The notes under the pieces: model-generated
Seen by the model: the letters and a program-made list of their open reading frames with translations, nothing else
Database searches by the model: none
Told to the model about the DNA's origin: nothing
Program-made: the position numbers and the translations under genes
From: Armatimonadetes bacterium Uphvl-Ar2
Lineage (GTDB): Bacteria > Armatimonadota > Fimbriimonadia > Fimbriimonadales > Fimbriimonadaceae
Assembly: GCA_002162095.1 (NCBI GenBank)
Contig: CP021424.1
Coordinates: forward strand, 1,302,001-1,366,000
Length of the DNA: 64,000 bases
Reading direction: 5' to 3'
In this document: piece after piece, positions 1 through 64,000 of the stretch
Layout: every line of letters begins with the position of its first letter
Numbering within the stretch: position 1 is the stretch's first letter

Positions 1-551
1 TGGGGGGCCGCCCTTCCATCATTCGGGCGTTGCTGATGGCGGCGGTGTGGGCAAGCGCGTTTCCGTTGCGGCAGCAGTTTGATGGCCCTTCGGCTTGGGC
101 GCTCGCCGGGTTTGTGGGGTGGTTTTCGAGCCCGGCTGGGGTGGCCGACCTCGGCTACCAGCTGAGCATGGCCGCCGTCGGGGGCCTGATGCTGGGAATG
201 AACGATGAGAACGGCTGGCGGGGGGCGCTGAAGGCGACCTTGCTGGCTTCTTTGGGCACGCTACCGCTGATTGCCTACCACTTTGGCAACCTCCCGCTGT
301 GGGGGTTGCCCGCCAATTTGCTGGTGTTGCCGGCGGTTTCCGCGACCATGGTGCTCGCTCTGGCGGGGGCGATGGGGCTCCCGGTGGGATTCTTGATTGA
401 CGGGCTGGCCGCCTATATGCGCACGGTGGTGCACGCGGCGGCGGATGCCCCCGGCGCTCAGATCATGGTGCCTGCGTTCCATCCGGTGTGGATCGGGTTG
501 CTGTGGCTAGCCTGGCTGACCCTGTGGAGGCCGCGTGAAGTCGAACCTTAG
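1..551 (+). CDS. comEC: ComEC/Rec2-type DNA uptake channel, C-terminal membrane part (5' truncated)
   Basis: The reading frame is open from the window edge and ends at a TAG at 549-551, so only the last ~180 residues are present. They include the motif GGRPSIIRALLM near the edge, the LGYQLSMAAVGGLML segment and several hydrophobic helices (for example residues read from about 300-410), which together are typical of the competence membrane domain that moves single-stranded DNA across the inner membrane during natural transformation. In many bacteria this domain continues into a metallo-beta-lactamase domain; here the frame stops and that domain follows in another frame from 535. The family call is firm from the motifs; activity in transformation is inferred. 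Confidence 0.82.
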   Translation, partial: GGRPSIIRALLMAAVWASAFPLRQQFDGPSAWALAGFVGWFSSPAGVADLGYQLSMAAVGGLMLGMNDENGWRGALKATLLASLGTLPLIAYHFGNLPLWGLPANLLVLPAVSATMVLALAGAMGLPVGFLIDGLAAYMRTVVHAAADAPGAQIMVPAFHPVWIGLLWLAWLTLWRPREVEP

Positions 552-1330
552 CCTCCTGTGGGTGCCCTTTGGGGTGACCCTGGCGTGGGTCGCGAACCTT
601 GGCGTCGAAAGTTCGGCGAAGCCAGAGCGGGTGTCCATGCTGGCGGTGGGGCAAGGCCACGCCACGCTCATCCAGTCTCAGGGGGTGACCGTGCTGGTGG
701 ACACTGGCCCGCCGCCCTTTGATGAGGCATTGTCGCCCCGCGCGCTGAGTCAAGAACTCCGGCAGAAGGGGGTGACGGTGATTGATTTGATCGTGATTAC
801 GCACCCCGATGTCGACCACGCGGGGGCGTTGTCCGCGCTGGCGCGCGACTACCCGGTGCGCGAAATTTGGGCGAATGAGACGTTCCGCATGCACCCGGAC
901 ACCGGCGATTGGGAGAAGGTGGCCCCGGTGCGGTGGCTGGATGGGCAAAGCCAGGTGAAGTGGGGGCGTGGGCCGTGGATTTATACGCTCCGGCCTGGGA
1001 GGGCAGCGACAACGAACGCTCTCTGGCGGTGCGAGCGGAGCGGGACGAGGCGTCCTTTTTGATCACTGGTGACCTCCCGGCGGGGAGTGAACTCCGGCTA
1101 CCGCCGGCTTTTCTGGAGCCTACAAGCATCGTTTTAGCCGGGCACCACGGGGCGAATAGCTCCCTCCACGAGAACTTCTTGCGCCGCACGCAACCGGAGT
1201 GGGTGGTGTTTTCGGCCGGGCGGGGCAATTCGTATGGCCACCCCGCCCCGGGGCCATCGACCGGGCCGAGGCGATCGGCGCGCGCATTTGGCGCACCGAC
1301 CGCGACGGCACCTTTACCGATTCACCCTAG
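535..1330 (+). CDS. ComEC-type metallo-beta-lactamase domain protein, two apparent frameshifts
   Basis: A GTG at 535, four bases after a strong Shine-Dalgarno GGAGG (526-530), overlaps the end of the ComEC membrane part by 17 bases, so translation could be coupled. The protein begins with a hydrophobic segment (LSLLWVPFGVTLAWVANLG) and then shows the MBL core: MLAVGQGHATLIQS, VLVDTGPP and the metal motif THPDVDHAG. The frame breaks twice. Adding one G to the G5 run at 962-966 joins it to GAWAVDLYAPAWEGSDNERS and LITGDL; adding one G near 1250-1253 restores GAIDRAEAIGARIWRTDRDG and a TAG at 1328-1330. The repaired protein resembles the periplasmic domain of ComEC. Sequencing error is likelier than decay. 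It might also be one ComEC polypeptide split by a further indel. Confidence 0.7.
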
Positions 1331-1333
1331 CCC

Positions 1334-3937
1334 TTAGCTGAAGATGGCCATACGGGCGGCCAGCTTAGCGCGTAGACCCTGGATCTCTTCCACACGCGCG
1401 CGTTCCCGGGCGACCACTTCCGGCTTGGCCCGCTCGGCGAATTGCGGGTTGGCCAGCCGGGCTTCCAGCCGTTCCAGCTCCTCCGCCAACTTGGCGTCTT
1501 CCTTGCTGATGCGCTCCCGTTCCGCCACCGGGTCAATCAGACCCTCGATGGGGAGGTGGGCGTCGGCGTTGCCGCTGGTGGTGGTGAGGAACGCGCCTTC
1601 CGGCCGGCCACGGCGCAATTCGGTGAACCACGCTTGGCTGCGCACAAACTCCTCGCCGCCTTCCAGATCGGCCTCCACATACAGGGCCGGGAGGGTGCGC
1701 ATGGCGGGCAGGCTGGCCTCGGCGCGCAGGGCGCGCACGCTGCGCACCAGGGCAATCCAACGTTCCACCGTGGCTTCGGCCGCCTCATCCACCTTCATGG
1801 CGGAGGCATCCGGCCAGGCCGCTTGCACCAAGAAGTCCTGGCGATTCGCGAACGGCATGCGCTGGGTGAGCTCTTCGGTGATGAACGGCATGAACGGGTG
1901 CAGGAGCTTGAGAAACACCTCAAACACATGTATCAGCACGCCCAGCACCTCGTCCCGTTGGGCGGGGTCGGCCAGGCGCGGCTTGCTGACCTCGATGTAC
2001 CAGTCGGCGTATTCCGACCAGAAGAAGTTCTCCAGCGCTTCCGCCCCCACCTGCAGGTTGTAGGTGCGGATGGACTCGGTGACGGTGGCGGCGCACCGGG
2101 CCAGCCGGGTGAGAATCCAGCGGTCCACGGTGGGCAGAGTTTCGGCCAGGCGGGGCGTGGCGCCCTCGGCGTTCATCAGCACAAAGCGGGCGGCGTTCCA
2201 GATCTTGTTGCAGAAGTGCGCGCACTCCGCCACCTTGGCTTCGTCGTACCGGATGCTCTGGTTGTGGCCGGTCTGGCCCATGAGCGCAAAGCGCAAGGCA
2301 TCGGCCCCCTTGGTGTTGATCACATCCACGGGGTCCACGCCGGTGCCGAGGCTCTTGCTCATTCGCTTGCCGTCCTTCGTGAGGATGGTGGCGTAGATGA
2401 ACACATCCCGGAACGGGCGCACTTTCATAAAGTCCATGCCCATCATCGCCATGCGGGCAACCCACAGGTAGAGGATGTCGCGGCTGGTGACCAGGACGTT
2501 GCTGGGGTAGTACGCCTTGAGTTCGGGGGTTTCTTCCGGCCAACCGAGGGTCGCAAACGGCCACAGGCCACTGCTGAACCACGTATCCAGCACGTCATCG
2601 TCTTGCCGGACGATGGGCGCGCCGGCCTTGGCTTCCGCTTCCGCTTGGTTGAGGGCGGCCACGGCCTTGCCGTCGGCGGTGTAATACACCGGAATCCGGT
2701 GACCCCACCACAGTTGGCGGCTGATGCACCAATCCTTGATGTTGGCGAGCCAATCCTCGAACTCTTCCTTGTACCTCTCGGGCACGAAGGCCATCTGGTC
2801 AGCCTGACTAGCCTTGAGAGCGGGCCCGGCGAGTTCAGATTGCCGCACAAACCATTGTTCGCTGGCCATGGGTTCCACCGCTTCGCCGCTACGCTGGCTG
2901 ACGACCAGAGCAACCTCGTGATCTTCGATCTTCTCGAGGAATCCTTGGGCTTCCAGGTCTTCCACGATGCGGCGACGCGCTTCGGCCCGGTCGAGGCCGA
3001 AGTAGGGGCCTTCAAAGTTCACCTTCCCGGTTTCATCCAGGATGACGAGGGTTTCCAGGTTGTGACGGGCGCCCACTTCGAAGTCGTTGGCGTCGTGGCC
3101 CGGGGTGATCTTGACCGCGCCGGTGCCGAACTCAGGGTCCGGATAGATATCGGCTAGCAGGGGAATCTCGCGGCCCACCAGGGGCAGGGTGATGGTCTTG
3201 CCGACCTTGCCCTTGTAGCGATCGTCGCGCGGGTGGACGGCCACGGCTACGTCGGCGAGCATGGTTTCCGGGCGGGTGGTGGCAATGATGACCTCACCCG
3301 AGCCGTCGGCAAACGGGTAACGGATGTGGTAGAGCTTGCCCTTGACGACCTTGCGCTCGGTTTCGATATCGCTGACGCTGGTCTTGAGCACGGGGTCCCA
3401 GTTGACCACGCGTAGCCCCTTGTAGATCAGGCCGCGTTCGAACCAATCAATGAAAACCTTGAGGACCGCCTGGGCGTACTTCTCGTCCAGCGTGAACCGC
3501 TCACGCGACCAGTCGAAGCTGCAGCCCAGCTGGCGGAACTGGCTGAGAATGGTGCCGCCGCTTTCTTCGCGCCACTGCCACACCCGTTTAAGGAACTCCT
3601 CGCGGCCCAGCGCAAAGGCGCTGCTGCCCTCCTTCTTCAGTTGCTTGTCCACCACGCTCTGGGTGGCAATGCCGGCGTGGTCCAGGCCGGGGAGGATGAG
3701 GACATCGTAGCCCTGCATTTTGTGAAACCGGCCGAGCAGGTCTTGGATGCTGTAGCAAAGGGCGTGGCCCATGTGCAGCGAACCCGTGACGTTGGGCGGC
3801 GGAATGGTGATGCAGTAGGTGCGGTCCGGATCCGGGGAGGCCGGAGCGGAGGAGAGGTGAGCGTCTTCCCATGCGAGACGCCAGCGCGATTCAATTTCGG
3901 AGGCCTGGTAGCCCCCTTCAATACCCGTCGTATTCAT
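1334..3937 (-). CDS. valS: Valine--tRNA ligase
   Basis: An 867-residue class I aminoacyl-tRNA synthetase, close to the normal ValRS length, which charges tRNA-Val in the cytoplasm. The ATP-binding HIGH motif appears as HMGH at residues 55-58 within PPPNVTGSLHMGHAL, a ValRS hallmark, and the KMSKS loop as RMSKS at about 525-529. The central CP1 editing region (TTRPETMLADVAVAVHP) and the C-terminal arginine-rich coiled coil of the last ~60 residues (LAEELERLEARLANPQFAER) are both present, the latter being characteristic of bacterial ValRS. It converges on the ComEC MBL gene with three bases between the stops, and it is followed upstream by the ABC ATPase gene. The frame is intact. Confidence 0.97.
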   Translation of the reverse strand: MNTTGIEGGYQASEIESRWRLAWEDAHLSSAPASPDPDRTYCITIPPPNVTGSLHMGHALCYSIQDLLGRFHKMQGYDVLILPGLDHAGIATQSVVDKQLKKEGSSAFALGREEFLKRVWQWREESGGTILSQFRQLGCSFDWSRERFTLDEKYAQAVLKVFIDWFERGLIYKGLRVVNWDPVLKTSVSDIETERKVVKGKLYHIRYPFADGSGEVIIATTRPETMLADVAVAVHPRDDRYKGKVGKTITLPLVGREIPLLADIYPDPEFGTGAVKITPGHDANDFEVGARHNLETLVILDETGKVNFEGPYFGLDRAEARRRIVEDLEAQGFLEKIEDHEVALVVSQRSGEAVEPMASEQWFVRQSELAGPALKASQADQMAFVPERYKEEFEDWLANIKDWCISRQLWWGHRIPVYYTADGKAVAALNQAEAEAKAGAPIVRQDDDVLDTWFSSGLWPFATLGWPEETPELKAYYPSNVLVTSRDILYLWVARMAMMGMDFMKVRPFRDVFIYATILTKDGKRMSKSLGTGVDPVDVINTKGADALRFALMGQTGHNQSIRYDEAKVAECAHFCNKIWNAARFVLMNAEGATPRLAETLPTVDRWILTRLARCAATVTESIRTYNLQVGAEALENFFWSEYADWYIEVSKPRLADPAQRDEVLGVLIHVFEVFLKLLHPFMPFITEELTQRMPFANRQDFLVQAAWPDASAMKVDEAAEATVERWIALVRSVRALRAEASLPAMRTLPALYVEADLEGGEEFVRSQAWFTELRRGRPEGAFLTTTSGNADAHLPIEGLIDPVAERERISKEDAKLAEELERLEARLANPQFAERAKPEVVARERARVEEIQGLRAKLAARMAIFS

Positions 3938-3970
3938 CTTAGCCTCTGTGTCTTAGAGACGAAGGTGAGT

Positions 3971-4978
3971 TTACCGTGCGGGTGTTTCACGTGAAACAGC
4001 CCCCGGGCCTTCCGCAAAGAGGGCACGGAGAGCGTCTTCCACGTCGGCCTCTTCGAGGCTGAGGTCGGCGACGGCGAAGTTCTGGAGAATCTCGCTGGTG
4101 ATAGGGGCGACGGCATCAGCGGGCAGGCTAAGCACCCACTGAGCGGAGTTCTGCTCGAGCACCTTTGCTTGTGCAGGGAGCTGATTGGTTTCGGGGGCCT
4201 CGGTGAAGGTGACACGCAGGCGGCGTTCGGGCGAGTATTGAGAGCGCAGGTCCGTGAGCGTGCCATCGAAGACTTGCCGTCCGTGGTTGATGACTACCAC
4301 CCGCTCGCAAAGCTCTTCCACATCCTGCATGTAGTGGCTGGTGAGCACGACGGTGCAGCCTTCCTCTTCGTTGAACTCTTTGAGGAACTGCCGGATGCGC
4401 TGTTGGCTGATGACATCGAGGCCGATGGTGGGTTCGTCGAGAAAGACCACGCGGGGTCCGTGCAGCAGGGCGGCGACGAGTTCGCACTTCATGCGCTCGC
4501 CCAAGCTGAGCTTCCGTACCTGCGTGTCCACCTTGTCGCTTAGGTCGAGATCGGCAATGAGGCGATCCACGCGCTTGTTAAAGGTTGCCGTGGGGACGTC
4601 GTAAACCTCCTTGAGGACCGCGAAGGATTCTCTCGCCGGGAGATCCCACCACAGTTGTTGCCGGTTGCCCATCACCAGAGCGATTTGGCGGAGGAGTTCG
4701 GACTTGCGCTCAAAGGGCACTTCACCCAGGACGCGGGCGGTGCCGCTGGTGGGATAGAGGATGCCCGTGAGCATCTTGATGGTGGTGGTTTTGCCCGCCC
4801 CATTTGGGCCAAGGAAGCCGACGAACTCCCCTTCTTGAACCTGGATGCTGAAGGACTCGACGGCGACACTGCGCTTTGTTTCACGTGAAACAAGACCCTT
4901 GATGGCGCCCTTAAGACCAGGCTGGCGTACCGGGCTGACGAACTCCTTGCGGAGATTCTCTGTTTCAATCGCGTACAC
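3971..4978 (-). CDS. ABC-2 type (NatA-like) ABC transporter ATP-binding protein, contains two parS sites
   Basis: A 335-residue ATPase that would power an ABC-2 type exporter; no membrane partner gene lies next to it. Walker A is GPNGAGKT (57-64), the signature is LSLGER (157-162), Walker B VVFLDEP (177-183) and the switch histidine lies in LTSHY (about 215). The QLWWDLPARESF stretch and the C-terminal extension fit the NatA/DrrA branch. The odd feature is that the pentapeptide VSRET occurs twice (residues 30-34 and 328-332) because the coding DNA at both places is the 16-bp palindrome TGTTTCACGTGAAACA. Both copies fall in variable segments outside the ATPase motifs. The gene's role in transport is inferred; its role as a carrier of centromere sites is discussed in the findings. 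Confidence 0.92.
   Translation of the reverse strand: MYAIETENLRKEFVSPVRQPGLKGAIKGLVSRETKRSVAVESFSIQVQEGEFVGFLGPNGAGKTTTIKMLTGILYPTSGTARVLGEVPFERKSELLRQIALVMGNRQQLWWDLPARESFAVLKEVYDVPTATFNKRVDRLIADLDLSDKVDTQVRKLSLGERMKCELVAALLHGPRVVFLDEPTIGLDVISQQRIRQFLKEFNEEEGCTVVLTSHYMQDVEELCERVVVINHGRQVFDGTLTDLRSQYSPERRLRVTFTEAPETNQLPAQAKVLEQNSAQWVLSLPADAVAPITSEILQNFAVADLSLEEADVEDALRALFAEGPGAVSRETPAR
3983..3998. other. parS: parS centromere site 1 (perfect 16-bp palindrome)
   Basis: TGTTTCACGTGAAACA, a perfect palindrome identical to the widespread chromosomal parS sequence bound by ParB. It lies inside the 3' end of the ABC ATPase gene and is read as VSRET in that frame. Confidence 0.85.
4877..4892. other. 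parS: parS centromere site 2 (perfect 16-bp palindrome)
   Basis: A second identical TGTTTCACGTGAAACA, 894 bp from the first and near the 5' end of the same ABC ATPase gene, again read as VSRET. No third copy was seen when all CACGTG cores in the window were examined by eye. Confidence 0.85.
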
Positions 4979-4980
4979 GA

Positions 4981-5778
4981 TTAGAATCCGCCCCGGAAGA
5001 GCACGAGAAGCAGCGCCACCACGGGGGCGGTGAGGAAGAAGGAATCCAGCCGATCAAGCAGGCCGCCGTGACCAGGGAGTACATCCCCTGTATCCTTGAG
5101 GCCCGCACTGCGTTTCGCGTAACTCTGCAAGAAGTCGCCGGTGGGGCCGAGCAAGCCGGCAACGAGGCCGATCAGGGCCCCCTGCCAGTAGCTAAGGGTC
5201 CAGAGCGGGGCAAACGCCGCCCCGACCACCACGCTCGCAATGAACTGCGCGAAGAAGCCTTCCCATGTCTTGTTGGGGGAGAGTTCGGGCCACACAGGGC
5301 GCTTACCGAAGCGCTTGCCGAAGAACAGCGCCGCCGAATCCCCGGCCCAGAGCGGGAAAAAGAGCGCCAACACCGGCCGCCAGCTCCAGCCCAGCACATC
5401 ACCCTGCCCGGGGAGGCGGTGGGCCACCAAAGTTGCCAAAAAGGCGGCGCCGATCCACAGAATGCCGGCCCAGGTGCCCAGCCAGGGCTTGCGATTGGCC
5501 ACCGCGTAGATGAGTGCGCCACCACCCACAGCGGCCGCCGCGCAGGCGACGGCAAGGGCGGAAGCCTGAGGCATCCAGAAGGCGAGCGCCGCCACAATGG
5601 CGATGCCCGCGGGGGCCATGACGGAAGCCCCTTCGGTGCGAAACAGCTTGGCGAGTTCTCTTCCTGCGAGGAGCGAAGCAAGAAGACAAAGAAGCGCCAA
5701 CGGCACAACCGTTGGCGCATTGAGGGCAAGGACGACCAGAGGCATCGCAATGAAGGCGGTGATGAGACGCGCCCTCAT
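4981..5778 (-). CDS. cdsA: Phosphatidate cytidylyltransferase
   Basis: A 265-residue multi-pass membrane enzyme that makes CDP-diacylglycerol from phosphatidic acid and CTP, the branch point for phospholipid synthesis. The CdsA signature is clear: SPNKTWEGF in the middle of the protein and, at about 211-246, GPTGDFLQSYAKR, GLKDTGDVLPGHGG and LLDRLDS. The N-terminal half is almost entirely hydrophobic helices, as expected for an inner-membrane protein. The stop is two bases before the start of the downstream ABC ATPase gene, so the two may be co-transcribed. The frame is intact and the assignment is firm. Confidence 0.96.
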   Translation of the reverse strand: MRARLITAFIAMPLVVLALNAPTVVPLALLCLLASLLAGRELAKLFRTEGASVMAPAGIAIVAALAFWMPQASALAVACAAAAVGGGALIYAVANRKPWLGTWAGILWIGAAFLATLVAHRLPGQGDVLGWSWRPVLALFFPLWAGDSAALFFGKRFGKRPVWPELSPNKTWEGFFAQFIASVVVGAAFAPLWTLSYWQGALIGLVAGLLGPTGDFLQSYAKRSAGLKDTGDVLPGHGGLLDRLDSFFLTAPVVALLLVLFRGGF

Positions 5779-5809
5779 TGACCTGCAACTCTCCCGCGAA
5801 GAGCGGGGC

Positions 5810-6748
5810 TTAGTTCACCACTACTTTCAGCGTCGTGGAGTACGGCGTTTTGAGACCGTAAGCATCCCGAACCGTTAGGGTGACCGTGAAAGTGCCAGGC
5901 TTGCGGAACCGGAATCGAACCTGGCGGCCTTCGGCGTCCACTTGGAGCCCGTCGGCGGCATCGAAGTCCCATTGGTACACCACCTTGGTGGCCCCTCCCG
6001 AAGCGCGCGCCTGGAAGGTCACTTGGTCGCCCGACCCAATGTTCGTTTCGCGGCTGTTGATCGGTTCGGCGTAGAGCGGAGTGGTGTCGTCCAGAATCTG
6101 GATTTCACCCAGCAGGAACGTCATGGACTCGCTGGTCGCCACGGCGATGCTCTGAATCGTCTTGTTGGTGCGCGAGAAGCCCGTGATGGCCTGCAGCGGC
6201 AGACCTACGCGGCGCCAGCCTCGGCTGTCCTCGTTGGTATCCGCGAGGTCAAGGAAGGCTTCGGACTTCATGCCATCGGTCGTGGTAATTACCAGGCGAA
6301 TGCGCTTGGTCACCGGAGCGGCCGGCGTACCTTGGTTGCCTGCGCGACCCGCAGCGCCACCACCGCCATCTTCACCGGCGGCGGCGCCACCGGCACCACC
6401 TGCGCCCGGAGCACCCGTGCGACCGCCACCGGCCGCCGTCGTGGTGGTTCCGTCGGCCAGCTTCACGATGAGAAGAAGAAGGTTTTCCTTGCCGGCGTAC
6501 TTGCCGGAGAGATCCACCGGCTTGCCAAAGTTGATTTGGCCGCCCTGGAAGAAGTTGCGGCTGGAGACGCGAAGGGCGAGAGTGCCGTTAAAGGCGGCTT
6601 CGTCGGTCGCGCTGATGATGCCGCTGCCCCAGGCCGAGGTGCTCAGGCTCTGGTCGCCGAGGGTTCGCGTTCCCTCGAACAGGCGCTCTTGGGCCAGTGC
6701 CGTGCTGGCCAAAAGCGCCAGACTTGCCATTGCCATCGTCAATTTCAT
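5810..6748 (-). CDS. Secreted PKD-domain protein with Gly/Ala-rich insert
   Basis: A 312-residue exported protein of unknown function. Residues 1-19 (MKLTMAMASLALLASTALA) form a signal peptide with an Ala-x-Ala cleavage site. The central part resembles a carbohydrate-binding or jelly-roll-like beta domain (LSGKYAGKENLLLLIV, RGWRRVGLPLQAITGFSR), interrupted at about residues 107-140 by a low-complexity glycine/alanine-rich stretch. The last ~80 residues are a PKD-like beta-sandwich with the marks VTFQARASGG, YQWDFDAADG, and FRKPGTFTVTLTVRDAYG. PKD domains usually mediate protein-protein or protein-carbohydrate contacts outside the cell. It lies between cdsA and ymdB with short gaps. Function is not claimed beyond an extracellular or periplasmic location. 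Confidence 0.75.
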   Translation of the reverse strand: MKLTMAMASLALLASTALAQERLFEGTRTLGDQSLSTSAWGSGIISATDEAAFNGTLALRVSSRNFFQGGQINFGKPVDLSGKYAGKENLLLLIVKLADGTTTTAAGGGRTGAPGAGGAGGAAAGEDGGGGAAGRAGNQGTPAAPVTKRIRLVITTTDGMKSEAFLDLADTNEDSRGWRRVGLPLQAITGFSRTNKTIQSIAVATSESMTFLLGEIQILDDTTPLYAEPINSRETNIGSGDQVTFQARASGGATKVVYQWDFDAADGLQVDAEGRQVRFRFRKPGTFTVTLTVRDAYGLKTPYSTTLKVVVN

Positions 6749-6758
6749 TGCTTATGCC

Positions 6759-7556
6759 TCATGTTGACCAAGTTAGGCGGCGAATCGCTTGTGCGCGCCC
6801 CGTCACCCGGTCTACGTCCACCCGGACTCCGTGAATCATACCAGGACCGTCGTGAACACGGAATCTGACGAGTGAAGTCTTTGTAAACTTCGCCAGCACC
6901 GCACTTCGGTCCATCCCGATCACCCCCCCGTGGGGGCCGCTCATGCCCACATCCGTTTGGTAGGCCGTGCCGCCGGGCAGGATTTGCTCATCGGCGGTGG
7001 CGACATGGGTGTGGGTGCCCACCACCAGGCTCACTTGGCCGTCCAGGTGCCAACCCATCGCGATCTTTTCGCTGGTGGCTTCGGCGTGGAAATCCACCAG
7101 GATGTGGGGGCTATCGCAGGCCTTGACGAGGCCCAGCGCGGCCCGGAAGGGGTCCTCCCACTCCTTCATAAAGACCTGCCCGCACAGGTTGATGAGGTGA
7201 AGGGTGATGCCGTCCTTAGTCACGCTGGTGCGCCCGCGCCCGGGGGCGTTCATGGGGGCGTTGGCGGGGCGGACGATGGGCTTGCCGAGGTTCAGGTACG
7301 GCTCGATCGCGGGTTCATCGAAGGCGTGGTTGCCCAGGGTTATGGCGTCGACGCCCAGTGCATAGAGTTCCTCGGCCTGGGCAGGCAGAAGGCCCTTGCC
7401 GGAGGGGGCGGCGTTTTCCGCATTGACCACCAGGAACAGCGGCTGCTCCTGCGCGAGGATGGCGGGGATGCCTTGGCGCACAGCCTCCATGCCGGGTTCG
7501 CCCATGATGTCGCCCAGGAACACGAGCCCGTAGGTGCCGCCGGAGGCCTCGCTCAA
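6759..7556 (-). CDS. ymdB: YmdB-family metallophosphoesterase (TIGR00282-like)
   Basis: A 265-residue calcineurin-like phosphoesterase. The metal motifs can be read in order: FLGDIMGEPG near the N-terminus, VVNAENAAPSGKG, ITLGNHAFDE, DFHAEATSEK, and GTHTHVATAD near the middle, ending with TDVGMSGPHGGVIGMD. Relatives such as Bacillus YmdB hydrolyse 2',3'-cyclic nucleotides and act in RNA turnover and developmental choice. In Firmicutes ymdB sits next to rny, and the same pairing is kept here: the ATG overlaps the last bases of the rny-like gene by four bases (ATGA). The cytoplasmic phosphodiesterase call is firm; the physiological role is inferred from the pairing. Confidence 0.93.
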   Translation of the reverse strand: MSEASGGTYGLVFLGDIMGEPGMEAVRQGIPAILAQEQPLFLVVNAENAAPSGKGLLPAQAEELYALGVDAITLGNHAFDEPAIEPYLNLGKPIVRPANAPMNAPGRGRTSVTKDGITLHLINLCGQVFMKEWEDPFRAALGLVKACDSPHILVDFHAEATSEKIAMGWHLDGQVSLVVGTHTHVATADEQILPGGTAYQTDVGMSGPHGGVIGMDRSAVLAKFTKTSLVRFRVHDGPGMIHGVRVDVDRVTGRAQAIRRLTWST

Positions 7557-8716
7557 TGGATGGACTCCTGGAAGATGCGTTCGCGGACCACGGTGAGGGT
7601 GAGAGGCGGGGCGTTGGCTTCGCGCTTCTGCTTGAGGGCGCGGGCGATTTGGGTGGCCAGGCGGGCCGTGTCTTCGTCGGACATATCCTCGGCCCGGACC
7701 ATGACCCGAAGTTCGCGGCCGGCCTGAATGGCGAAGGCATGATCCACGCCCCGGAATCCTTTGGCGACCTTCTCGAGTTCTTCCAGTCGGTCTTGGAACA
7801 GGGCGGTAGGTTCGCGGCGGGCCCCCGGGCGGCCGGCGCTAATGGCATCGGCGGCAATCAGGAGAGCGGTGAGGGGGAGTTCGCTGGGGATCTCGCGGTG
7901 GTGGGCACCCACGGCCTCGCACACTTGGGGGTCTAGCCCGTGTTGCTGCAAGAACTTCATCCCGTCTTGGGCGTGGCTGCGGGGGTTATCGCTGGCGAAC
8001 CCCTTCCCGATATCGTGGAGGAGACCGGCGGTGGCGGCGGGTTCGGGGTCGAGTTGGAGTTCTTCGGCGAGGAGGCGCGCGAGGCGGGCGACTTCGACGC
8101 TATGGTCCAGCACGTTTTGGCCGTAACTCGTGCGCACACGGAGCTGACCGAGGGCTTCGATGACGAGCGCAGGCAGGCCCGTGACGCCCGCGCGGCGGGC
8201 GGCCTCTTCCCCGGCTTCCTTGAGGCTAGTGCTGAGGGTGGCCTGGGCATCGGCGTGTAGCTCCTGAATGCGCTGCGGGTGGATGCGGCCATCCACGATC
8301 AGGTTGAGCAGGGTGAGGCGGGCAACTTCGCGGCGCACGGGGTCGAAGCACGCCAGAGTGACGCTCTCCAGACCCTGATCGATGATCATGTCCACGCCGG
8401 TGGTTTGGGCGAAGGCGCGGATGTTACGCCCCTCGCGGCCGACGAGCTTGGCCTTGAGATCGGGGTTGGGGAGCGGAACGACTGAGGTGGTGACCGGCGC
8501 AGGCACCGAGCCGGCGAGCCGCTCCATGGCGGTGAGGACCAGGTGCCGAGCTTGGTCTTGGGCTTCGGCGCGAGCGTGGTCGCGCTGGCGGATAAGCGTG
8601 TCCTGGAGTTCGGCTTCGGCCTGGCGGAGCACTTGGTCGCGGGCTTCGGCGGGCGAGAGTCCGGCGAGATCCTTGATCTGCTGCTCTAGCTGCGCAATGC
8701 GTTCTTCAGGCGTCAC
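7553..8716 (-). CDS. rny: RNase Y-like endoribonuclease lacking a membrane anchor
   Basis: With a GTG start at 8716, overlapping the recX stop by 11 bases, this is a 387-residue RNase Y relative. It has a short coiled coil (residues ~2-65, TPEERIAQLEQQIKDL onwards), a KH domain with GREGRNIR at 93-100, and an HD domain with HS at 205-206 and LLHDIGKG at about 232-239. Family members are usually around 520 residues, start with a transmembrane helix and have a much longer coiled coil; here both are reduced and no hydrophobic N-terminus is visible in either the GTG version or the 25-codon upstream extension from 8791. The enzyme starts mRNA decay in other bacteria. Its soluble form is the unusual point. 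Confidence 0.88.
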   Translation of the reverse strand: MTPEERIAQLEQQIKDLAGLSPAEARDQVLRQAEAELQDTLIRQRDHARAEAQDQARHLVLTAMERLAGSVPAPVTTSVVPLPNPDLKAKLVGREGRNIRAFAQTTGVDMIIDQGLESVTLACFDPVRREVARLTLLNLIVDGRIHPQRIQELHADAQATLSTSLKEAGEEAARRAGVTGLPALVIEALGQLRVRTSYGQNVLDHSVEVARLARLLAEELQLDPEPAATAGLLHDIGKGFASDNPRSHAQDGMKFLQQHGLDPQVCEAVGAHHREIPSELPLTALLIAADAISAGRPGARREPTALFQDRLEELEKVAKGFRGVDHAFAIQAGRELRVMVRAEDMSDEDTARLATQIARALKQKREANAPPLTLTVVRERIFQESIH

Positions 8717-9165
8717 CGTCGGTCTCCAGGGGCGCGGGCTCATCCCAGCCCGGAAAGGTCGCATCCAGGGCGCCCCGGATGCTTTCTTCACTGTATCCCT
8801 TTGACGCTAACTTCCGGGCGGTTTGGGCCGCTGTGCGCCCCCGATCTCGCTCTTTGGTAGCCAGGGCGGTGGCGCGGGGTTGCTCCTCGTCGCCATCTAG
8901 CACGGTTTCGCGCAGGGTCTCGTCCACGCCTTTGCGCTCCAGCACATGGTCAATCCCGGCGGTGCCAAGCCCCTTGTGGCGGGCGGCAATCTCGGTGGTG
9001 CGGGTGGCGACACGCGTGTCATCCACCCATTTCCGCGCCCGGGCGTGGGCGACGACGGCATCGGCCACCGAAGCCGGAGTGGCGGCGCGTTCAAGGCGAG
9101 CCCGGAGTTCTGCTTCCGTCAGGTCGCGCCGGGCTAGCCATTTCACCGTAGCCGCAAGGGCGGTC

Positions 9166-10221
<1,056 letters not shown>

Positions 10222-10229
10222 TACTCCTA

Positions 10230-10266
10230 GACAAAACTATACTATATTGTCCGCCGCAGAGGTCAA
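10230..10266 (-). promoter_or_regulatory. Putative recA promoter with GACAA-N12-TTGTC operator-like dyad
   Basis: On the minus strand a -35 TTGACC (10266-10261) is followed by a TA-rich -10 region (TAGTAT or TATAGT). An inverted repeat GACAA-N12-TTGTC (10230-10251) overlaps the -10 region and the start of the transcript. Its position is what a LexA-type SOS operator would need; the repressor is not known. Confidence 0.45.
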
Positions 10267-10380
10267 GCGTCCGGCAGAAAATTCCTCAAGGCCCTAGCGG
10301 GCCGATCCGGGCAACTCCCTCGCCGAACCGTGCCAAATTGAGAGTTCTTAGCCAAAACCTGGTAATTCCTACGACCCCGA

Positions 10381-10443
10381 GGGGCGAGGGGCGAGGGGCG
10401 AGGGGCGAGGGGCGAGGGGCGAGGGGCGAGGGGCGAGGGGCGA
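10381..10443. repeat. Nine perfect tandem copies of GGGGCGA
   Basis: Nine uninterrupted 7-bp units, followed by a further GGGGG. The + strand carries ten regularly spaced G4 runs and so could form G-quadruplexes. The array lies in the 5' region of the first PEP-CTERM gene, about 47 bp before its start codon, and downstream of the recA promoter on the other side. Copy number is likely to vary between isolates. Confidence 0.9.
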
Positions 10444-10489
10444 GGGGGTACAATTGGCGAAGGCACGGGGGAGGTTGTCTGGATTTTTC

Positions 10490-11086
10490 ATGAGAAAGGT
10501 ACTTATGACGGCACTGGTATTGGGCAGTGCGGTCGCGGCGATGGCCGACAACTCCGTGACGTTTGCGACGTTTGCGGATCCGTCGGGCAATGCCCACAAT
10601 CCGGTTTTCGTGCATGACCGCGGGGCCAAGACTCTAAGCGGAGCTTGGGGCAACGCCGGTCTCACGCTGATCGCGCCGGGCGCCGTGGGTGCCCCGACCG
10701 TGACCAATGCCAAGTTCAACACGACGACGCTCGCGCTGACTCAGGTCATTCCGGGGCTCTTCGCCACCGGTCCGGGCAGCATCAGCTTCTCTGACAGCAG
10801 CAACAACCCGCTGTTCACCATCTCATTCGACAGCGCCACGTTTGTGGAAGGCCTCGGCGCCGGTGCCAGTACGCTTCGCGGTCAAAACATCACGCTCAGC
10901 GGTCCCCTGGTCCCGCCGGGAACGACGATGACGCAGTTCAACTTCGCTCTGGCGAACCAGACGAACGTGGCCAACACCACCACCTATACGGCCAGCTTCA
11001 CCAGCAGCGCCGTGCCGGAACCCGCCACCATGGTCGCTCTGGGTGCGGGCCTGCTCGCGCTGGCTCGTCGCCGACGCCAAGCCTAA
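10490..11086 (+). CDS. PEP-CTERM sorting domain protein (paralogue A)
   Basis: A 198-residue exported protein with a signal peptide (MRKVLMTALVLGSAVAAMA) and a C-terminal PEP-CTERM signal: VPEPATMVALGAGLLALARR, that is a PEP motif, a hydrophobic helix and a basic tail. Such tails are cut by an exosortase, with the protein released or anchored in an extracellular matrix. The body is Ser/Thr/Asn-rich beta structure without a recognisable catalytic domain. The shared phrase FATFADPSG at the mature N-terminus and the order of segments show that it is a paralogue of the gene at 11258. The first ATG of the open frame is upstream at 10454, but 10490 gives the better signal peptide. A terminator follows. 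Confidence 0.82.
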   Translation: MRKVLMTALVLGSAVAAMADNSVTFATFADPSGNAHNPVFVHDRGAKTLSGAWGNAGLTLIAPGAVGAPTVTNAKFNTTTLALTQVIPGLFATGPGSISFSDSSNNPLFTISFDSATFVEGLGAGASTLRGQNITLSGPLVPPGTTMTQFNFALANQTNVANTTTYTASFTSSAVPEPATMVALGAGLLALARRRRQA

Positions 11087-11108
11087 ATCAGCCCTGGAAT
11101 TCAAGCAG

Positions 11109-11135
11109 CCCCTCTTGCCTGATTGGCAAGGGGGG
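11109..11135 (+). terminator. Rho-independent terminator after PEP-CTERM gene A
   Basis: An 11-bp stem (CCCCTCTTGCC with GGCAAGGGGGG, one G-T pair), 5-base loop, followed by TTCTTGTT. Confidence 0.75.
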
Positions 11136-11257
11136 TTCTTGTTCACAAAACCCGTAGGAATACGGGGCCATGGACCACCTTCTTGACTTCGGCTTAACTC
11201 GGCACCCAGGTACAGTGAGAACGTGTCGAGGTTTGTCGGCACCGGGAGATTGGACTC

Positions 11258-11848
11258 ATGAAGATTTGGATTACAGCCGGAATGGCCTTGGCTTCGGTGG
11301 CGGCGATGGCGAACTCATTCACGGTGGCCACGTTTGCGGACCCGAGCGGCACCTCGAGCAATCCCGTCATTTACGTGGATGTCAATGCCTTCATCATCTA
11401 CGGTGGCTGGAATCAACCGGGCCTGACCCTGGAAACCCCCGGTCTGATCGGTGGTGGTTCGGTCAGCAACGCCCAGTTCACGATGTCGACGACGTCTCTG
11501 ACGTCCATCATCAGCGGTGTCTACGCCATGGGCTCGGGCACCATCAATTTCACGGATTCGTCTCTGAACCCGGTGCTCAACATCGCCTACACCAAGGGCC
11601 TTGTGGTGCTGGACGGTGGCGCGGGCAGCAGCGACCTGCGCTTGGACGGTGTGACCTTCTCCGGTCCGAACGTGCCGGCCGGCCTTAGCCAAGAGATGTA
11701 CAACTTCAGCTTTGCGAATGGGTTTGACAATGGCCAGTTCGTCCACAGCTACACGGCCAGCTTCACCAGCAGTGCGGTGCCGGAACCGGCCAGCATGATT
11801 GCGCTCGGTGCGGGCCTCCTCGCTATGGCTCGCCGCCGCCGCGCATAA
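11258..11848 (+). CDS. PEP-CTERM sorting domain protein (paralogue B)
   Basis: A 196-residue protein with a signal peptide (MKIWITAGMALASVAAMA) and the C-terminal signal VPEPASMIALGAGLLAMARR. It shares with the upstream paralogue the mature N-terminus (VATFADPSGTSSNPV), the phrases GGWNQPGLTL/GAWGNAGLTL, and the run YTASFTSSAVPEPA before the sorting helix. The two genes are therefore a tandem duplication, now well diverged in the middle. The function of the body is unknown; a matrix or surface role is inferred from the sorting signal. It has its own upstream gap of about 120 bp after the terminator of gene A and a terminator-like hairpin behind it. Confidence 0.82.
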   Translation: MKIWITAGMALASVAAMANSFTVATFADPSGTSSNPVIYVDVNAFIIYGGWNQPGLTLETPGLIGGGSVSNAQFTMSTTSLTSIISGVYAMGSGTINFTDSSLNPVLNIAYTKGLVVLDGGAGSSDLRLDGVTFSGPNVPAGLSQEMYNFSFANGFDNGQFVHSYTASFTSSAVPEPASMIALGAGLLAMARRRRA

Positions 11849-11871
11849 GCTCATTTCCCAACTCCCAATTG

Positions 11872-11915
11872 CCCGCTCGAGTCAGGTCCTCCCCGGCTCG
11901 GGCGGGTTTGCTTTT
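11872..11915 (+). terminator. Terminator-like hairpin after PEP-CTERM gene B
   Basis: CCCGCTCGAG (11872-11881) pairs with CTCGGGCGGG (11897-11906) with one mismatch; TTTGCTTTT follows. Confidence 0.55.
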
Positions 11916-11948
11916 GGCCTCCCTTCCGCCGTATCATGGAGGGTCCTC

Positions 11949-14360
11949 ATGCGGCGAATTCTTGGCCTGTTCGTGCTCTTGCTCGCCGCCTTGGCGGGGG
12001 CGGATCCCGTCACCATCCGCATGATGGCGGGGCCGGGCCAAGGGATCCCGCCGCGCGAAACCACCAACCCCCGCGAGATGACGCGCCGCGCCATCTTCGA
12101 TGAGTTCCATGCCCGCAACCCGGACCTGCGGGTGGTGAATGCCGGTGGCCTGGAACTGATCGGCGACCGGGCCGAGAGTGGCTTCCTCATGAGCATGGCG
12201 GGCGACACCGCGCCCGACGTGTTTTACGTCAACTTCCGGCAGTACTTCTCTTATATCGACCAGGGGTTCTGCCGCCCACTGGATGACCTGATTGCCAAGG
12301 ACCCCGCCAGCATGGAGCGGGTGCAGCCCGAAATCGAGAAGGTGCTGCGCAGCTACGACAACCGGATTTACGCGGTGCCGTTTTTCCAGGTCGCCCAGGC
12401 GCTTTACTACCGCAAGGACATCTACGCGAAGGCGGGGCTGGACCCCAACAAGCCGCCGCGCACGTGGGAAGAGTTCGAGGCGTACTCCCGCCAGATCATG
12501 GAGCGGGTGCCGGGCACGCGCGGGTTCGTCTTTAGCGGTGGCCCCGGGGGCCAAGGCTACTGGTGGACCAACTTTGTGTGGCAAGCCGGGGGCGAGGTGC
12601 TGGTGCCCGCCGAGCGCGGCTACGCCAAGGCGGTGGTGAACACCCCCGAAGCGGCCAAGGCTCTGGAGTTCTATCGGCGCCTTACCGTCACCACTTGGAA
12701 GGGCGCGGATGGCAAAACCTACGGCCCCATCGCGCAGGTCACCCCCACGTGGTCGCAGGATGTGAAGGATGGCAAGGTGGCCATGTGGTTCAGCTACACC
12801 AACGACGTGATGCTGAGCATGAGCGACCTCAACCCGGCCCTCATCGGCATTGCGCGGATGCCCGCCGGCCCCGCCGGGAGCTACAACGAGATCAACTCGG
12901 GGATGTGGGCCATCAACGCCAGCATCAAAGACCCGAAGAAGATCGAGGCCTGCTGGCGGTTCATCGACTTCTTTGTCAGCCAAGAGGCGGCGCGCATCAG
13001 CACCGTCAAGTTTGTGGATTTAGGGCTGGAAAAGCTCATCAATCCGGTGCTACTGAAGCAGTTTGGTTACGCCGACCTGGCGGGCACGGTGGACCCGGGC
13101 TACGTGGAGGCGAACGAGAAACTCTTCCAAACCGGGAAGCCCGAACCCTACGGCCGCAACTCGCAACAGGTGTATTTGGTGCTGGATGGTGCGCTGGACC
13201 GCGCGCGCCTGGACCCCAACCGCCCCGCCGACCAGATCCTGGAAGAAGTGAACCAGGAGATGAACCGTAAGCTGCTGGGCTACATCCCCGAGGCCGAGAT
13301 GAACGCCCTGCGCGGGCGGGCCACCACGGCGCTGGTGATCGTGTTGCTCATCACGGCGGGGTTAATTGCGTGGGCCATCCGCAAAGCGCGCCATGTCGAG
13401 GCCTGGGTGGAGCAGCGCATGCCCGCCGGCACCGACCGCAGCCGCGTGCGCCGCTTTGTGGTGTGGTGCCTGCTGCCCGCGTGCCTCAGCATCATGGTGT
13501 GGGCGTACTACCCGCTGCTGAAAGGGCTGGTTATCGCGTTCCAGGATTACCGAATCATGCAATCCCCGCAGTGGGTGGGGTTAGACAATTTCATCAACGT
13601 CTTCACGAGCTCGCTGTTCTGGAAGAGCTTGATGAACAGCGTGATCTACGTGGGGTTGACCATTGTGATGGGCTTTGTGTTGCCCATCCTGCTGGCCCTG
13701 GCGCTGAACGAGATTCCGCGCTTTACGCTGTTCTTCCGCACGGTGTTCTATCTCCCGGCGATGACCTCGGGGATTGTCATCGCGTTTATGTGGCGACAGT
13801 TCTACGACCGGGCGGAAACCGGCTTGCTCAATAGCCTGCTGGCCCCCATCATCCAGGCGATCAACCCGCTGTGGATGCGGATGGGCGGGGGTGAAATCCC
13901 GCTGGCGCAAGACTGGCTGGGCGACCCCAAGCTGGCGATGTTTGCCGTGGTGTTGCCGGGCATCTGGGCGGGGGCCGGACCGGGGTCCATCTTGTACCTG
14001 GCGGCGCTGAAGAACGTGCCCCAAGAACGCTACGAAGCCGCCGACCTGGACGGTGCGGAATGGTGGCACAAGATCCGGTACATGACGCTACCGAGCCTGC
14101 GCCCGCTTATCCTCATCAACCTGCTAGGGGTGTTCATTGCGGGGTTCAAGGCGATGGAAAACGTCTTCGTCCTCACCGGGGGCGGGCCGCTCTATAGCAC
14201 TCACACCGTGGGGCTCGAGATCTGGACGAACGCCTTCATGTTCCTCAAGTTTGGGTACGCCACGGCGGCGGCCTGGGTGATGGGCGCGATCCTGATTGGC
14301 TTTACGTTGATCCAGATTCGGTCGCTGACCCGCATGAAGTTCACGGCTGCCAAACTGTGA
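11949..14360 (+). CDS. ABC sugar transporter fusion: solute-binding protein joined to MalF-type permease
   Basis: One 803-residue polypeptide holds two parts that are normally separate proteins. Residues 1-20 are a signal sequence (MRRILGLFVLLLAALAGA). Residues ~20-450 are a family-1 extracellular solute-binding domain (TAPDVFYVNFRQYF, DDLIAKDP, YYRKDIYAKAGLDPNKPP, GMWAINASIKDPKK). A transmembrane helix near 460-480 leads into a MalF-type permease with six or so helices and the EAA loop YEAADLDGAEWWHKI (EAA at 696-698), which docks on the ATPase. The ATG at 11949 was preferred to upstream starts because it gives the signal peptide. Neither the second permease nor the ATPase is nearby: the next gene is priA, overlapping by four bases (GTGA). 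The substrate is probably a sugar, by family only. Confidence 0.88.
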   Translation: MRRILGLFVLLLAALAGADPVTIRMMAGPGQGIPPRETTNPREMTRRAIFDEFHARNPDLRVVNAGGLELIGDRAESGFLMSMAGDTAPDVFYVNFRQYFSYIDQGFCRPLDDLIAKDPASMERVQPEIEKVLRSYDNRIYAVPFFQVAQALYYRKDIYAKAGLDPNKPPRTWEEFEAYSRQIMERVPGTRGFVFSGGPGGQGYWWTNFVWQAGGEVLVPAERGYAKAVVNTPEAAKALEFYRRLTVTTWKGADGKTYGPIAQVTPTWSQDVKDGKVAMWFSYTNDVMLSMSDLNPALIGIARMPAGPAGSYNEINSGMWAINASIKDPKKIEACWRFIDFFVSQEAARISTVKFVDLGLEKLINPVLLKQFGYADLAGTVDPGYVEANEKLFQTGKPEPYGRNSQQVYLVLDGALDRARLDPNRPADQILEEVNQEMNRKLLGYIPEAEMNALRGRATTALVIVLLITAGLIAWAIRKARHVEAWVEQRMPAGTDRSRVRRFVVWCLLPACLSIMVWAYYPLLKGLVIAFQDYRIMQSPQWVGLDNFINVFTSSLFWKSLMNSVIYVGLTIVMGFVLPILLALALNEIPRFTLFFRTVFYLPAMTSGIVIAFMWRQFYDRAETGLLNSLLAPIIQAINPLWMRMGGGEIPLAQDWLGDPKLAMFAVVLPGIWAGAGPGSILYLAALKNVPQERYEAADLDGAEWWHKIRYMTLPSLRPLILINLLGVFIAGFKAMENVFVLTGGGPLYSTHTVGLEIWTNAFMFLKFGYATAAAWVMGAILIGFTLIQIRSLTRMKFTAAKL

Positions 14361-16759
14361 GCGGACGCCTGATTTCGGTGGCCGACGTGGTGGTGGATAG
14401 CCGCACCGCTGGCCGGGAAGGCAACTTCACTTACGAAGCTCCGGCCGGGGCCAAGCCGGGCCAGGCGTGGCTGGTGCCCCTGGGGGCGCGGTCCGTGCTG
14501 GCGTTTGTCACCCAGGTGCGAAAGGTCAAGGAAGAAGACCTGGGGTTCCCGCGCAGCAAGCTCCGTCCGTTGGGGCGCGAGATCAACTCGCTTTCATTGC
14601 CCGCGCCGACCCTGGCGCTAGTGCACGAGGTGAGCCAGCGCACCCTGTGCCCGCTGAGCGTGGCGATGACGCCCGCCCTGCCGCCCCGCGCCCAAACCCG
14701 CCTGACCACCACCTGGCAGGTGCGCCCGGGCAACCCGCCGCGCCAGCTGACCCTGGTGGAGGACGAGGTGTGGAAGACCCTGCAGGCCGGTGAGATCACG
14801 GAAACCAAGACCAAGCCGCTGGCCGCACCCTTGCGCAAGGCCTTGCAGGATTTGGAGGCAATTGGGGTGGCAAGCAAGTATCTGGACCTTACTTTGCCCG
14901 AATCCAAGCGGCGGCCGACCTCGTGGCGGCTGACGATTGGGGATGCCGAGATCGAGGCCTTTGTACGCGGGCCGGGGCGGCGCAAGCCCGCCCAGAGTCT
15001 GCTGCTGCTACGCCTGCAAGGGGCGGGGAGTACGGTGTTCCAGGATGGCGAACTGCGCAGCATCGGTGGGGTGACGGACGCCACCTTGCGCGCCCTGGAG
15101 CAGGCGGGATTTTTGCAACAAGTAGGGGAAAACACCCCCACTACCACCACCTCTAACGTGCCCAACCCCGAGCAGGCGGTGGCGATTTCGGCAATCCAGG
15201 CGGCGATTGCCGCGCATAAGCCGGAAGGGTTCTTGCTCTACGGGGTGACGGGCTCGGGCAAAACGGAAGTGTATTTGCAAGCCGCCGCCGAGTCTCTCCG
15301 GCAAGGGCGGCCGGTGCTGTACTTGGTGCCAGAAATCGCGCTCACCGCCCAGGTGATTGCGCAGCTAAGGGGACGCTTCGGCGACCGGGTGGCGGTGCTG
15401 CACAGCAACATGACGCCCGCTGAGCGCCTGATGGCCTGGCGCCGCGTGCGGGCCGGGGAATGCCCGGTGGTGCTGGGGGCGCGGTCGGCCCTGTTCGCCC
15501 CGCTACCGGACCTTGGGCTGATTGTGCTGGACGAAGAGCACGAGCCGAGCTACAAGCAAGACAGCAGCCCGCGCTACGAAAGCCGGGGGCTGGCCGCCTT
15601 CCTGGCCCAGCAGCACGGCTGCCCCTATGTGCTGGGCAGCGCCACGCCCAGCATCGAAACCTTTGCCGCTGCGCAGACCGGGGCGCTCACCATGCTGCAG
15701 CTCAAGCAGCGCGCCCGGGCCGTGAACTTGCCGACCATTGAGATTGAAGATCTCTCGCGCCTCTACCGGGAGAAAAAGGTGGACATCATCGGACCGCAAC
15801 TGGCGGAGGCGATGCAAGACACGCTGGATCGCAAGCTCCAGAGCATTCTTTTCCTCAACCGGCGGGCGTATTCCCCGTTCCTCATCTGCAAGGAGTGCCA
15901 GCACCGCTTTGTGTGCCCGCACTGTGAGGTCGCGCTGGCCTACAGCCAGCAGCAACAGCGTCTCCGATGCCACCACTGCGACTACCACGAACCCAAACCG
16001 CCCCGGTGCCCGGCGTGCGGAGGCACCAAGCTGGGGGGCGTGGGCGTGGGGGTGGAACGCGTGCAAGAGACGGTGCAGGCGATGTTCCCGAAGGCGCGGG
16101 TGGAGCGCCTGGACCGCGACGTGACCCGGCGAGCGGGGGCGCTGGAGGAGATCGTCACCAAATTCCACTCGGGGGCGATTGACATCCTCATTGGCACCCA
16201 GATGGTGGCCAAGGGGTTCGACTTCCCCCGGGTGGTGCTGGTGGGTGTGATTACGGCGGATTTGTCGCTCAATATTCCGGATTTCCGGGCGGCGGAGCGC
16301 ACGTTCCAGTTGATGACACAGGTGGCAGGCCGGGCCGGGCGGGCGGAGCACGCGGGCCGGGTGATTATCCAGGCGATTGACGCCGACCACCGGTCCCTGA
16401 AGAGCGTGCAGGCGCACGACTACGAGGGATTCTTTGAAGAAGAAGTGGAGTGCCGGTCGCGGCTGGGGTACCCGCCGTATACGCGCCTGGTGAACATCGT
16501 GCTCTCCGGGCCGGACCAGGGCGTGGTGAGTGAGCGGGCGCTGATGCTGCAGCAGACTTTGATGGCGCGCCTACCAGGCTCGCAGGTGTATCCGGCGCTG
16601 CCCTGCCCCCTGGCGAAGCTAAAGGACCAGTACCGGTTCCACATTCTCATTAAGCTGCCGCTGGATGGGGATATCGAGCCCATCCGCCTCCCGGCCGAAC
16701 TCGCGATGAGCAAGGACGTGCGGGTGGCGGTGGATGTGGACCCGATGAGTTTGGTTTAG
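14357..16759 (+). CDS. priA: Primosomal protein N' (replication restart helicase)
   Basis: An 800-residue PriA, which recognises stalled or abandoned replication forks and reloads the replicative helicase. An N-terminal DNA-binding domain (VVVDSRTAGREGNFTYEAP) is followed by the helicase core with Walker A GVTGSGKT (296-303) and the box LDEEHEPSYKQ, and by the zinc region with eight cysteines in four pairs (CKECQHRFVCPHC and CHHC ... CPAC). Motifs VAKGFDFPRVVLV and QVAGRAGRAEHAG complete the helicase. The GTG start overlaps the stop of the transporter fusion. Frame intact. Confidence 0.96.
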   Translation: MSGRLISVADVVVDSRTAGREGNFTYEAPAGAKPGQAWLVPLGARSVLAFVTQVRKVKEEDLGFPRSKLRPLGREINSLSLPAPTLALVHEVSQRTLCPLSVAMTPALPPRAQTRLTTTWQVRPGNPPRQLTLVEDEVWKTLQAGEITETKTKPLAAPLRKALQDLEAIGVASKYLDLTLPESKRRPTSWRLTIGDAEIEAFVRGPGRRKPAQSLLLLRLQGAGSTVFQDGELRSIGGVTDATLRALEQAGFLQQVGENTPTTTTSNVPNPEQAVAISAIQAAIAAHKPEGFLLYGVTGSGKTEVYLQAAAESLRQGRPVLYLVPEIALTAQVIAQLRGRFGDRVAVLHSNMTPAERLMAWRRVRAGECPVVLGARSALFAPLPDLGLIVLDEEHEPSYKQDSSPRYESRGLAAFLAQQHGCPYVLGSATPSIETFAAAQTGALTMLQLKQRARAVNLPTIEIEDLSRLYREKKVDIIGPQLAEAMQDTLDRKLQSILFLNRRAYSPFLICKECQHRFVCPHCEVALAYSQQQQRLRCHHCDYHEPKPPRCPACGGTKLGGVGVGVERVQETVQAMFPKARVERLDRDVTRRAGALEEIVTKFHSGAIDILIGTQMVAKGFDFPRVVLVGVITADLSLNIPDFRAAERTFQLMTQVAGRAGRAEHAGRVIIQAIDADHRSLKSVQAHDYEGFFEEEVECRSRLGYPPYTRLVNIVLSGPDQGVVSERALMLQQTLMARLPGSQVYPALPCPLAKLKDQYRFHILIKLPLDGDIEPIRLPAELAMSKDVRVAVDVDPMSLV

Positions 16760-16814
16760 GCGCTGCACTCCTGCAACGAAGGGGTGTCTTCAAGGGTATG
16801 ACAAGAAAGTCTCC

Positions 16815-17168
16815 TTGAAACGAAGTTTCAATCAGCGCATGAATGATCTGCTCGATCGTATTGACCACCGAACCCACATGATGTTGGCAGTCTCGGTGCT
16901 GACTGTCGTCGCAGCATTACTGATCTTTCTGTCCGTTGCGATAAACAAGGATAAGGTGATTGCCGAAACGGGCGGTTACAGCGCTCAGCATATATTGGAA
17001 GCCAAGTGGTTCATTTCTAGGACTAATGGATTTACGACGATGCGAAACACTATTGCGGGGGTGTTTCTCATTGGCCTAGTCGCAAATTCGTTCATCTTCA
17101 TTAAAGGCAAGATTGATGATAAGAGGAACTTGAGTGATTCGGCCGGTGGAGAAAGGGATCGTTTATGA
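16815..17168 (+). CDS. Small membrane protein, unknown function
   Basis: A 117-residue protein not recognised as a known family. It has a charged N-terminus (MKRSFNQRMNDLLDRIDHRT), a first membrane helix (MLAVSVLTVVAALLIFLSVAI), a soluble stretch and a second helix (NTIAGVFLIGLVANSFIFIKG) before a charged tail. The stop overlaps the start of the next gene by four bases (ATGA), so the two are probably coupled. The base composition is distinctly less GC-rich than in the flanking priA and SPFH genes, and the intervening codons use A/T third positions more often, which suggests later arrival by transfer. No catalytic motif was seen. Confidence 0.6.
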   Translation: MKRSFNQRMNDLLDRIDHRTHMMLAVSVLTVVAALLIFLSVAINKDKVIAETGGYSAQHILEAKWFISRTNGFTTMRNTIAGVFLIGLVANSFIFIKGKIDDKRNLSDSAGGERDRL

Positions 17169-17509
17169 GGTCTCCGCCGGTATGCCGCCCTGCATGGGTG
17201 AAGTGGATTATTCGTTCTCAGTTCCCTCGTCTTCCCCTCCTCTTGATTGCAAGTCTCTGCTGGGGTGTGATTCACCTGATCAGCTATTGGCGGCAAGGTC
17301 TCATTGACACAAATACTTTAGGGAGCTTGGATGGGTATGGGCTCCTGGTGCGAGACAACTTCAAAGCCCTTCGAGTAGTTATCTCCGGACTAATGTTCGG
17401 CTATAGCGCATACATGATCTTGATGGAGTTTCCAGTGTATCTCGCACAGAAGATTTGGCACCTGGTACGGTCGTGGCATTTCAAGAGGTCACGTCGTGAG
17501 ATGAGTTGA
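17165..17509 (+). CDS. Small membrane protein, unknown function
   Basis: A 114-residue protein of no recognised family. Two hydrophobic helices can be read, LPLLLIASLCWGVIHLISYW and, further on, VVISGLMFGYSAYMILMEF, the second followed by a very basic C-terminus (SWHFKRSRREMS). The topology resembles that of its upstream partner at 16815, with which it overlaps by four bases; the two may form a hetero-oligomer. Its composition is also relatively AT-rich compared with the surrounding genome. Nothing in it suggests enzymatic activity. Confidence 0.55.
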   Translation: MRSPPVCRPAWVKWIIRSQFPRLPLLLIASLCWGVIHLISYWRQGLIDTNTLGSLDGYGLLVRDNFKALRVVISGLMFGYSAYMILMEFPVYLAQKIWHLVRSWHFKRSRREMS

Positions 17510-17578
17510 GCCTTACTCGGACGCAAAGTGAACGCAACCAAGTCATCAGGTGGAAAGTAAGCAGTTAGAAGGAGAACG

Positions 17579-17758
17579 ATGGAATCCAAGTTTGAAAAGT
17601 GGCTCCAAAAGGATGTCCCCAGATCGTTCCGGTGGATTGATCGTATGCCGTTGCCCGACAGCGTGAAATGCATCCTCTTCCTCATTGCCATGCCCAACAA
17701 GGACGTTGAAGAACTCAAGAAAATTGTGAAGTCGAGAGAGTTCTGGATGGGGGAGTAG
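17579..17758 (+). CDS. 59-residue small protein
   Basis: A short frame with a good ribosome binding site (AGAAGGAGAACG directly before ATG). The 59-residue product is amphipathic: a charged start (MESKFEKWLQKDVPRSFRW), a hydrophobic centre (VKCILFLIAMP) and a lysine/glutamate-rich helix (NKDVEELKKIVKSREF). It is the third gene of the lower-GC cassette and is followed by a strong terminator, so the three genes probably form one transcript. No family was recognised. Confidence 0.5.
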   Translation: MESKFEKWLQKDVPRSFRWIDRMPLPDSVKCILFLIAMPNKDVEELKKIVKSREFWMGE

Positions 17759-17804
17759 AGTGTTCGAACTGCCTCTCCTCGACTAAAGCAGTAATGAATC
17801 TTGT

Positions 17805-17835
17805 AAATCCCCCACCTGGATCAGGTGGGGGATTT
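17805..17835. terminator. Bidirectional terminator between convergent genes
   Basis: A perfect 13-bp stem (AAATCCCCCACCT with AGGTGGGGGATTT) with a 5-base loop, lying between the small-gene cassette and the convergent SPFH gene. Confidence 0.8.
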
Positions 17836-17851
17836 CTGTCACGCCCTGCGC

Positions 17852-18799
17852 TTAAGACTCGTTCTTGTTCGGCAGCGGCTTGAGAGCGTCGGCCAACTCC
17901 GGCACGGCCTTCAGCGCGTTCGAAAGCTCCACCGGCACCGCCAGCACAATGGTGTTGGAAGGCGAGGTGCCCAGGCTATCCAGGGTCTGCAGGGTGCGCA
18001 GCTGCAGGGCCCCCGGGCTGGTCGCCATCTTCTGGGCGGCCAGGGCCAGGTTCTCGGCGGCCTCGCGGTCGCCTTCGGCCTTGGTGATCGTCGCGCGCTT
18101 TTCGCGCTCGGCGCTCGCCTGGCGGGCCATCACCCGCTTCAGGTCTTCCGGAAGCTCGATATCTTGAATCCGGATCGCCGCCACCTCAAGTCCCCAGCCG
18201 TCAATTTCGTGCTCGACCATGGCTTCCACACGCTGCCCCAGCAGTTCGCGGTCGGCGAGGATCTCGTCCAGGGTCATGCCGCCCACGATGTCGCGGAGGG
18301 CCGTCTGGGCGTACTCCAGCACCGCTTGGGTGTAGTTCTGCACGCGAATCAGCGCCGCCGAGGGGTCATCCACGCGCATAAAAATCACGCCATCCAGCCG
18401 CACCGGCACGTTGTCCTTGGTGATGGCCTGGCGGTGCGGAATCTCGATGGTGCGGATGCGGGTGTCCACCATTCGCACGGTGTCGGCAAAGGGCACCAAG
18501 AAGAAGACGCCCGGCCCCTTGGTGGCCACAAACTTCCCAAAGCGGAAGACGATGCCTTTCTCCCACTGGGCGGCCATGCGGATGCTGCTGGCAAGGATAG
18601 AGCCCAAAACAATGGACCCGCCAAAGCCCAGGGCGCCTGCCACCGTGCCGATGGTGCTGCCAAAAACGGCCCAGCCCAGGCCGGCGGTGGCGAGGAAAAG
18701 AATGCCTGGAACGGGATTGGCCAGCCGCGTTTCGGGGCTGGTGGGGCGCGTCGCGAGCTTTTGATTTGCGTCCGTCGCGATGATAATTTCATTTGCCAT
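17852..18799 (-). CDS. SPFH/band 7 (stomatin-like) membrane protein
   Basis: A 315-residue slipin/stomatin relative. After a short hydrophilic start it has two hydrophobic segments (GILFLATAGLGWAVFGSTIG and GGSIVLGSILASS region), then the band 7 core: EKGIVFRFGKFVATKGPGVF, FADTVRMVDTRIRTIEIP, VPVRLDGVIFMRVDDPSAAL and ALRDIVGGMTLDEILADREL. The C-terminal part is the charged helix typical of the family (ARQASAEREKRATITKAEGDREAAENL). Such proteins oligomerise at membranes and organise microdomains or help control proteases; bacterial slipins are often next to an NfeD gene, but no NfeD is seen here. Frame intact. Confidence 0.93.
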   Translation of the reverse strand: MANEIIIATDANQKLATRPTSPETRLANPVPGILFLATAGLGWAVFGSTIGTVAGALGFGGSIVLGSILASSIRMAAQWEKGIVFRFGKFVATKGPGVFFLVPFADTVRMVDTRIRTIEIPHRQAITKDNVPVRLDGVIFMRVDDPSAALIRVQNYTQAVLEYAQTALRDIVGGMTLDEILADRELLGQRVEAMVEHEIDGWGLEVAAIRIQDIELPEDLKRVMARQASAEREKRATITKAEGDREAAENLALAAQKMATSPGALQLRTLQTLDSLGTSPSNTIVLAVPVELSNALKAVPELADALKPLPNKNES

Positions 18800-18861
18800 G
18801 GCAATGATTCTCGCTATGTATCACGGTCGAAAGGGGGTCAAGGTTGCCTGGATATGAGGCC

Positions 18862-19389
18862 TTAGCACTTCAATCGCGCACGAAACTGAGGCAGGTGATA
18901 AGCCAGGTGCCTGCGGCGGATCTCCACCCAGTCCGCCAGATGCATGCGGACAATCCTGAGCTCTGGATTGCGGAATTCTTGGTGCGAAAGCGACTTGCCC
19001 TGCAGGCTGGCCCATACCTCGTCGGTGTTGCGCTCTAGGTCGCGCCAAGTTTGTACGATGTTCTCCGCTGGGGTCGGCGGGGGCACCAGATTCGGCAAGG
19101 CTGGGACGGTGCCCTTGCGCATTTGCCGCACGACCATGCGGGTGAAGAACTTCAGCTTCACTTCTTGCCCATCCCCCGCCGGGGCCTGGGCGGCCACGGG
19201 GCGGCAGGCTTCGAGGTACGGGCCGTGCGCCCGCACAAAGTGGTCCACGATCTGCAGCGAGTGCCAAGATTTCGGCCCCATGGCGGCTTGGAGTTGTTCG
19301 GGGCTCGCACCCTCCAGCAGGGCCTCGATTTCCGCCACCATCTGTTGGCATTCGGTCCGGCATTCTTGCAGCAATTGCGCCTCGGTCAT
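18862..19389 (-). CDS. DinB-fold (DinB_2-like) protein
   Basis: A 175-residue four-helix-bundle protein counted from the ATG at 19389; an ATG four codons upstream (19401) is possible and neither has a clear ribosome binding site. The metal-ligand pattern of the DinB/YfiT fold is visible: a His in WHSLQIVDHFVRAH, and further His residues at the C-terminal helix (VRMHLADWVEIRRRHLAYH). Characterised relatives include thiol S-transferases that use bacillithiol or mycothiol, but many have no known role. The neighbouring genes encode persulfide and sulfur handling proteins, which makes a thiol-linked role worth considering, without proof. Confidence 0.72.
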   Translation of the reverse strand: MTEAQLLQECRTECQQMVAEIEALLEGASPEQLQAAMGPKSWHSLQIVDHFVRAHGPYLEACRPVAAQAPAGDGQEVKLKFFTRMVVRQMRKGTVPALPNLVPPPTPAENIVQTWRDLERNTDEVWASLQGKSLSHQEFRNPELRIVRMHLADWVEIRRRHLAYHLPQFRARLKC

Positions 19390-19470
19390 GGCCGAGAGCA
19401 TAGCCGAACAAGGCCACGCCCTCCTGGTCCCAGGTGGGAAGGAGGGCGTGAACCGGACAGGAAGGACGGC

Positions 19471-20868
19471 CTAAACCGAGACCTTTTGGCGGCCCTGGCA
19501 GGTGAGGAAGCCCAAATAGCCGTCGCGGACATTGAGCACGTCGTGCCCCAGTCGCTCGGCCACCGAGACCCCAATCGGGGAGCGGGTGCCACCCTGGCAA
19601 CTGATCGCCAGGCGCTTGCCCTGCGGGATTTCATCCTTGCGGACCACCATCTCGCCCAGGGTGATGCCCACGGCGTCGGGGATGTTCTGCCCCAGGCGCT
19701 CGTTGCGGCCCCGCACGTCAATCCATACCGCATCCTTCGGCACGTCGCAGGCTTGCAGGTCGGCGGTGGTCACTAACTCGTGACCGGCTCGTTCGTAAGT
19801 GCGCAGGATGTCCTCGCCGAACCACATCGTGGCGCGATCCCAGCCGATGTACGCCATGTAGGTAGCGGCTTGCTTGGCGCTGGCTTCGTCGGAGGCAATG
19901 AGGATCACCTCTTCCTGGAAGTCCACCAGCCAACCCACGTACTGCGCAAACATCGCGTAGATGGGGATGTGGAGCGAGCCCCGGATGTGCTCACGGAGGT
20001 ACATGGCCGAGGGGCGCACGTCCAGCACCACGGCTCCCCGCTGGCGGGCGGCTTCAAACTCGGCGAGCGAGCTAGAACGCGGCAGAGCGTCCACCGCCGG
20101 GCGCGGATCGGGGCCGACCTTGTTCAGGTGCTTCATCATCTTGAAGTAGAAAGGCGGCTCGGGCTGCCCGGCCAGCACTTCCTCCACGAACTTGTTCTCG
20201 TCGGAGATGCGCCACGCCCATCCCGTGGCCTTTTCGTAGCCCAGGGTGGTCACCGGAACCCCGCCTAGGCTCTTGCCGCAGGCGGAACCCGCCCCGTGCG
20301 CCGGCCAGATGAGGATGTGATCCGGCAAGGCGGCGAAGCGCTGCACGGATTGGAAAAGGCGGCGCGCGCCGGGTTCGGCGGTGCCCTTCATGTTGGCGGC
20401 GTTCTCCAGCAGGTCCGGTCGCCCGACGTCGCCCACAAAGATGAAGTCGCCGGTCATTGCGCCTTGCAGCACACCGTTCTCGTGGATGAGGAACGAAATG
20501 TGCTCCGGTGTGTGGCCGGGGGTGTGCCACACCTGCACGGTCACACCGCCGATCTGGATGGTGTCGCCATCGCGGAGCGGCTTGTGTTCGGGGGTGGTGA
20601 AGGTGTATTGCCAGTCCGGCCCGCCTTCGGCAGAGAGCCAGAGGTTCGAGCCGGTACGCTGGGCCAGCTCTCGCGAGCCGCTCAAGTAGTCGGCGTGGAT
20701 GTGCGTTTCGGTCACGTGGACGATGCGCAGGCGTTCGGCGGCAGCGGCGGCGATGTACTGCTCGACGTTGCGGTCGGCGTCAATGACGATCGCCTCGCCC
20801 GCGCCGGGGCACCCGAGGAGATAGCTGTACTGCTGGACTTGCTCGTTCCAGAACTGCTTGAGGATCAC
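19471..20868 (-). CDS. Persulfide dioxygenase-like metallo-beta-lactamase with two rhodanese domains
   Basis: A 465-residue fusion started at GTG 20868, which overlaps the stop of the preceding rhodanese gene (GTGA). The N-terminal ~230 residues are an ETHE1-type MBL domain with the metal motif THIHADYLSG (H56, H58, D60) and WHTPGHTPEHIS, expected to oxidise glutathione or other persulfides to sulfite. Two rhodanese domains follow. The first (around 275-360) has VILIASDEASAKQ where the active-site cysteine loop should be, so it appears inactive. The second ends with the loop SCQGGTRSPIG, with the cysteine at 424. This domain order resembles CstB-type proteins of Gram-positive sulfur detoxification operons. 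The cofactor thiol is not known. Confidence 0.9.
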   Translation of the reverse strand: MILKQFWNEQVQQYSYLLGCPGAGEAIVIDADRNVEQYIAAAAAERLRIVHVTETHIHADYLSGSRELAQRTGSNLWLSAEGGPDWQYTFTTPEHKPLRDGDTIQIGGVTVQVWHTPGHTPEHISFLIHENGVLQGAMTGDFIFVGDVGRPDLLENAANMKGTAEPGARRLFQSVQRFAALPDHILIWPAHGAGSACGKSLGGVPVTTLGYEKATGWAWRISDENKFVEEVLAGQPEPPFYFKMMKHLNKVGPDPRPAVDALPRSSSLAEFEAARQRGAVVLDVRPSAMYLREHIRGSLHIPIYAMFAQYVGWLVDFQEEVILIASDEASAKQAATYMAYIGWDRATMWFGEDILRTYERAGHELVTTADLQACDVPKDAVWIDVRGRNERLGQNIPDAVGITLGEMVVRKDEIPQGKRLAISCQGGTRSPIGVSVAERLGHDVLNVRDGYLGFLTCQGRQKVSV

Positions 20869-21416
20869 GCCTTCACTTCCTTCTTGGCGGCCGGGGCCGG
20901 GGTGGCGGGGCGGTTCCAGGGCATCTTCGCGAGCAGGGCGGCCATGCCGCAGATGTCCGTCAAGCCCGCAAAAGTGAGACCGGCGCCCACGAATCCGGCA
21001 AGCCAGATGAACCCGGGCTGCACGGTTACGGAGAGGATGACCCCGATGAGGACCAGCATCCCTGCGCCCAGGCGCACTTGGCGATCCAGGCTCCAGCGGG
21101 TGCGGGTGCTGCTCACCACGGGCAGGCCGCATTCTTGCCACGCCTTGGTCCCGCCATCCAGGATGGTGAGGTTGTTGTGGTGGCCCTCAATCATTTCGTG
21201 GGTCATGCAGGCGCGGTTGCCGCTTTGGCACACCAGGATCACTTCGGTGTCGGCGGCCAGGTCATCCAGCCGCGATTCGATTTGATCCATGGGCACGTTG
21301 AGGGCCCCAGGCACGTGGCCCGCGGCGTATTCGGCGGCGGAGCGAACGTCAATGAGCTGGACCTTGTGGCCTTGCTCAAGATTCGACTTCAACTGAGAAG
21401 GAGCGATGCGTTTCAT
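20865..21416 (-). CDS. Rhodanese with C-terminal membrane domain (YgaP-like, DUF2892)
   Basis: A 183-residue sulfurtransferase. Residues 1-100 are a rhodanese domain with the active loop CQSGNRAC (Cys63) after VILV, and the flanking LIDVRSAAEYAAGHVPGALNVP typical of single-domain rhodaneses. After a basic linker come two hydrophobic helices (AGMLVLIGVILSVTVQPGFIW and LAGFVGAGLTFAGLTDICGMA), the DUF2892 unit, which places the catalytic domain at the inner face of the membrane as in E. coli YgaP. It sits between the TauE-type exporter and the persulfide dioxygenase-like gene, and overlaps the latter by four bases. The three genes probably move sulfane sulfur from sulfide oxidation towards sulfite export. 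Confidence 0.93.
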   Translation of the reverse strand: MKRIAPSQLKSNLEQGHKVQLIDVRSAAEYAAGHVPGALNVPMDQIESRLDDLAADTEVILVCQSGNRACMTHEMIEGHHNNLTILDGGTKAWQECGLPVVSSTRTRWSLDRQVRLGAGMLVLIGVILSVTVQPGFIWLAGFVGAGLTFAGLTDICGMAALLAKMPWNRPATPAPAAKKEVKA

Positions 21417-21471
21417 CGTTGTTGCTTGCTTAGGGGAGATTCGAAAGAAAAGGATTCAGGGTCCCGGTGCA

Positions 21472-22317
21472 TTAATGGGCCGAGACGGCGGGGGCTTTTT
21501 CACCGGGGGTGGGAGCGGGGGTAGCGACCTCCTTGCCGACCATGAACAGCCCCATGACAAGCACAAACCAGCCAAAGGCGGGCTTGAGCTTGGCCCCGGA
21601 AATCCGCTGGCCGAGGAGCGAGCCGATGATGATGCCTACGGTCGCGAGACCCGCTACGGTGAGGAGCAAGGGCCACTGGATGTGCGGGTTGGTCTGCAGG
21701 TCGCCGGTGAACCCAATGAGGGACTTGGCAGCGATGATGAGCAGCGACGTGCCTACCGCCCGCTTCATCGGCAGCTTGGCCAGCAGCACCAGCGCCGGGA
21801 TGATGAGGAACCCACCCCCGGCCCCCACGAGGCCCGTCACACTGCCTACCAGCAAGCCCTCGAGGAGGATCTTGCCGTACTTGAACTCGGGCTGCACTGG
21901 GGTCTCGTCTTCTTCGGGCGTTGACTTGGCGCGGATCATGGAGAAGGCAGTGGCCAGCATGAGGGCTCCAAAGAGCACGAGCAGGGCTTTGTCTCGAGTG
22001 ATGTCTAGCGAGCCAAGAGGGCCTAAGTTGGCCGGGATGATCGGCATGACATAGCCCCGCACCAGATACACCGCGAGGATGGACGGCACACCAAAGACGG
22101 CGGCGGTGCGGAAGTCCACTTGCCGCTTCTTCATGAAGGCGAACGAGCCGATGAGGGCGGTGAGACCGACGATGAAAAGCGAATAGGCGGTGGCTTCGGT
22201 GGCGCCCACCCCGAAGAGATACACCAGCACCGGCACCGTGAGGATGCTGCCGCCCCCGCCGATCAGCCCCAGACTGATGCCGATGACGACGGCGGCGAGA
22301 TAGCCGAGGATTTCCAT
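21472..22317 (-). CDS. TauE/SafE-type sulfite/sulfonate exporter
   Basis: A 281-residue inner-membrane protein with about eight helices. The TauE/SafE signature is present twice, as GLIGGGGSILTVPVLVYLFG near the N-terminus and GLVGAGGGFLIIPALVLLAK in the second half, reflecting the internal duplication of the family; VGTSLLIIAAKSLIGFTGD follows. Members export sulfite, sulfonates or other organic anions. Its place at the head of the rhodanese and persulfide dioxygenase-like genes, all on the minus strand with short gaps, supports sulfite as the substrate, because sulfite is the product expected of the downstream dioxygenase. Frame intact. Confidence 0.93.
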   Translation of the reverse strand: MEILGYLAAVVIGISLGLIGGGGSILTVPVLVYLFGVGATEATAYSLFIVGLTALIGSFAFMKKRQVDFRTAAVFGVPSILAVYLVRGYVMPIIPANLGPLGSLDITRDKALLVLFGALMLATAFSMIRAKSTPEEDETPVQPEFKYGKILLEGLLVGSVTGLVGAGGGFLIIPALVLLAKLPMKRAVGTSLLIIAAKSLIGFTGDLQTNPHIQWPLLLTVAGLATVGIIIGSLLGQRISGAKLKPAFGWFVLVMGLFMVGKEVATPAPTPGEKAPAVSAH

Positions 22318-22378
22318 ATGTGCCCGTTCAGGGGGATTGGGCGGGAGAAGGATTCAGAGGCCCGGGCCGTAAAGAGAA

Positions 22379-22415
22379 ATCCCCGCCGGATTCCTTGGGA
22401 GAATCCAGCGGGGAT
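22379..22415 (-). terminator. Terminator after the prepilin-lipoprotein genes
   Basis: A 14-bp stem with one mismatch (ATCCCCGC/GCGGGGAT and GGATTC/GAATCC). On the minus strand it is followed by TTTCTCTTT. Confidence 0.7.
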
Positions 22416-22437
22416 CGGTCGTAAGCGAGAAGAAGGC

Positions 22438-22626
22438 TTAGGAGCCTTCGCCGCCGCCGGTCATGGCTTTGGCGCGTTCTTCGGGCGATTTCATGGTCGG
22501 GTCAGCTTGCTGAGGAGCCGGCGCCGCGCCTTCTCGTTCAGGCGCATCGGCCGTGCCGCCACCCGAGCAACCCACCAGCCCGAGCGCAAATGCGCCCAGG
22601 GCCAGCAAGACCGTCCACTTCGCCAT
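22438..22626 (-). CDS. Small lipoprotein, unknown function
   Basis: A 62-residue exported lipoprotein. The N-terminus [20 protein letters not shown] is a lipoprotein signal peptide with the lipobox LVGC; the cysteine would be lipidated and the mature chain of about 43 residues is hydrophilic and rich in Gly, Ala, Pro, Glu (SGGGTADAPEREGAAPAPQQ, then MKSPEERAKAMTGGGEG). The ATG overlaps the stop of the prepilin gene (TAATG), so the two are probably translated together, and a terminator follows. It is a plausible accessory to the pilin-like protein, but no function can be assigned. Confidence 0.72.
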   Translation of the reverse strand: MAKWTVLLALGAFALGLVGCSGGGTADAPEREGAAPAPQQADPTMKSPEERAKAMTGGGEGS

Positions 22627-23567
22627 TAGGGCGCCACCAACGGGGTGTCCCAATTTTGGAAGTCGAAGTCCGGGCGGAACATGTACGGGTGGCAGTAGTT
22701 GATGTCCCAGTACCGAGCCCCACCGGCGCGGAAGCGGTCCACTTCCTTTCCGAGGTAGTAGGCGAACGGGTCGCTACGCGCATCCCGCTGGCCCGTGGTG
22801 TAGACGCCGCTCTTGCGGGTCTTCACGTGGCTGTCCGCGTAGGAGTACACGAACGTTCGGTTGTGCATGTCCCAACCAAAGTTGCTGGAGTTGGACGTGT
22901 AGAACGAGATGGACCCGTTCGTGGCGCCACAACCGGCGGCCGCCGGCTGATACGAACAACCCGAAGCGGCATTCGTACAAATCAGCTGCGGGCTGGCGTA
23001 ACCAGCACCCTGGAAGCCACGGTTACCTTGGCCCGTCCACCACACCGTGAGTTCGGCGGGGTTTTCGATGGCCGTGCTGGAGTAGCCCTGCAGAAGACCG
23101 TTGTAGGTGTAGTGGATCACCGGCGGGCGGGCTGCCGTAATGTCGGCGGCCGTGATACCCGCAGCGGTGAACACCGAAGCCGGCAACGGGCTGCGCTGGC
23201 CGCTACCCGGGTTGTTCAGGATCTGCCAGTTCTTCATGTACGGCTGCTGCGCGTTATAGAAGAACGTGTTGATCGCGTCGGCCACGTCCGGAGGGGTGGT
23301 CGGCTTGATCAACTCCTTGACGGGGATGAAGCGGTCCCAAGCGTAACCAATGCCCGGAACGAGAGGGGTCGCGATGCCCCACTGGTCATCGTAGTCGGCG
23401 ATGTAGATCTGCCCCGCAGTGCCGATGTTCTTGAGGTTCGAGATCGCCTGCGTTTTCTTCGCGGCGGCTTTCGCCTGAGCAAAGACCGGGAACAAGATAG
23501 CCGCAAGGATGGCGATAATCGCGATCACCACGAGCAGCTCGATAAGTGTAAATGCCTTTGTGCGCAT
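22626..23567 (-). CDS. Type IV pilin-like / DUF1559-related secreted protein with prepilin N-terminus
   Basis: A 313-residue protein with a class III prepilin leader: MRTKA then [20 protein letters not shown], cleaved before Phe6 by a prepilin peptidase, and the helix extension [20 protein letters not shown]. The phrase [13 protein letters not shown] and a histidine-rich end ([18 protein letters not shown]) are typical of the pilin-like proteins that are expanded in Armatimonadota and Planctomycetota. Such proteins are assembled by type II secretion or type IV pilus machinery; the machinery genes are not in the window. Four cysteines in the C-terminal half could form disulfides. A promoter -10 box is seen 75 bases upstream. 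Confidence 0.85.
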
Positions 23568-23648
23568 TGCCCTGAAATTTCAGTCCAGGCTCAACGGTGT
23601 GCAACTTCAATAAGGGAAGTTAGACGCCCTTGTCCTGACCGATACTTC

Positions 23649-23654
23649 ATTATA
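23649..23654 (-). promoter_or_regulatory. Promoter -10 box for the prepilin gene
   Basis: TATAAT on the minus strand, leaving a leader of about 75 bases. The -35 element is not well conserved. Farther upstream (23732-23767) is a nested hairpin of unknown meaning; nothing else was seen in the ~280-bp gap apart from the terminator at 23795. Confidence 0.5.
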
Positions 23655-23794
23655 GCGGCACTAAAGGCCAAAAGGTTGCAAAATTGCTGGGAAAGAGAGT
23701 TCGCGGTGGATGAGCTTGCGCTGGAAGTCATTAGGTTTTGTTGCGCTCACCGCAACGAATGAACCTAGATTGGTGCCATCCAGATACAAGAGCT

Positions 23795-23821
23795 ACACCG
23801 ATCCCTTGGTAGGATCGGTGT
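23795..23821. terminator. Terminator-like hairpin after the PEP-CTERM nuclease gene
   Basis: A perfect 10-bp stem ACACCGATCC/GGATCGGTGT with a 7-base loop; only a weak T-rich stretch follows on either side. Confidence 0.55.
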
Positions 23822-23849
23822 CGTGATTTTGAACGCAAAGCCCGTAGAT

Positions 23850-24950
23850 TTACGAGCGCGTGCTTCGGCGCTGACGCACCACGGCGAGCAAACCCGCGCC
23901 CAGTGCCACCATGCTGGCCGGTTCCGGCACGACATCGTAGCGGAAGTCGGCGAAGACCGGGAGGTGACCGCCGTTCACCGTCGCGGAGGTCACCAGCGAT
24001 TGCGCAATGGAACTGCCTACCATGGCGTTGCCCGTGGTGGTCAGAGTGTCGTTAAACGATGTGCCATCGTTGCCCCACACGCGGTAGGAGTGATTCGGGT
24101 CGTTCCACGTGGTGGTGCTGTAGGCCGTGCCAAAGGCGCCCACGTACTCCGTGCCGACTCCGTCACCCAGTTTGCCACCCATCAGCATCAAGTCGTATCG
24201 GTCGTCCATCCCGCCGGAACCACTCGGGTCCTGCGTGTGCACAAACCGGAAATTGTTGTTTTCCGTCCACGAACCCGTGGTGTTAATTGGGTCGAAGAAG
24301 CGGCCGTTGTTGTTGCTGGTGCTGCCGGTAAAGGTCGTCCACGCGGTCTGGGAGCTGGACTGCCAGTTAAAGTCGCCCACCGCCATGATCTGGCGGTTCC
24401 CGGTTAGGCCGTTCGCGTTGTTGCGAACCGAAGTGGCTTCCGCCTGGCGGCGGTTCTGGTCTTCGGTGGTGTTCCCCGCCTTGAGGTGAAGGTTATAAAC
24501 GCTAAAGATTTCTGCCGTGGCGTTGCCCGCCAGCTGGAAGTCAAACCGCAGAGTCTGGCGAGCGCCGGCGGTGCTGCTGGGGCTCGCCACCACGGTCACC
24601 GCGGTGGAATGGACCTTGCTGGTGCGATAGAACATCGCCTGGTTGTTGGCGTTGGTGCCCGAGGTGCCGGTGAGGGTGTTGAAGATGACGTTCCAATCGC
24701 CCGGAGAACCGGCTGCCGTATTCAGCAGGCCACGGAAGGTTTGGGCCGCCGACGGCGACTCAATCTCTTGCGCAAACAGCACGTCCGGGGCAAAGGATCG
24801 GCCCTGGTAGGTGCCGTAGATCGCGTTTTGGAAGGCTGAACCCCGGCCGGTGCCAGTGTAGTTCGTGACGTTCCACGTCCCCATCCGCAGCGTCTCTGCG
24901 GAGCTTAGGGCCGCCACCCCTACCAAAAGCACTGTCCAACCCAGTCGCAT
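23850..24950 (-). CDS. Secreted endonuclease/exonuclease/phosphatase-family protein with PEP-CTERM signal
   Basis: A 366-residue exported enzyme from the ATG at 24950, chosen because it gives the signal peptide MRLGWTVLLVGVAALSSA. The EEP fold motifs can be followed: LRMGTWNVTNY at the start, LFAQEIES, VYNLHLKAG, MAVGDFNWQSS, and near the C-terminus GGHLPVFADF, where the usual SDHxPV reads GGHLPV. The chain ends in a PEP-CTERM signal (VPEPASMVALGAGLLAVVRQ). It is therefore a probable metal-dependent nuclease or phosphodiesterase displayed on or released from the cell surface; DNA, RNA or phospholipid substrates are all possible. It could help to recycle extracellular DNA. Confidence 0.85.
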   Translation of the reverse strand: MRLGWTVLLVGVAALSSAETLRMGTWNVTNYTGTGRGSAFQNAIYGTYQGRSFAPDVLFAQEIESPSAAQTFRGLLNTAAGSPGDWNVIFNTLTGTSGTNANNQAMFYRTSKVHSTAVTVVASPSSTAGARQTLRFDFQLAGNATAEIFSVYNLHLKAGNTTEDQNRRQAEATSVRNNANGLTGNRQIMAVGDFNWQSSSQTAWTTFTGSTSNNNGRFFDPINTTGSWTENNNFRFVHTQDPSGSGGMDDRYDLMLMGGKLGDGVGTEYVGAFGTAYSTTTWNDPNHSYRVWGNDGTSFNDTLTTTGNAMVGSSIAQSLVTSATVNGGHLPVFADFRYDVVPEPASMVALGAGLLAVVRQRRSTRS

Positions 24951-24995
24951 CTTTCTGACCGTACCAGGCATGAGACGAGCCTCCGGTGCCCTAAG

Positions 24996-25045
24996 GCCGA
25001 AACCTGTCAGAAGGACCCAGGGGGTGGCCTACTGACAGGTTCGGC
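24996..25045. terminator. Long inverted repeat between two minus-strand genes
   Basis: GCCGA(A)ACCTGTCAG pairs with CTGACAGGTTCGGC (14 bp with one bulged base) around a 21-base loop. Its place just after the M42 peptidase gene suggests a terminator, although no T-run follows. Confidence 0.5.
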
Positions 25046-25050
25046 GAACC

Positions 25051-26118
25051 TTACGCGCGCGGCGTAAAGTCGGTGTCGGCCTGCACCAGGCGGCAGTAGC
25101 CGGCCATGAGCTGACCGCACTGCTCGACGTCCGTTAGCGAGAGGAGCTCGACCGGGGTGTGCATGTAGCGCAGGGGCACGCCCACGAGGCCGGTGGCCAT
25201 GCCATCGCGAGTGGTTTGCATGGCGTTGGCGTCGGTGCCGGTGCCACCCGGTTCCGCTGCGACCTGCACGGTGATGTTCGTGGCTTTGGCCGCTTCTTGC
25301 AGCATCCGGAACACCACCGGGTTGATGTTGGCGCCGCGCGTAATGCTGGGGCCGCCGCCAATGTCGGTCTTGCCGTAGCGCGTCTTGCTCACGCCCGGGT
25401 GGTCAATCGCAAAGTCCACGTCAATGGCCAGGCCGCTCTGCGGGTTGATGGCGTGGGCGCTGGTGCGCGCGCCGCGAAGGCCAATCTCTTCTTGTACGGT
25501 CGCCACGGCGAACACGCCAACGTCTTCGCTGAGGCCGCCATCTTCTTTGAGGTGGCGCAGGGCTTCCATCACGCAGAAGGTGCCGACGCGGTTATCAAAG
25601 CCCCGGGCCACGGCGCGGTCGCCCAAAAGGGTTTGGAAACCGTATTGGTAGGTCACGCAGTCGCCCACGCTCACCACCTTTTCGGCTTCCTCACGGTCCT
25701 TGGCGCCGATGTCAATCCACATGTCGTGGAGTTCGGGGCGCTTGCCGCGCTCGGCTTCCTCCAGCAGGTGGATGGGCTTGCGTCCGATCACGCCGGGGAC
25801 GGCTTCTTGGCCGTGCACCCACACGCGTTGGCCCAGCGGCACCATAGTGTCGTGCCCGCCAATGCCGGAAAAGTAGAGGAGCCCTTGGTCGTCGATGTAA
25901 CGAATCTGGAAGCCGATTTCGTCCATGTGCCCGGCCAGCATCACGCGCATGGGGGCGTTAGGGTTCAGGGCGGCCCAGGTGTTGCCGTGGGCGTCGGTGT
26001 GGTGGGCGTCGGCCCAGTCGGTGTAGCGGCGGACTACGGCGGCCGCTCGTTCTTCGTACCCCGAGGGTGAAGGAGTCTCGATCAGTTCTTGCAGGAACGC
26101 AAGGGACGCTTCGCGCAT
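25051..26118 (-). CDS. M42-family aminopeptidase (tetrahedral TET/cellulase M type)
   Basis: A 355-residue dinuclear metallopeptidase. The metal-binding and catalytic motifs are in order: LAGHMDEIGF (H64, D66), ARGFDNRVGTF with the bridging Asp, the TVQEEIGLRGA Glu pair, AIDVDFAID, and the last histidine in MHTPVELLS. The N-terminal ETPSPSGYEERAA and the GIGGHD loop are typical of the M42 family, whose members assemble into dodecameric tetrahedra and trim peptides in the cytoplasm. Intact, full length; the neighbour upstream is the ccmD-like/ccmC pair with only a short gap. Confidence 0.95.
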   Translation of the reverse strand: MREASLAFLQELIETPSPSGYEERAAAVVRRYTDWADAHHTDAHGNTWAALNPNAPMRVMLAGHMDEIGFQIRYIDDQGLLYFSGIGGHDTMVPLGQRVWVHGQEAVPGVIGRKPIHLLEEAERGKRPELHDMWIDIGAKDREEAEKVVSVGDCVTYQYGFQTLLGDRAVARGFDNRVGTFCVMEALRHLKEDGGLSEDVGVFAVATVQEEIGLRGARTSAHAINPQSGLAIDVDFAIDHPGVSKTRYGKTDIGGGPSITRGANINPVVFRMLQEAAKATNITVQVAAEPGGTGTDANAMQTTRDGMATGLVGVPLRYMHTPVELLSLTDVEQCGQLMAGYCRLVQADTDFTPRA

Positions 26119-26127
26119 CCCCGCAGG

Positions 26128-26253
26128 CTACCTAGTTGCGGTTTCGTCCTTAGAGGCCGCCCGCAGGCTTCTCTCCGTCGTGATGTGATAGAGCCACAGG
26201 CCGCACCACACGATCGCCGTCGGAATCGCCGCGATCCAAAGTGTCGTTGTCAT
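26128..26253 (-). CDS. ccmD: CcmD-like small membrane protein
   Basis: A 41-residue protein with an ATG at 26253 behind a good ribosome binding site (AAGGAAGACACTT). It has one hydrophobic helix (TLWIAAIPTAIVWCGLWLYH) followed by a charged tail (ITTERSLRAASKDETATR), the layout of CcmD, which helps release holo-CcmE from the CcmABC complex. It directly follows and overlaps the ccmC-like gene. The length and topology fit, but CcmD sequences are too variable for certainty. Confidence 0.6.
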   Translation of the reverse strand: MTTTLWIAAIPTAIVWCGLWLYHITTERSLRAASKDETATR

Positions 26254-26896
26254 AAGTGTCTTCCTTGGAGCGGCGGATGAGGGCGGCCACCTGCGCCCGT
26301 CGTTTGGCCAGCAAATGCGCGGCCGCGCCAAACACCAGCACGCCTCCGTACACCCCGACCCGGTAATCCCAACCAAGGCTGGCCGCCTTGGGGTGGAAGG
26401 AAATGACCCACGGCAACCGCGGATACACAAACATCAAGAAGATAGCGGGGATGACAATGGCAAGGGCGTAGCCGCTCATCACGCTCATCTGCCGTGCCTC
26501 ATCGGTGAAGGCCGAGCGCAAGGCCAGCCCCGCCGCCAGGATGAGCCACAGCAGCAAGAACGAGGCCTGGCGCGGATCCCATTGCCAATACGCGCCCCAC
26601 TGCACTTTGCTAAAGATGATGCCCGTGAGCAGGGTGAGCGCCCCGAAGAGCACCGCCATATCCAGCACCGCATTCACCTTATCGCCGCTGGCGGCGTCGC
26701 CATTTTTGAGGTGCCGCCCGCCGTGCCAGGCGAGGGCAAACACGAGCAAGCCCGTAACCCAGGCGCAGGGCAAGTGGAAGCAGACGATGCGGGCGAGTTC
26801 GGGGTCCCGGAAGCTGGAGATCGACCCCAAGCTGAAGACATAGATGGCGTGGGCCACACCCGCCAGGATCCATCCCCACCGCGCCATTACCTTCAT
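26150..26896 (-). CDS. ccmC: Cytochrome c biogenesis heme-handling protein, CcmC/CcsA type
   Basis: A 248-residue membrane protein with about six helices. The WWD heme-binding signature is WGAYWQWDPR at residues 100-109, preceded by the conserved His41 in ARIVCFHLPCAWV and followed by the YPRLPWVISFHPK loop with a second histidine; this is the CcmC arrangement for presenting heme to CcmE outside the membrane. Other ccm genes are absent nearby, but the tetraheme cytochrome at 44 kb needs such a system. The C-terminal ~35 residues overlap the ccmD-like frame by 104 bases. One missing base upstream would make the frame end at 26250 in an ATGA overlap, so the given end is doubtful. Confidence 0.85.
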   Translation of the reverse strand: MKVMARWGWILAGVAHAIYVFSLGSISSFRDPELARIVCFHLPCAWVTGLLVFALAWHGGRHLKNGDAASGDKVNAVLDMAVLFGALTLLTGIIFSKVQWGAYWQWDPRQASFLLLWLILAAGLALRSAFTDEARQMSVMSGYALAIVIPAIFLMFVYPRLPWVISFHPKAASLGWDYRVGVYGGVLVFGAAAHLLAKRRAQVAALIRRSKEDTYDNDTLDRGDSDGDRVVRPVALSHHDGEKPAGGL

Positions 26897-26943
26897 TCTA
26901 ACGTGCGGGGGCGGGCTCTGGTCGGCACTGGCCTAGTGTGCGC

Positions 26944-28737
26944 CTAGTTCGCTTCGTTGAGGTTGTGCAGGTAGGCGTAGTGCGCGTTCATCGCCATCAG
27001 CTCGTTGTGAGTGCCCTTCTCCACCACTTCGCCATTGGCCATCACGGCGATCTGGTCGGCGTTTTGGATGGTGGTGAGGCGGTGGGCGATGACCAGCGTG
27101 GTGCGGCCGATCATCAGGCGCTCCAGGGCTTCCTTGACCAAGGCCTCGCTGCGGGTGTCAAGAGCGCTCGTCGCTTCATCGAGGATGAGGATGCGCGGAT
27201 TCTTGAGCAGCGCCCGGGCGATGGCCACGCGCTGATTTTGCCCGCCCGAAAGCGTGACGCCGCGCTCGCCCACCACCGTGTGGTACTTGAGCGGCAGAGC
27301 CTCGGCAAATTCGGCGACGTTGGCGGCGCGGGCGGCTTCAATCACTTCTTCGTCCGTGGCATCCAGGCGTCCGTACCGGATGTTCTCCATGATGCTGACG
27401 TTGAACAGGATCGGCATCTGCGGCACGATGCCGATGTGCTCGCGGAGGTCGTCGCGGCGAATCCGGTTGATCGGGACATCGTCCACCTCGATGGTGCCGG
27501 CCTGGGGGTCATAGAACCGGTACAGCATGGCCGAGAGGGTGGTTTTGCCGGCCCCGCTCTGCCCCACGAGGGCCGTGACCTTGCCCGCCGGGACGTAGAG
27601 GTTGAGGTTCTTGAGCACTGGGCGGGTGTGGTCATAGCCGAAGGTGACATTGCGGAAGGCGACTTCGCCCGCCACATTGGGGAAGGCCACCGCATCATCC
27701 GGGTCCTTGTCTTCCTCCTTCAGGTCGAGGATTTGGAAGAGGCGGTCGCTGGCGCCAATGGCGCGCTGAAGGCGCGTATAGAGCGAGGCCAGCATGCTCA
27801 TCGGCCCGCTGATGATGGTGACCGTGATGAAGAAGGCCACGAGAGTCTCGAGCGTCAGATCACCGGTGAGTACGCGGCGTCCCCCGAACCAGATCACGGC
27901 CACGATAAGGAGGAGGAACCCGACCATTGCGATGGAGCCCATCGCGGCTTCGAAGGTCGCGCTCCGGTCAGATAGCTTCAAGACACGGTTGAGTTGGCGG
28001 GCGATCCGCTTATCCTCGTGCTCGTTGCGGGCAAACGCCTTGACGATGCGGATATTGCTCAGCACCTCTTGGATGGTGCCCATGGACTCGGAAAGGGCGT
28101 CCAAAGTCAGGCGATTGAGACGCCGGAGGCGGCGACCCGCAATCACGAACATCAACATCACGAGGCCCAGCACGCCGACGACGGCAAAGGTGAGCTTCCA
28201 GTCGATATAGATCGCAATAATGACCCCGCCTACTAGCGTGACCGTGTTCGCCAGCATGTTGACGACATCGAGCGTGAGGGTTTGCTGGATCTGGCTGACG
28301 TCGTTGCTGAGGCGTGAAGTGAGTTCCCCGGTTTTGGCCTGGTCGAAGTAGGAAATCGGCATCCGGTTCAGATGCCGGAAGAGGCGCGCGCGCAAGGCGG
28401 TGACCACCGCGTTCCCGGCCCGCACCGTGATGACCCACTGGATGAAGGTGATCCCCGTGCCAATGAGCAGGAGCAAAGCAAAGGTGCCGGCGGCAATATC
28501 CAGAGCGCGGACATCGCCACTTTCGATGACCCTCGGCAGAAGGCGCTGCGCGGCCAGCGGCAAGCTGAGGTTGATGCCCGATGCCACCAGCGTCATGAGC
28601 GAACCCAGAATGAACGTGCCCCGGTGATCGCGGGCGAGGCTCAGAAATCGAACAAAGCTTGCCCAAGAAAACTTGTCCAACTTCTCAACATCGCGCGAAC
28701 CCCCAAGGGCTGCTTCTTCAATCGGGGCGAGGCTCAT
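26944..28737 (-). CDS. ABC exporter, fused permease and ATPase (MsbA/multidrug type)
   Basis: A 597-residue half-transporter with six membrane helices in residues ~40-330 and the nucleotide-binding domain behind. In the second half the motifs are Walker [10 protein letters not shown], the Q-loop region [19 protein letters not shown], the signature [16 protein letters not shown], Walker [13 protein letters not shown] and the switch histidine in VIAHRLTT. The coupling segment [21 protein letters not shown] is typical of lipid A flippase and multidrug exporters. As a homodimer it would export lipids or hydrophobic compounds across the inner membrane. The start lies about 100 bases from the divergent gmd gene. 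Confidence 0.93.
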
Positions 28738-28833
28738 GCCGCTCTCTTCATCTTACGCCATACTCGAACCCAAGCCGCGGTGCCCATAGGGATGAATGTC
28801 GGGGCTTGGCATGCCGACAATAGGAGACGAAAC

Positions 28834-29955
28834 ATGGCGTCTGCACCCCAATCCCGACCGAAACGCGCTTTGATTACTGGCATTACTGGCCAGGATGGGG
28901 CCTACCTCGCCGAGTTCCTTTTGGCCAAGGGCTACGAAGTGCATGGCATGAAGCGGCGATCCTCGCTCTTCAACACGCAGCGCATCGATCATCTTTTTGA
29001 GGACACGCACGACCAGGTGCGCAAGCCGCTCTTTTTGCACTACGGCGACCTGACCGATAGCACCGCCATCATCCGCTTGATCCAGCAGACGCAACCGGAT
29101 GAAATCTACAATTTGGGTGCCCAAAGCCATGTGAAAGTGAGCTTTGATACGCCGGAATACACCGCCCAAGCCGACGCCGTGGGGACGCTCCGCATCCTGG
29201 AAGCGATCCGCATTTTGGGCATGGCGAAGCACGTGCGGTTCTATCAGGCCAGCACGAGCGAACTTTACGGCCTGGTGCAAGAAATCCCGCAGAAGGAGAC
29301 CACCCCGTTCTATCCCCGGTCCCCGTACGCGGTGGCCAAGCTCTATGGCTATTGGATTACGGTGAACTACCGCGAAGCCTACGGGATGTACGCCTGCAAC
29401 GGCATTCTCTTTAACCACGAGTCCCCGATTCGGGGCGAAACATTTGTCACTCGCAAGATTTCCCGCGCCGCCGCGCGCATTAGCCTGGGCCTGCAAGATC
29501 GGCTCTACCTGGGCAACATGGACGCCCTCCGCGACTGGGGGCACGCCCGCGACTACGTGGAAGGCATGTGGATGATGCTGCAGGCCGAGACGCCGGACGA
29601 CTTCGTGCTGGCCACGGGCAAGCAATACAGCGTGCGGCAGTACGTGGAGCGCGCCTTTGGCCGCGTGGGCCTGCCGATTGAATGGCGCGGCGAAGGCGTG
29701 GACGAAATCGGCGTCGTGGCCGGCACCGACCGCAAGGTGGTGGCCGTGGACCCGGCGTATTACCGCCCCGCCGAGGTGGAAACCTTGCTGGGTGATCCGA
29801 CGAAAGCCCGGGAGCAGCTCGGATGGAGCCCCCGCGTGACGTTTGAAGAGCTAGTGGACGAAATGGTGGATGCCGACGTGGAAGTTGCGCGGCAAGAGCA
29901 AACGCTCCGCCACGCCGACCACAAGGTGTACGCGAGTGCTGAAGAAGGACACTAA
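28834..29955 (+). CDS. gmd: GDP-mannose 4,6-dehydratase
   Basis: A 373-residue short-chain dehydrogenase. The first step of GDP-fucose and GDP-rhamnose synthesis is shown by the NADP-binding motif [19 protein letters not shown] at 12-30, the [14 protein letters not shown] loop, the active-site YxxxK (Y165 and K169 in SPYAVAK) and [16 protein letters not shown], all GMD hallmarks. The ATG at 28834 has the site TAGGAG in front of it. The open frame extends upstream without homology. The gene overlaps the fucose synthase gene that follows, so the two make GDP-L-fucose together for surface polysaccharide. Confidence 0.96.
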
Positions 29956-30885
29956 GATTTTCCTGGCAGGCCACCGAGGCCTGGTGGGGGGCGGCTTGTT
30001 CCGCCGACTGATGGCCGATGGCTACGAAAACGTCATCGTCCGCACTCGCAGCGAACTGGACCTGAGCAGCCAGGCGGCGGTGCGCGAGTTTCTGCAGGCC
30101 GAGCGCCCGGAGGTAGTGGTTTGCGCGGCCGCCAAGGTGGGCGGCATTCATGCCAATAACACCCAACCTGCGGACTTTATTGGCCTCAATCTTGGCATCC
30201 AGCAGAACCTGATTTGGGAAAGCCACCAGGCCGATGTGCCGCGCTTGCTGTTCCTCGGTTCGAGCTGCATCTATCCCCGCCTCGCGCCGCAGCCGGTGAG
30301 CGAAGATGCGATGTTAACCGGCCCGCCCGAGCCGACGAACGCTCCCTACGCGGTGGCGAAGATTGCGGGCATGGTGCTGTGCGATAGCCTTCGCAAGCAG
30401 TACGGACGCGACTACGGCACCGTGATGCCCCCAACGTGATTGGCCCGGGGGACAACTTTGACCCCCAAAACAGCCACGTCGCGGCGGCCATGCTCCGCCG
30501 GTTCCACGAACACATGCCGAATACCCCGGCCGTGTGCTGGGGCACGGGCAGCCCGATTCGAGAATTCCTCCACACCGACGACCTCACCGACGCCTGCCTC
30601 TTTTTGCTGCAGCGCGACGAACTGCCGAGCATGATCAACGTGGGCACGGGTCAGGGTCACTCCATTCGTGAGGTGGCCGAGGCCGCGCAGCGCGTGGTGG
30701 GGCATACCGGCCCGATTGAGTGGGACCGCACGAAGCCCGATGGCTTCCCCAAGAAGGTGATGGATGTGAGCCGTCTCTTCGATCTGGGATGGCGACCGCG
30801 CCGCACTTTGGAAGACGGATTGCGCGACGGCTACGCCTGGTTCCGCCAGAACATCGTGCCCGCTGAGGCTTCCCGGCACGCGTAA
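29936..30885 (+). CDS. fcl: GDP-L-fucose synthase, one apparent frameshift
   Basis: Started at GTG 29936, overlapping the gmd stop by 20 bases. The product shows the dinucleotide-binding motif [43 protein letters not shown] and the active-site YAVAK in [11 protein letters not shown]. After TVMP the frame ends at TGA; the remainder ([16 protein letters not shown] to the stop at 30885, including [16 protein letters not shown]) is in the next frame. Adding one C to the C5 run at 30428-30432 restores a continuous 316-residue epimerase/reductase of normal length. Because four other frame breaks in the window have the same form, a sequence error is likelier than a pseudogene. It completes GDP-fucose synthesis. 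Confidence 0.88.
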
Positions 30886-30894
30886 ACTACATCC

Positions 30895-31590
30895 GTGCCG
30901 GATTGGGGAGCTCTTCTCCGAACCATCCCCGCTTTGGACGAATCGCTCGGCGAGGTTGTTCAGCAATTCGGCGTATGGGCGTACGTCGCCCTCTTTGTCG
31001 CCACGTTCGTCAAGACCGGCCTGATCTACGTGCCGATGGTGCCGACCACCACGCTCCTCTTCGCGGCAGGTGTGCTGGCAAGCCCCCAAGTCAAGGGCCT
31101 GAACCCGGTGACCTCCTTGGCGGTGCTCTTGGTGGCTGCTGTTCTCGGCGACTTTACCAACTACGGTTGGGGCCGAATCTTTGGAGAGCGTCTTGCCAAA
31201 GCCCCCTGCGCCAAGCGCCTGAAGCTGGACCAGATCACCAAAGCCGAAGAGGCGTTTGAGCGGTACGGCCTCAACACCTTTTTGTTGGCCCGATGGGTGA
31301 GCGTTTTGCGCTCGACGGTTCCCTTCGTGGCGGGCAGTAGTCGCTATTCGGCAACGAAGTTTTTGCTACTAAACAGCGTGGCTTGCTTGCTATGGGTTGG
31401 GGTGATTTTCGGGGCGGGTTACGTGCTGGGCGAGTCCAATCAAGTGCGATCGCTCATGGGCATCATCGCCGGCTCCATCATCGTTGTGCTGGCCGGGCCG
31501 CTGATCTATCGTATTGTGCGGGACCGCAAGCGGCAAACCCCCCAAGCAAACGTACCAGTTTCGGATACCGATTCACCCTCCACGCCGTGA
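30895..31590 (+). CDS. DedA-family membrane protein
   Basis: A 231-residue membrane protein started at GTG 30895. The DedA/SNARE-associated signature is spread along FVKTGLIYVPMVPTTTLLFAAG, VLGDFTNYGWGRIFG, and the key arginine-glycine block LLARWVSVLRSTVPFVAGSSR, followed by FLLLNSVACLLWVGVIFGAG. DedA proteins act as flippases for undecaprenyl phosphate or phosphatidylethanolamine, recycling carrier lipids for envelope polymers. Placed ten bases after the fucose synthase gene, it fits well into a polysaccharide gene group. Frame intact; substrate not determinable from sequence. Confidence 0.9.
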   Translation: MPDWGALLRTIPALDESLGEVVQQFGVWAYVALFVATFVKTGLIYVPMVPTTTLLFAAGVLASPQVKGLNPVTSLAVLLVAAVLGDFTNYGWGRIFGERLAKAPCAKRLKLDQITKAEEAFERYGLNTFLLARWVSVLRSTVPFVAGSSRYSATKFLLLNSVACLLWVGVIFGAGYVLGESNQVRSLMGIIAGSIIVVLAGPLIYRIVRDRKRQTPQANVPVSDTDSPSTP

Positions 31591-31656
31591 ACCTGGTGAT
31601 TGTGCGGAAGGTTCACAGCCTCCTTTAGGTTCACACTCACGTCATCTCGGGTTCTG

Positions 31657-31681
31657 CGCTGAAAATCCCCGATTCTCAGCG
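31657..31681 (+). terminator. Possible short hairpin before the third PEP-CTERM gene
   Basis: CGCTGAAAAT and ATTCTCAGCG pair with one mismatch around a CCCG-type loop. It may end the gmd-fcl-DedA transcript or lie in the leader of the next gene; no T-run follows. Confidence 0.3.
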
Positions 31682-31704
31682 TGCCCGGCGAGGGAATCAA
31701 AACA

Positions 31705-32472
31705 ATGAAAAAGGTCTTTCTTGTTGGGGCGATCGTAAGCGCTGCTGCTTTGAGCATGGCGACGGACCCGCAGTACAACTTCGAGTGGATTCGCGGCATC
31801 AGCGCCAACCCGACCATCAACGATACCGCTGGCAAGTTGCTGAATGCCAACGGTTCGTTCAACACCATCACTAACACGTTCAGCTGGTACGGCACCTACC
31901 AGGCCACGAACGGCGTGCTGCCGCAGGGCTTCTGGCTGGCCGTGAGCCCGGGTCCGAACCCTAAGGGTAGCAACGACGAGCTGGCGATTTTCTACCTGGA
32001 TGGCTCGTCCAGCAACGCCAAGCTCTACGCTTACGCTTACAACGGTCTGAACGGAGGCAGCAGCTACTTCGACGGCTCGGCCGCCAGCGGCACGCAGGCT
32101 CCGGACCGCATCTTCAGCAGCATTAACGACCCGAGCAAGGTTCTGGACATCACGGTTCAGAACAACACCGACGGCACCCGCACGCTGGGCTTCTCGATTA
32201 ACGCCACGTCGATCCAGAACCACACGCCTAAGTACGGCAACCCCGCCAACTGGACGGGTGCGGCCTTCGGTCCGCAGGTCGGCATCTGGTGGCACCCGGT
32301 GGCAGGCCTACAAACCTCTACCCAAGACGGCTGGCTGACGAATTACAGCTTCTCCAAGGAGGGCTGGTTTGATGGTCAGAACTTCACGACGACCCCGACG
32401 CCGGAACCGGCCACGATGATCGCGCTGGGTGCGGGCCTGCTGGCGTTCGCTCGCCGCCGGCGATCCAAGTAA
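31705..32472 (+). CDS. PEP-CTERM sorting domain protein (third)
   Basis: A 255-residue exported protein from ATG 31705 (the frame extends to 31681, but this start gives a signal peptide MKKVFLVGAIVSAAALSMA). The body has no recognised domain; it is beta-rich with repeats of Gly-Ser-Asn (GFWLAVSPGPNPKG, IFYLDGSSSNAKLYAYAYNG) and a segment NNTDGTRTLGFSINA, in the manner of lectin-like folds. The C-terminus is the sorting signal TPEPATMIALGAGLLAFARR. It is a matrix or surface protein by analogy with its three relatives. A strong terminator follows. It does not align by eye with the tandem pair at 10-12 kb outside the sorting tail. Confidence 0.8.
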   Translation: MKKVFLVGAIVSAAALSMATDPQYNFEWIRGISANPTINDTAGKLLNANGSFNTITNTFSWYGTYQATNGVLPQGFWLAVSPGPNPKGSNDELAIFYLDGSSSNAKLYAYAYNGLNGGSSYFDGSAASGTQAPDRIFSSINDPSKVLDITVQNNTDGTRTLGFSINATSIQNHTPKYGNPANWTGAAFGPQVGIWWHPVAGLQTSTQDGWLTNYSFSKEGWFDGQNFTTTPTPEPATMIALGAGLLAFARRRRSK

Positions 32473-32503
32473 ATCGGCGATCAAGCCAAAGATTGGGAGA
32501 GCC

Positions 32504-32540
32504 ACATCCCGGGTTCCAATGAGGAGCCCGGGATGTTTTT
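32504..32540 (+). terminator. Strong Rho-independent terminator
   Basis: A perfect 10-bp stem ACATCCCGGG/CCCGGGATGT followed by TTTT. Confidence 0.88.
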
Positions 32541-32558
32541 GTGTCGGCCTGGCTGCGA

Positions 32559-35060
32559 TTAGCGGCGAGGCTCGACGCCCATGAGGTGACGGACGAAGAA
32601 GTCCCACATGCGGCGGCGGACGGTTGGGTTGCCGGTAGTGCCGTGGCCCGCCCCGGGGACGAGGATGAACTCATAGTCCTTGTCGACCTTGTTGAGCGCA
32701 TCCACCAGTTGGTAGGTGCTGGCCGGGTCCACGTTGGTGTCCTCTTCGCCCACCAGGATCATCAAGTGACCCTTGAGGTTCGGGGCGAGGGTGCTGCAGG
32801 CCTGGGCTTCGTAGTGCGGGCCCATGCGCCCCATCCAGGCTTCGTTCCACCAGATTTTGTCCATGCGGTTGTCGTAACAGCCGCAGTCGGCCACCCCGAC
32901 CTTGTAGAAGTCGCCGTGCAGGAGCAAGGCGTGGGCAGTGTTTTGGCCGCCCGCACTACCGCCGTAGATGCCCACGCGACTGAGGTCCATCTGCGGGATC
33001 TGCTGGGCCGCTGCCTTCATCCAAGCGATACGATCCGGGAAGCCCGCATCGGCGATGTTCTGCCAGGCCATGTCGTGGAAGGCCTTGCTGCGCCAGTTGG
33101 TGCCCATACCGTCGATCTTTACCGTGATGAAACCGAGCTCGGCCACCGGGCCGCTCACCTCGCTGGGGTTATAGGTCTTGCGCACGTGGTGCCCGTGGGG
33201 GCCGGCGTAAATCTCCTCAATCACCGGGTACTTGCGGTTCGGGTCGAAGTTCGTGGGCAGGTTCACGTAGCCCCAGATGTCGGTGACCCCGTCCCGGCCC
33301 TTGGCCGAGATCACAATCGGTCGGCGCCAGCCCGTAGCCCGCAGGAGGGCGTCATCGGCGGCCTCCAGGTCCGCGATCCTCTTGCTGTCCGTGGTGCGAC
33401 GTAGTTCGCGCATGGGCGGTTGGTCGGCGCGGCTAAAGGTAGCCACGTAGGTTTGGCCGTCGGGGCTGAACTCCAGGTTGTGGTTGCCGTTGGCCTCGGT
33501 TAGCCGCACCAGGTTCTTGCCGTCGTAACCCACCCGGATGAAGTGAACGTGGTACGGGTCTTGGTTCGGGTCCATCCCCATCACGCGCAGGGTGAGTTGG
33601 CGGCGGGCCTGGTCGTTGTTCACTACTTCGCGCACCACATAGTTGCCGGTGGTGATGGGATACTTCACCCGACCGGTAGCCACATCAATGAGATAGAGGT
33701 GGTTGTAGCCACTCCGCTCGCTCATCCAGATCGCTTCCTCTTGCGCGCCGCCGCCGGTCACGTTTAAGTAGAACTTTTGCGAGTAATCCACAAAGGTTTT
33801 GCTCTTCTCGTCGATGATGGCGCGGGTTTGTTGGGTTTCGGGCCGGTGGCCGATCCAGCGCAGGGTTTGGTGCCCGCGCTCGTTGAAGAGGAACCGGAAC
33901 TCCTTGCCATCCGCTGACCAACCGGGCATCCGCAGGTCGAAGTGGTCGCGGTAGAGGTCGAGGTTGATCCAGTGCCCGCGCCGGGCCGTGACATCCCACA
34001 CCCAGTAGCGGGTTTGGGGCAGTTCGTCGCCGGGCTTCACGTAGTCAATCAGCCGGTACTTGGGCTGCAGTTGGTCCGCCGGGCGGCTGGTGAAAATCGG
34101 GATTTGCCGCGTGGGGGGCCGGGTGATCTTGGGCACCACCACGTAGCGATTGTCGGGGCTCCACCACGCTTGCGGGCCGTAGAAATCCTGGGCGCTGCCG
34201 TCGGTGGTCATGGCCACGCGCGCGCCACCAGCCGTGGGCACCAAGAACGCCTGGTTCTCGGCAAACTCCACGCGGAAGGGGCGGTTGGCGTTGGCCGGGG
34301 GCGCTCCCTGGGCGCCGCCCTGCCGTCCGGGGCGCGGGGTGCGGGCCGGAGTGCCGGTGACGTCCACCACACTGCCCTCGGCAATGGCAACGGTGCCCGC
34401 GATGGGGTCACCATTGGCACGCAACAGCATCCACACGTGGCCGACGTAAGTGTTTTGTGAAACCCGCGCCCCCGGGGCGAGGGTGTGGTAGCTCATCCGT
34501 TGGCCTTCCATCGTTACCCAGGCCACTTGGATGGGCTCGGACATCTGGTTGACAAAAGTGATGCTGGTGGCCTCGCCGCTGCCGCTCATGCGGGGCAAGT
34601 CATCGGGGTGGCGGAGCAGGCCGGGGTCGTTAGAAGCCGGGGCCGGAGCGAGCTGCTTGGTGCCGAGGTTATAGGCCAACGAGGCATCCCCGGCGCGGAA
34701 AGTCAGCACCGTGGCGGCGGGGTCCAGGCGGGCTTGCTGCACCGGCAGGCGGGTGGCCTCGACGGGGCGGCCCAGGCGCTCGGTGAGCTTGCGCGCCAGG
34801 TCTTGGTGATCAAAGAGGGGTGACCGGCGGCCCTCGCCGCTGACGTAAACGAACTCGGCCTGCTGATCGGGGCGCTCGGCGCGGTACCACACGCCGCCCT
34901 TGGGGTGCCAGTTGACGCTGAGGTTGGCGTTGAGGACCTTGCCCGAAACGGCTTGGCGGTAGCTGAGGGCGCGTTCGTAGTCGGCGACCGTCCCTTGCGA
35001 CCAAGACACCGAGGCGAGCAGGGCGAGGCCAATGGTCAGAGAGGCGGGAGCGAGTTTCAC
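32559..35060 (-). CDS. S9-family serine peptidase (dipeptidyl peptidase IV-like), secreted
   Basis: An 833-residue exported peptidase: signal peptide MKLAPASLTIGLALLASVSW, a central beta-propeller-like domain (residues ~100-540, with WIGHRPETQQ, AIWMSERSGYNHLYLIDVAT), and a C-terminal alpha/beta-hydrolase domain. The nucleophile is Ser702 in GGSAGG (GIYGGSAGGQNT), the catalytic Asp is probably in the loop VGEEDTNVDPAS and the His is 806 in PGAGHGTTG. Such enzymes cut peptides after proline or alanine in the periplasm and serve peptide nutrition. A Pro/Gly-rich linker sits at ~235-260. Divergent from the gene at 35136. Intact. Confidence 0.93.
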   Translation of the reverse strand: MKLAPASLTIGLALLASVSWSQGTVADYERALSYRQAVSGKVLNANLSVNWHPKGGVWYRAERPDQQAEFVYVSGEGRRSPLFDHQDLARKLTERLGRPVEATRLPVQQARLDPAATVLTFRAGDASLAYNLGTKQLAPAPASNDPGLLRHPDDLPRMSGSGEATSITFVNQMSEPIQVAWVTMEGQRMSYHTLAPGARVSQNTYVGHVWMLLRANGDPIAGTVAIAEGSVVDVTGTPARTPRPGRQGGAQGAPPANANRPFRVEFAENQAFLVPTAGGARVAMTTDGSAQDFYGPQAWWSPDNRYVVVPKITRPPTRQIPIFTSRPADQLQPKYRLIDYVKPGDELPQTRYWVWDVTARRGHWINLDLYRDHFDLRMPGWSADGKEFRFLFNERGHQTLRWIGHRPETQQTRAIIDEKSKTFVDYSQKFYLNVTGGGAQEEAIWMSERSGYNHLYLIDVATGRVKYPITTGNYVVREVVNNDQARRQLTLRVMGMDPNQDPYHVHFIRVGYDGKNLVRLTEANGNHNLEFSPDGQTYVATFSRADQPPMRELRRTTDSKRIADLEAADDALLRATGWRRPIVISAKGRDGVTDIWGYVNLPTNFDPNRKYPVIEEIYAGPHGHHVRKTYNPSEVSGPVAELGFITVKIDGMGTNWRSKAFHDMAWQNIADAGFPDRIAWMKAAAQQIPQMDLSRVGIYGGSAGGQNTAHALLLHGDFYKVGVADCGCYDNRMDKIWWNEAWMGRMGPHYEAQACSTLAPNLKGHLMILVGEEDTNVDPASTYQLVDALNKVDKDYEFILVPGAGHGTTGNPTVRRRMWDFFVRHLMGVEPRR

Positions 35061-35135
35061 CTCCCCATCCTATCTGAATTGGGTTCGTTTTCGCCTGTGA
35101 AGTCCGTTGTAGTATGTTGGTAGGCTTCCCCCTCC

Positions 35136-35582
35136 ATGACGAGTGAAGAACTGATCCAAACCTGGCCGGAAGAGTGGCAACCCGGAGTGCGGAGCCTGGT
35201 GGACACTCTGCGCCAAAGCATGCCCACCGGATATGAGGAGCGGTGCGACGGGAAGATGATTCTGTGGGTGATTCCGCATGAGACTTACCCCGGCGGTTAC
35301 CACTGTGACCCCAAGAGTCCGCTCCCCTATATCTGGTTGGCCGTGAACAAAGGCGGGCTGAGTGTGTACAACTTTGGGATGTATATGATGCCCGAAATCA
35401 TGGAGGCTTATCGAACAAGCTACGAAGCGGATGCTGGCCGCAAGGCCGATATGGGCAAGAGCTGCATCAAGTTTAAGCGCCCCGATCATGTGCGGGAGAG
35501 CCACCTGGGCGACCTCGTCAGTCGCATCTCGGTCGACGACTACCTGGCGCATTACGCTCCCCTGGACCCTCGCAATCGGTAA
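35136..35582 (+). CDS. DUF1801-like (YdhG-type) protein
   Basis: A 148-residue cytoplasmic protein. The start (LIQTWPEEWQPGVRSLVDTLRQSMPTGYEE) matches the DUF1801 pattern of a helix followed by a short beta sheet, and later PYIWLAVNKGGLSVYNFGMYM, SCIKFKRPD and VSRISVDDYLAHY are consistent with it. The fold is close to frataxin-like and iron-binding-like small domains, but no function is established. The last residues lie ten bases from the next gene, which may be co-transcribed. The call rests on overall pattern only. Confidence 0.6.
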   Translation: MTSEELIQTWPEEWQPGVRSLVDTLRQSMPTGYEERCDGKMILWVIPHETYPGGYHCDPKSPLPYIWLAVNKGGLSVYNFGMYMMPEIMEAYRTSYEADAGRKADMGKSCIKFKRPDHVRESHLGDLVSRISVDDYLAHYAPLDPRNR

Positions 35583-35591
35583 CATCAGGCC

Positions 35592-36653
35592 ATGGTGGGT
35601 GCCCTGGCGCTGGCGTGGTTGGGCTCGATGAGCATGAATATGGGTGCGACGGATGGTCTCGGTACGTTTGCGATGGACGTGGTGGTCTACGGCCAATCGG
35701 GGCAGGAACTGAAGGGCGATTCCCGCTGGTCCACGGTCTACGAAGACTACACCTACTGGTTTTCCAGCGAACGAAACCTGAACCTCTTCCTGGCGGATCC
35801 GGGGCGATTTGCCGTGCAGCTGGGCGGTGCCTGCGGCCGCATGGGGCCGCTGAGCGGACGGGGAGAAACCTCGCGTATGGCCCGGTTTAACGGCCAATTA
35901 TTTATCTTTGCCAGCGACGCCTGCCGGGATGCATTCATGGCGCGCCCCTCCCAGTTCTTGCAAACGCCGGACCCCGAGCCGGCTTACGACGCCGAGAATT
36001 ACGCCCTGGCGATGGACAAGATCGTGAACGCCCGGGAAGCCACGGTCACCCCGGCGAGCACTACCGATTTGACGATTGAAGTGGTGCGGTTCCGAGCGGA
36101 CCCTAGCAACCCGAACTCCTACCGCACCACCCAGGTGTTCTCGCCCCTGGGCTACCAAGACCTGTCCAGTTGGGATGGCAAGACGTTCGAGTGGAAGTGG
36201 GTGCCGGAAGGCGCACGCCGCCCCCGGGTGGAGTACGACCTGCCTAACGTGTTCCAGCGCGACAACGAAGGCAAGATCATGGGCGGCGTGGCCGCCGCCG
36301 AGCGCGAATTGAGCAATGCCTGGGCGGCAAACCCCATCAGTTTCTTAGTGGCGTGGCCGTTCTCGGTGCAAAACAAGTTCGCCCTCAATCCGGACGGGAC
36401 GGTGCAAATCCACCGTGCCGGGACGCTCATCACGGTGACCTTCGATCCCGCCACCAAGCTGCCGAAGTCGGTGGCGTACCGGGGGCGGCGCCCGAACTCG
36501 ACCTGGGGCAACTTGAACCTGGTGATTGACGGCTGGGGCAACTACGAGCGGGACGGCGTGAAGCTCAAGCTCCCCAACGCGTGGCACGTGATGGCCGACG
36601 GCGCGAAGGTGGACGAAGTGAAGCCCGCCGACCTCGAAATCCGCGTCCGCTGA
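35592..36653 (+). CDS. Exported protein with two YHS-like domains
   Basis: A 353-residue protein with a short hydrophobic N-terminus (MVGALALAWLGSMSMNM) that could act as a signal sequence. Two YHS-type units are visible: residues ~28-85, with VYEDYTYWFSSERNLNLFLADPGRF and GGACGRM, and ~90-125, with RMARFNGQLFIFASDACRDAF and MARPSQFL. YHS units often bind metals or occur next to metal transporters. The C-terminal ~220 residues are a separate beta-rich domain (TDLTIEVVRFRADPSNPN, LITVTFDPATKLPKSVAYRG) that resembles lipoprotein-localisation folds. Function unknown. It lies ten bases after the DUF1801-like gene. Confidence 0.7.
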   Translation: MVGALALAWLGSMSMNMGATDGLGTFAMDVVVYGQSGQELKGDSRWSTVYEDYTYWFSSERNLNLFLADPGRFAVQLGGACGRMGPLSGRGETSRMARFNGQLFIFASDACRDAFMARPSQFLQTPDPEPAYDAENYALAMDKIVNAREATVTPASTTDLTIEVVRFRADPSNPNSYRTTQVFSPLGYQDLSSWDGKTFEWKWVPEGARRPRVEYDLPNVFQRDNEGKIMGGVAAAERELSNAWAANPISFLVAWPFSVQNKFALNPDGTVQIHRAGTLITVTFDPATKLPKSVAYRGRRPNSTWGNLNLVIDGWGNYERDGVKLKLPNAWHVMADGAKVDEVKPADLEIRVR

Positions 36654-36702
36654 GGCTGAACCCTAGACAAGCGGGCGCCCCCGGCGTCATGCTGAACCCA
36701 TC

Positions 36703-38298
36703 TTGGCGTCTTCCACTCACGTCAACCCGCTGCGCTTTGTGCCGGTGCTGTATTTCATGCAGGCCCTGCCGGTCGCGCTGGTACAGGACCTAAGTTTGGT
36801 CATCTATAAGAGCCTTGGCTTGCCGGACGGTGACATCTTGCGCTGGACCAGTTTGCTAGCTTTACCTTGGAGCATCAAGTTTCTGTGGGGGCCGCTGGTC
36901 GAGTTGAGCAGCACTAAACGCAAGTGGTTGCTCCTCATGCAGGCATTGATTGTGGTGGGAATGCTAGCTACCGCTTTCGCGATACAGACGCCGAACTTTT
37001 TCGGAATCACACTCGCCATTTTTGCCACGATAGCAATTTTCAGCGCAACGTGCGATATTGCCACGGACGGCTATTACCTTTTATCAATGTCCCGTGATGA
37101 ACAGAGTAAGTATGTTGGTCTTATTCCTACGTCTGCTAGATTAGGAAGGCTTTTCGCGACAGCCTTGATCGTTCTTCTTACGGGCAAGCTCATAAATGGC
37201 GATATCACTGGCTCCCCAGTGCAAGCGAATCAAGCATGGGGAATCGGACTATTCTTGTTGGCGGGTGTTTACGCACTTGGGCGTGTGCTCGGCCCATTCC
37301 TACTGCCCAAACCCGACGGCGATATCGAAAGGCGATTGCCGGAAGGAGAATCTGGCCAAAACACCGTCCGGTTAGGTTCATTGATTGCGACTGGAGGTTT
37401 CATCTACTTCGGGGCTGGAGCTATCTTTCGGTTGCTTGGTGCGGGCTTGAGCGCTCTGGGCATTCAAGCTGAGAAATGGAAGCCGGTGGCAACTGACCTT
37501 TACTTCCTCTTCGTCAAGTTCGCGGAGAAAGTGCCCGGTATTCAGGCAGAACTCATCAACCTTGTGATTGCCGTTTTGGGCACGGCAATCTTTGGCCGGC
37601 TCGCAAAGAGGAAACTCGAGAACACTGAAATCAAGACGGCACTAGTCACGTTCTTTGGGCAACCTGCCATAGGGAGGATTTTAGCGTTCTTGCTATTTTA
37701 TAGGTTTGGTGAAGCAGTTATCGGAAAGCTAGTTCCAGTCTTCCTGCAAGATAAGTACACCGGTCCCGGGGATATCACTCATGGACTAGGGTTCGATGTG
37801 GAAACGTTCGGTTATGTTAACGGTGTTTACGGCGTCGTTGGAATTCTATTGGGCGGCATTATTGGAGGTATGTTCATCAGCCGGGTGGGGATTCGCAAGA
37901 GTTTCTGGCCCCTGGCTGCGGCAATGAATATTCCCAACATCATGTACATTTGGGCGGCTTCGGCTTTACCTGGTGCTGGTCCAATGTCCGTGGTGATGTT
38001 TGTTGATCAATTCGGTTACGGGTTCGGCTTTGCCGGCTACCTGGTGGCGCTGATGTACATTGCTCAGCAAAATCCCAACTACCGCACCGCGCACTACGCT
38101 ATTGGTACAGGGCTGGGGGCGACTTTTATCATGCTCGCTGGAATTCTTGGCGCAGCGCTTGTTGACAACTTGGACTACGGACCGATTTTCTGGATAGTTC
38201 TGGCATTTGCGTTTCCTTGCCTCCTTACGATCCTGCTATTGCCAAAAGAGATATTGGATTCGAAGGGGGCCGAAGTCAGCTTGGCCGATCTTGAGTAA
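36703..38298 (+). CDS. AmpG-like MFS permease
   Basis: A 531-residue membrane protein with about 12-14 helices. The start phrase FVPVLYFMQALPVALVQDLSL and the block LLALPWSIKFLWGPLVELSS with the following KRKWLLLMQ match AmpG and BT1-type transporters; ATCDIATDGYYLLSM continues the family pattern. AmpG imports anhydro-muropeptides for cell wall recycling; the substrate here is not proven. The probable start is TTG 36703, since no in-frame ATG is near. The gene and the neighbouring DNA up to about 38.9 kb use more A/T than most of the window, a hint of transfer or relaxed codon use. Confidence 0.82.
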   Translation: MASSTHVNPLRFVPVLYFMQALPVALVQDLSLVIYKSLGLPDGDILRWTSLLALPWSIKFLWGPLVELSSTKRKWLLLMQALIVVGMLATAFAIQTPNFFGITLAIFATIAIFSATCDIATDGYYLLSMSRDEQSKYVGLIPTSARLGRLFATALIVLLTGKLINGDITGSPVQANQAWGIGLFLLAGVYALGRVLGPFLLPKPDGDIERRLPEGESGQNTVRLGSLIATGGFIYFGAGAIFRLLGAGLSALGIQAEKWKPVATDLYFLFVKFAEKVPGIQAELINLVIAVLGTAIFGRLAKRKLENTEIKTALVTFFGQPAIGRILAFLLFYRFGEAVIGKLVPVFLQDKYTGPGDITHGLGFDVETFGYVNGVYGVVGILLGGIIGGMFISRVGIRKSFWPLAAAMNIPNIMYIWAASALPGAGPMSVVMFVDQFGYGFGFAGYLVALMYIAQQNPNYRTAHYAIGTGLGATFIMLAGILGAALVDNLDYGPIFWIVLAFAFPCLLTILLLPKEILDSKGAEVSLADLE

Positions 38299-38301
38299 CG
38301 A

Positions 38302-39075
38302 CTAGCCGGGGGTGTGCGGGCGCACTTCGGCGGGAGCGTCTTCGCTCACCGGGGCCGGGGTGGACTGCGCCAGCCGCTCTTGCAGTTCGGAGTTCTGGAT
38401 GTCTACGGCTTCCTGGGCTTTCTCGCTAAGATCATCTGCGAGCCTCTCTCCCGCTTCATGCCCACGCCGAAGTAGGTGCCTAGCCAAAAATGTAGCTCCA
38501 CCTGAGAGCAACAGAGCAATCACAAGGCCAGCGATTGGTGCACCTTCAGTGGCACCAATCCCAATGGCAAATGCGGAAAGCATGAAGGCGGGATACAAGG
38601 GAATGAACAAGGGCATGAATGCTCCCGTACGCACCTCAATGCGGGTGCGGCCGTTGCGGGAGGTGATGTTCATCTTGCCGATGGCCGGTCCGCACATCAC
38701 ATTGCCAAAGATCCGCCGCCCGATCTGCTGGATACCGGCCTGATTGCCCCCTCGATGCTGGCGTTGAACCGCCTTAACATCTTCGATCACAAGATCAAAA
38801 TTCTCGGGCTCAATTTCGCCCTCCACCACGCGCTCGTTCACTTGCTCCAGCTGGACACGGCGCTTCGTGCTCTCTACTGGCTCAGCTTTTTCTAAGGCTC
38901 GCCGGAGGAAGTTCGGGTCAATGCCGGCCTCGTGGGCAATGCGCTCCAGCTCTTCGGCCGTGATGCCGGGGGTGTAAGCGGGGTCGGACTCGCGGTCTTC
39001 CTCTTGCAGCTTCGCCGCTCGCTGCAGGATTTCTGAAGCTTCCTGCTCGCTAAATATGCGCTTGCCGCCCGACAC
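38302..39075 (-). CDS. Membrane protein with N-terminal helical domain, unknown function
   Basis: A 257-residue protein not assigned to a family. The first ~70 residues are charged helices, including the repeat-like phrase ITAEELERIAHEAGIDPNFLRRAL, a pattern seen in several membrane proteins of unknown role. A middle beta-rich domain (GNVMCGPAIGKMNITSRNGRTRIEV) leads to two membrane helices (FMPLFIPLYPAFMLSAFAIGIG and PIAGLVIALLLSGGATFLARHL), and the tail is a charged helix with Glu-Arg repeats. Converges with the AmpG-like gene, three bases between the two stops. Confidence 0.6.
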   Translation of the reverse strand: MSGGKRIFSEQEASEILQRAAKLQEEDRESDPAYTPGITAEELERIAHEAGIDPNFLRRALEKAEPVESTKRRVQLEQVNERVVEGEIEPENFDLVIEDVKAVQRQHRGGNQAGIQQIGRRIFGNVMCGPAIGKMNITSRNGRTRIEVRTGAFMPLFIPLYPAFMLSAFAIGIGATEGAPIAGLVIALLLSGGATFLARHLLRRGHEAGERLADDLSEKAQEAVDIQNSELQERLAQSTPAPVSEDAPAEVRPHTPG

Positions 39076-39146
39076 GCCCCCATTATAACGGCCTGGCCGC
39101 GCGTCCGGGCCGCGCCAAGGCCGCTAGGTAACATCTAGGTGACCTC

Positions 39147-41792
39147 ATGAGTGACAGCTTTCAGACTCGCGTCACCACCAGCCTTGCCGGTAAGGACTAC
39201 ACGATTTACTCCCTTCCCCGCCTCGCCGAGCAAGGGCGCAACCTCGATCGGCTTCCGTATTCGCACAAGATTCTGCTGGAAAATCTTCTGCGCTTGGAAG
39301 ACGGCGTCAACACCCGCGCCGCCGATATCGAAGCCCTGTTGAACTGGGACCCGAAGGCGGAACCGAACCACGAAATCGCTTTCACCCCCGCACGCGTTCT
39401 TTTGCAAGACTTCACCGGGGTGCCCTGCGTGGTGGACCTGGCCAGCATGCGTGACGCGATGGCCGAACTGGGCGGCGACCCGCAGCGCATCAACCCGCTG
39501 CAGCCGGTGGAGCTCGTGATTGACCACAGCGTGCAGGTGGACCAATACGGCACGAACGCTGCGCTCCAGATCAACCTGGACCTGGAATACGAGCGCAACA
39601 CCGAGCGCTACCAGTTCCTCAAGTGGGGGCAAGGGGCGTTTGACAACTTTAAGGTGGTGCCGCCCAACACCGGCATTTGCCACCAGGTGAATCTGGAATA
39701 CCTGGCGCGCGTGGTCTTCACCGAAGGCGATACCGCCTTCCTCGATACGCTGGTGGGCACGGACAGCCACACGACGATGATCAACGGCCTGGGCGTTCTG
39801 GGTTGGGGTGTCGGGGGCATCGAAGCCGAAGCCGCCATGCTCGGCCAGCCGGTTTCCATGCTCATCCCGCAAGTGGTGGGCTTCCGCCTTACCGGCAGCC
39901 TGCGAGAAGGTGCCACGGCCACCGACCTGGTGCTGACCGTGACCGAAATGCTGCGCAAGCACGGCGTGGTGGGCAAGTTTGTAGAGTTCTATGGCCCGGG
40001 GGTGAGCACCTTGCCGCTGGCCGACCGCGCCACCATCGCCAACATGGCCCCTGAATACGGTGCCACCTGTGGCCTCTTCCCGGTGGACGCCGAGACGATC
40101 CGCTACCTGCGCACCAGCGGCCGCGACGAAACCCACATTGCCCGGGTGGAGGCGTATTACCGCGCGCAGAACCTGTTCCACTCGGCTGATATGCCGGAAG
40201 CCGAATACAGCAGCACGCTGTCGCTGGACCTCAGTGACGTGCAACCGAGCGTGGCGGGTCCGAAGCGTCCGCAAGACCGCAGCATTCTGAGCCAGGCGCA
40301 GGCCAGCTTCCGCAACGTGTTCCCGCACCGCGAGAAGACCCCGGCCGTGTTGAACGATGGCGACGTGGTCATCGCGGCCATCACCAGCTGCACCAACACC
40401 AGCAACCCGAGCGTGATGATGGCGGCGGGCATCGTGGCGCGCAAGGCGGTGGCCAAGGGCCTGAAGCCCAAGGCGTGGGTAAAGACGAGCCTCGCCCCCG
40501 GTAGCCGCGTGGTCACCGAATACTTGGCGCACTCAGGCCTGCTTTCCGACCTCGAGTCGGTCGGATTCAACGTGGTGGGCTACGGGTGTACGACCTGCAT
40601 TGGCAACAGTGGTCCGCTGCCGGAGTCCATTAGCGCCCAGGTGAAGGAGCGCGACCTGGCCGTAGTGAGCGTGCTGAGTGGTAACCGCAACTTTGAAGGC
40701 CGCGTGAACCAGGACGTGAAGGCGAACTACCTGATGTCGCCGCCGCTGGTGGTGGCCTACGCCCTCGCCGGCACGATTGACATCGACCTGACCAAGGATC
40801 CGATTGGCTTGGATGCCAACGAGCAGCCGGTGTTCCTCCGGGATATCTGGCCGACCCAGCAGGAGATTGCGGAGACGGTGGAAACCTACATCACTCGCGA
40901 AATGTACAGCAAGAGCTACGCCAACGTGTTTGATGGCGACGAAGCTTGGAAGAACCTGGCCGTGCCGACCGGCGAACGCTACGAGTGGCAACCGGACAGC
41001 ACCTATGTGCGCCGGGGCCCTTACTTCGATGGTATGGAAGCCTCGGCCCCGTCCCGGGTGCAAGACCTGAACGGCATGAAGGTGCTGGCTCTGCTGGCCG
41101 ATAGCATCACCACCGACCACATCAGCCCGGCGGGCTCGATCAAGGCGGATTCCCCGGCGGGTCGCTATCTGCAAGAGAACAACGTGCCCCTGCACTTGTT
41201 CAACAGCTACGGATCGCGGCGCGGCAACCACGAGGTGATGATTCGAGGCACGTTTGCTAACGTGCGACTGCGCAACCAACTGGCCCCGGGTACCGAAGGC
41301 GGGTGGACCACCTACCTGCCGACGGGCGATGTGATGAGCATCTACGATGCCGCCGAGAAGTACGCCGCCAGCAATACGGGCCTCATCGTGATTGCCGGGC
41401 GCGAATACGGCACGGGTTCCAGCCGCGACTGGGCGGCCAAGGGCACGTTGCTCCTGGGGGTGAAGGCGGTGCTGGCCGAATCGTTCGAGCGTATCCACCG
41501 CAGCAACCTCATTGGCATGGGCGTGATGCCGCTCCAGTTCATGGAAGGCGAAAGCGCGGCCAGCCTCGGCCTCACGGGTCAGGAAGAGTTCAGCCTGGTG
41601 GGCATGAGCGAGGCGCTGGTGCACCAGTTCAAGGACGGCAAGGTGCTGCCCATGCGCGCCACCACCGAGGACGGCAACGTGAAGACGTTTGACGTCATGG
41701 TGCGCCTCGATACGCTCACGGAAATGGAGTACTACCGCCACGGCGGCGTGCTGCAATACGTGCTGCGGCGCATGGTGGCCGGCGAAGCCTAA
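39147..41792 (+). CDS. acnA: Aconitate hydratase A
   Basis: An 881-residue aconitase of the AcnA/IRP type, converting citrate to isocitrate in the TCA cycle. The three [4Fe-4S] cysteines are Cys415 ([10 protein letters not shown]), Cys481 and Cys484 ([13 protein letters not shown]). The substrate-binding signatures [41 protein letters not shown], and [15 protein letters not shown] are intact, and the swivelling C-terminal domain ends in LRRMVAGEA. It stands alone with a terminator behind it; start ATG at 39147. Confidence 0.97.
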
Positions 41793-41817
41793 GCCCTTTC
41801 GGTTCAGGCACAAAAAG

Positions 41818-41850
41818 CCCTCATTCCCAAGCGGGAGTGGGGGTTATCTT
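41818..41850 (+). terminator. Terminator after acnA
   Basis: An 11-bp stem (CCCTCATTCCC with GGGAGTGGGGG, two G-T pairs) with loop AAGC, then TTATCTT. Confidence 0.75.
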
Positions 41851-41851
41851 G

Positions 41852-42892
41852 TTAGCGGATGGCGTCGCGGAGAGCGGTTTCCAGCGCGGCCATCAGGTCG
41901 CCTTTCACCGGGCGGCGCACAATGCGCGGCTCGGGGTGGTTGGGCCGGCTGACGATCACCTCAATCAGTTGCCCTTCGGGTCCCCGGTCAATCAGCAGGG
42001 CGTCCCGGATGATGCCTTCGCCCAGGTCTTCGCGCTGCATCACGGCGGCGAGGGCCTCGTGCAATGAGCGCGGGCGTTGGGCTTTGCTCTCCCGCTTGCG
42101 GGCCAGGGCATCGCGGCTAGCGGCATTGATGAGGTCGTCCACGTTGGCGGCCCCGTGTTCGGCAGCGCGGCCGACGCGGCGACCCCCGGCCAAGCCAACG
42201 GTATAGCCCACGGGCTCGGGCACGCCCTCCACCGTGACCTGCAAGCCCCGGAGGGTCTCAGCCAGGGCTTCGGCGCGGGCACGCTCGCTGGGCATGCCGA
42301 TGGCGAATTCATCGCCCCCAAACCGCACCAGAACGGCATCGGCCGGGGTGTGGTCCTTCAGCACTTGGGCCAGGGCCTGCAGCACATGGTCGCCCACCAC
42401 GTGGCCGTAGCGCTTGTTGTAAAGCCCAAAGTCGTTGAGGTCAATGAAGATGATGGTGATCTCTTGTCCGTCTTCGAGGCATGCTTGACCCCACTCCCGG
42501 AGGCGATCGCTGAACTCAAGGCCGGTTAACGGGTCGAAGGTGCGCCCCACCTCACCTAAGAAGTCGTTGGGGCTCAGCACGCCCAGGTACTTGCCCTCTT
42601 TGGTGATGATTGCGGCCTGGCTCTGCTGCGCCGACATGCGGCGGGCGGCTTCGCTAAGCGGCGTGCTGACATCCAGCACCACGCGGATGGGTTCGGCGAG
42701 GCTCAAGAGCTTCGATTCGCCCGGAGCGTGCACGAGCAAGGGTGAGTGGACCGTGCCAATAATGCGGCCGTTATCCACCAGGGCCAGGGTGCGCGGGGCA
42801 TCATGGTCCACGAGTTCCCGCGATTCGGCCACCGTCAACTGGGCGTTGAGGGGAGCTTCGATGCGCGTGAGCTTTTCAAGATTGGATGCCAT
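41852..42892 (-). CDS. CBS-domain diguanylate cyclase
   Basis: A 346-residue cytoplasmic protein. The N-terminal ~120 residues are a CBS pair (residues ~10-60 and 70-120; phrases TLALVDNGRIIGTVH and AAIITKEGKYLGVLSPNDFLG), which usually binds adenine nucleotides. Then comes a GGDEF domain with FDPLTGLEFSDRLREW and RFGGDEF (GGDEF at 192-196), intact for c-di-GMP synthesis; IIFIDLNDFGLYNKRYGHVVGDHVL completes the fold. A C-terminal domain of ~70 residues (RPRSLHEALAAVMQREDLG) is unassigned. The architecture suggests that the energy charge or S-adenosyl compounds tune c-di-GMP synthesis. Confidence 0.88.
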   Translation of the reverse strand: MASNLEKLTRIEAPLNAQLTVAESRELVDHDAPRTLALVDNGRIIGTVHSPLLVHAPGESKLLSLAEPIRVVLDVSTPLSEAARRMSAQQSQAAIITKEGKYLGVLSPNDFLGEVGRTFDPLTGLEFSDRLREWGQACLEDGQEITIIFIDLNDFGLYNKRYGHVVGDHVLQALAQVLKDHTPADAVLVRFGGDEFAIGMPSERARAEALAETLRGLQVTVEGVPEPVGYTVGLAGGRRVGRAAEHGAANVDDLINAASRDALARKRESKAQRPRSLHEALAAVMQREDLGEGIIRDALLIDRGPEGQLIEVIVSRPNHPEPRIVRRPVKGDLMAALETALRDAIR

Positions 42893-42927
42893 GACCGGAG
42901 CCTAGTGAGGGTTCAGACGCGCAAGAA

Positions 42928-43917
42928 CTACTCCAGGTCGTACACATGGCGGTGAATCCTCAGGAAAACCCGGTCTTTGCACAGGGCCAATCTGGTACTT
43001 GCACCGGCGCGCCGGGACTGACGGCGGATGCTCTCGCTGAGAAGATAAATCTCGCCCGGGGAGCGCTGCATATAGGCGGCGACCACATCTTCGCGAAAAC
43101 CGGCCACCCGCAGCATCACATGGCTGGTGTAGCTGGCCACCTGCTGCTCCTTGCCATCGCGGAGGGCATCGGCCACGCCTTCGGCAAACGCGTCGCGGAT
43201 ATCCCATGCCATGCCCTGAGGCATTAGGGGTTCTAGCAAGGGGCACGCGCGAAGGACCGCATCGCGGTGGCTCCAATCGCGACCCACCAGGCGCAGGCGT
43301 TGCATAGCGCCGTGAAGGCACAGGCCGCTGGGGGCGGCGTAGCGGGCCATCATGGCCGCCAGGGTGGGGTGCAGGCGCAGGCCGGCAATCTGGGCGAGCT
43401 GAGACGTGAGGACGATGCGCTCGCGGCGGTCGGGGCGGGGCACCGTGACGTCGCGCCAGCGTCCGGCCAGCGGCAGTGGGGAGCCCGAAGCCAAGCTGAT
43501 CATGGTCGGCAGGCCCCGTCGTACGCGTTGGGCAAGCGCCTGCGTGAGTTGGTGCTGGGCGCGAGCCATCCGGTCGTGCAGGGTGACGTCATCGAGGATA
43601 AGAACATCGGGAGCGCGCGAGAATCGGTCGAACTGCCAGTGCGGGGCGGATTCGTGAACGACCTGGCGGGCTTCGGTGCTCATCAGACCCGCGACCGAGC
43701 CCAGGATGACGGACTTGCCCCATCCCGAGGGGCCGCGAAGGCACACGAAGCGCGACTCACCCGTGACAAACGCTTCGGCCGCAGCAATGGCCGCCGAGTT
43801 GCTCGGCAGGGGCGTAAGACCGCGCAATTCGTCACGTACGGGGGTGCCGATACGCAACTCAGAGAGTTCGAAAACAGACATAGTGGCCGGGAGACCGATT
43901 AGGATTTTGCCCGGCAT
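42928..43917 (-). CDS. DnaA-like / Hda-like P-loop ATPase, divergent
   Basis: A 329-residue protein with the AAA+ core of the DnaA group: Walker A RGPSGWGKSVILGS (GPSGWGKS at 62-69), Walker B PDVLILDD (105-110) and the segment QLTQALAQRVRRGLPTMISLASG, as in DnaA where this region precedes sensor I. The following helical lid and a C-terminal ~60-residue helical domain (REDVVAAYMQRSPGEIYLLSES) resemble DnaA domain IV only weakly, and no DHTTV-type signature is seen. An ATG at 43881 gives a 317-residue alternative. It may be a regulator of initiation or a degenerate paralogue rather than DnaA itself. A single TTATCCCCA element lies upstream. Confidence 0.55.
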   Translation of the reverse strand: MPGKILIGLPATMSVFELSELRIGTPVRDELRGLTPLPSNSAAIAAAEAFVTGESRFVCLRGPSGWGKSVILGSVAGLMSTEARQVVHESAPHWQFDRFSRAPDVLILDDVTLHDRMARAQHQLTQALAQRVRRGLPTMISLASGSPLPLAGRWRDVTVPRPDRRERIVLTSQLAQIAGLRLHPTLAAMMARYAAPSGLCLHGAMQRLRLVGRDWSHRDAVLRACPLLEPLMPQGMAWDIRDAFAEGVADALRDGKEQQVASYTSHVMLRVAGFREDVVAAYMQRSPGEIYLLSESIRRQSRRAGASTRLALCKDRVFLRIHRHVYDLE

Positions 43918-44053
43918 TTCCGGGGAAAATCTGCCAGAAGATACAGGCCTTCCGGGGTGCCCATTGAACCTGAATCGAGGGGTTTTGGATCAGTTGTTGC
44001 AGTGAAAGTAGCAAATCAGAAAAGTGACAGCGAGTTTTCCCGCTTTCCCCAAG

Positions 44054-44062
44054 TTATCCCCA
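44054..44062. promoter_or_regulatory. Near-consensus DnaA box (TTATCCCCA)
   Basis: One mismatch to TTATCCACA, in the intergenic gap upstream of the DnaA-like gene (43918-44084). A single box is not enough to call an origin; no AT-rich unwinding region or cluster is visible. Confidence 0.3.
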
Positions 44063-44084
44063 CTCACTCCTGTCTCCGCGGGGA

Positions 44085-45353
44085 TTAGTGCTTGATCTTC
44101 TCCCAGTACGACTCGTAGTCGAACGTGGGTGAGTGGTCCGGCACGTGGCAGGTCATGCACGATTCCTTGCCCACCTTGGGCATCGGGTTCTCAAACGGGG
44201 CGGTGACGTGCGCCTTGCCGCCCCCGTGGCAGCTTTCGCAGCCCACGGCGTCCAGGCCGGTGACGCGTTCGGGCGGGTTGAATCCGTCGGCGCGGTCTAG
44301 GCCCACCACGTGGCACCCCACGCAGTCAGGGTCGCGGTCTTGGTGCTCCTGTTCCAGAGTGCGCAGGGCCTTGGCGTGGGCACTGGCGTGCCACGTATTG
44401 TAGGCGTCGTTGTGACAAGACATACACGCATCCGAGCCCGCGAGTCCGGCAGCCGCTCCGCGCGGGACTTGCTCCAGGAGTTGTTCCTCGCGCACTTGAT
44501 CCACGTATTGGCGGAAGAGGGCGGCGGCTTCGGGGTCGTCCTCGATTTCGGGGCCAAGCGGAATGGCCTGGTACCGACGCCATTCGCCATCCCGGAAGCT
44601 CAACTGCAAGACGGCTTTCGCCTTCGGCCCGGGGCTGACGAGCCAAGTTTTGCCTTCTCGTAGAGGTTCACCAGCGGCTTGTTCGTCGCTTCGATAGATG
44701 ATGAGAGCGAGGGCGGGCCAGCGCTTCGCCATCTGTCGGGCGGCTTCGGCGTTGCCATCAATCATCAGAATCGGGGACTTGCCCAGGGCTTCGGCTTCGG
44801 CCAGGAGCTCACCCACAGCGGTGGCCTCCGGCACCGGCGTGCCGCCCAGCAAAGTGGCGACCTGCGCGGCAGCGGGGTCGAGCGATCCGATCAAGAAGGG
44901 GCCGCGTTCTATCCACCTTTCCCAGGTCACATCGGCGCCAGGCTGCACGGCCAGGGTGGTCATCCGGTCGCCGCTCAGGCGCTGTACCTGGGCCAGCTGG
45001 GCGCTGCCCAGGCGGGCTTCGGCGCCCGAGAGGGCCACGGCATCCACGCCCAAGGCTTGCCACAGTTGGGCAAGGGTCTCGGTCTTGAGGACATCCTGCC
45101 GTCCGAGCCCCCCGCTGGCGCGTCCGGCCTCCAGCACCACGGTGCGCCCCGGCACGGTGAGTTGACGCACGAGCGCGGCGCGGCGGCGAATCCCGCCGAT
45201 CATGGGTTTGGTGCAGCCGCAGGGGCTGAGATAGCCCTGGGTATCGCCGCTAATGAGGAGGGTCCAGGTGTCGGGCGCGGCCGGGGTGTCAGCCGGGCGC
45301 ACCATGCCCGCGATGAGCATGAGCAGCGCGGACAGTCCCCAGAAGACCCTCAT
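44085..45353 (-). CDS. Tetraheme cytochrome c with N-terminal metallophosphatase-like domain
   Basis: A 422-residue exported protein. Signal peptide MRVFWGLSALLMLIAGMVRP; then a domain with LLISGDTQGYLSPCGCTKP and GGIRRRAALVRQL, as in proteins related to the N-terminus of 5'-nucleotidases. Four CxxCH heme sites follow: CMSCH (310-314), CVGCH (344-348), CESCH (372-376) and CMTCH (399-403), with further histidines (HASAHAKAL) for axial ligands, in the style of cytochrome c554-like domains. It is an electron carrier in the periplasm. The DUF1573 gene starts just upstream, ten bases away, so the two form an operon. Confidence 0.88.
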   Translation of the reverse strand: MRVFWGLSALLMLIAGMVRPADTPAAPDTWTLLISGDTQGYLSPCGCTKPMIGGIRRRAALVRQLTVPGRTVVLEAGRASGGLGRQDVLKTETLAQLWQALGVDAVALSGAEARLGSAQLAQVQRLSGDRMTTLAVQPGADVTWERWIERGPFLIGSLDPAAAQVATLLGGTPVPEATAVGELLAEAEALGKSPILMIDGNAEAARQMAKRWPALALIIYRSDEQAAGEPLREGKTWLVSPGPKAKAVLQLSFRDGEWRRYQAIPLGPEIEDDPEAAALFRQYVDQVREEQLLEQVPRGAAAGLAGSDACMSCHNDAYNTWHASAHAKALRTLEQEHQDRDPDCVGCHVVGLDRADGFNPPERVTGLDAVGCESCHGGGKAHVTAPFENPMPKVGKESCMTCHVPDHSPTFDYESYWEKIKH

Positions 45354-45362
45354 GACTGAATC

Positions 45363-47002
45363 CTACTGGATCACAGCCTGAATCGGGATGCGAACTTCGG
45401 GTTGCTTGGGGTCATCGGTGCTGGCAATGACTGAGCCCCGTACGGCCCCGACGGGGGCGCCACCCTTGTAGCGGACGTCAATGCGGATATCGCCGCGCTC
45501 ATTGCTAGGGCCGAGTTTGGCCTCAAAAAACTCCGTATCCGTGCGCACCGAGGTCACCTTGAAGGGTTGGCCGGGGCGGGTGAGAATCACCCATCCTTGG
45601 GCGGGTAGCCCCGAGGAAATCGCGCCGAAGACCACCGCCACCGGGCTGGGAGCGATCCCCTGCTGCACGAAAAACGTGTAGGGAATGATCCGGAAAGCCT
45701 CTGATGTCGTGGTGATGTTCAGCCCGATAGGAGATCGGCCCGCCGGAAGCATGGAGCCAGTGTTGAGCCGGATGCGGTAGCCCACGCGCTCGACGGGTTC
45801 GGATTCGCCCAGGGTCGGGTCGGCAATGCGGCCGCGCCAGGGTTCGTACTTCACCGACAGGCCGGCCCCCAGGGCTTCGATCTTGGTGACCGTGAGCTTG
45901 GCCTCGGGGTCAATGGCCATAAAGATCTCGACCTCTTCGTTGGGGCCGTTCAATACGGTCACGTCTTGCGGCTTGGCATGGATGAATCGCACGGCCGGGC
46001 GCACAAACGATGTGAACGGAATGCGGCGCAGCGGCGCGTCGGGATCATTGGAGTAAAGGTAAATCGCTTTACGGAATGGCCCGGGAAAATTGGTGGTGTC
46101 GATCTGCCCTTGGATGAGCGAGGTTTGGCCGGGGGCGATGTCAAGCCTTCGCTGAGCGAGGCCATCCCCAAGGGTAAAGCACCCGCAATCGGGGCTAATC
46201 ACCACCGAAAGCGGGGCGTTGCCAGGGTTACTGAGTTGGAACGAGAACGGCACGAGCGCCCCTTGCATTTGGGGGTCAAAGTTCACCTCCACCGTGTCGG
46301 CCCGTAGCACGGGTCGCGGAGCCACCAGCACCTTGCCTTCGGCCGCCGCCGCGCGCAACTGGTCGCTCAGCGCGATGAGCCGTCGCACGGTTTGCCACTC
46401 TTGCGAGAGCACCTGCACGCGCACCCGCGCATTCAGGTCGCTGCGGCCCATGGCGCCGCCGGGGCGGGCCGACCGGGCCAAGCCCAAGGCTCGCCCAATC
46501 GCGTGGGCGGTTTCATAGGTGATCATCTCCGCTTCGCTGGGTTGGGGCGGGGAGAGTCGGTAGTGCGCCAGCACGGCCTCGACTTGGGGCTCGGAAGGAT
46601 CGTTGGAAAGGAAGAAAGTCGCGCCCTGCGGCACGCCGGTGCCCTCGTCGGCGGGGAGGGACTCGGTGTAGTTGATGAGGATATCCCGGCTGGGGCCGAA
46701 GCTCAGTTCAAGTTCCGGCATGACTCGTCGCCAGGCGTCGAGGCCAGCCTCCACCGCTTTGCGGTATTTGGGGCGATACTCCGCCGCCAAACCGGAGTCG
46801 TCGTACTGAATGGTCAGCTTCTTGCGCGGGAGGCGGGCCGAAATCTGGCGGGCGAGCGTAAAGTCTCCCGCCTCCATCGCGGAATAGATCTCCTGGGTCC
46901 ACGCCAGCACCTCGGCGTTGGTGCCCGCGGGGGCACGGGGCCGATTTCAGCAACCGGGGTCGCGGCGAGCGCGCCCCACAGGGCAAGGGTGGCCAGAGTC
47001 AT
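45363..47002 (-). CDS. DUF1573 protein with a degenerate matrixin-like domain, one apparent frameshift
   Basis: The start at 47002 gives a signal peptide (MTLATLALWGALAATPVAEIG); the frame then breaks at the G5 run 46929-46933 (+ strand) and continues as GTNAEVLAWTQEIYSAMEAG in the next frame to the stop at 45363, giving about 545 residues if one base is added. A middle segment (KLTIQYDDSGLAAEYRPKYR to AHAIGRALGLARSARPGGAM) resembles a matrixin metallopeptidase, but the zinc motif HExxHxxG reads HAIGRALG, lacking the catalytic Glu and the second His, so it should be inactive. A DUF1573 domain follows (ALVPFSFQLSNPGNAPLSVV, SPDCGCF) with further beta domains. Probably a periplasmic binding or scaffold protein co-expressed with the tetraheme cytochrome. 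Confidence 0.75.
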
Positions 47003-47035
47003 ATCTGTTCGTACGACGGGTTGAGACCGGTCAAG

Positions 47036-48155
47036 TTACTCGAAGAATTCTTCGCCTGCGTCTTTGGGCCGTTTGAGGAAGGCTTCAATGAACCCATCCA
47101 CGTTGCCTTCCAGCACGCCAGAAGCGTTGCCGGTTTCGTGCCCGGTGCGGTGGTCCTTCACCATCGTGTACGGCTGCAAAACGTAGGAGCGAATCTGGCG
47201 GCCCCATTCGGCCGGTCCCGTGTCGCCCTTTAGTTCGTTCACTTTATTCTGGTCTTGCACCTTTTGGACTTCCAGCAGGCGGGCGGCCAAAACCTTGAGG
47301 GCGCTAGCGCGGTTCTTGTGCTGGCTACGCTCGTTTTGGCAAAGTACGGTGATGCCGGTGGGGATGTGCGTGAGGCGCACCGCCGATTCGGTCTTGTTCA
47401 CGTGCTGCCCACCCGCTCCTCCGGCGCGCAGAGTCTCTTCCTTCACGTCATCCATGTTGATGTCGATTTCGGTTTCTTCCATTTCGGGCAGAACCTCAAC
47501 CTTACAGAAGGAGGTGTGGCGGCGTGCGGCGGCGTCAAACGGGCTGATGCGCACGAGGCGGTGCACCCCATTTTCGGCTTTGAGATAGCCGTAGGCGTTG
47601 GGGCCACCCACCGCGAACTGGACGCTGCGGTAGCCGGTCACGTCGCCCGGGGTCTCGCTGATGACCTCGCACTTGTAGCCCTTGTTTTCGCACCAGCGTT
47701 GGTACATGCGGAAGAGGATGCTGGCCCAGTCGCAGGCTTCGCTGCCCCCGGCTCCGGCGTTGACTTCCACGATGGCATCGCGGTCGTCGTATTCGCCATT
47801 GAGCAGGGTTTGGAGCTCATAAGCCTCCATATCGGCCATGAACTGCATGGCCTCCTGGTCGTTCAGCTCCTGCATTTCGGCATCGGGCTCGGTGCGCAAC
47901 ATCTCGCGCATCTCAAGGATGTCGTTGAGGCGCCGGTCGAGTTCACGATACGGGTTGACCCGGCCCTTGAGGCGCGACAAGCGCTTCATCTCGGACTGAG
48001 CGGTCTCCGGATCGTTCCAGAATTCGGGTTCTTGTTGTCGTTCTTCGATTTGAACGATTAGGGATTCAAGCGTTTTGAGGTCAAAGATGGCCTCCAATCG
48101 CGTCCAGCCGTCCTCGGGCCTTGGACAAAGATTCTTGCTGTTCGTACGTCAGCAC
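47036..48155 (-). CDS. prfB: Peptide chain release factor 2, with programmed +1 frameshift
   Basis: RF2 reads UAA and UGA and releases the nascent chain. The main frame (from about 48097) shows the SPF anticodon-like tripeptide in [14 protein letters not shown] and the catalytic GGQ in [12 protein letters not shown], and is otherwise typical. Codon 25 of an upstream zero frame that begins at GTG 48155 ([20 protein letters not shown]) is an in-frame UGA: GGAGG CCAT CTT TGA C. As in E. coli, a Shine-Dalgarno-like GGAGG and CUU-UGA-C shift the ribosome by +1, so that the full protein is made only when RF2 is scarce. The final protein is about 372 residues. A start at 48097 alone would miss the N-terminal helix. 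Confidence 0.95.
48080..48095 (-). promoter_or_regulatory. prfB programmed +1 frameshift signal
   Basis: GGAGG (48095-48091), spacer CCAT, slippery CTT (48086-48084), stop TGA (48083-48081) and C. The spacing of the GGAGG to the slippery codon is one base longer than in E. coli. Confidence 0.9.
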
Positions 48156-48195
48156 GGCGGAGACAGTACCTCATTTTGAGGCCAGGAGCGGGTCT

Positions 48196-48525
48196 CTAGC
48201 CTGCTCGGTCCAGTCCGTGGAGGGTGGCCTTCGGCCGGTATTGGTGATGAGCCGCACGTTGCTTGCGCTCGCCGGCCATTTCCTGGGAGATATCAGCATG
48301 AGCGGCCTCCATCTGCTGAATGATGTCCGCTTCCAAGGTTTGGACTTGTTGCAAGATCGCTTTGACCGAGGGCGCAGACGGGCTCGAAATGGAATCCAGC
48401 ACGGCCTGGCGCTCCGTCAGCAAATAGTCTAAATCGGTCACCTGGCCCGCGGAAAGGCATTCGCCCAGGGCGCGGGTGAGGTGGAGCAGGCGTTCGGCAG
48501 CCTGGAGATCAAGCGGCTTTGGCAT
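48196..48525 (-). CDS. FliT-like flagellar chaperone candidate
   Basis: A 109-residue all-helical protein started at ATG 48525, overlapping the end of fliS by 17 bases. It has LDLQAAERLLHLTRALGECL, VTDLDYLLTERQAVLDSI, and ALLQQ-type helices (AILQQVQTLEADIIQQMEAA) without transmembrane segments, as in FliT-type chaperones for the filament cap. Family assignment rests on size, helical pattern, and position after fliS, so it is not certain. The rest of the flagellar genes are elsewhere. Confidence 0.5.
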   Translation of the reverse strand: MPKPLDLQAAERLLHLTRALGECLSAGQVTDLDYLLTERQAVLDSISSPSAPSVKAILQQVQTLEADIIQQMEAAHADISQEMAGERKQRAAHHQYRPKATLHGLDRAG

Positions 48526-48943
48526 CGCCGAATCCGGGAGTGGCAGCATTGGCTTGCGCCGTGGCGCGCTGCTGCTTGTCCAGTTCGCTCCAGCTCTCGC
48601 GGAGGTCGCACAACACCTTTTCGCAGCGATCCAGAGCGGACGCGTCATCGTTGATGTTCGCCTGCACCAGCTGGTCGTAAACGTAGCTGTAAAGCGCCAT
48701 CAGGTTCTTGGCAATCTCGCCGCCCTTTTCCATGTCAAGGCACGACATGAGCTCGGTGACGATGCGCTGCGCTTTGGTGATCTGCTCGTTTTGCACAAAG
48801 TGGCTCTCTTGCAGAATGGCTTGCTTGCCCGCCCGGATGAACCGCAGCGCCCCATCGTAAAGCATGATGACGAGCTGAAGCGGGGTGGCGCTGGCCACGG
48901 AGTTTTGACGGTAAGTGTTCACGTTCGAATACGGCGTCGCCAT
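48509..48943 (-). CDS. fliS: Flagellar export chaperone FliS
   Basis: A 144-residue protein that binds flagellin and keeps it from assembling in the cytoplasm. The family signature is clear: YRQNSVASATPLQLVIMLYDGALRFIRAG, then KAQRIVTELMSCLDMEKGGEIAKNL and LYSYVYDQLVQANI. Its presence suggests that the organism has, or recently had, flagella, although no other flagellar gene is in the window apart from the FliT-like gene that overlaps its 3' end. Confidence 0.93.
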   Translation of the reverse strand: MATPYSNVNTYRQNSVASATPLQLVIMLYDGALRFIRAGKQAILQESHFVQNEQITKAQRIVTELMSCLDMEKGGEIAKNLMALYSYVYDQLVQANINDDASALDRCEKVLCDLRESWSELDKQQRATAQANAATPGFGDAKAA

Positions 48944-48976
48944 GGCTTGGTCTCTCCCGTATCTTCGGGCGAGAAA

Positions 48977-49441
48977 CTATTCCTCTTTAGGTTCGCGTCC
49001 GTACGGATAGGCGGCGGCTGCCAATAAGAACGGCACAAAGGCAATGAGTAGCGGCACCAGCCACGCCACCTCATCGGGCCATTCGGGGCGGGGAATGTCC
49101 ACGTTCAGCTTGCCGAGCATGGTCTCTTTGAGGCGCAAGTAGGCGAAAACCGCCACCGCCATTTGCCCGCCGATATAGCCACTTACAGCCGGGGGCCCGG
49201 TCTTGCGGATGGCAATGATGCCCAGCACGGCCGCAATGCACGGCCCCAACAGAATGATGTTGCGCATGCCCACCACGGTGTATTCGGGGAAGACCAGGAA
49301 CGGCCACATGCCCATGAAGTAACCAAAGAGCGCCAGAAAGCCCGTGAACCCGCAACCCAGCAGGAGCTTGGTTTCGTAATCCGCCTTTTTGGCCACGGGG
49401 CCTTCGCGGCGTTCATCGGTCTGCAGGGGTTCGATGGGCAC
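48977..49441 (-). CDS. Small four-helix membrane protein, unknown function
   Basis: A 154-residue membrane protein with a charged start (EPLQTDERREGPVAKKADYE) and four hydrophobic segments: GFTGFLALFGYFMGMWPFLVF, GMRNIILLGPCIAAVLGII, GYIGGQMAVAVFAYL, and VAWLVPLLIAFVPFLLAAAAY. No family was recognised and no catalytic residues stand out. It lies upstream of fliS on the same strand with a gap of ~30 bases, and diverges from the cyclase gene at 49530. Confidence 0.6.
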   Translation of the reverse strand: MPIEPLQTDERREGPVAKKADYETKLLLGCGFTGFLALFGYFMGMWPFLVFPEYTVVGMRNIILLGPCIAAVLGIIAIRKTGPPAVSGYIGGQMAVAVFAYLRLKETMLGKLNVDIPRPEWPDEVAWLVPLLIAFVPFLLAAAAYPYGREPKEE

Positions 49442-49529
49442 GTGTTACGCAAGCTTACGACTTTTTGGTCACTGGCGATGCAACTGAGTTCGTGATAGGA
49501 GAGAGTATAGGTACCCTTGCCGGGTCTGC

Positions 49530-51683
49530 ATGTGGCAGAGGATTTTCTCTCGCCCGCCCTCTCTCCGGCGGATATTGACCATTCGTGTGAGCCTCCTTCT
49601 GCTCGTCACGCTCGTGGTCATTACCCTCCTGGCCTTTTGGAATGGTCGCGCCACGGTGGCCGATCTTGGGGGGCGCATCGTGCGGCAGACCGCCCAGCAG
49701 GTGGACGACCGTGTGAAGGCTCTGCTGGCCAACGCTGAGGCGCAGGCGAATCTGCTCGCCGGGTTTGCCCAAACGGGACTGGGAGTTCGCACGGCACGGC
49801 TGTCAAGCGGCCAGTTTCCCGAGTTAGGGCGGCAACTCTTTGAAGTGATGCGAGCGAACCCGGAGTTCAGTTCCGCGCGCTACATCGTGGACGCCACGGG
49901 TGAATCCATAAGCGTCATCCGGCGGCCCAATGGCACGCTCGTGATGCAACGCTCCGACCGCACGGGCTGGCAGACCAGCACGTACCGCCGCCAGGATCTG
50001 GTGCCCTTTGGGGACGAAATGCGGGTGATTTTCGAAGACCCGGAGGCCACCTTTGACCCGCGCCGAACTTTGGTCTACGAAGAAGTCCGCGCGCAAAAGC
50101 GGAGCGTGTGGGGTGGCACTGACCTGCTGAAAGGGACAGTGGACGTGACCACGGTGGGCATCAGCTATGCCGTGCCGCTCTACGACAACCGCCAAAACAT
50201 GGTGGGCGTGGTGATGGTGGATCTGAGTGTGGGCGAACTGAGTCGCTACATCAGTCGCATCCGGGTGGCGCAGAACGGCTACGCCTTCTTGGTGGAGCAA
50301 CGAGGGCGACAAGAGGCCCGCATCGTGGCCTATCCCAACTTGGACCGACTCCTCACCACGGAGCAAGGCTTGGAACGCCTCGCGACCCTGGATGAGCTGC
50401 AGGACGAACTGGTGACCAAAAGCCTGGACTTGCTGCTGGTGGCGGCACGCCAAGAACCAGGGACGGTGGCGAGCGGATCGGTGCGGCGCAACGGCGTCAG
50501 CCACTTGGTGGGGTTGGTTTCGGCGAGCGGGGCCGGGCCCCCATGGACGATCGGGGTGGTCGTACCAGAGGACGACTTTATGTCGGGTGTGCAGCGCACC
50601 ACCAGCTTTGTCCTCGGTCTGGGTTTGGTGGCCCTGGCGATGGGGGTGGTGCTGACGTTCTGGTTTGCCCGGCGCCTGAGCCGACCCCTCGGCAACTTGG
50701 TGACCGAAACCGAACGGGTGCGAAAACTCGACCTGGCCCCGCGCCTGACGGAACCCGTGGGAGTGCGAGAGATTGACGCCTTGGCCGTCAGCGTGGAGCA
50801 GATGAAGACGGGGTTGCGCTCGTTTGAGAAGCTCGTGCCCTCGGATTACGCCCGTCACCTCATGAGTTCGGGGCAGGAGGCCAAGCTGGGGGGCGAGCGC
50901 CGGTGGATTGCCACGTCATTTGCCGACATCATCGGGTTCACCGCACTGAGCGAACGGCTGCCAGCGGAAGAATTAGTTAAGGTTCTGGCCGAGTACCTGG
51001 ACATGCTGAGTGACGAAGTGATTCAACGCCAGGGGACGGTGGACAAGTTCAATGGGGATGATGTGATGGCCTTTTGGGGGGCTCCCAAGGCCGTGGCGCA
51101 CCCCGGGCAACTCGCATGTGAGGCAGCCCTGGCCGGGCGGGCCGTGATCTTGGCCATGCACCCCGAGTGGCGGCGGCAGGGGCGGCCGGCGCTAAGGGCG
51201 TCGTTCGGCATCGCCACGGGCGATGTGATTGTGGGCAACATCGGCAGCCGGGAGCGGATGCAGTACACCGTCATTGGCGACGCGGTGAACCTGGCCAGCC
51301 GCCTGCAGGGCCTGAACAAGGCGTACCAAACCGAAATCCTGATTGATGTGAACACCGCCAAAGAAGCGGGGCCGGAGTACCTCACGCGGTGCGTGGACTA
51401 CGTGGCGGTGGCGGGGCGAGAGGAGCCGATAGAACTCCGCGAGCTGCTGGGCCGCCGGGATGACCTGGATGCGGCGGCGATTATGGCCGTGCGCGGCTAC
51501 GAGCAGGGGCTCCAGTTGTACCGAGATCGCAAGTTTGCCGAGGCGGTGGACTGCCTGAGCGAAACGTTGAAGTTGTGGCCAGACGACGGCCCTTCGCGGG
51601 TGCTGCGCGCTCGTGCCCAGGATTACATGACCGCCCCGCCGCCAGAAGATTGGGATGCGGTGACGCGGTTTTCGGTGAAGTGA
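49530..51683 (+). CDS. Class III adenylyl cyclase with periplasmic sensor and HAMP
   Basis: A 717-residue membrane enzyme. TM1 is LTIRVSLLLLVTLVVITLLAF; the periplasmic region (~40-345) resembles a Cache-type sensor (VVMVDLSVGELSRYIS, GYAFLVEQRG); TM2 (SFVLGLGLVALAMGVVLTFWF) leads to a HAMP segment and the cyclase domain. Metal aspartates are D466 (FADIIGFT) and D510 (NGDDVMAFWG); adenine selectivity residues K506 and D584 (IGDAVNLASR) and the transition-state N587/R591 are all present, so it should make cAMP. A C-terminal TPR-like tail follows. The ligand of the sensor is not known. Confidence 0.92.
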   Translation: MWQRIFSRPPSLRRILTIRVSLLLLVTLVVITLLAFWNGRATVADLGGRIVRQTAQQVDDRVKALLANAEAQANLLAGFAQTGLGVRTARLSSGQFPELGRQLFEVMRANPEFSSARYIVDATGESISVIRRPNGTLVMQRSDRTGWQTSTYRRQDLVPFGDEMRVIFEDPEATFDPRRTLVYEEVRAQKRSVWGGTDLLKGTVDVTTVGISYAVPLYDNRQNMVGVVMVDLSVGELSRYISRIRVAQNGYAFLVEQRGRQEARIVAYPNLDRLLTTEQGLERLATLDELQDELVTKSLDLLLVAARQEPGTVASGSVRRNGVSHLVGLVSASGAGPPWTIGVVVPEDDFMSGVQRTTSFVLGLGLVALAMGVVLTFWFARRLSRPLGNLVTETERVRKLDLAPRLTEPVGVREIDALAVSVEQMKTGLRSFEKLVPSDYARHLMSSGQEAKLGGERRWIATSFADIIGFTALSERLPAEELVKVLAEYLDMLSDEVIQRQGTVDKFNGDDVMAFWGAPKAVAHPGQLACEAALAGRAVILAMHPEWRRQGRPALRASFGIATGDVIVGNIGSRERMQYTVIGDAVNLASRLQGLNKAYQTEILIDVNTAKEAGPEYLTRCVDYVAVAGREEPIELRELLGRRDDLDAAAIMAVRGYEQGLQLYRDRKFAEAVDCLSETLKLWPDDGPSRVLRARAQDYMTAPPPEDWDAVTRFSVK

Positions 51684-51706
51684 GCCCCGCATAATGAAGG
51701 GGCATC

Positions 51707-52864
51707 ATGAACGGTCCCCTCGCGCGGATTTCTCGAATCACGGACGCTCGCACGCGCCGCATCAGTAGTTACGATCGCACCGGCGCCAACATGGACTGCG
51801 TCACCGTGCCCCCGGGGGGCACCCGCGTGGTGGCGGAGATCGCGGGCAGTGGGTGCATCACCCACATGTGGTTTACGATGTGGAGCGAGGTGGACGCTCT
51901 GATCCGCTCGCATTGTTTGTTGCGCATCTATTGGGACGGGGCGGATGAGCCGAGCGTGGAAGCGCCCATCGGGGAGTTATTTGGCAATGCTTGGGGCGAG
52001 AACTATCTGTTTTCTAGTCTGCCTTTGGTGTGCGGCCCCCGCGATGGCCGCGCGATGACGAGCTACTGGCCGATGGCCTTCCGCCAGGGGGCGCGGGTGG
52101 AAGTGGTGAACCAGAGCGAGTCCACGCTGGACCGGCTCTACTTCTATGTGGACTACGAAGAGCGCGAAGTGGCGGCGGACGAGGGTTATTTCCACGCGCA
52201 GTATCGCCAGGAGCTGACGAACAGCCACGCCCCCGACGGCGAAGGCGACGCGATGCCACCCGTCATCCCCAACCAGAGCGATGCGGGCAACTATGTGTTC
52301 CTCGATGCGGCGGGGCAGGGCCACTACGTGGGGGTGAACCTCTACGTTGAGAGCCCGACACCGCTTTGGTACGGAGAAGGGGACGATATGTTCCGGATTG
52401 ACGGCGAGGAGTACCCGTATAGCCTGCACGGTACGGGCACGGAGGATTACTTCAACACGGCGTGGAGCCCGGAATACGAGTTCCAGCACCCCTACTTTGG
52501 ATTGGCGCGGGTGCCGGGGAGGGAGCCGGGGCTGGCAGATGGCTGGACCAAGCGTGACTACCACTTTTGGTGGCTGGGCCGGACGCATTGCTACCGTTTC
52601 CACATGGAGGATCCGGTGCGGTTCCGCTCCAGCCTGCGGGCGAGCCTGGAACACGGCCACGCCAACACGCTCAGCTTGATGCTGCGCAGCGTGGCGTATT
52701 GGTATCAGTCGGCGCCGGTCGCTGCGGGGTCGGTGATCCCACCGGTGGCCGAACGGCAACCCATGCCCCCGATCATTGACCAAGACATCCACCACTGGCG
52801 CGATACCTGGATGAAGCAGAACCCCGGTGACGCCTGGGGCAACAATTGGCGGACTAAATCCTGA
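51707..52864 (+). CDS. GH172/DUF2961-type glycoside hydrolase-like protein
   Basis: A 385-residue protein of the DUF2961 family, whose members include difructose-dianhydride synthase/hydrolases and other exo-acting furanosidases (GH172). The signature HGTGTEDYFNTAWSPEYEF (Glu246 in GTGTEDYF), the jelly-roll segment VPPGGTRVVAEIAGSGCITHMW and SSYDRTGANMDCV are present. The protein lacks a clear signal peptide and has its catalytic acidic residues near the middle. Substrate is not predictable: arabinofuranosides and fructans are candidates. A short gap separates it from the cyclase gene upstream and from the thioesterase downstream. Confidence 0.88.
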   Translation: MNGPLARISRITDARTRRISSYDRTGANMDCVTVPPGGTRVVAEIAGSGCITHMWFTMWSEVDALIRSHCLLRIYWDGADEPSVEAPIGELFGNAWGENYLFSSLPLVCGPRDGRAMTSYWPMAFRQGARVEVVNQSESTLDRLYFYVDYEEREVAADEGYFHAQYRQELTNSHAPDGEGDAMPPVIPNQSDAGNYVFLDAAGQGHYVGVNLYVESPTPLWYGEGDDMFRIDGEEYPYSLHGTGTEDYFNTAWSPEYEFQHPYFGLARVPGREPGLADGWTKRDYHFWWLGRTHCYRFHMEDPVRFRSSLRASLEHGHANTLSLMLRSVAYWYQSAPVAAGSVIPPVAERQPMPPIIDQDIHHWRDTWMKQNPGDAWGNNWRTKS

Positions 52865-52891
52865 GGCAAGGGCGGCGGTAACCTCCCGGGC

Positions 52892-53323
52892 ATGAACCAG
52901 GAAGTCTCGGTGGAAAGAATCCGCGTGCGGTACGGCGAAACCGACCAGATGGGGCATGCCTACTACGGCAACTATATGTTGTGGTTCGAGCAAGCTCGTG
53001 GCCGCTGGTGCCGCGACCGTGGCTTTACCTACAAGAGCCTGGAGGACATGGGCTATAAGCTGCCCGTGGTGGAAGTCCAGGCCCGGTACCGGGGCGAGGT
53101 GAAGTACGACGACCTCATCCAGGTGCGAATCCACGTGGCGGAGTGGAAGCGTTCTGCGGTCAAATTCGCTTACGAAATCTACAACGAAACCAGCGGTCAG
53201 GTGACCACCGAAGGCTACACCTGGCACGTGCTGGTGGGCCAAGAGATGCGGGCCATCACCGTACCGACCGAGGTCGGGGCTTTGATGGAGCGGGCGCCCT
53301 CGCCCGAAACCGCTCTGCCCTGA
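52892..53323 (+). CDS. Acyl-CoA thioesterase, YbgC/4-hydroxybenzoyl-CoA type
   Basis: A 143-residue hotdog-fold enzyme. The active-site motif RVRYGETDQMGHAYYGNYMLWFE, with the catalytic Asp18 and His22, is that of the 4HBT/YbgC class, followed by KLPVVEVQARYRGEVKYDDLI. YbgC homologues hydrolyse short or medium chain acyl-CoA and associate with the Tol-Pal system or phospholipid turnover in some bacteria; no tol genes are nearby. Frame intact, stop at 53321-53323. Confidence 0.9.
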   Translation: MNQEVSVERIRVRYGETDQMGHAYYGNYMLWFEQARGRWCRDRGFTYKSLEDMGYKLPVVEVQARYRGEVKYDDLIQVRIHVAEWKRSAVKFAYEIYNETSGQVTTEGYTWHVLVGQEMRAITVPTEVGALMERAPSPETALP

Positions 53324-53411
53324 TGGGGCCGGTAAGATTTCCATAAGTCTTGGCGTAAGAACTTCCGACAATGGAGGGTAGGGACAGGTATGACCTGCAC
53401 CCACGTGAGCG

Positions 53412-54038
53412 ATGGACCCCTTGCGGCCGACCCCCGGAGTGATCCGGAATGATGTGAATCTGAACCCGAGCGCGAGCCAAGCGGCGCGTAGCGGGGCGGC
53501 ACGTCCGGTCGTCCGTGCAGCGGCGGAAGCCGTGCAGCGCATGGAGCAGGCCCGTCCGAACGAGGGCACTCAACCTTCGGCCCGCATCGTGGCGGCCCAG
53601 CGACTGGTGGTCCAAATGACCGACCTCGTGGCCGGAGTCCGCGAAGGCCTGGAGGCCAACGCCACCCGCACCACAGACCTGAAGGCCGACGAGCGATTGC
53701 TGCAGAGCGCCTACGCCACCGCCCTGGACCTGATTGAAAACACCCGCGCCGACGGTGAGCCGGTGGTCCGACTGGAATCCAGTGGCCCGGCCGTGCAGAA
53801 CGCCGCGAATGTCTACGGCATGGTGAAGGGGGACAGTGAGAGTCCGCTCATCCGCCGCCTCGGCACTTTGCTTACCGGACCGGACGGGGTCGTTCCCACT
53901 CTGGATGCCCTGCGGCAGGACGAGATCGTCTCCGCCGATGAAACCCAGGCCCGCTTGGTGCGCCTGGAAATGCGGCTGGAAGCCCTGCGCGAACCCCTGG
54001 CCCGAGCTGGCCAACCGGGGCTGGATCTCAGCGCTTAA
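53412..54038 (+). CDS. Helical protein of unknown function
   Basis: A 208-residue protein, charged and strongly helical from about residue 30 on (ARIVAAQRLVVQMTDLVAGVREGLEANATR), with a low-complexity start (NLNPSASQAARSGAARP) and a final helix QARLVRLEMRLEALREPLARAG. No catalytic motif, signal peptide or membrane segment is visible. It may form a coiled coil. Its stop overlaps the stop of the convergent MFS-HEAT gene by four bases. No homologous family is recognised. Confidence 0.55.
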   Translation: MDPLRPTPGVIRNDVNLNPSASQAARSGAARPVVRAAAEAVQRMEQARPNEGTQPSARIVAAQRLVVQMTDLVAGVREGLEANATRTTDLKADERLLQSAYATALDLIENTRADGEPVVRLESSGPAVQNAANVYGMVKGDSESPLIRRLGTLLTGPDGVVPTLDALRQDEIVSADETQARLVRLEMRLEALREPLARAGQPGLDLSA

Positions 54039-56434
54039 TCGAGCTCTTCGCTCAGCGGCTTGCCGGAGTCGCTCTGCGTGGCCCGGACAAAGGCCATCGC
54101 GACCACTAAGAAGGCTTCCTCGACGGACGAATCGCGGAAGCGATGGAGTTCCGGGGAGAGGCGCGTATCGGCCAGGCGATTGATGGCGGCCCGCTCTTGG
54201 CCCTCGCTATAGAGAGCAAAGGCCTCGCGCAGGCGCTGGCTATGGCGCATCACGGGGCGGAGCATGGATTCGATCTCGCGCACCCGGGTGAATTCGGGCG
54301 ACATCATCAAGCGGTAAACCTCGGGCTCGACTTCGAGCAGGCGTGCCGCTCCCAACAGGCTCCGACGTCGGGTGGTTTCATTGGTGCTCTGCGCCGCCAC
54401 CCGGAGAACCGATGGCAGGTCGTCCATTCCCCCGATGCATCCGAGCGCGTAGGCGAGTTCGCTGCTGGTATCGGGTTCGAACCATTCCAGCGCCTGGCGC
54501 ACCTGCGGCGCGAGTTCCGCCAATTGGAGCTCCGCAATGGCCTCGGCGGCGGCGGTGCGCACGCTGGGGTGCGGGTCGTAGAGCGCTTCGCCAATCGCTT
54601 CGGCGGCCTGGGTGGCCTGCAGGTTGCGCAAGGCCTGAATGGCGGCGCGGCGGAGGTCGCTGTCCCCGGTTTCGCGGCTGGCATCCATCAGCGCGGTGAT
54701 GGCGCTGGGGTCGTTAAGCCGGCCGAGGGCGCGGGCGGCCGTCCGGCGCAGGATAGAGCGCGGGTCATCCAAGAACGGCAGCAGCGCGGCCACGCTCTCC
54801 GGGTGGCGGACGGTGCCCAAAGCTTCCAACGTTTCCTCGTCCACCAGCATGGGGTTCTCGCGGATGTGCTGGATGAGGGCCTCGGCGGCGTCGGCATCCC
54901 CAATCTTGGCCAGCGATTCGGCCGCGGCCCGCCGGATGTGTGGGGCCGGGTCACGCAGGGCAGCGGCGAGCTCACCGGTGGCAATGCCAAAGGAGCGGCT
55001 ACCCACCGTGCGGATGGCTTCGGCGCGGGTTTCGGCGGCGGCCCCGGAGGTCAGCTGGCGCAGGGCGCGTGCCCCCTGCGGGCTGAAGCGGCGCAGGTGG
55101 GCGATGGTGCCGGCAATGCTCTTGGAGCCGGGCTCCTGGATCCGCGCCACCCATATGAAACTAAGTGCCCGCATAAAGACGACACTAAGAAAGAGCGTCT
55201 TGTACGCCGTCTCGGCGGGCATGGAGATGCGCAGTCGCTCCATCACCAGGGCGCCCACCAGCGGGGCGATGCCGCCCAGCACCGACTGCAAAGCACTGGC
55301 CATTCCCAGATAGTTGGCGCGGGCCTTGGCATCGGCGATGTTGGTCATCAACCCCATTTGGGTGACGGCGATGCCGTTCCACCCGGCCCCCACAAAGACG
55401 TGACCGAGGATGAGGATGACGGCATTCTCCACCGGCTTACCCGGCACGCAGAACAGCCACATCACCGGCGTGAAGACAATGATGGTGGTGAGCAGGGTGA
55501 GGAGCGGGCGGTTGCCGTAGCGGTCGGCGATGTACCCCCAGAACTTGACCGTGGCCAGGGTGCCGATGGCCGAGCTCACCCCCAGGGCTTGCAGGACGAG
55601 GTAGTCCATCTTCAGCGTTTCGAGCGCGAAGGTGGTGAAGAGGTTGCCCGCAAAGCTCTGCCCGATGACAAAAACAATGAGATAGAAGAGCACGGGGCGG
55701 AAGGCGGCATCCTTCCAGGGCGCGCGCATGCCCCTTATCGTCTCGCGCACGTTGGCGGGCACGGGCTCGGGGCGCGGGATATCCCGCATCTTGTCCAAGA
55801 AGATCTGGCTGATGAGGGCGCAGAGCAAGCCGGCACCGAAGATGAACGCGAAGCCTTCCATCTCGCGGCCCATGCGCTTCATCTGGTCCATGACAATGCC
55901 GCCCAGCATCCCGATGACGGAGCCGACGATGGTGGCGACAAATGTGCGCTGGCTGAAATAGGCCCCGCGCTGGTTGACGGGCAGGAGCTCGGCAATCCAG
56001 TCGCTATAGATAGGGTTGACAAGCTGCACCGAGATGGCGGCCAAGCCGATGCAGGCCGTGAGCACCATGAGCCGCACCTCGTTGGGCCACGGCAAGAAGG
56101 GCAGGATGACCAGCGGAATGTGGAAGATGCGCCACATGAGGCCGCCCGGACGGACAAAGCCCCGGTAGCCCGGATATGCCCGGCCGAGGGTGCCCCCGAT
56201 GATTTGCAAGAGGCCCGCGAGCGCGGGGAGCGCGGCGATGAGGCCGACCCAGCGATCCTGGCCGCCTAGGGCCTTGACGAAGCCAACGAGGAAGGTGCCC
56301 GCGACGAGCGTGACAAAGGAGGTACTGAAGGCAACATCGAGGACTCCGTAACGAAGGGTACGGAGGGCTTCGAGCCGAGTTGGGGCCGTGGGGGCCGTCG
56401 CCACAAGGTCCATTGTGATGAAGCCGCACTTCAT
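54035..56434 (-). CDS. MFS permease fused to a C-terminal HEAT-repeat domain
   Basis: A 799-residue fusion. Residues ~25-430 form a 12-helix MFS-type membrane domain (VAFSTSFVTLVAGTFLVGF, GLIAALPALAGLLQIIGGTL, LILGHVFVGAGWNGIAVTQ, DAKARANYLGMASALQSVLG). From ~450 to ~680 the soluble part has HEAT/PBS-lyase-like repeats: GELAAALRDPAPHIRRAAAESLAKIGD, VAALLPFLDDPRSILRRTAARALGRL, AIGEALYDPHPSVRTAAAEAIAEL. MFS-HEAT fusions are known among nucleotide/ADP-ATP-type carriers of some bacteria, but the membrane part here does not show their motifs. The ATG at 56434 has GGAG six bases before it. Substrate and partner unknown. Confidence 0.85.
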   Translation of the reverse strand: MKCGFITMDLVATAPTAPTRLEALRTLRYGVLDVAFSTSFVTLVAGTFLVGFVKALGGQDRWVGLIAALPALAGLLQIIGGTLGRAYPGYRGFVRPGGLMWRIFHIPLVILPFLPWPNEVRLMVLTACIGLAAISVQLVNPIYSDWIAELLPVNQRGAYFSQRTFVATIVGSVIGMLGGIVMDQMKRMGREMEGFAFIFGAGLLCALISQIFLDKMRDIPRPEPVPANVRETIRGMRAPWKDAAFRPVLFYLIVFVIGQSFAGNLFTTFALETLKMDYLVLQALGVSSAIGTLATVKFWGYIADRYGNRPLLTLLTTIIVFTPVMWLFCVPGKPVENAVILILGHVFVGAGWNGIAVTQMGLMTNIADAKARANYLGMASALQSVLGGIAPLVGALVMERLRISMPAETAYKTLFLSVVFMRALSFIWVARIQEPGSKSIAGTIAHLRRFSPQGARALRQLTSGAAAETRAEAIRTVGSRSFGIATGELAAALRDPAPHIRRAAAESLAKIGDADAAEALIQHIRENPMLVDEETLEALGTVRHPESVAALLPFLDDPRSILRRTAARALGRLNDPSAITALMDASRETGDSDLRRAAIQALRNLQATQAAEAIGEALYDPHPSVRTAAAEAIAELQLAELAPQVRQALEWFEPDTSSELAYALGCIGGMDDLPSVLRVAAQSTNETTRRRSLLGAARLLEVEPEVYRLMMSPEFTRVREIESMLRPVMRHSQRLREAFALYSEGQERAAINRLADTRLSPELHRFRDSSVEEAFLVVAMAFVRATQSDSGKPLSEELD

Positions 56435-56449
56435 CTCGTACTCCGATTT

Positions 56450-56962
56450 ATGTTGACAGGCCTTTTGCTACTGGCAATGCAGACGACAGATTTTCAGCGG
56501 ACCGAATTGCCGGATGGATACGACCGGATCACCTCGGCCACCTACCAGATTGATGTACCGCGCGGGTGGAAGGTGAGCCCCGAGACGAACTTTGGCCAGC
56601 GCAAGGCGTACGGGCCGGAGGGCGGCAACCTGGGCGTGATGACCGCGCCGCCCAGCAACCAAGACTGGGATCAGCTCTATCGCACGGCTCTCTTCTTTGT
56701 TCTGCGTGAGAAGAAGGGCACCGCGAGCCCCTATGAGGTGAAGAAGGTGAAGGTAGCCAACGGTGAGGAACTGGAGGCGTGCGTCTTTGGCGTGAAGAAT
56801 GAGGCGGGCTTTGAGGACCGCCGGTACGTGATGATCAAGCACCCGACCCAGGGCCTGCTGGCGCTTTCGGTCGAAATCCCGAACCGGGAAGTGGCCAAGG
56901 ACTGGGAAAAGCACTTCCAGCGCATGGTCAGCAGCGCCCGATTCCTCGGTTCTTCGCGCTAA
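56450..56962 (+). CDS. Secreted protein, unknown function
   Basis: A 170-residue protein that begins with a very short hydrophobic stretch (MLTGLLLLAMQTTDFQ), probably a signal sequence. The rest is a compact alpha/beta domain (YQIDVPRGWKVSPETNFGQR, EDRRYVMIKHPTQGLLALSVEIP, VAKDWEKHFQRMVSSARFL) with the layout of PsbP/DcrB-like or DUF1795-type lipoprotein folds. No conserved catalytic residue is seen. It diverges from the MFS-HEAT gene, 15 bases apart, and ends before the rRNA leader region. Confidence 0.6.
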   Translation: MLTGLLLLAMQTTDFQRTELPDGYDRITSATYQIDVPRGWKVSPETNFGQRKAYGPEGGNLGVMTAPPSNQDWDQLYRTALFFVLREKKGTASPYEVKKVKVANGEELEACVFGVKNEAGFEDRRYVMIKHPTQGLLALSVEIPNREVAKDWEKHFQRMVSSARFLGSSR

Positions 56963-56999
56963 GACGGGCCAGGTCCCCCCGGTTTGGGACCATTCCTCT

Positions 57000-57039
57000 G
57001 CCTCCGGTGTTCTTTTCGGGACCCCGGAGGCTACTTTTT
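57000..57039 (+). terminator. Rho-independent terminator before the rRNA promoter
   Basis: GCCTCCGG (57000-57007) pairs with CCGGAGGC (57024-57031), followed by TACTTTTTG. The ~450-bp stretch 56963-57414 holds this terminator, the rRNA promoter and the rRNA leader, and no gene. Confidence 0.8.
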
Positions 57040-57197
57040 GTCCCGGACCACTTTTTTGCCTCATTTGTGAGGGATGGCGCATCAAAGTGGGCGTTCTCCA
57101 CGTCCGGAAGAGCGGTTTTCATCCAATTGGCGCGGCTAAGCGCATGGCTTAGCACGGGACCAGGGGCCTACATTTTCCGGTTTGGCCCCAGGGGGCC

Positions 57198-57227
57198 TTG
57201 ACTCTCAGAGAAAGGCATGCCTATAAT
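57198..57227 (+). promoter_or_regulatory. rRNA promoter
   Basis: -35 TTGACT (57198-57203), 18-bp spacer, -10 TATAAT (57222-57227). Transcription would start near 57234, leaving a leader of about 180 bases before the 16S sequence. Confidence 0.85.
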
Positions 57228-57260
57228 TCCCCTTGCCCCCGAAACACGGGGCTGCAGTTT

Positions 57261-57286
57261 GAAAGCCGAATACAGGATGTGACACA
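57261..57286 (+). other. 5' arm of the 16S precursor processing stem
   Basis: GAAAGCCGA (57261-57269) and GGATGTGACACA (57275-57286) are complementary to TCGGCTTTC (58982-58990) and TGTGTCACATCC (58970-58981) behind the gene. With a five-base bulge they form a 21-bp helix closing the whole 16S precursor, as for an RNase III processing site. Confidence 0.85.
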
Positions 57287-57290
57287 GCCT

Positions 57291-57320
57291 AGAACTTGGT
57301 CAAGCGTTGACCAAAGTTCT
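57291..57320 (+). other. Leader hairpin in the 16S precursor
   Basis: AGAACTTGGTCAA and TTGACCAAAGTTCT pair around GCG, with one bulged base. A second hairpin with a TTCG loop (CGATC/GATCG near 57390-57405) follows. Leader structures of this kind help fold or antiterminate rRNA transcripts; that role is inferred. Confidence 0.55.
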
Positions 57321-57414
57321 TGAGCCAGTGCAACGATAGAGATACGTCGCATTGGTTTCAACCAAACACTCCAAAATGGACGACAACCGATCTTCGGATC
57401 GACGTCGAACAATT

Positions 57415-58925
<1,511 letters not shown>

Positions 58926-58969
58926 AGAGTAACTACGCTAGGCACTGCTTAGCGAATACTCAGGTCGAT

Positions 58970-58990
58970 TGTGTCACATCCTCGGCTTTC
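58970..58990 (+). other. 3' arm of the 16S precursor processing stem
   Basis: TGTGTCACATCC and TCGGCTTTC, complementary to 57261-57286. Confidence 0.85.
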
Positions 58991-58993
58991 ATC

Positions 58994-59038
58994 AAACCGG
59001 TATGCAGATTTAGGTCTGTGTGCCGGTTTTCTGTTTTT
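58994..59038 (+). terminator. Terminator of the 16S transcript
   Basis: AAACCGG (58994-59000) pairs with CCGGTTT (59023-59029), with a small inner helix CAGA/TCTG, followed by TCTGTTTTT. It ends the transcript directly after the 16S processing stem. Confidence 0.8.
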
Positions 59039-59061
59039 CTCCCCCAGCATTTGCGGACATA

Positions 59062-59571
59062 ATGAACTTGATGTCCAAGCTGCGTTACCTCACGGTGCCC
59101 GATATGGTCTGGTTGAACCAGGAACTCACCGGGGAACGAGTCTCCTACCGCTTTGACAAGCTGGAAGAGGCCGTCTTTACGCAGTACGCCTATGGCACCA
59201 GCGGCGATCTATGGGCGCAAGCCCGCCGTTTCGTCCGTAGTTGGGATCGCTTACAGCCGTTTGCCAAGGGCAATCGCGCCTGCGCCTTTGTCGGGCTCAT
59301 CGGTTTCTTGCGGATGAACGACGCTGACCTTAATCTCGATCCGGCGGAAGCCGCCACCTGGATGGACGCGGTGGTAGCGGGACGCCTGGATCCGGCGGAC
59401 TTTGCGGCGGAGTACCACACCCACACTCACCACGGCGCCGCCGATAGCAAGACTGAACTCGCCGGAGTCATGAGTATTTATGGGGATGTGGCCAAAGCCA
59501 TGGCGGAGGCCGGCCCCGAAGTGCCGCTGCGAGCACTAGCGCGCACGCGCCTCACCGGCGAACTGAACTAA
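59062..59571 (+). CDS. Doc/Fic-fold protein with degenerate active-site loop
   Basis: A 169-residue helical protein from ATG 59062. The order of elements matches Doc/Fic domains: LRYLTVPDMVWLNQELTG at the start, FDKLEEAVFTQYAYGTSGDL, and the loop region LQPFAKGNRACAFVGLIGFL where Fic/Doc proteins have HPFxxGN(K/G)R, then DLNLDPAEAATWMDAVVAGRL. The catalytic histidine is replaced by Gln (QPF), so nucleotidyl or phosphotransfer activity is doubtful. No antitoxin gene is next to it. A His-rich tail (AEYHTHTHHGAADS) is unusual. It may be a former toxin or a domain used for binding. Confidence 0.55.
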   Translation: MNLMSKLRYLTVPDMVWLNQELTGERVSYRFDKLEEAVFTQYAYGTSGDLWAQARRFVRSWDRLQPFAKGNRACAFVGLIGFLRMNDADLNLDPAEAATWMDAVVAGRLDPADFAAEYHTHTHHGAADSKTELAGVMSIYGDVAKAMAEAGPEVPLRALARTRLTGELN

Positions 59572-59578
59572 GCGAAGT

Positions 59579-59653
<75 letters not shown>

Positions 59654-59676
59654 TTGTTGCGTCGGCAAGCCTGTTT

Positions 59677-59750
59677 TGGAGCGGGAGACGGGAATCGAAC
59701 CCGCATCCTCAGCTTGGAAGGCTGGAGCATTACCACTATGCTACTCCCGC
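59677..59750 (-). tRNA. tRNA-Gly (anticodon TCC)
   Basis: GCGGGAG/CTCCCGC acceptor stem, D-stem GCAT/ATGC, anticodon loop CTTCCAA, encoded CCA end. The first pair of the anticodon stem is a C-A mismatch (CCAGC against GCTGA). Confidence 0.92.
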
Positions 59751-59798
59751 GCTCGCGACGAGGTTAATTCTACCAGACAGGCCGGCCTGCCCACCCCG

Positions 59799-60581
59799 CT
59801 AGAAGGCGATGCCGAGGGACCAGAAGGCGTACCGGCCCTTCACCAGGCCCACACTGGCAAAACAGGGGCGCTCGGCCACGTCAAAAGCGTAGCCCACGCT
59901 CCAGTTGGCGCCGAATGTGTCCCATTCGGCCATGGCGGTCCAGTCTCCGCGCCAAGCGCTCACGCTGCCAAAGGGTCGGCCGCGGAAGCGGGTGTCTCCA
60001 AAACCGGCCGTCGCGTACCAATTTGCGCCCTCATAGGTCGCCACGCCGTACCAACTGCGGCTTTCGCCGGGGTCGTTGCGGTTAGTGTCCATCCCCTGGG
60101 TGCCGCCCTGCCCGCCGATGTCTTGCACGCCAAGCGCGAAGGCCACCGGCCCGGGCGTGCGCCAGCGCACTTGCGCGCTCTGAACGTTGTCCAGGTACGA
60201 ACTAAGGAAAGTGAGAGCAAAGGCACCCTCAAACTGCGGGGTGAGCGGCACGCCCATTAAGAAACTGCCGGTCCAGTTGGCATCGGGGGCATTGCCGCCG
60301 CGCTCGAACTCAAAACTCAGCTTGCGGCTGCCGTTGAGGAGCGAAGTCGAAGCCCCCACGCGCCAGGCGCGCGGCACATAGGCGATGGGCGTGGAGTGTG
60401 CCCAGGCACCCCGGCCAAAGCTGCCATCGCTGGCAATCGGTAGTCCCCCGCCCGGCAAGCCGCTCAGGCCCCGGAATTGCGGGAACTGCCCCGGCCCGGC
60501 GAGCTGCGCCTGCGCCCAGCCGGCTCCGGCGATGGCCAGCATCGCCACGCCAAAGGAAGTTCGCAGGGCCGGAGTTCGCAT
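59799..60581 (-). CDS. Probable outer-membrane beta-barrel protein
   Basis: A 260-residue exported protein: signal peptide MRTPALRTSFGVAMLAIAGAGWAQA, then alternating hydrophobic and polar residues in strands with aromatic edges (SRKLSFEFERGG, WTGSFLMGVPL, FEGAFALTFLSSYL, SWYGVATYEGANWYATAGFG, ANWSVGYAFDV) and a C-terminal strand YAFWSLGIAF ending in Phe, the usual outer-membrane insertion signal. These marks suggest a small barrel in the YjbH or porin-like style. Function unknown. It is separated from the tRNA genes by ~50 bases. Confidence 0.6.
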   Translation of the reverse strand: MRTPALRTSFGVAMLAIAGAGWAQAQLAGPGQFPQFRGLSGLPGGGLPIASDGSFGRGAWAHSTPIAYVPRAWRVGASTSLLNGSRKLSFEFERGGNAPDANWTGSFLMGVPLTPQFEGAFALTFLSSYLDNVQSAQVRWRTPGPVAFALGVQDIGGQGGTQGMDTNRNDPGESRSWYGVATYEGANWYATAGFGDTRFRGRPFGSVSAWRGDWTAMAEWDTFGANWSVGYAFDVAERPCFASVGLVKGRYAFWSLGIAF

Positions 60582-60657
60582 AGGGTCTAGGATACAAGAG
60601 AACGCGACCTCAACCGCAGGTATATTTGAGAGCTACCGGAGGAAGGTTTCTCGCCGC

Positions 60658-61911
60658 GTGCCTGATTCGCAAAAACTGCAAAACGCTGACGACATTGATC
60701 TCAAGACTCTGGCGCATTCCCTCCGTCAGCGTTGGTACCTCCCGCTCGGCTTCGCGTTCCTACTCGCGACTTTCGGCGGCGTGTACACGTTCGTTCAGCG
60801 GCCTCTCTATCAGGCCAACGCGGTACTTTTCATCCCGCCTTCGGGCAACCGTGCGCCCACCAATGGCATCCCCGGCTTTGCCAGTTTGGACATGACGGCG
60901 ATGCTCGATGGGATCATGAAGAGTGAGCGGATCCGGAAACCCGTGCGCGAATCGATGAAGCTAAAGCGCAAAGAGTTCAATGAAGCCTTCGTTGTTACGC
61001 CCAGCGTCATTGAGAATCGAGTCGAAGTCAGGATCACGGATGCGGACAAGAATCGCGCGTTGGCGGGTCTGGAGCGGGTTTTGGTTGAACTTCGCGAAGT
61101 GAACGACGAGACGGGCATGAATGTGACCCAGGCCAAGTTGACCGAAACTAACAGAGCTCTTGAGTCGGCCCGCAAGGAGTTAGCGGCGGCCGAAGAGGAA
61201 CTTCTGAAATTTCAAAACGAGCTGACCACTGTCCCGGACAGCGATAAGTCTTACGTGGCCACGGGTTCGCTCAAGCTCGTGCAAGAAATTGAGTCCGAGC
61301 TGCGCGCCGTAAATGACGAATATGCGAAGCGTAAGTCGCAATTGCAAAGCAGTGCATCGGCGAACGATGACCTTCCGAGAGGAGTGCCCAGTATCGATGC
61401 CCTGCGGGCGGATCTTCGGCAAAAGGAAGTGGCCCGCAGCACTGCCCTGTCGCTGTATCAGCCTGATACGCCGCAAGTGAAGCAAGCGAACGAGGCGGTG
61501 GAAGCCGTGCGCAAGGCCTTAGCTGTGGAAGTCCAGCGGTATCAGGCCGCGCAAAAACTAGACTTCGACCCTCAAATGGTCGAGCTGATCACGCGGCGAG
61601 AGGTCTTGAGCAACCAGCTTGAGCGCGAACGCAAGCGTGCCCAGGTTGCCCCAGAGCAAGCCACCGAACTGCAACGAAAACTAAGATCAGTCCAGCAATA
61701 TGACCGAAAAGTTATGCAAATTCTTGACACCGCCAATGAGATTGAGCAACAGAGCCAGGTGCGCGGTGTCCAATGGACAGTCCTCGACGCGCCCTATTTG
61801 CTCGACGAGCCCGTCAACAAGTCATACGGTCGCAATATTGTAGTTTTTGGTTTTATAGGTGGCCTGATTGGGCTTGCCTTAGCTTCGAGATCGCGAGGTA
61901 ACGCGGGATGA
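60658..61911 (+). CDS. Wzz/GumC-type polysaccharide chain length or export protein
   Basis: A 417-residue inner-membrane protein started at GTG 60658, since no ATG is near and the frame upstream has no family features. Two membrane helices flank the chain: YLPLGFAFLLATFGGVYTF near residues 32-50 and NIVVFGFIGGLIGLALAS near the C-terminus; between them is the periplasmic Wzz domain with long coiled coils (LESARKELAAAEEELLKFQNELT, LSNQLERERKRAQVAPEQATELQ). After the first helix, RPLYQANAVLFIPPSG is typical. The kinase domain of tyrosine autokinases is absent. It controls length or export of a surface polysaccharide; the gene overlaps the next by four bases. Confidence 0.88.
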   Translation: MPDSQKLQNADDIDLKTLAHSLRQRWYLPLGFAFLLATFGGVYTFVQRPLYQANAVLFIPPSGNRAPTNGIPGFASLDMTAMLDGIMKSERIRKPVRESMKLKRKEFNEAFVVTPSVIENRVEVRITDADKNRALAGLERVLVELREVNDETGMNVTQAKLTETNRALESARKELAAAEEELLKFQNELTTVPDSDKSYVATGSLKLVQEIESELRAVNDEYAKRKSQLQSSASANDDLPRGVPSIDALRADLRQKEVARSTALSLYQPDTPQVKQANEAVEAVRKALAVEVQRYQAAQKLDFDPQMVELITRREVLSNQLERERKRAQVAPEQATELQRKLRSVQQYDRKVMQILDTANEIEQQSQVRGVQWTVLDAPYLLDEPVNKSYGRNIVVFGFIGGLIGLALASRSRGNAG

Positions 61912-63098
61912 GCGCCGCCGCTCGTCCGCTGCTGGTGGTGACCTACGGAGGTGGGCACGCCTTCATCGGGCAAGCGGTGGCCGAAGAATGGAAGCGCCGA
62001 GGCGGCCAGGTGGTGGCACTCGCCCTCACCACAGCTCGGCGAGTTTACGATGAGGCCGGCATCGAGAACATCGGCTTCCGCGACCTTCTCACGCCGAGTG
62101 ACCTCAAAGCCCGTGAATTCGGGAGGAAACTCGCCGAAGGGTTGCCGGCTCACCCCGACGTGTGTCACGAGGAATCGGAAGCCTATCTCGGGCTTTCCTA
62201 TGCCGATCTTGTGGCCGAGCATGGCGAGGCGGAAGCGGAGCAACTCCTGACCACCCAGGGGCGCCGGGCTTTCCGCCCCGTGACGGCCATTCGGCGATGC
62301 CTGGAGCGGATCAACCCCGTGGCAGTGCTGGCCACCAATAGCCCGCGCGCCGAGCAAACGGCCCTGGCCATCGCTCAAGAGCAGGGTCTCCCCAATGTTT
62401 GCGCGGTGGACTTGTTTGCGCGGTACGACTTGGATCGCCTGGGCCAGCCGGACTACGCCCAGAACATCTGCGTCATCACCGAAGGGGACCGGCAGCTATT
62501 AGCCCAATCCGGGTGGGGTCCGTCGCGCATCCACGTCACGGGCAATCCTTCGTTCGATCGGCTCGTTTCCGAGAAGTTTGCCGTCCAGGGCGCGGCAATC
62601 CGTCGCCGATTGCCCCCGGGGCGCATCATCCTGTTCGCCAGCCAGCCCACCGCCGCCGACCCCGGCTACGGGCCCCGCATGGCGCACGCTCTGGCGCCGG
62701 CCGTCCACAACTGGGGTGGTCACCTGGTGGTGCGCCCGCATCCCAACGAATTGTGGAGCCTGGATGACCTCCCGGTGGGCGTCACCGTGTCCCCCACCAC
62801 CGAACCAGTCGAAGCCTGGCTCCACGCCGTGGACTATGTGGCCACTGCCACCAGCACGGTGGGCCTGCAGGCGGCCCTGCTGGGGCGGGGCATCCTTGAA
62901 CTCGAAATCCCGGCCGGGATGGACCATTTCTCATACGCCGAGATGGGTTTAGCGGCGTCTTTGCCCGCCGATGCCATCACCGAAACTGGCATTCGCAACG
63001 CCCTGGCCACTCCGTGCCCGGGCCTCTCGCAGTTGCCCAAGCCTGGCCAGGGGGCCGCGCGCGTGGCGGATGTGATTGCTCAGGCCATCGCGCGCTGA
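61908..63098 (+). CDS. Glycosyltransferase-like GT-B fold protein
   Basis: A 396-residue cytoplasmic protein of a family not firmly recognised. The N-terminal half has a Rossmann-like start (PLLVVTYGGGHAFIGQAVAEEW), and the second half has a nucleotide-sugar domain: IHVTGNPSFDRLVSEKFAV, RIILFASQPTAADPG, LVVRPHPNELWSLDD and VATATSTVGLQAALLGRG. This resembles CDP-glycerol glycerophosphotransferases, UDP-GlcNAc 2-epimerase-like and polysaccharide pyruvyl transferase-like proteins. The ATG overlaps the wzz stop (ATGA), and murJ follows at 63115, so a role in the same envelope polymer is plausible. The donor is unknown. Confidence 0.72.
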   Translation: MSAAARPLLVVTYGGGHAFIGQAVAEEWKRRGGQVVALALTTARRVYDEAGIENIGFRDLLTPSDLKAREFGRKLAEGLPAHPDVCHEESEAYLGLSYADLVAEHGEAEAEQLLTTQGRRAFRPVTAIRRCLERINPVAVLATNSPRAEQTALAIAQEQGLPNVCAVDLFARYDLDRLGQPDYAQNICVITEGDRQLLAQSGWGPSRIHVTGNPSFDRLVSEKFAVQGAAIRRRLPPGRIILFASQPTAADPGYGPRMAHALAPAVHNWGGHLVVRPHPNELWSLDDLPVGVTVSPTTEPVEAWLHAVDYVATATSTVGLQAALLGRGILELEIPAGMDHFSYAEMGLAASLPADAITETGIRNALATPCPGLSQLPKPGQGAARVADVIAQAIAR

Positions 63099-63114
63099 GG
63101 CATAAGGAGGCAAG

Positions 63115-64000
63115 ATGAGCGGACGCGGAAGGGCCACCCTTTGGGTTTTTGGTGGCATTCTGCTTGGCCGTATCATCGGCTACGGGCGAGAGCTCAGCAT
63201 TGGCAGTACGTTTGGCATTTCAGGCATGTCCGATATCGTGCAGGCCGCGCTCAGCATCCCCGATGTGATGTTTAACCTGCTGGCCGGAGGCGCGGTAGGG
63301 GCGGCTCTGATCCCCGAGTTCACGCGCCGTAGCCCCGAAGAACGCAATGGCCTGCATCGTACGGCCCTTATCTGGCTGATCTCGGCGCTCGTCCTGGTGG
63401 CCATCCTTGGAGCGGTTTGGCCCGAACCTCTGGCCACGCTGGTCGCGGGCGGCTTGCCACCACGGGATTCCGAACTGCTCAATCAATTGGTGCGGGGGTT
63501 GGTCTTTGTGGTGCCGCTCACGGCGGCGGCGGCGGTCACGCGGGCCTACCTCCACGCGCACCAGAGGTTTGCCTCGGCCAGCGTGAGTACGTTCATTTTC
63601 AATTTAGGTTTGGTGGTGGGTGTGATCCTCATCGGCCAGGGCGCCCCGCTGGAGGTGCTGGTGCTGGCAGCCCTGGCCGCTGCCGCAACTTCCTGGCTAG
63701 TGCAGCTTGCCGAGTCCCGGATCATCCGCGCGCCCGAATCGACTTCCGTCCCCTTAGAGCCTGCGCTCGCCCTGCGCTACGGGCAGGCGCTGGCGGTGGG
63801 GTACTCATCTTTATCATGCCGGTGCTGGCGAAATCCGCAGCGAGCCACTTTGCTGCGGGGAGCTACACCATCATGCACTACGCCATCAAGCTCATCGAGC
63901 TACCCTTGGGCACGGTGCTCACGGTGCTGTCGGTGGTGTTGCTCCCTTCTTTTGCCGAGCGCCTGGAGTCGCATCGCGACGAAACCCTTGCTCTCGCCGG
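63115..64000 (+). CDS. murJ: MurJ-type lipid II flippase (3' truncated), one apparent frameshift
   Basis: The open frame from ATG 63115, with AAGGAGG five bases ahead, shows the MOP/MurJ signature at its start: ILLGRIIGYGRELSIGSTFG, SDIVQAALSIPDVMFNLLAGG and AVGAALIPEFTRR, with several membrane helices following. Frame 1 becomes arginine- and serine-rich nonsense after AVGYSS. Adding one G to the G4 run at 63798-63801 restores VLIFIMPVLAKSAASHFAAG, SYTIMHYAIKLIELPLGTV, and LLPSFAERLESHRDE up to the window edge. The gene flips lipid II for peptidoglycan or acts on a related carrier. The frame break is probably an error of sequence, as in four other genes here. Confidence 0.88.
   Translation, partial: MSGRGRATLWVFGGILLGRIIGYGRELSIGSTFGISGMSDIVQAALSIPDVMFNLLAGGAVGAALIPEFTRRSPEERNGLHRTALIWLISALVLVAILGAVWPEPLATLVAGGLPPRDSELLNQLVRGLVFVVPLTAAAAVTRAYLHAHQRFASASVSTFIFNLGLVVGVILIGQGAPLEVLVLAALAAAATSWLVQLAESRIIRAPESTSVPLEPALALRYGQALAVGYSSLSCRCWRNPQRATLLRGATPSCTTPSSSSSYPWARCSRCCRWCCSLLLPSAWSRIATKPLLSP

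Follow-up and report, generated by a model that had tools for sequence, protein, structure and literature searches.

An MFS permease with a HEAT-repeat tail is widely kept in Armatimonadota, and its gene neighbours suggest a link to cyclic-nucleotide signalling

A single gene in which a permease of the Major facilitator superfamily (MFS) runs on into a long tail of HEAT repeats turns out, by sequence comparison, to encode an old and widely kept protein of Armatimonadota, a little-studied phylum. The copy described here lies in a 64,000-nucleotide stretch of DNA ('the window' throughout) from a genome that consists of a single contig of 2.63 Mb and whose close relatives are Armatimonadota, mainly Fimbriimonadaceae. 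Gene order hints at what the tail may do: operon-like links, found in separate lineages, to DarA/PstA, to CdaA-CdaR and to a nucleotide cyclase suggest a connection with second messengers. We favour a regulated transporter with a tail on which proteins of second-messenger systems dock, a tentative reading that we hold as somewhat short of probable.

The fusion gene is one open frame of 799 residues that fills positions 54035–56434 of the minus strand exactly; it starts with ATG, and GGAG can be read by eye just 5′ of this codon. Read on the plus strand, the same interval has stops close to both of its ends, and it contains a 708-aa frame (54143–56269) inside the fusion gene. We rejected that frame as a shadow: homology extends over the whole minus frame, and the minus strand is therefore the coding strand. 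The first-pass annotation had described a permease and HEAT repeats in one frame. Both halves were borne out, with the permease reaching to about residue 431, but the tail comes to about 360 residues (363) and not the 250 given there. A full-chain structure prediction, which it had proposed as a check, folds both halves (AlphaFold2, mean pLDDT 90.7, pTM 0.70), with membrane-half helices to residue 431 followed by 23 helices at residues 440–789; given these scores, the fold of each domain is secure, and the angle between the two is less certain.

The phylogenetic distribution of the fusion, another check named at first pass, is broad. Of 61 relatives, 59 gave a match to the window protein at E ≤ 0.001 (HEAT-only matches counted in). 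A profile search matched 107 of the 113 genomes of the class at E ≤ 1e-20, and in 92 of the 113 a single match extends across both halves; the remaining class genomes hold fragments, MFS-only frames (G010, G021), a split gene (G044), HEAT-only hits or no match. G039 and G051 carry two full fusion copies each. The fusion recurs across the phylum, where 231 of 291 genomes give a match at E ≤ 1e-20 (MFS-only and HEAT-only matches counted in), and among 40 further distant loci 28 have both halves and 12 the MFS half only. Identity to the window protein falls as low as 23% in A3, and the length of the fusion is near-constant, mostly 750–850 aa. By this wide retention and stable length it is a kept architecture and not a chance fusion. 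The possibility raised at the outset, that homologues might be both widespread and characterised, holds in its first part within Armatimonadota; as to the second, we found none characterised, and no publication on an MFS–HEAT fusion, in the open-access literature.

Outside the phylum, plasmid records were searched with three query proteins, which matched 6, 20 and 7 records, none covering 80% of the query; each match listed (all but 5 records of the second search) covers the MFS half alone or the HEAT part alone, and this plasmid-only search does not imply that the fusion is confined to Armatimonadota. A scan of genome contigs gave 56 loci, all from Armatimonadota or its genera by title except L036, L056 and L060, the last two titled just 'bacterium'. 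The record of L036 is titled Methanoregulaceae archaeon, and its locus is of Fimbriimonadaceae type with neighbours much like those of L037; it is likely mislabelled or contaminated. The set A2 comprises 50 rows and omits seven of the 56 loci (six fragments and the tail-less L082), A4 holds 47 of these 50 rows, and A1 was made without the partial L018. As a separate observation, G191 has three MFS-only relatives of the membrane half (L237 among them), two of them side by side.

The membrane half (residues 20–431; 55142–56377, minus strand) was delimited by Pfam, AlphaFold2, structure comparison and conserved residues. It is, by its profile, an MFS member: MFS_1 matches residues 35–391 with 66.8 bits against a cut-off of 33.4, and all 50 members of A2, scanned singly, match MFS_1, HEAT_2, HEAT_PBS and HEAT (E ≤ 0.01). 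Matched structurally, the modelled half gives Z values of 29.5 to 35.3 across 50 listed chains, all MFS carriers by title; the fold is that of an MFS carrier with 12 membrane helices, the helix count being taken from this fold match because DSSP divides the half into 19 segments. A search against MFS subfamilies, as the first-pass annotation had advised, matched MFS_1 and no NCBIfam subfamily above cut-off, all listed matches of the window protein and of three distant relatives being far below theirs. Its remark that this half does not resemble ADP/ATP carriers agrees with our result: the NTT profile PF03219 is absent from the Pfam matches of the window protein up to E 0.1, and an NTT identity was accordingly ruled out. 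Four charged residues, D33 in the first helix, R102, R163 and R422, do not vary in any of the 50 rows of A2, and the second half contains GYIADRYGNRP (residues 300–310), which we take to be motif A. As a guess, D33, R102 and R422 would suit proton coupling.

The best structural rows are the nucleoside symporters YegT (Z 35.3; 389 residues aligned, 3.2 Å, 12% identity) and NupG (Z 34.0), followed by SotB (Z 33.0), MCT10 and SPNS2 (Z 32.8). These rows would suit a protein that moves the messenger itself, exporting (or importing) c-di-AMP or some other cyclic nucleotide, with a tail that senses or gates; however, the two symporters stand just ~1 to 2.5 Z above SotB and SPNS2, at 10–13% identity. 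With other MFS families following at 33.0 to 32.8, no substrate can be read from the fold, and an assignment from fold or family was rejected, the Foldseek and VIA rows being nearly tied among many MFS carriers.

The tail (residues 437–799; 54038–55126, minus strand), delimited by Pfam, a model of its own and structure comparison, is 363 residues long and all-helical. Its kinship with HEAT repeats, on which the first description depended, stands: HEAT_2 scores 110.1 bits against a cut-off of 27.7 in three stretches of the window protein, HEAT_PBS, HEAT and HEAT_EZ are likewise above their cut-offs, and residues 437–799 modelled alone give a confident solenoid (AlphaFold2, pLDDT 93.7, pTM 0.89). 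Profiles and model together identify it as a HEAT repeat protein. Its fold is like that of PBS-lyase HEAT repeats and of the alphaReps (alphaRep-7: Z 25.4, 272 residues, 2.5 Å, 25% identity); alphaReps are designed proteins, and no function carries over from them. Within the repeats, conservation is higher in the first helix than in the second, and we claim no binding face because such conservation is confounded with the HEAT consensus. We find it very improbable that the tail is enzyme-like, a PBS lyase relative of CpcE/NblB type: the NCBIfam models CpcE, CpcF and NblB do match it, but far below their equivalog cut-offs (CpcE 49.5 bits vs 330, NblB 39.6 vs 300), as expected of any HEAT_PBS repeat.

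Carriers with such tails have a precedent. HEAT fusions of ADP/ATP-type carriers, which the first-pass annotation had mentioned, do exist: HEAT-tailed NTT nucleotide transporters are documented in the excerpted text of PMC5381601, and in some bacteria, according to the same excerpts, a cyclic-nucleotide-binding domain (cNBD) comes after NTT-HEAT or is part of the same fusion. The likeness lies in a membrane carrier with C-terminal HEAT repeats, together with a cNBD beside or fused to some NTT members. The protein described here differs in that its membrane half matches MFS_1 and not PF03219, and in that no cNBD was seen in it, the candidate partners (DarA, CdaA-CdaR, cyclase) being encoded by separate genes. 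The parallel with NTT-HEAT-cNBD is close, and it suggests that control by cyclic nucleotides may be a recurrent role of HEAT tails in membrane carriers.

A maximum-likelihood tree of the MFS half (a quick search on 116 chosen rows, not all loci) contains a clade of 68 rows (SH-aLRT 99) made up of 66 fusions, including that of the window, and two tail-less proteins, L142 (6067–7383, 439 aa) and L144 (1708–3090, 461 aa). Nested as they are inside the window's family, these two are best read as losses of the HEAT tail, and they amount to natural experiments on the need for it. Such loss would fit an ordinary permease whose tail has some unrelated binding partner or does no more than stabilise or cluster the protein, the gene links being inherited gene order that hitchhiked along within each lineage, an alternative that we consider somewhat unlikely. 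More fusion groups lie outside the 68-row clade. The tree implies at least six changes of fusion state, losses counted; its deep forks are weakly supported, its three outgroup rows do not fall together, and because the deep forks are weak one fusion event is indistinguishable from several.

Among the distant relatives, one group has as the gene adjacent to the fusion darA, encoding the c-di-AMP-binding PII-like protein DarA/PstA (PF06153). It stands directly upstream on the same strand in eight genomes of families f30, f37, f40 and f44 (G251, G246, G213, G214, G216, G215, G275 and G274, with the fusion gene of G274 broken over two contigs). The identity of darA rests on Pfam in five of the eight and on genome search in all eight. 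Each genome has exactly one PF06153 match (E ≤ 1e-6), four of the eight being 72–86% complete, and G213 has only a partial match, next to a run of N. With starts as inferred, the fusion gene begins before the end of darA, the overlap being 4 bases in L204 and in L208 and 8 in L206, and gaps of 76, 123 and 22 bases separate the two genes in L136, L137 and L139, respectively. Seven darA-linked rows form one clade with L141 (support 98; G274, a congener of G275, is not in the tree), and the genome of L141, G116, gave no darA match despite this grouping. In G117 and G119 darA lies on other contigs than the fusion, and no match for it was found in ten sampled fusion-bearing genomes of f36, f41–f43 and f45, nor in G250 (f40). 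Across the class, darA lies no more than 5 kb from the fusion in just seven genomes, all from a single genus and all with darA on the other strand (compared by eye).

A different c-di-AMP locus, cdaA-cdaR-GNAT, which encodes the c-di-AMP synthase pair CdaA-CdaR, is directly upstream of the fusion in every one of the seven f5 and f3 genomes that carry the fusion (G038, G040, G042, G044, G046, G048 and G052), whose rows fall in two neighbouring branches of the tree; DAC, YbbR and Acetyltransf_9 were confirmed by Pfam on example loci. DAC is present in 108 of the 113 class genomes, singly in 106, and among the places listed for these genomes every other DAC that shares a contig with a fusion is more than 46 kb from it. 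In the window's genome, DAC is ~90 kb and CdAMP_rec ~114 kb from the fusion, neither of them linked, and most fusion carriers have neither darA nor cdaA adjacent. A variant locus, L143 (6001–8266; the same as L084), has the fusion gene split into frames of 331 and 393 aa behind cdaA, and cdaA and cdaR joined in one 565-aa frame. The neighbour searches used single query proteins, so that diverged partners may be missed, and the linkage pattern was noticed post hoc among many possible neighbours. For the 12 MFS-only loci, whose flanks extend just ~3–4 kb or less, none of the query neighbours was found.

In the window's clade the neighbouring signalling gene is that of a membrane nucleotide cyclase. 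In the window, a 717-aa dCache-HAMP-class III nucleotide cyclase (49530–51683, plus strand; dCache_1, HAMP and Guanylate_cyc above Pfam cut-offs) lies 2.4 kb from the fusion gene in convergent orientation, an arrangement shared with the sister genome G001. It retains what we take to be the class III residues, and its sequence thus predicts that it is probably active. Strong orthologues (E ≤ 3e-143) occur in 26 of the 113 class genomes, 19 of them no more than 100 bp downstream of the fusion on the same strand. Elsewhere the cyclase is on the same strand across a 1.3 kb gap (G032, G034), 110 kb away (G011), on another small contig (G023) or present with the fusion absent (G005); another six, weaker matches (1e-68 to 1e-90) are at least 97 kb off or on a different contig. 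Among the 56 named loci the cyclase is adjacent in 12, separated by a gap in L077 and convergent in L031, and ten cyclase-linked tree rows form one clade (support 97).

Each lineage's gene link may thus be one evolutionary event, as the hitchhiking alternative would have it, the cyclase-linked and the darA-linked rows forming one clade each and the cdaA-linked rows two neighbouring branches. It gains further from G050 and G054 of f5, where cdaA-cdaR-GNAT is kept and the fusion absent. Set against it are the closeness, or even overlap, of the fusion gene and the sole detected darA across four families with fusion proteins that share just 44–50% identity, and the separate joining of two different c-di-AMP loci. 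The docking model, for its part, has to reckon with links that are lineage-specific and with a window copy that is not beside c-di-AMP genes.

Under this docking model, the protein would be an MFS-fold secondary transporter whose HEAT solenoid serves as a regulatory docking platform. The tail would be cytosolic, because it is placed after the last helix of the MFS fold. The protein that docks on the solenoid would be DarA, either bound to its messenger or free, or some other partner, for instance the cyclase, and it would open or close the permease, much as PII proteins do with other transporters; in the window's lineage the nucleotide cyclase would represent a change of partner. Docking of DarA is proposed because the only detected darA stands in tight operon order with a transporter whose solenoid is of a kind that binds proteins, and the linkage to the synthase in other families lends the model separate support. 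The operon neighbours DarA, CdaA/CdaR and the nucleotide cyclase are accordingly candidate partners. DarA/PstA has been studied in Firmicutes, and the excerpts of those studies mention no MFS-HEAT partner; its targets are stated there to be unknown, as of December 2025 in PMC12802241 and also in PMC7857571 and PMC7900238, and the consulted part of a study of PstA dynamics names no partner (PMC12435418). Proteins of the PII superfamily, to which DarA/PstA belongs, are described in excerpts of PMC12802241 and PMC7857571 as modulating transporters by binding them. The darA-transporter operon order therefore names a directly testable candidate for the DarA/PstA target.

Transport of the messenger by the fusion itself would explain a synthase, a receptor and a cyclase as operon partners, since genes for making cyclic nucleotides and one for reading them are among the neighbours. 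The MFS pumps MdrT and MdrM are reported as c-di-AMP exporters (PMC6108528, in excerpt), and c-di-AMP secretion is said to depend on MDR transporters in the available part of PMC3933815. MdrT and MdrM share with our protein the MFS fold and the c-di-AMP connection and are likened to it here by description only; they differ in that the text seen mentions no HEAT tail. Many carriers, however, have no such gene nearby, and we regard messenger transport as improbable. The broadest reading, in which second messengers act by way of the HEAT docking tail to control an old transporter of Armatimonadota, with MFS-HEAT being the missing kind of DarA/PstA target (and the cyclase the partner in the window's lineage) or itself a cyclic-nucleotide transporter, seems to us rather unlikely.

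Other neighbours do not all lead in the same direction, the recurring RodA/FtsW-type, 2Fe-2S and response-regulator genes not towards cyclic nucleotides, and the c-di-AMP link is weighed with this in mind. A RodA/FtsW-family gene is directly upstream of the fusion in six f12 loci (L121, L125, L126, L173, L174 and L175; Pfam on two), as might be expected of a cell-envelope protein, a flippase or wall-precursor transporter anchored by its tail to the elongation machinery. AmpG and SPNS2 are among the best folds for the membrane half, and c-di-AMP and cell-wall genes are often linked, which would agree with such a role. Yet the RodA/FtsW link is found in one family only and the fold matches are unspecific, and an envelope role appears quite improbable. 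A 2Fe-2S (Fer2) gene is upstream of the fusion in four f10 loci (Pfam on examples), and a single-domain response-regulator gene lies upstream on the other strand in nine (L039, L045, L059, L060, L063, L065, L067, L154 and L155; Pfam on L060 and L154). In L119 (f12) a class III cyclase with an AAA/NB-ARC part is downstream of the fusion.

The window's flanks hold several further features. A divergent 170-aa ORF (56450–56962, plus strand) has no Pfam match, and its relatives lie upstream of the fusion, within ~2.3 kb, in seven of the 56 named loci besides the window. A DUF2961 protein (51707–52864, plus strand) adjoins the cyclase, and 9 to 10 of the other named loci have a relative of it downstream of the fusion. 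The 16S rRNA gene (57415–58924, plus strand) is complete and solitary, with no other rRNA between 53000 and 60500, and rRNA genes may be unlinked in this genome. Past it a coding frame begins at 59020, and two tRNA genes lie nearby on the minus strand (59582–59653 and 59680–59750).
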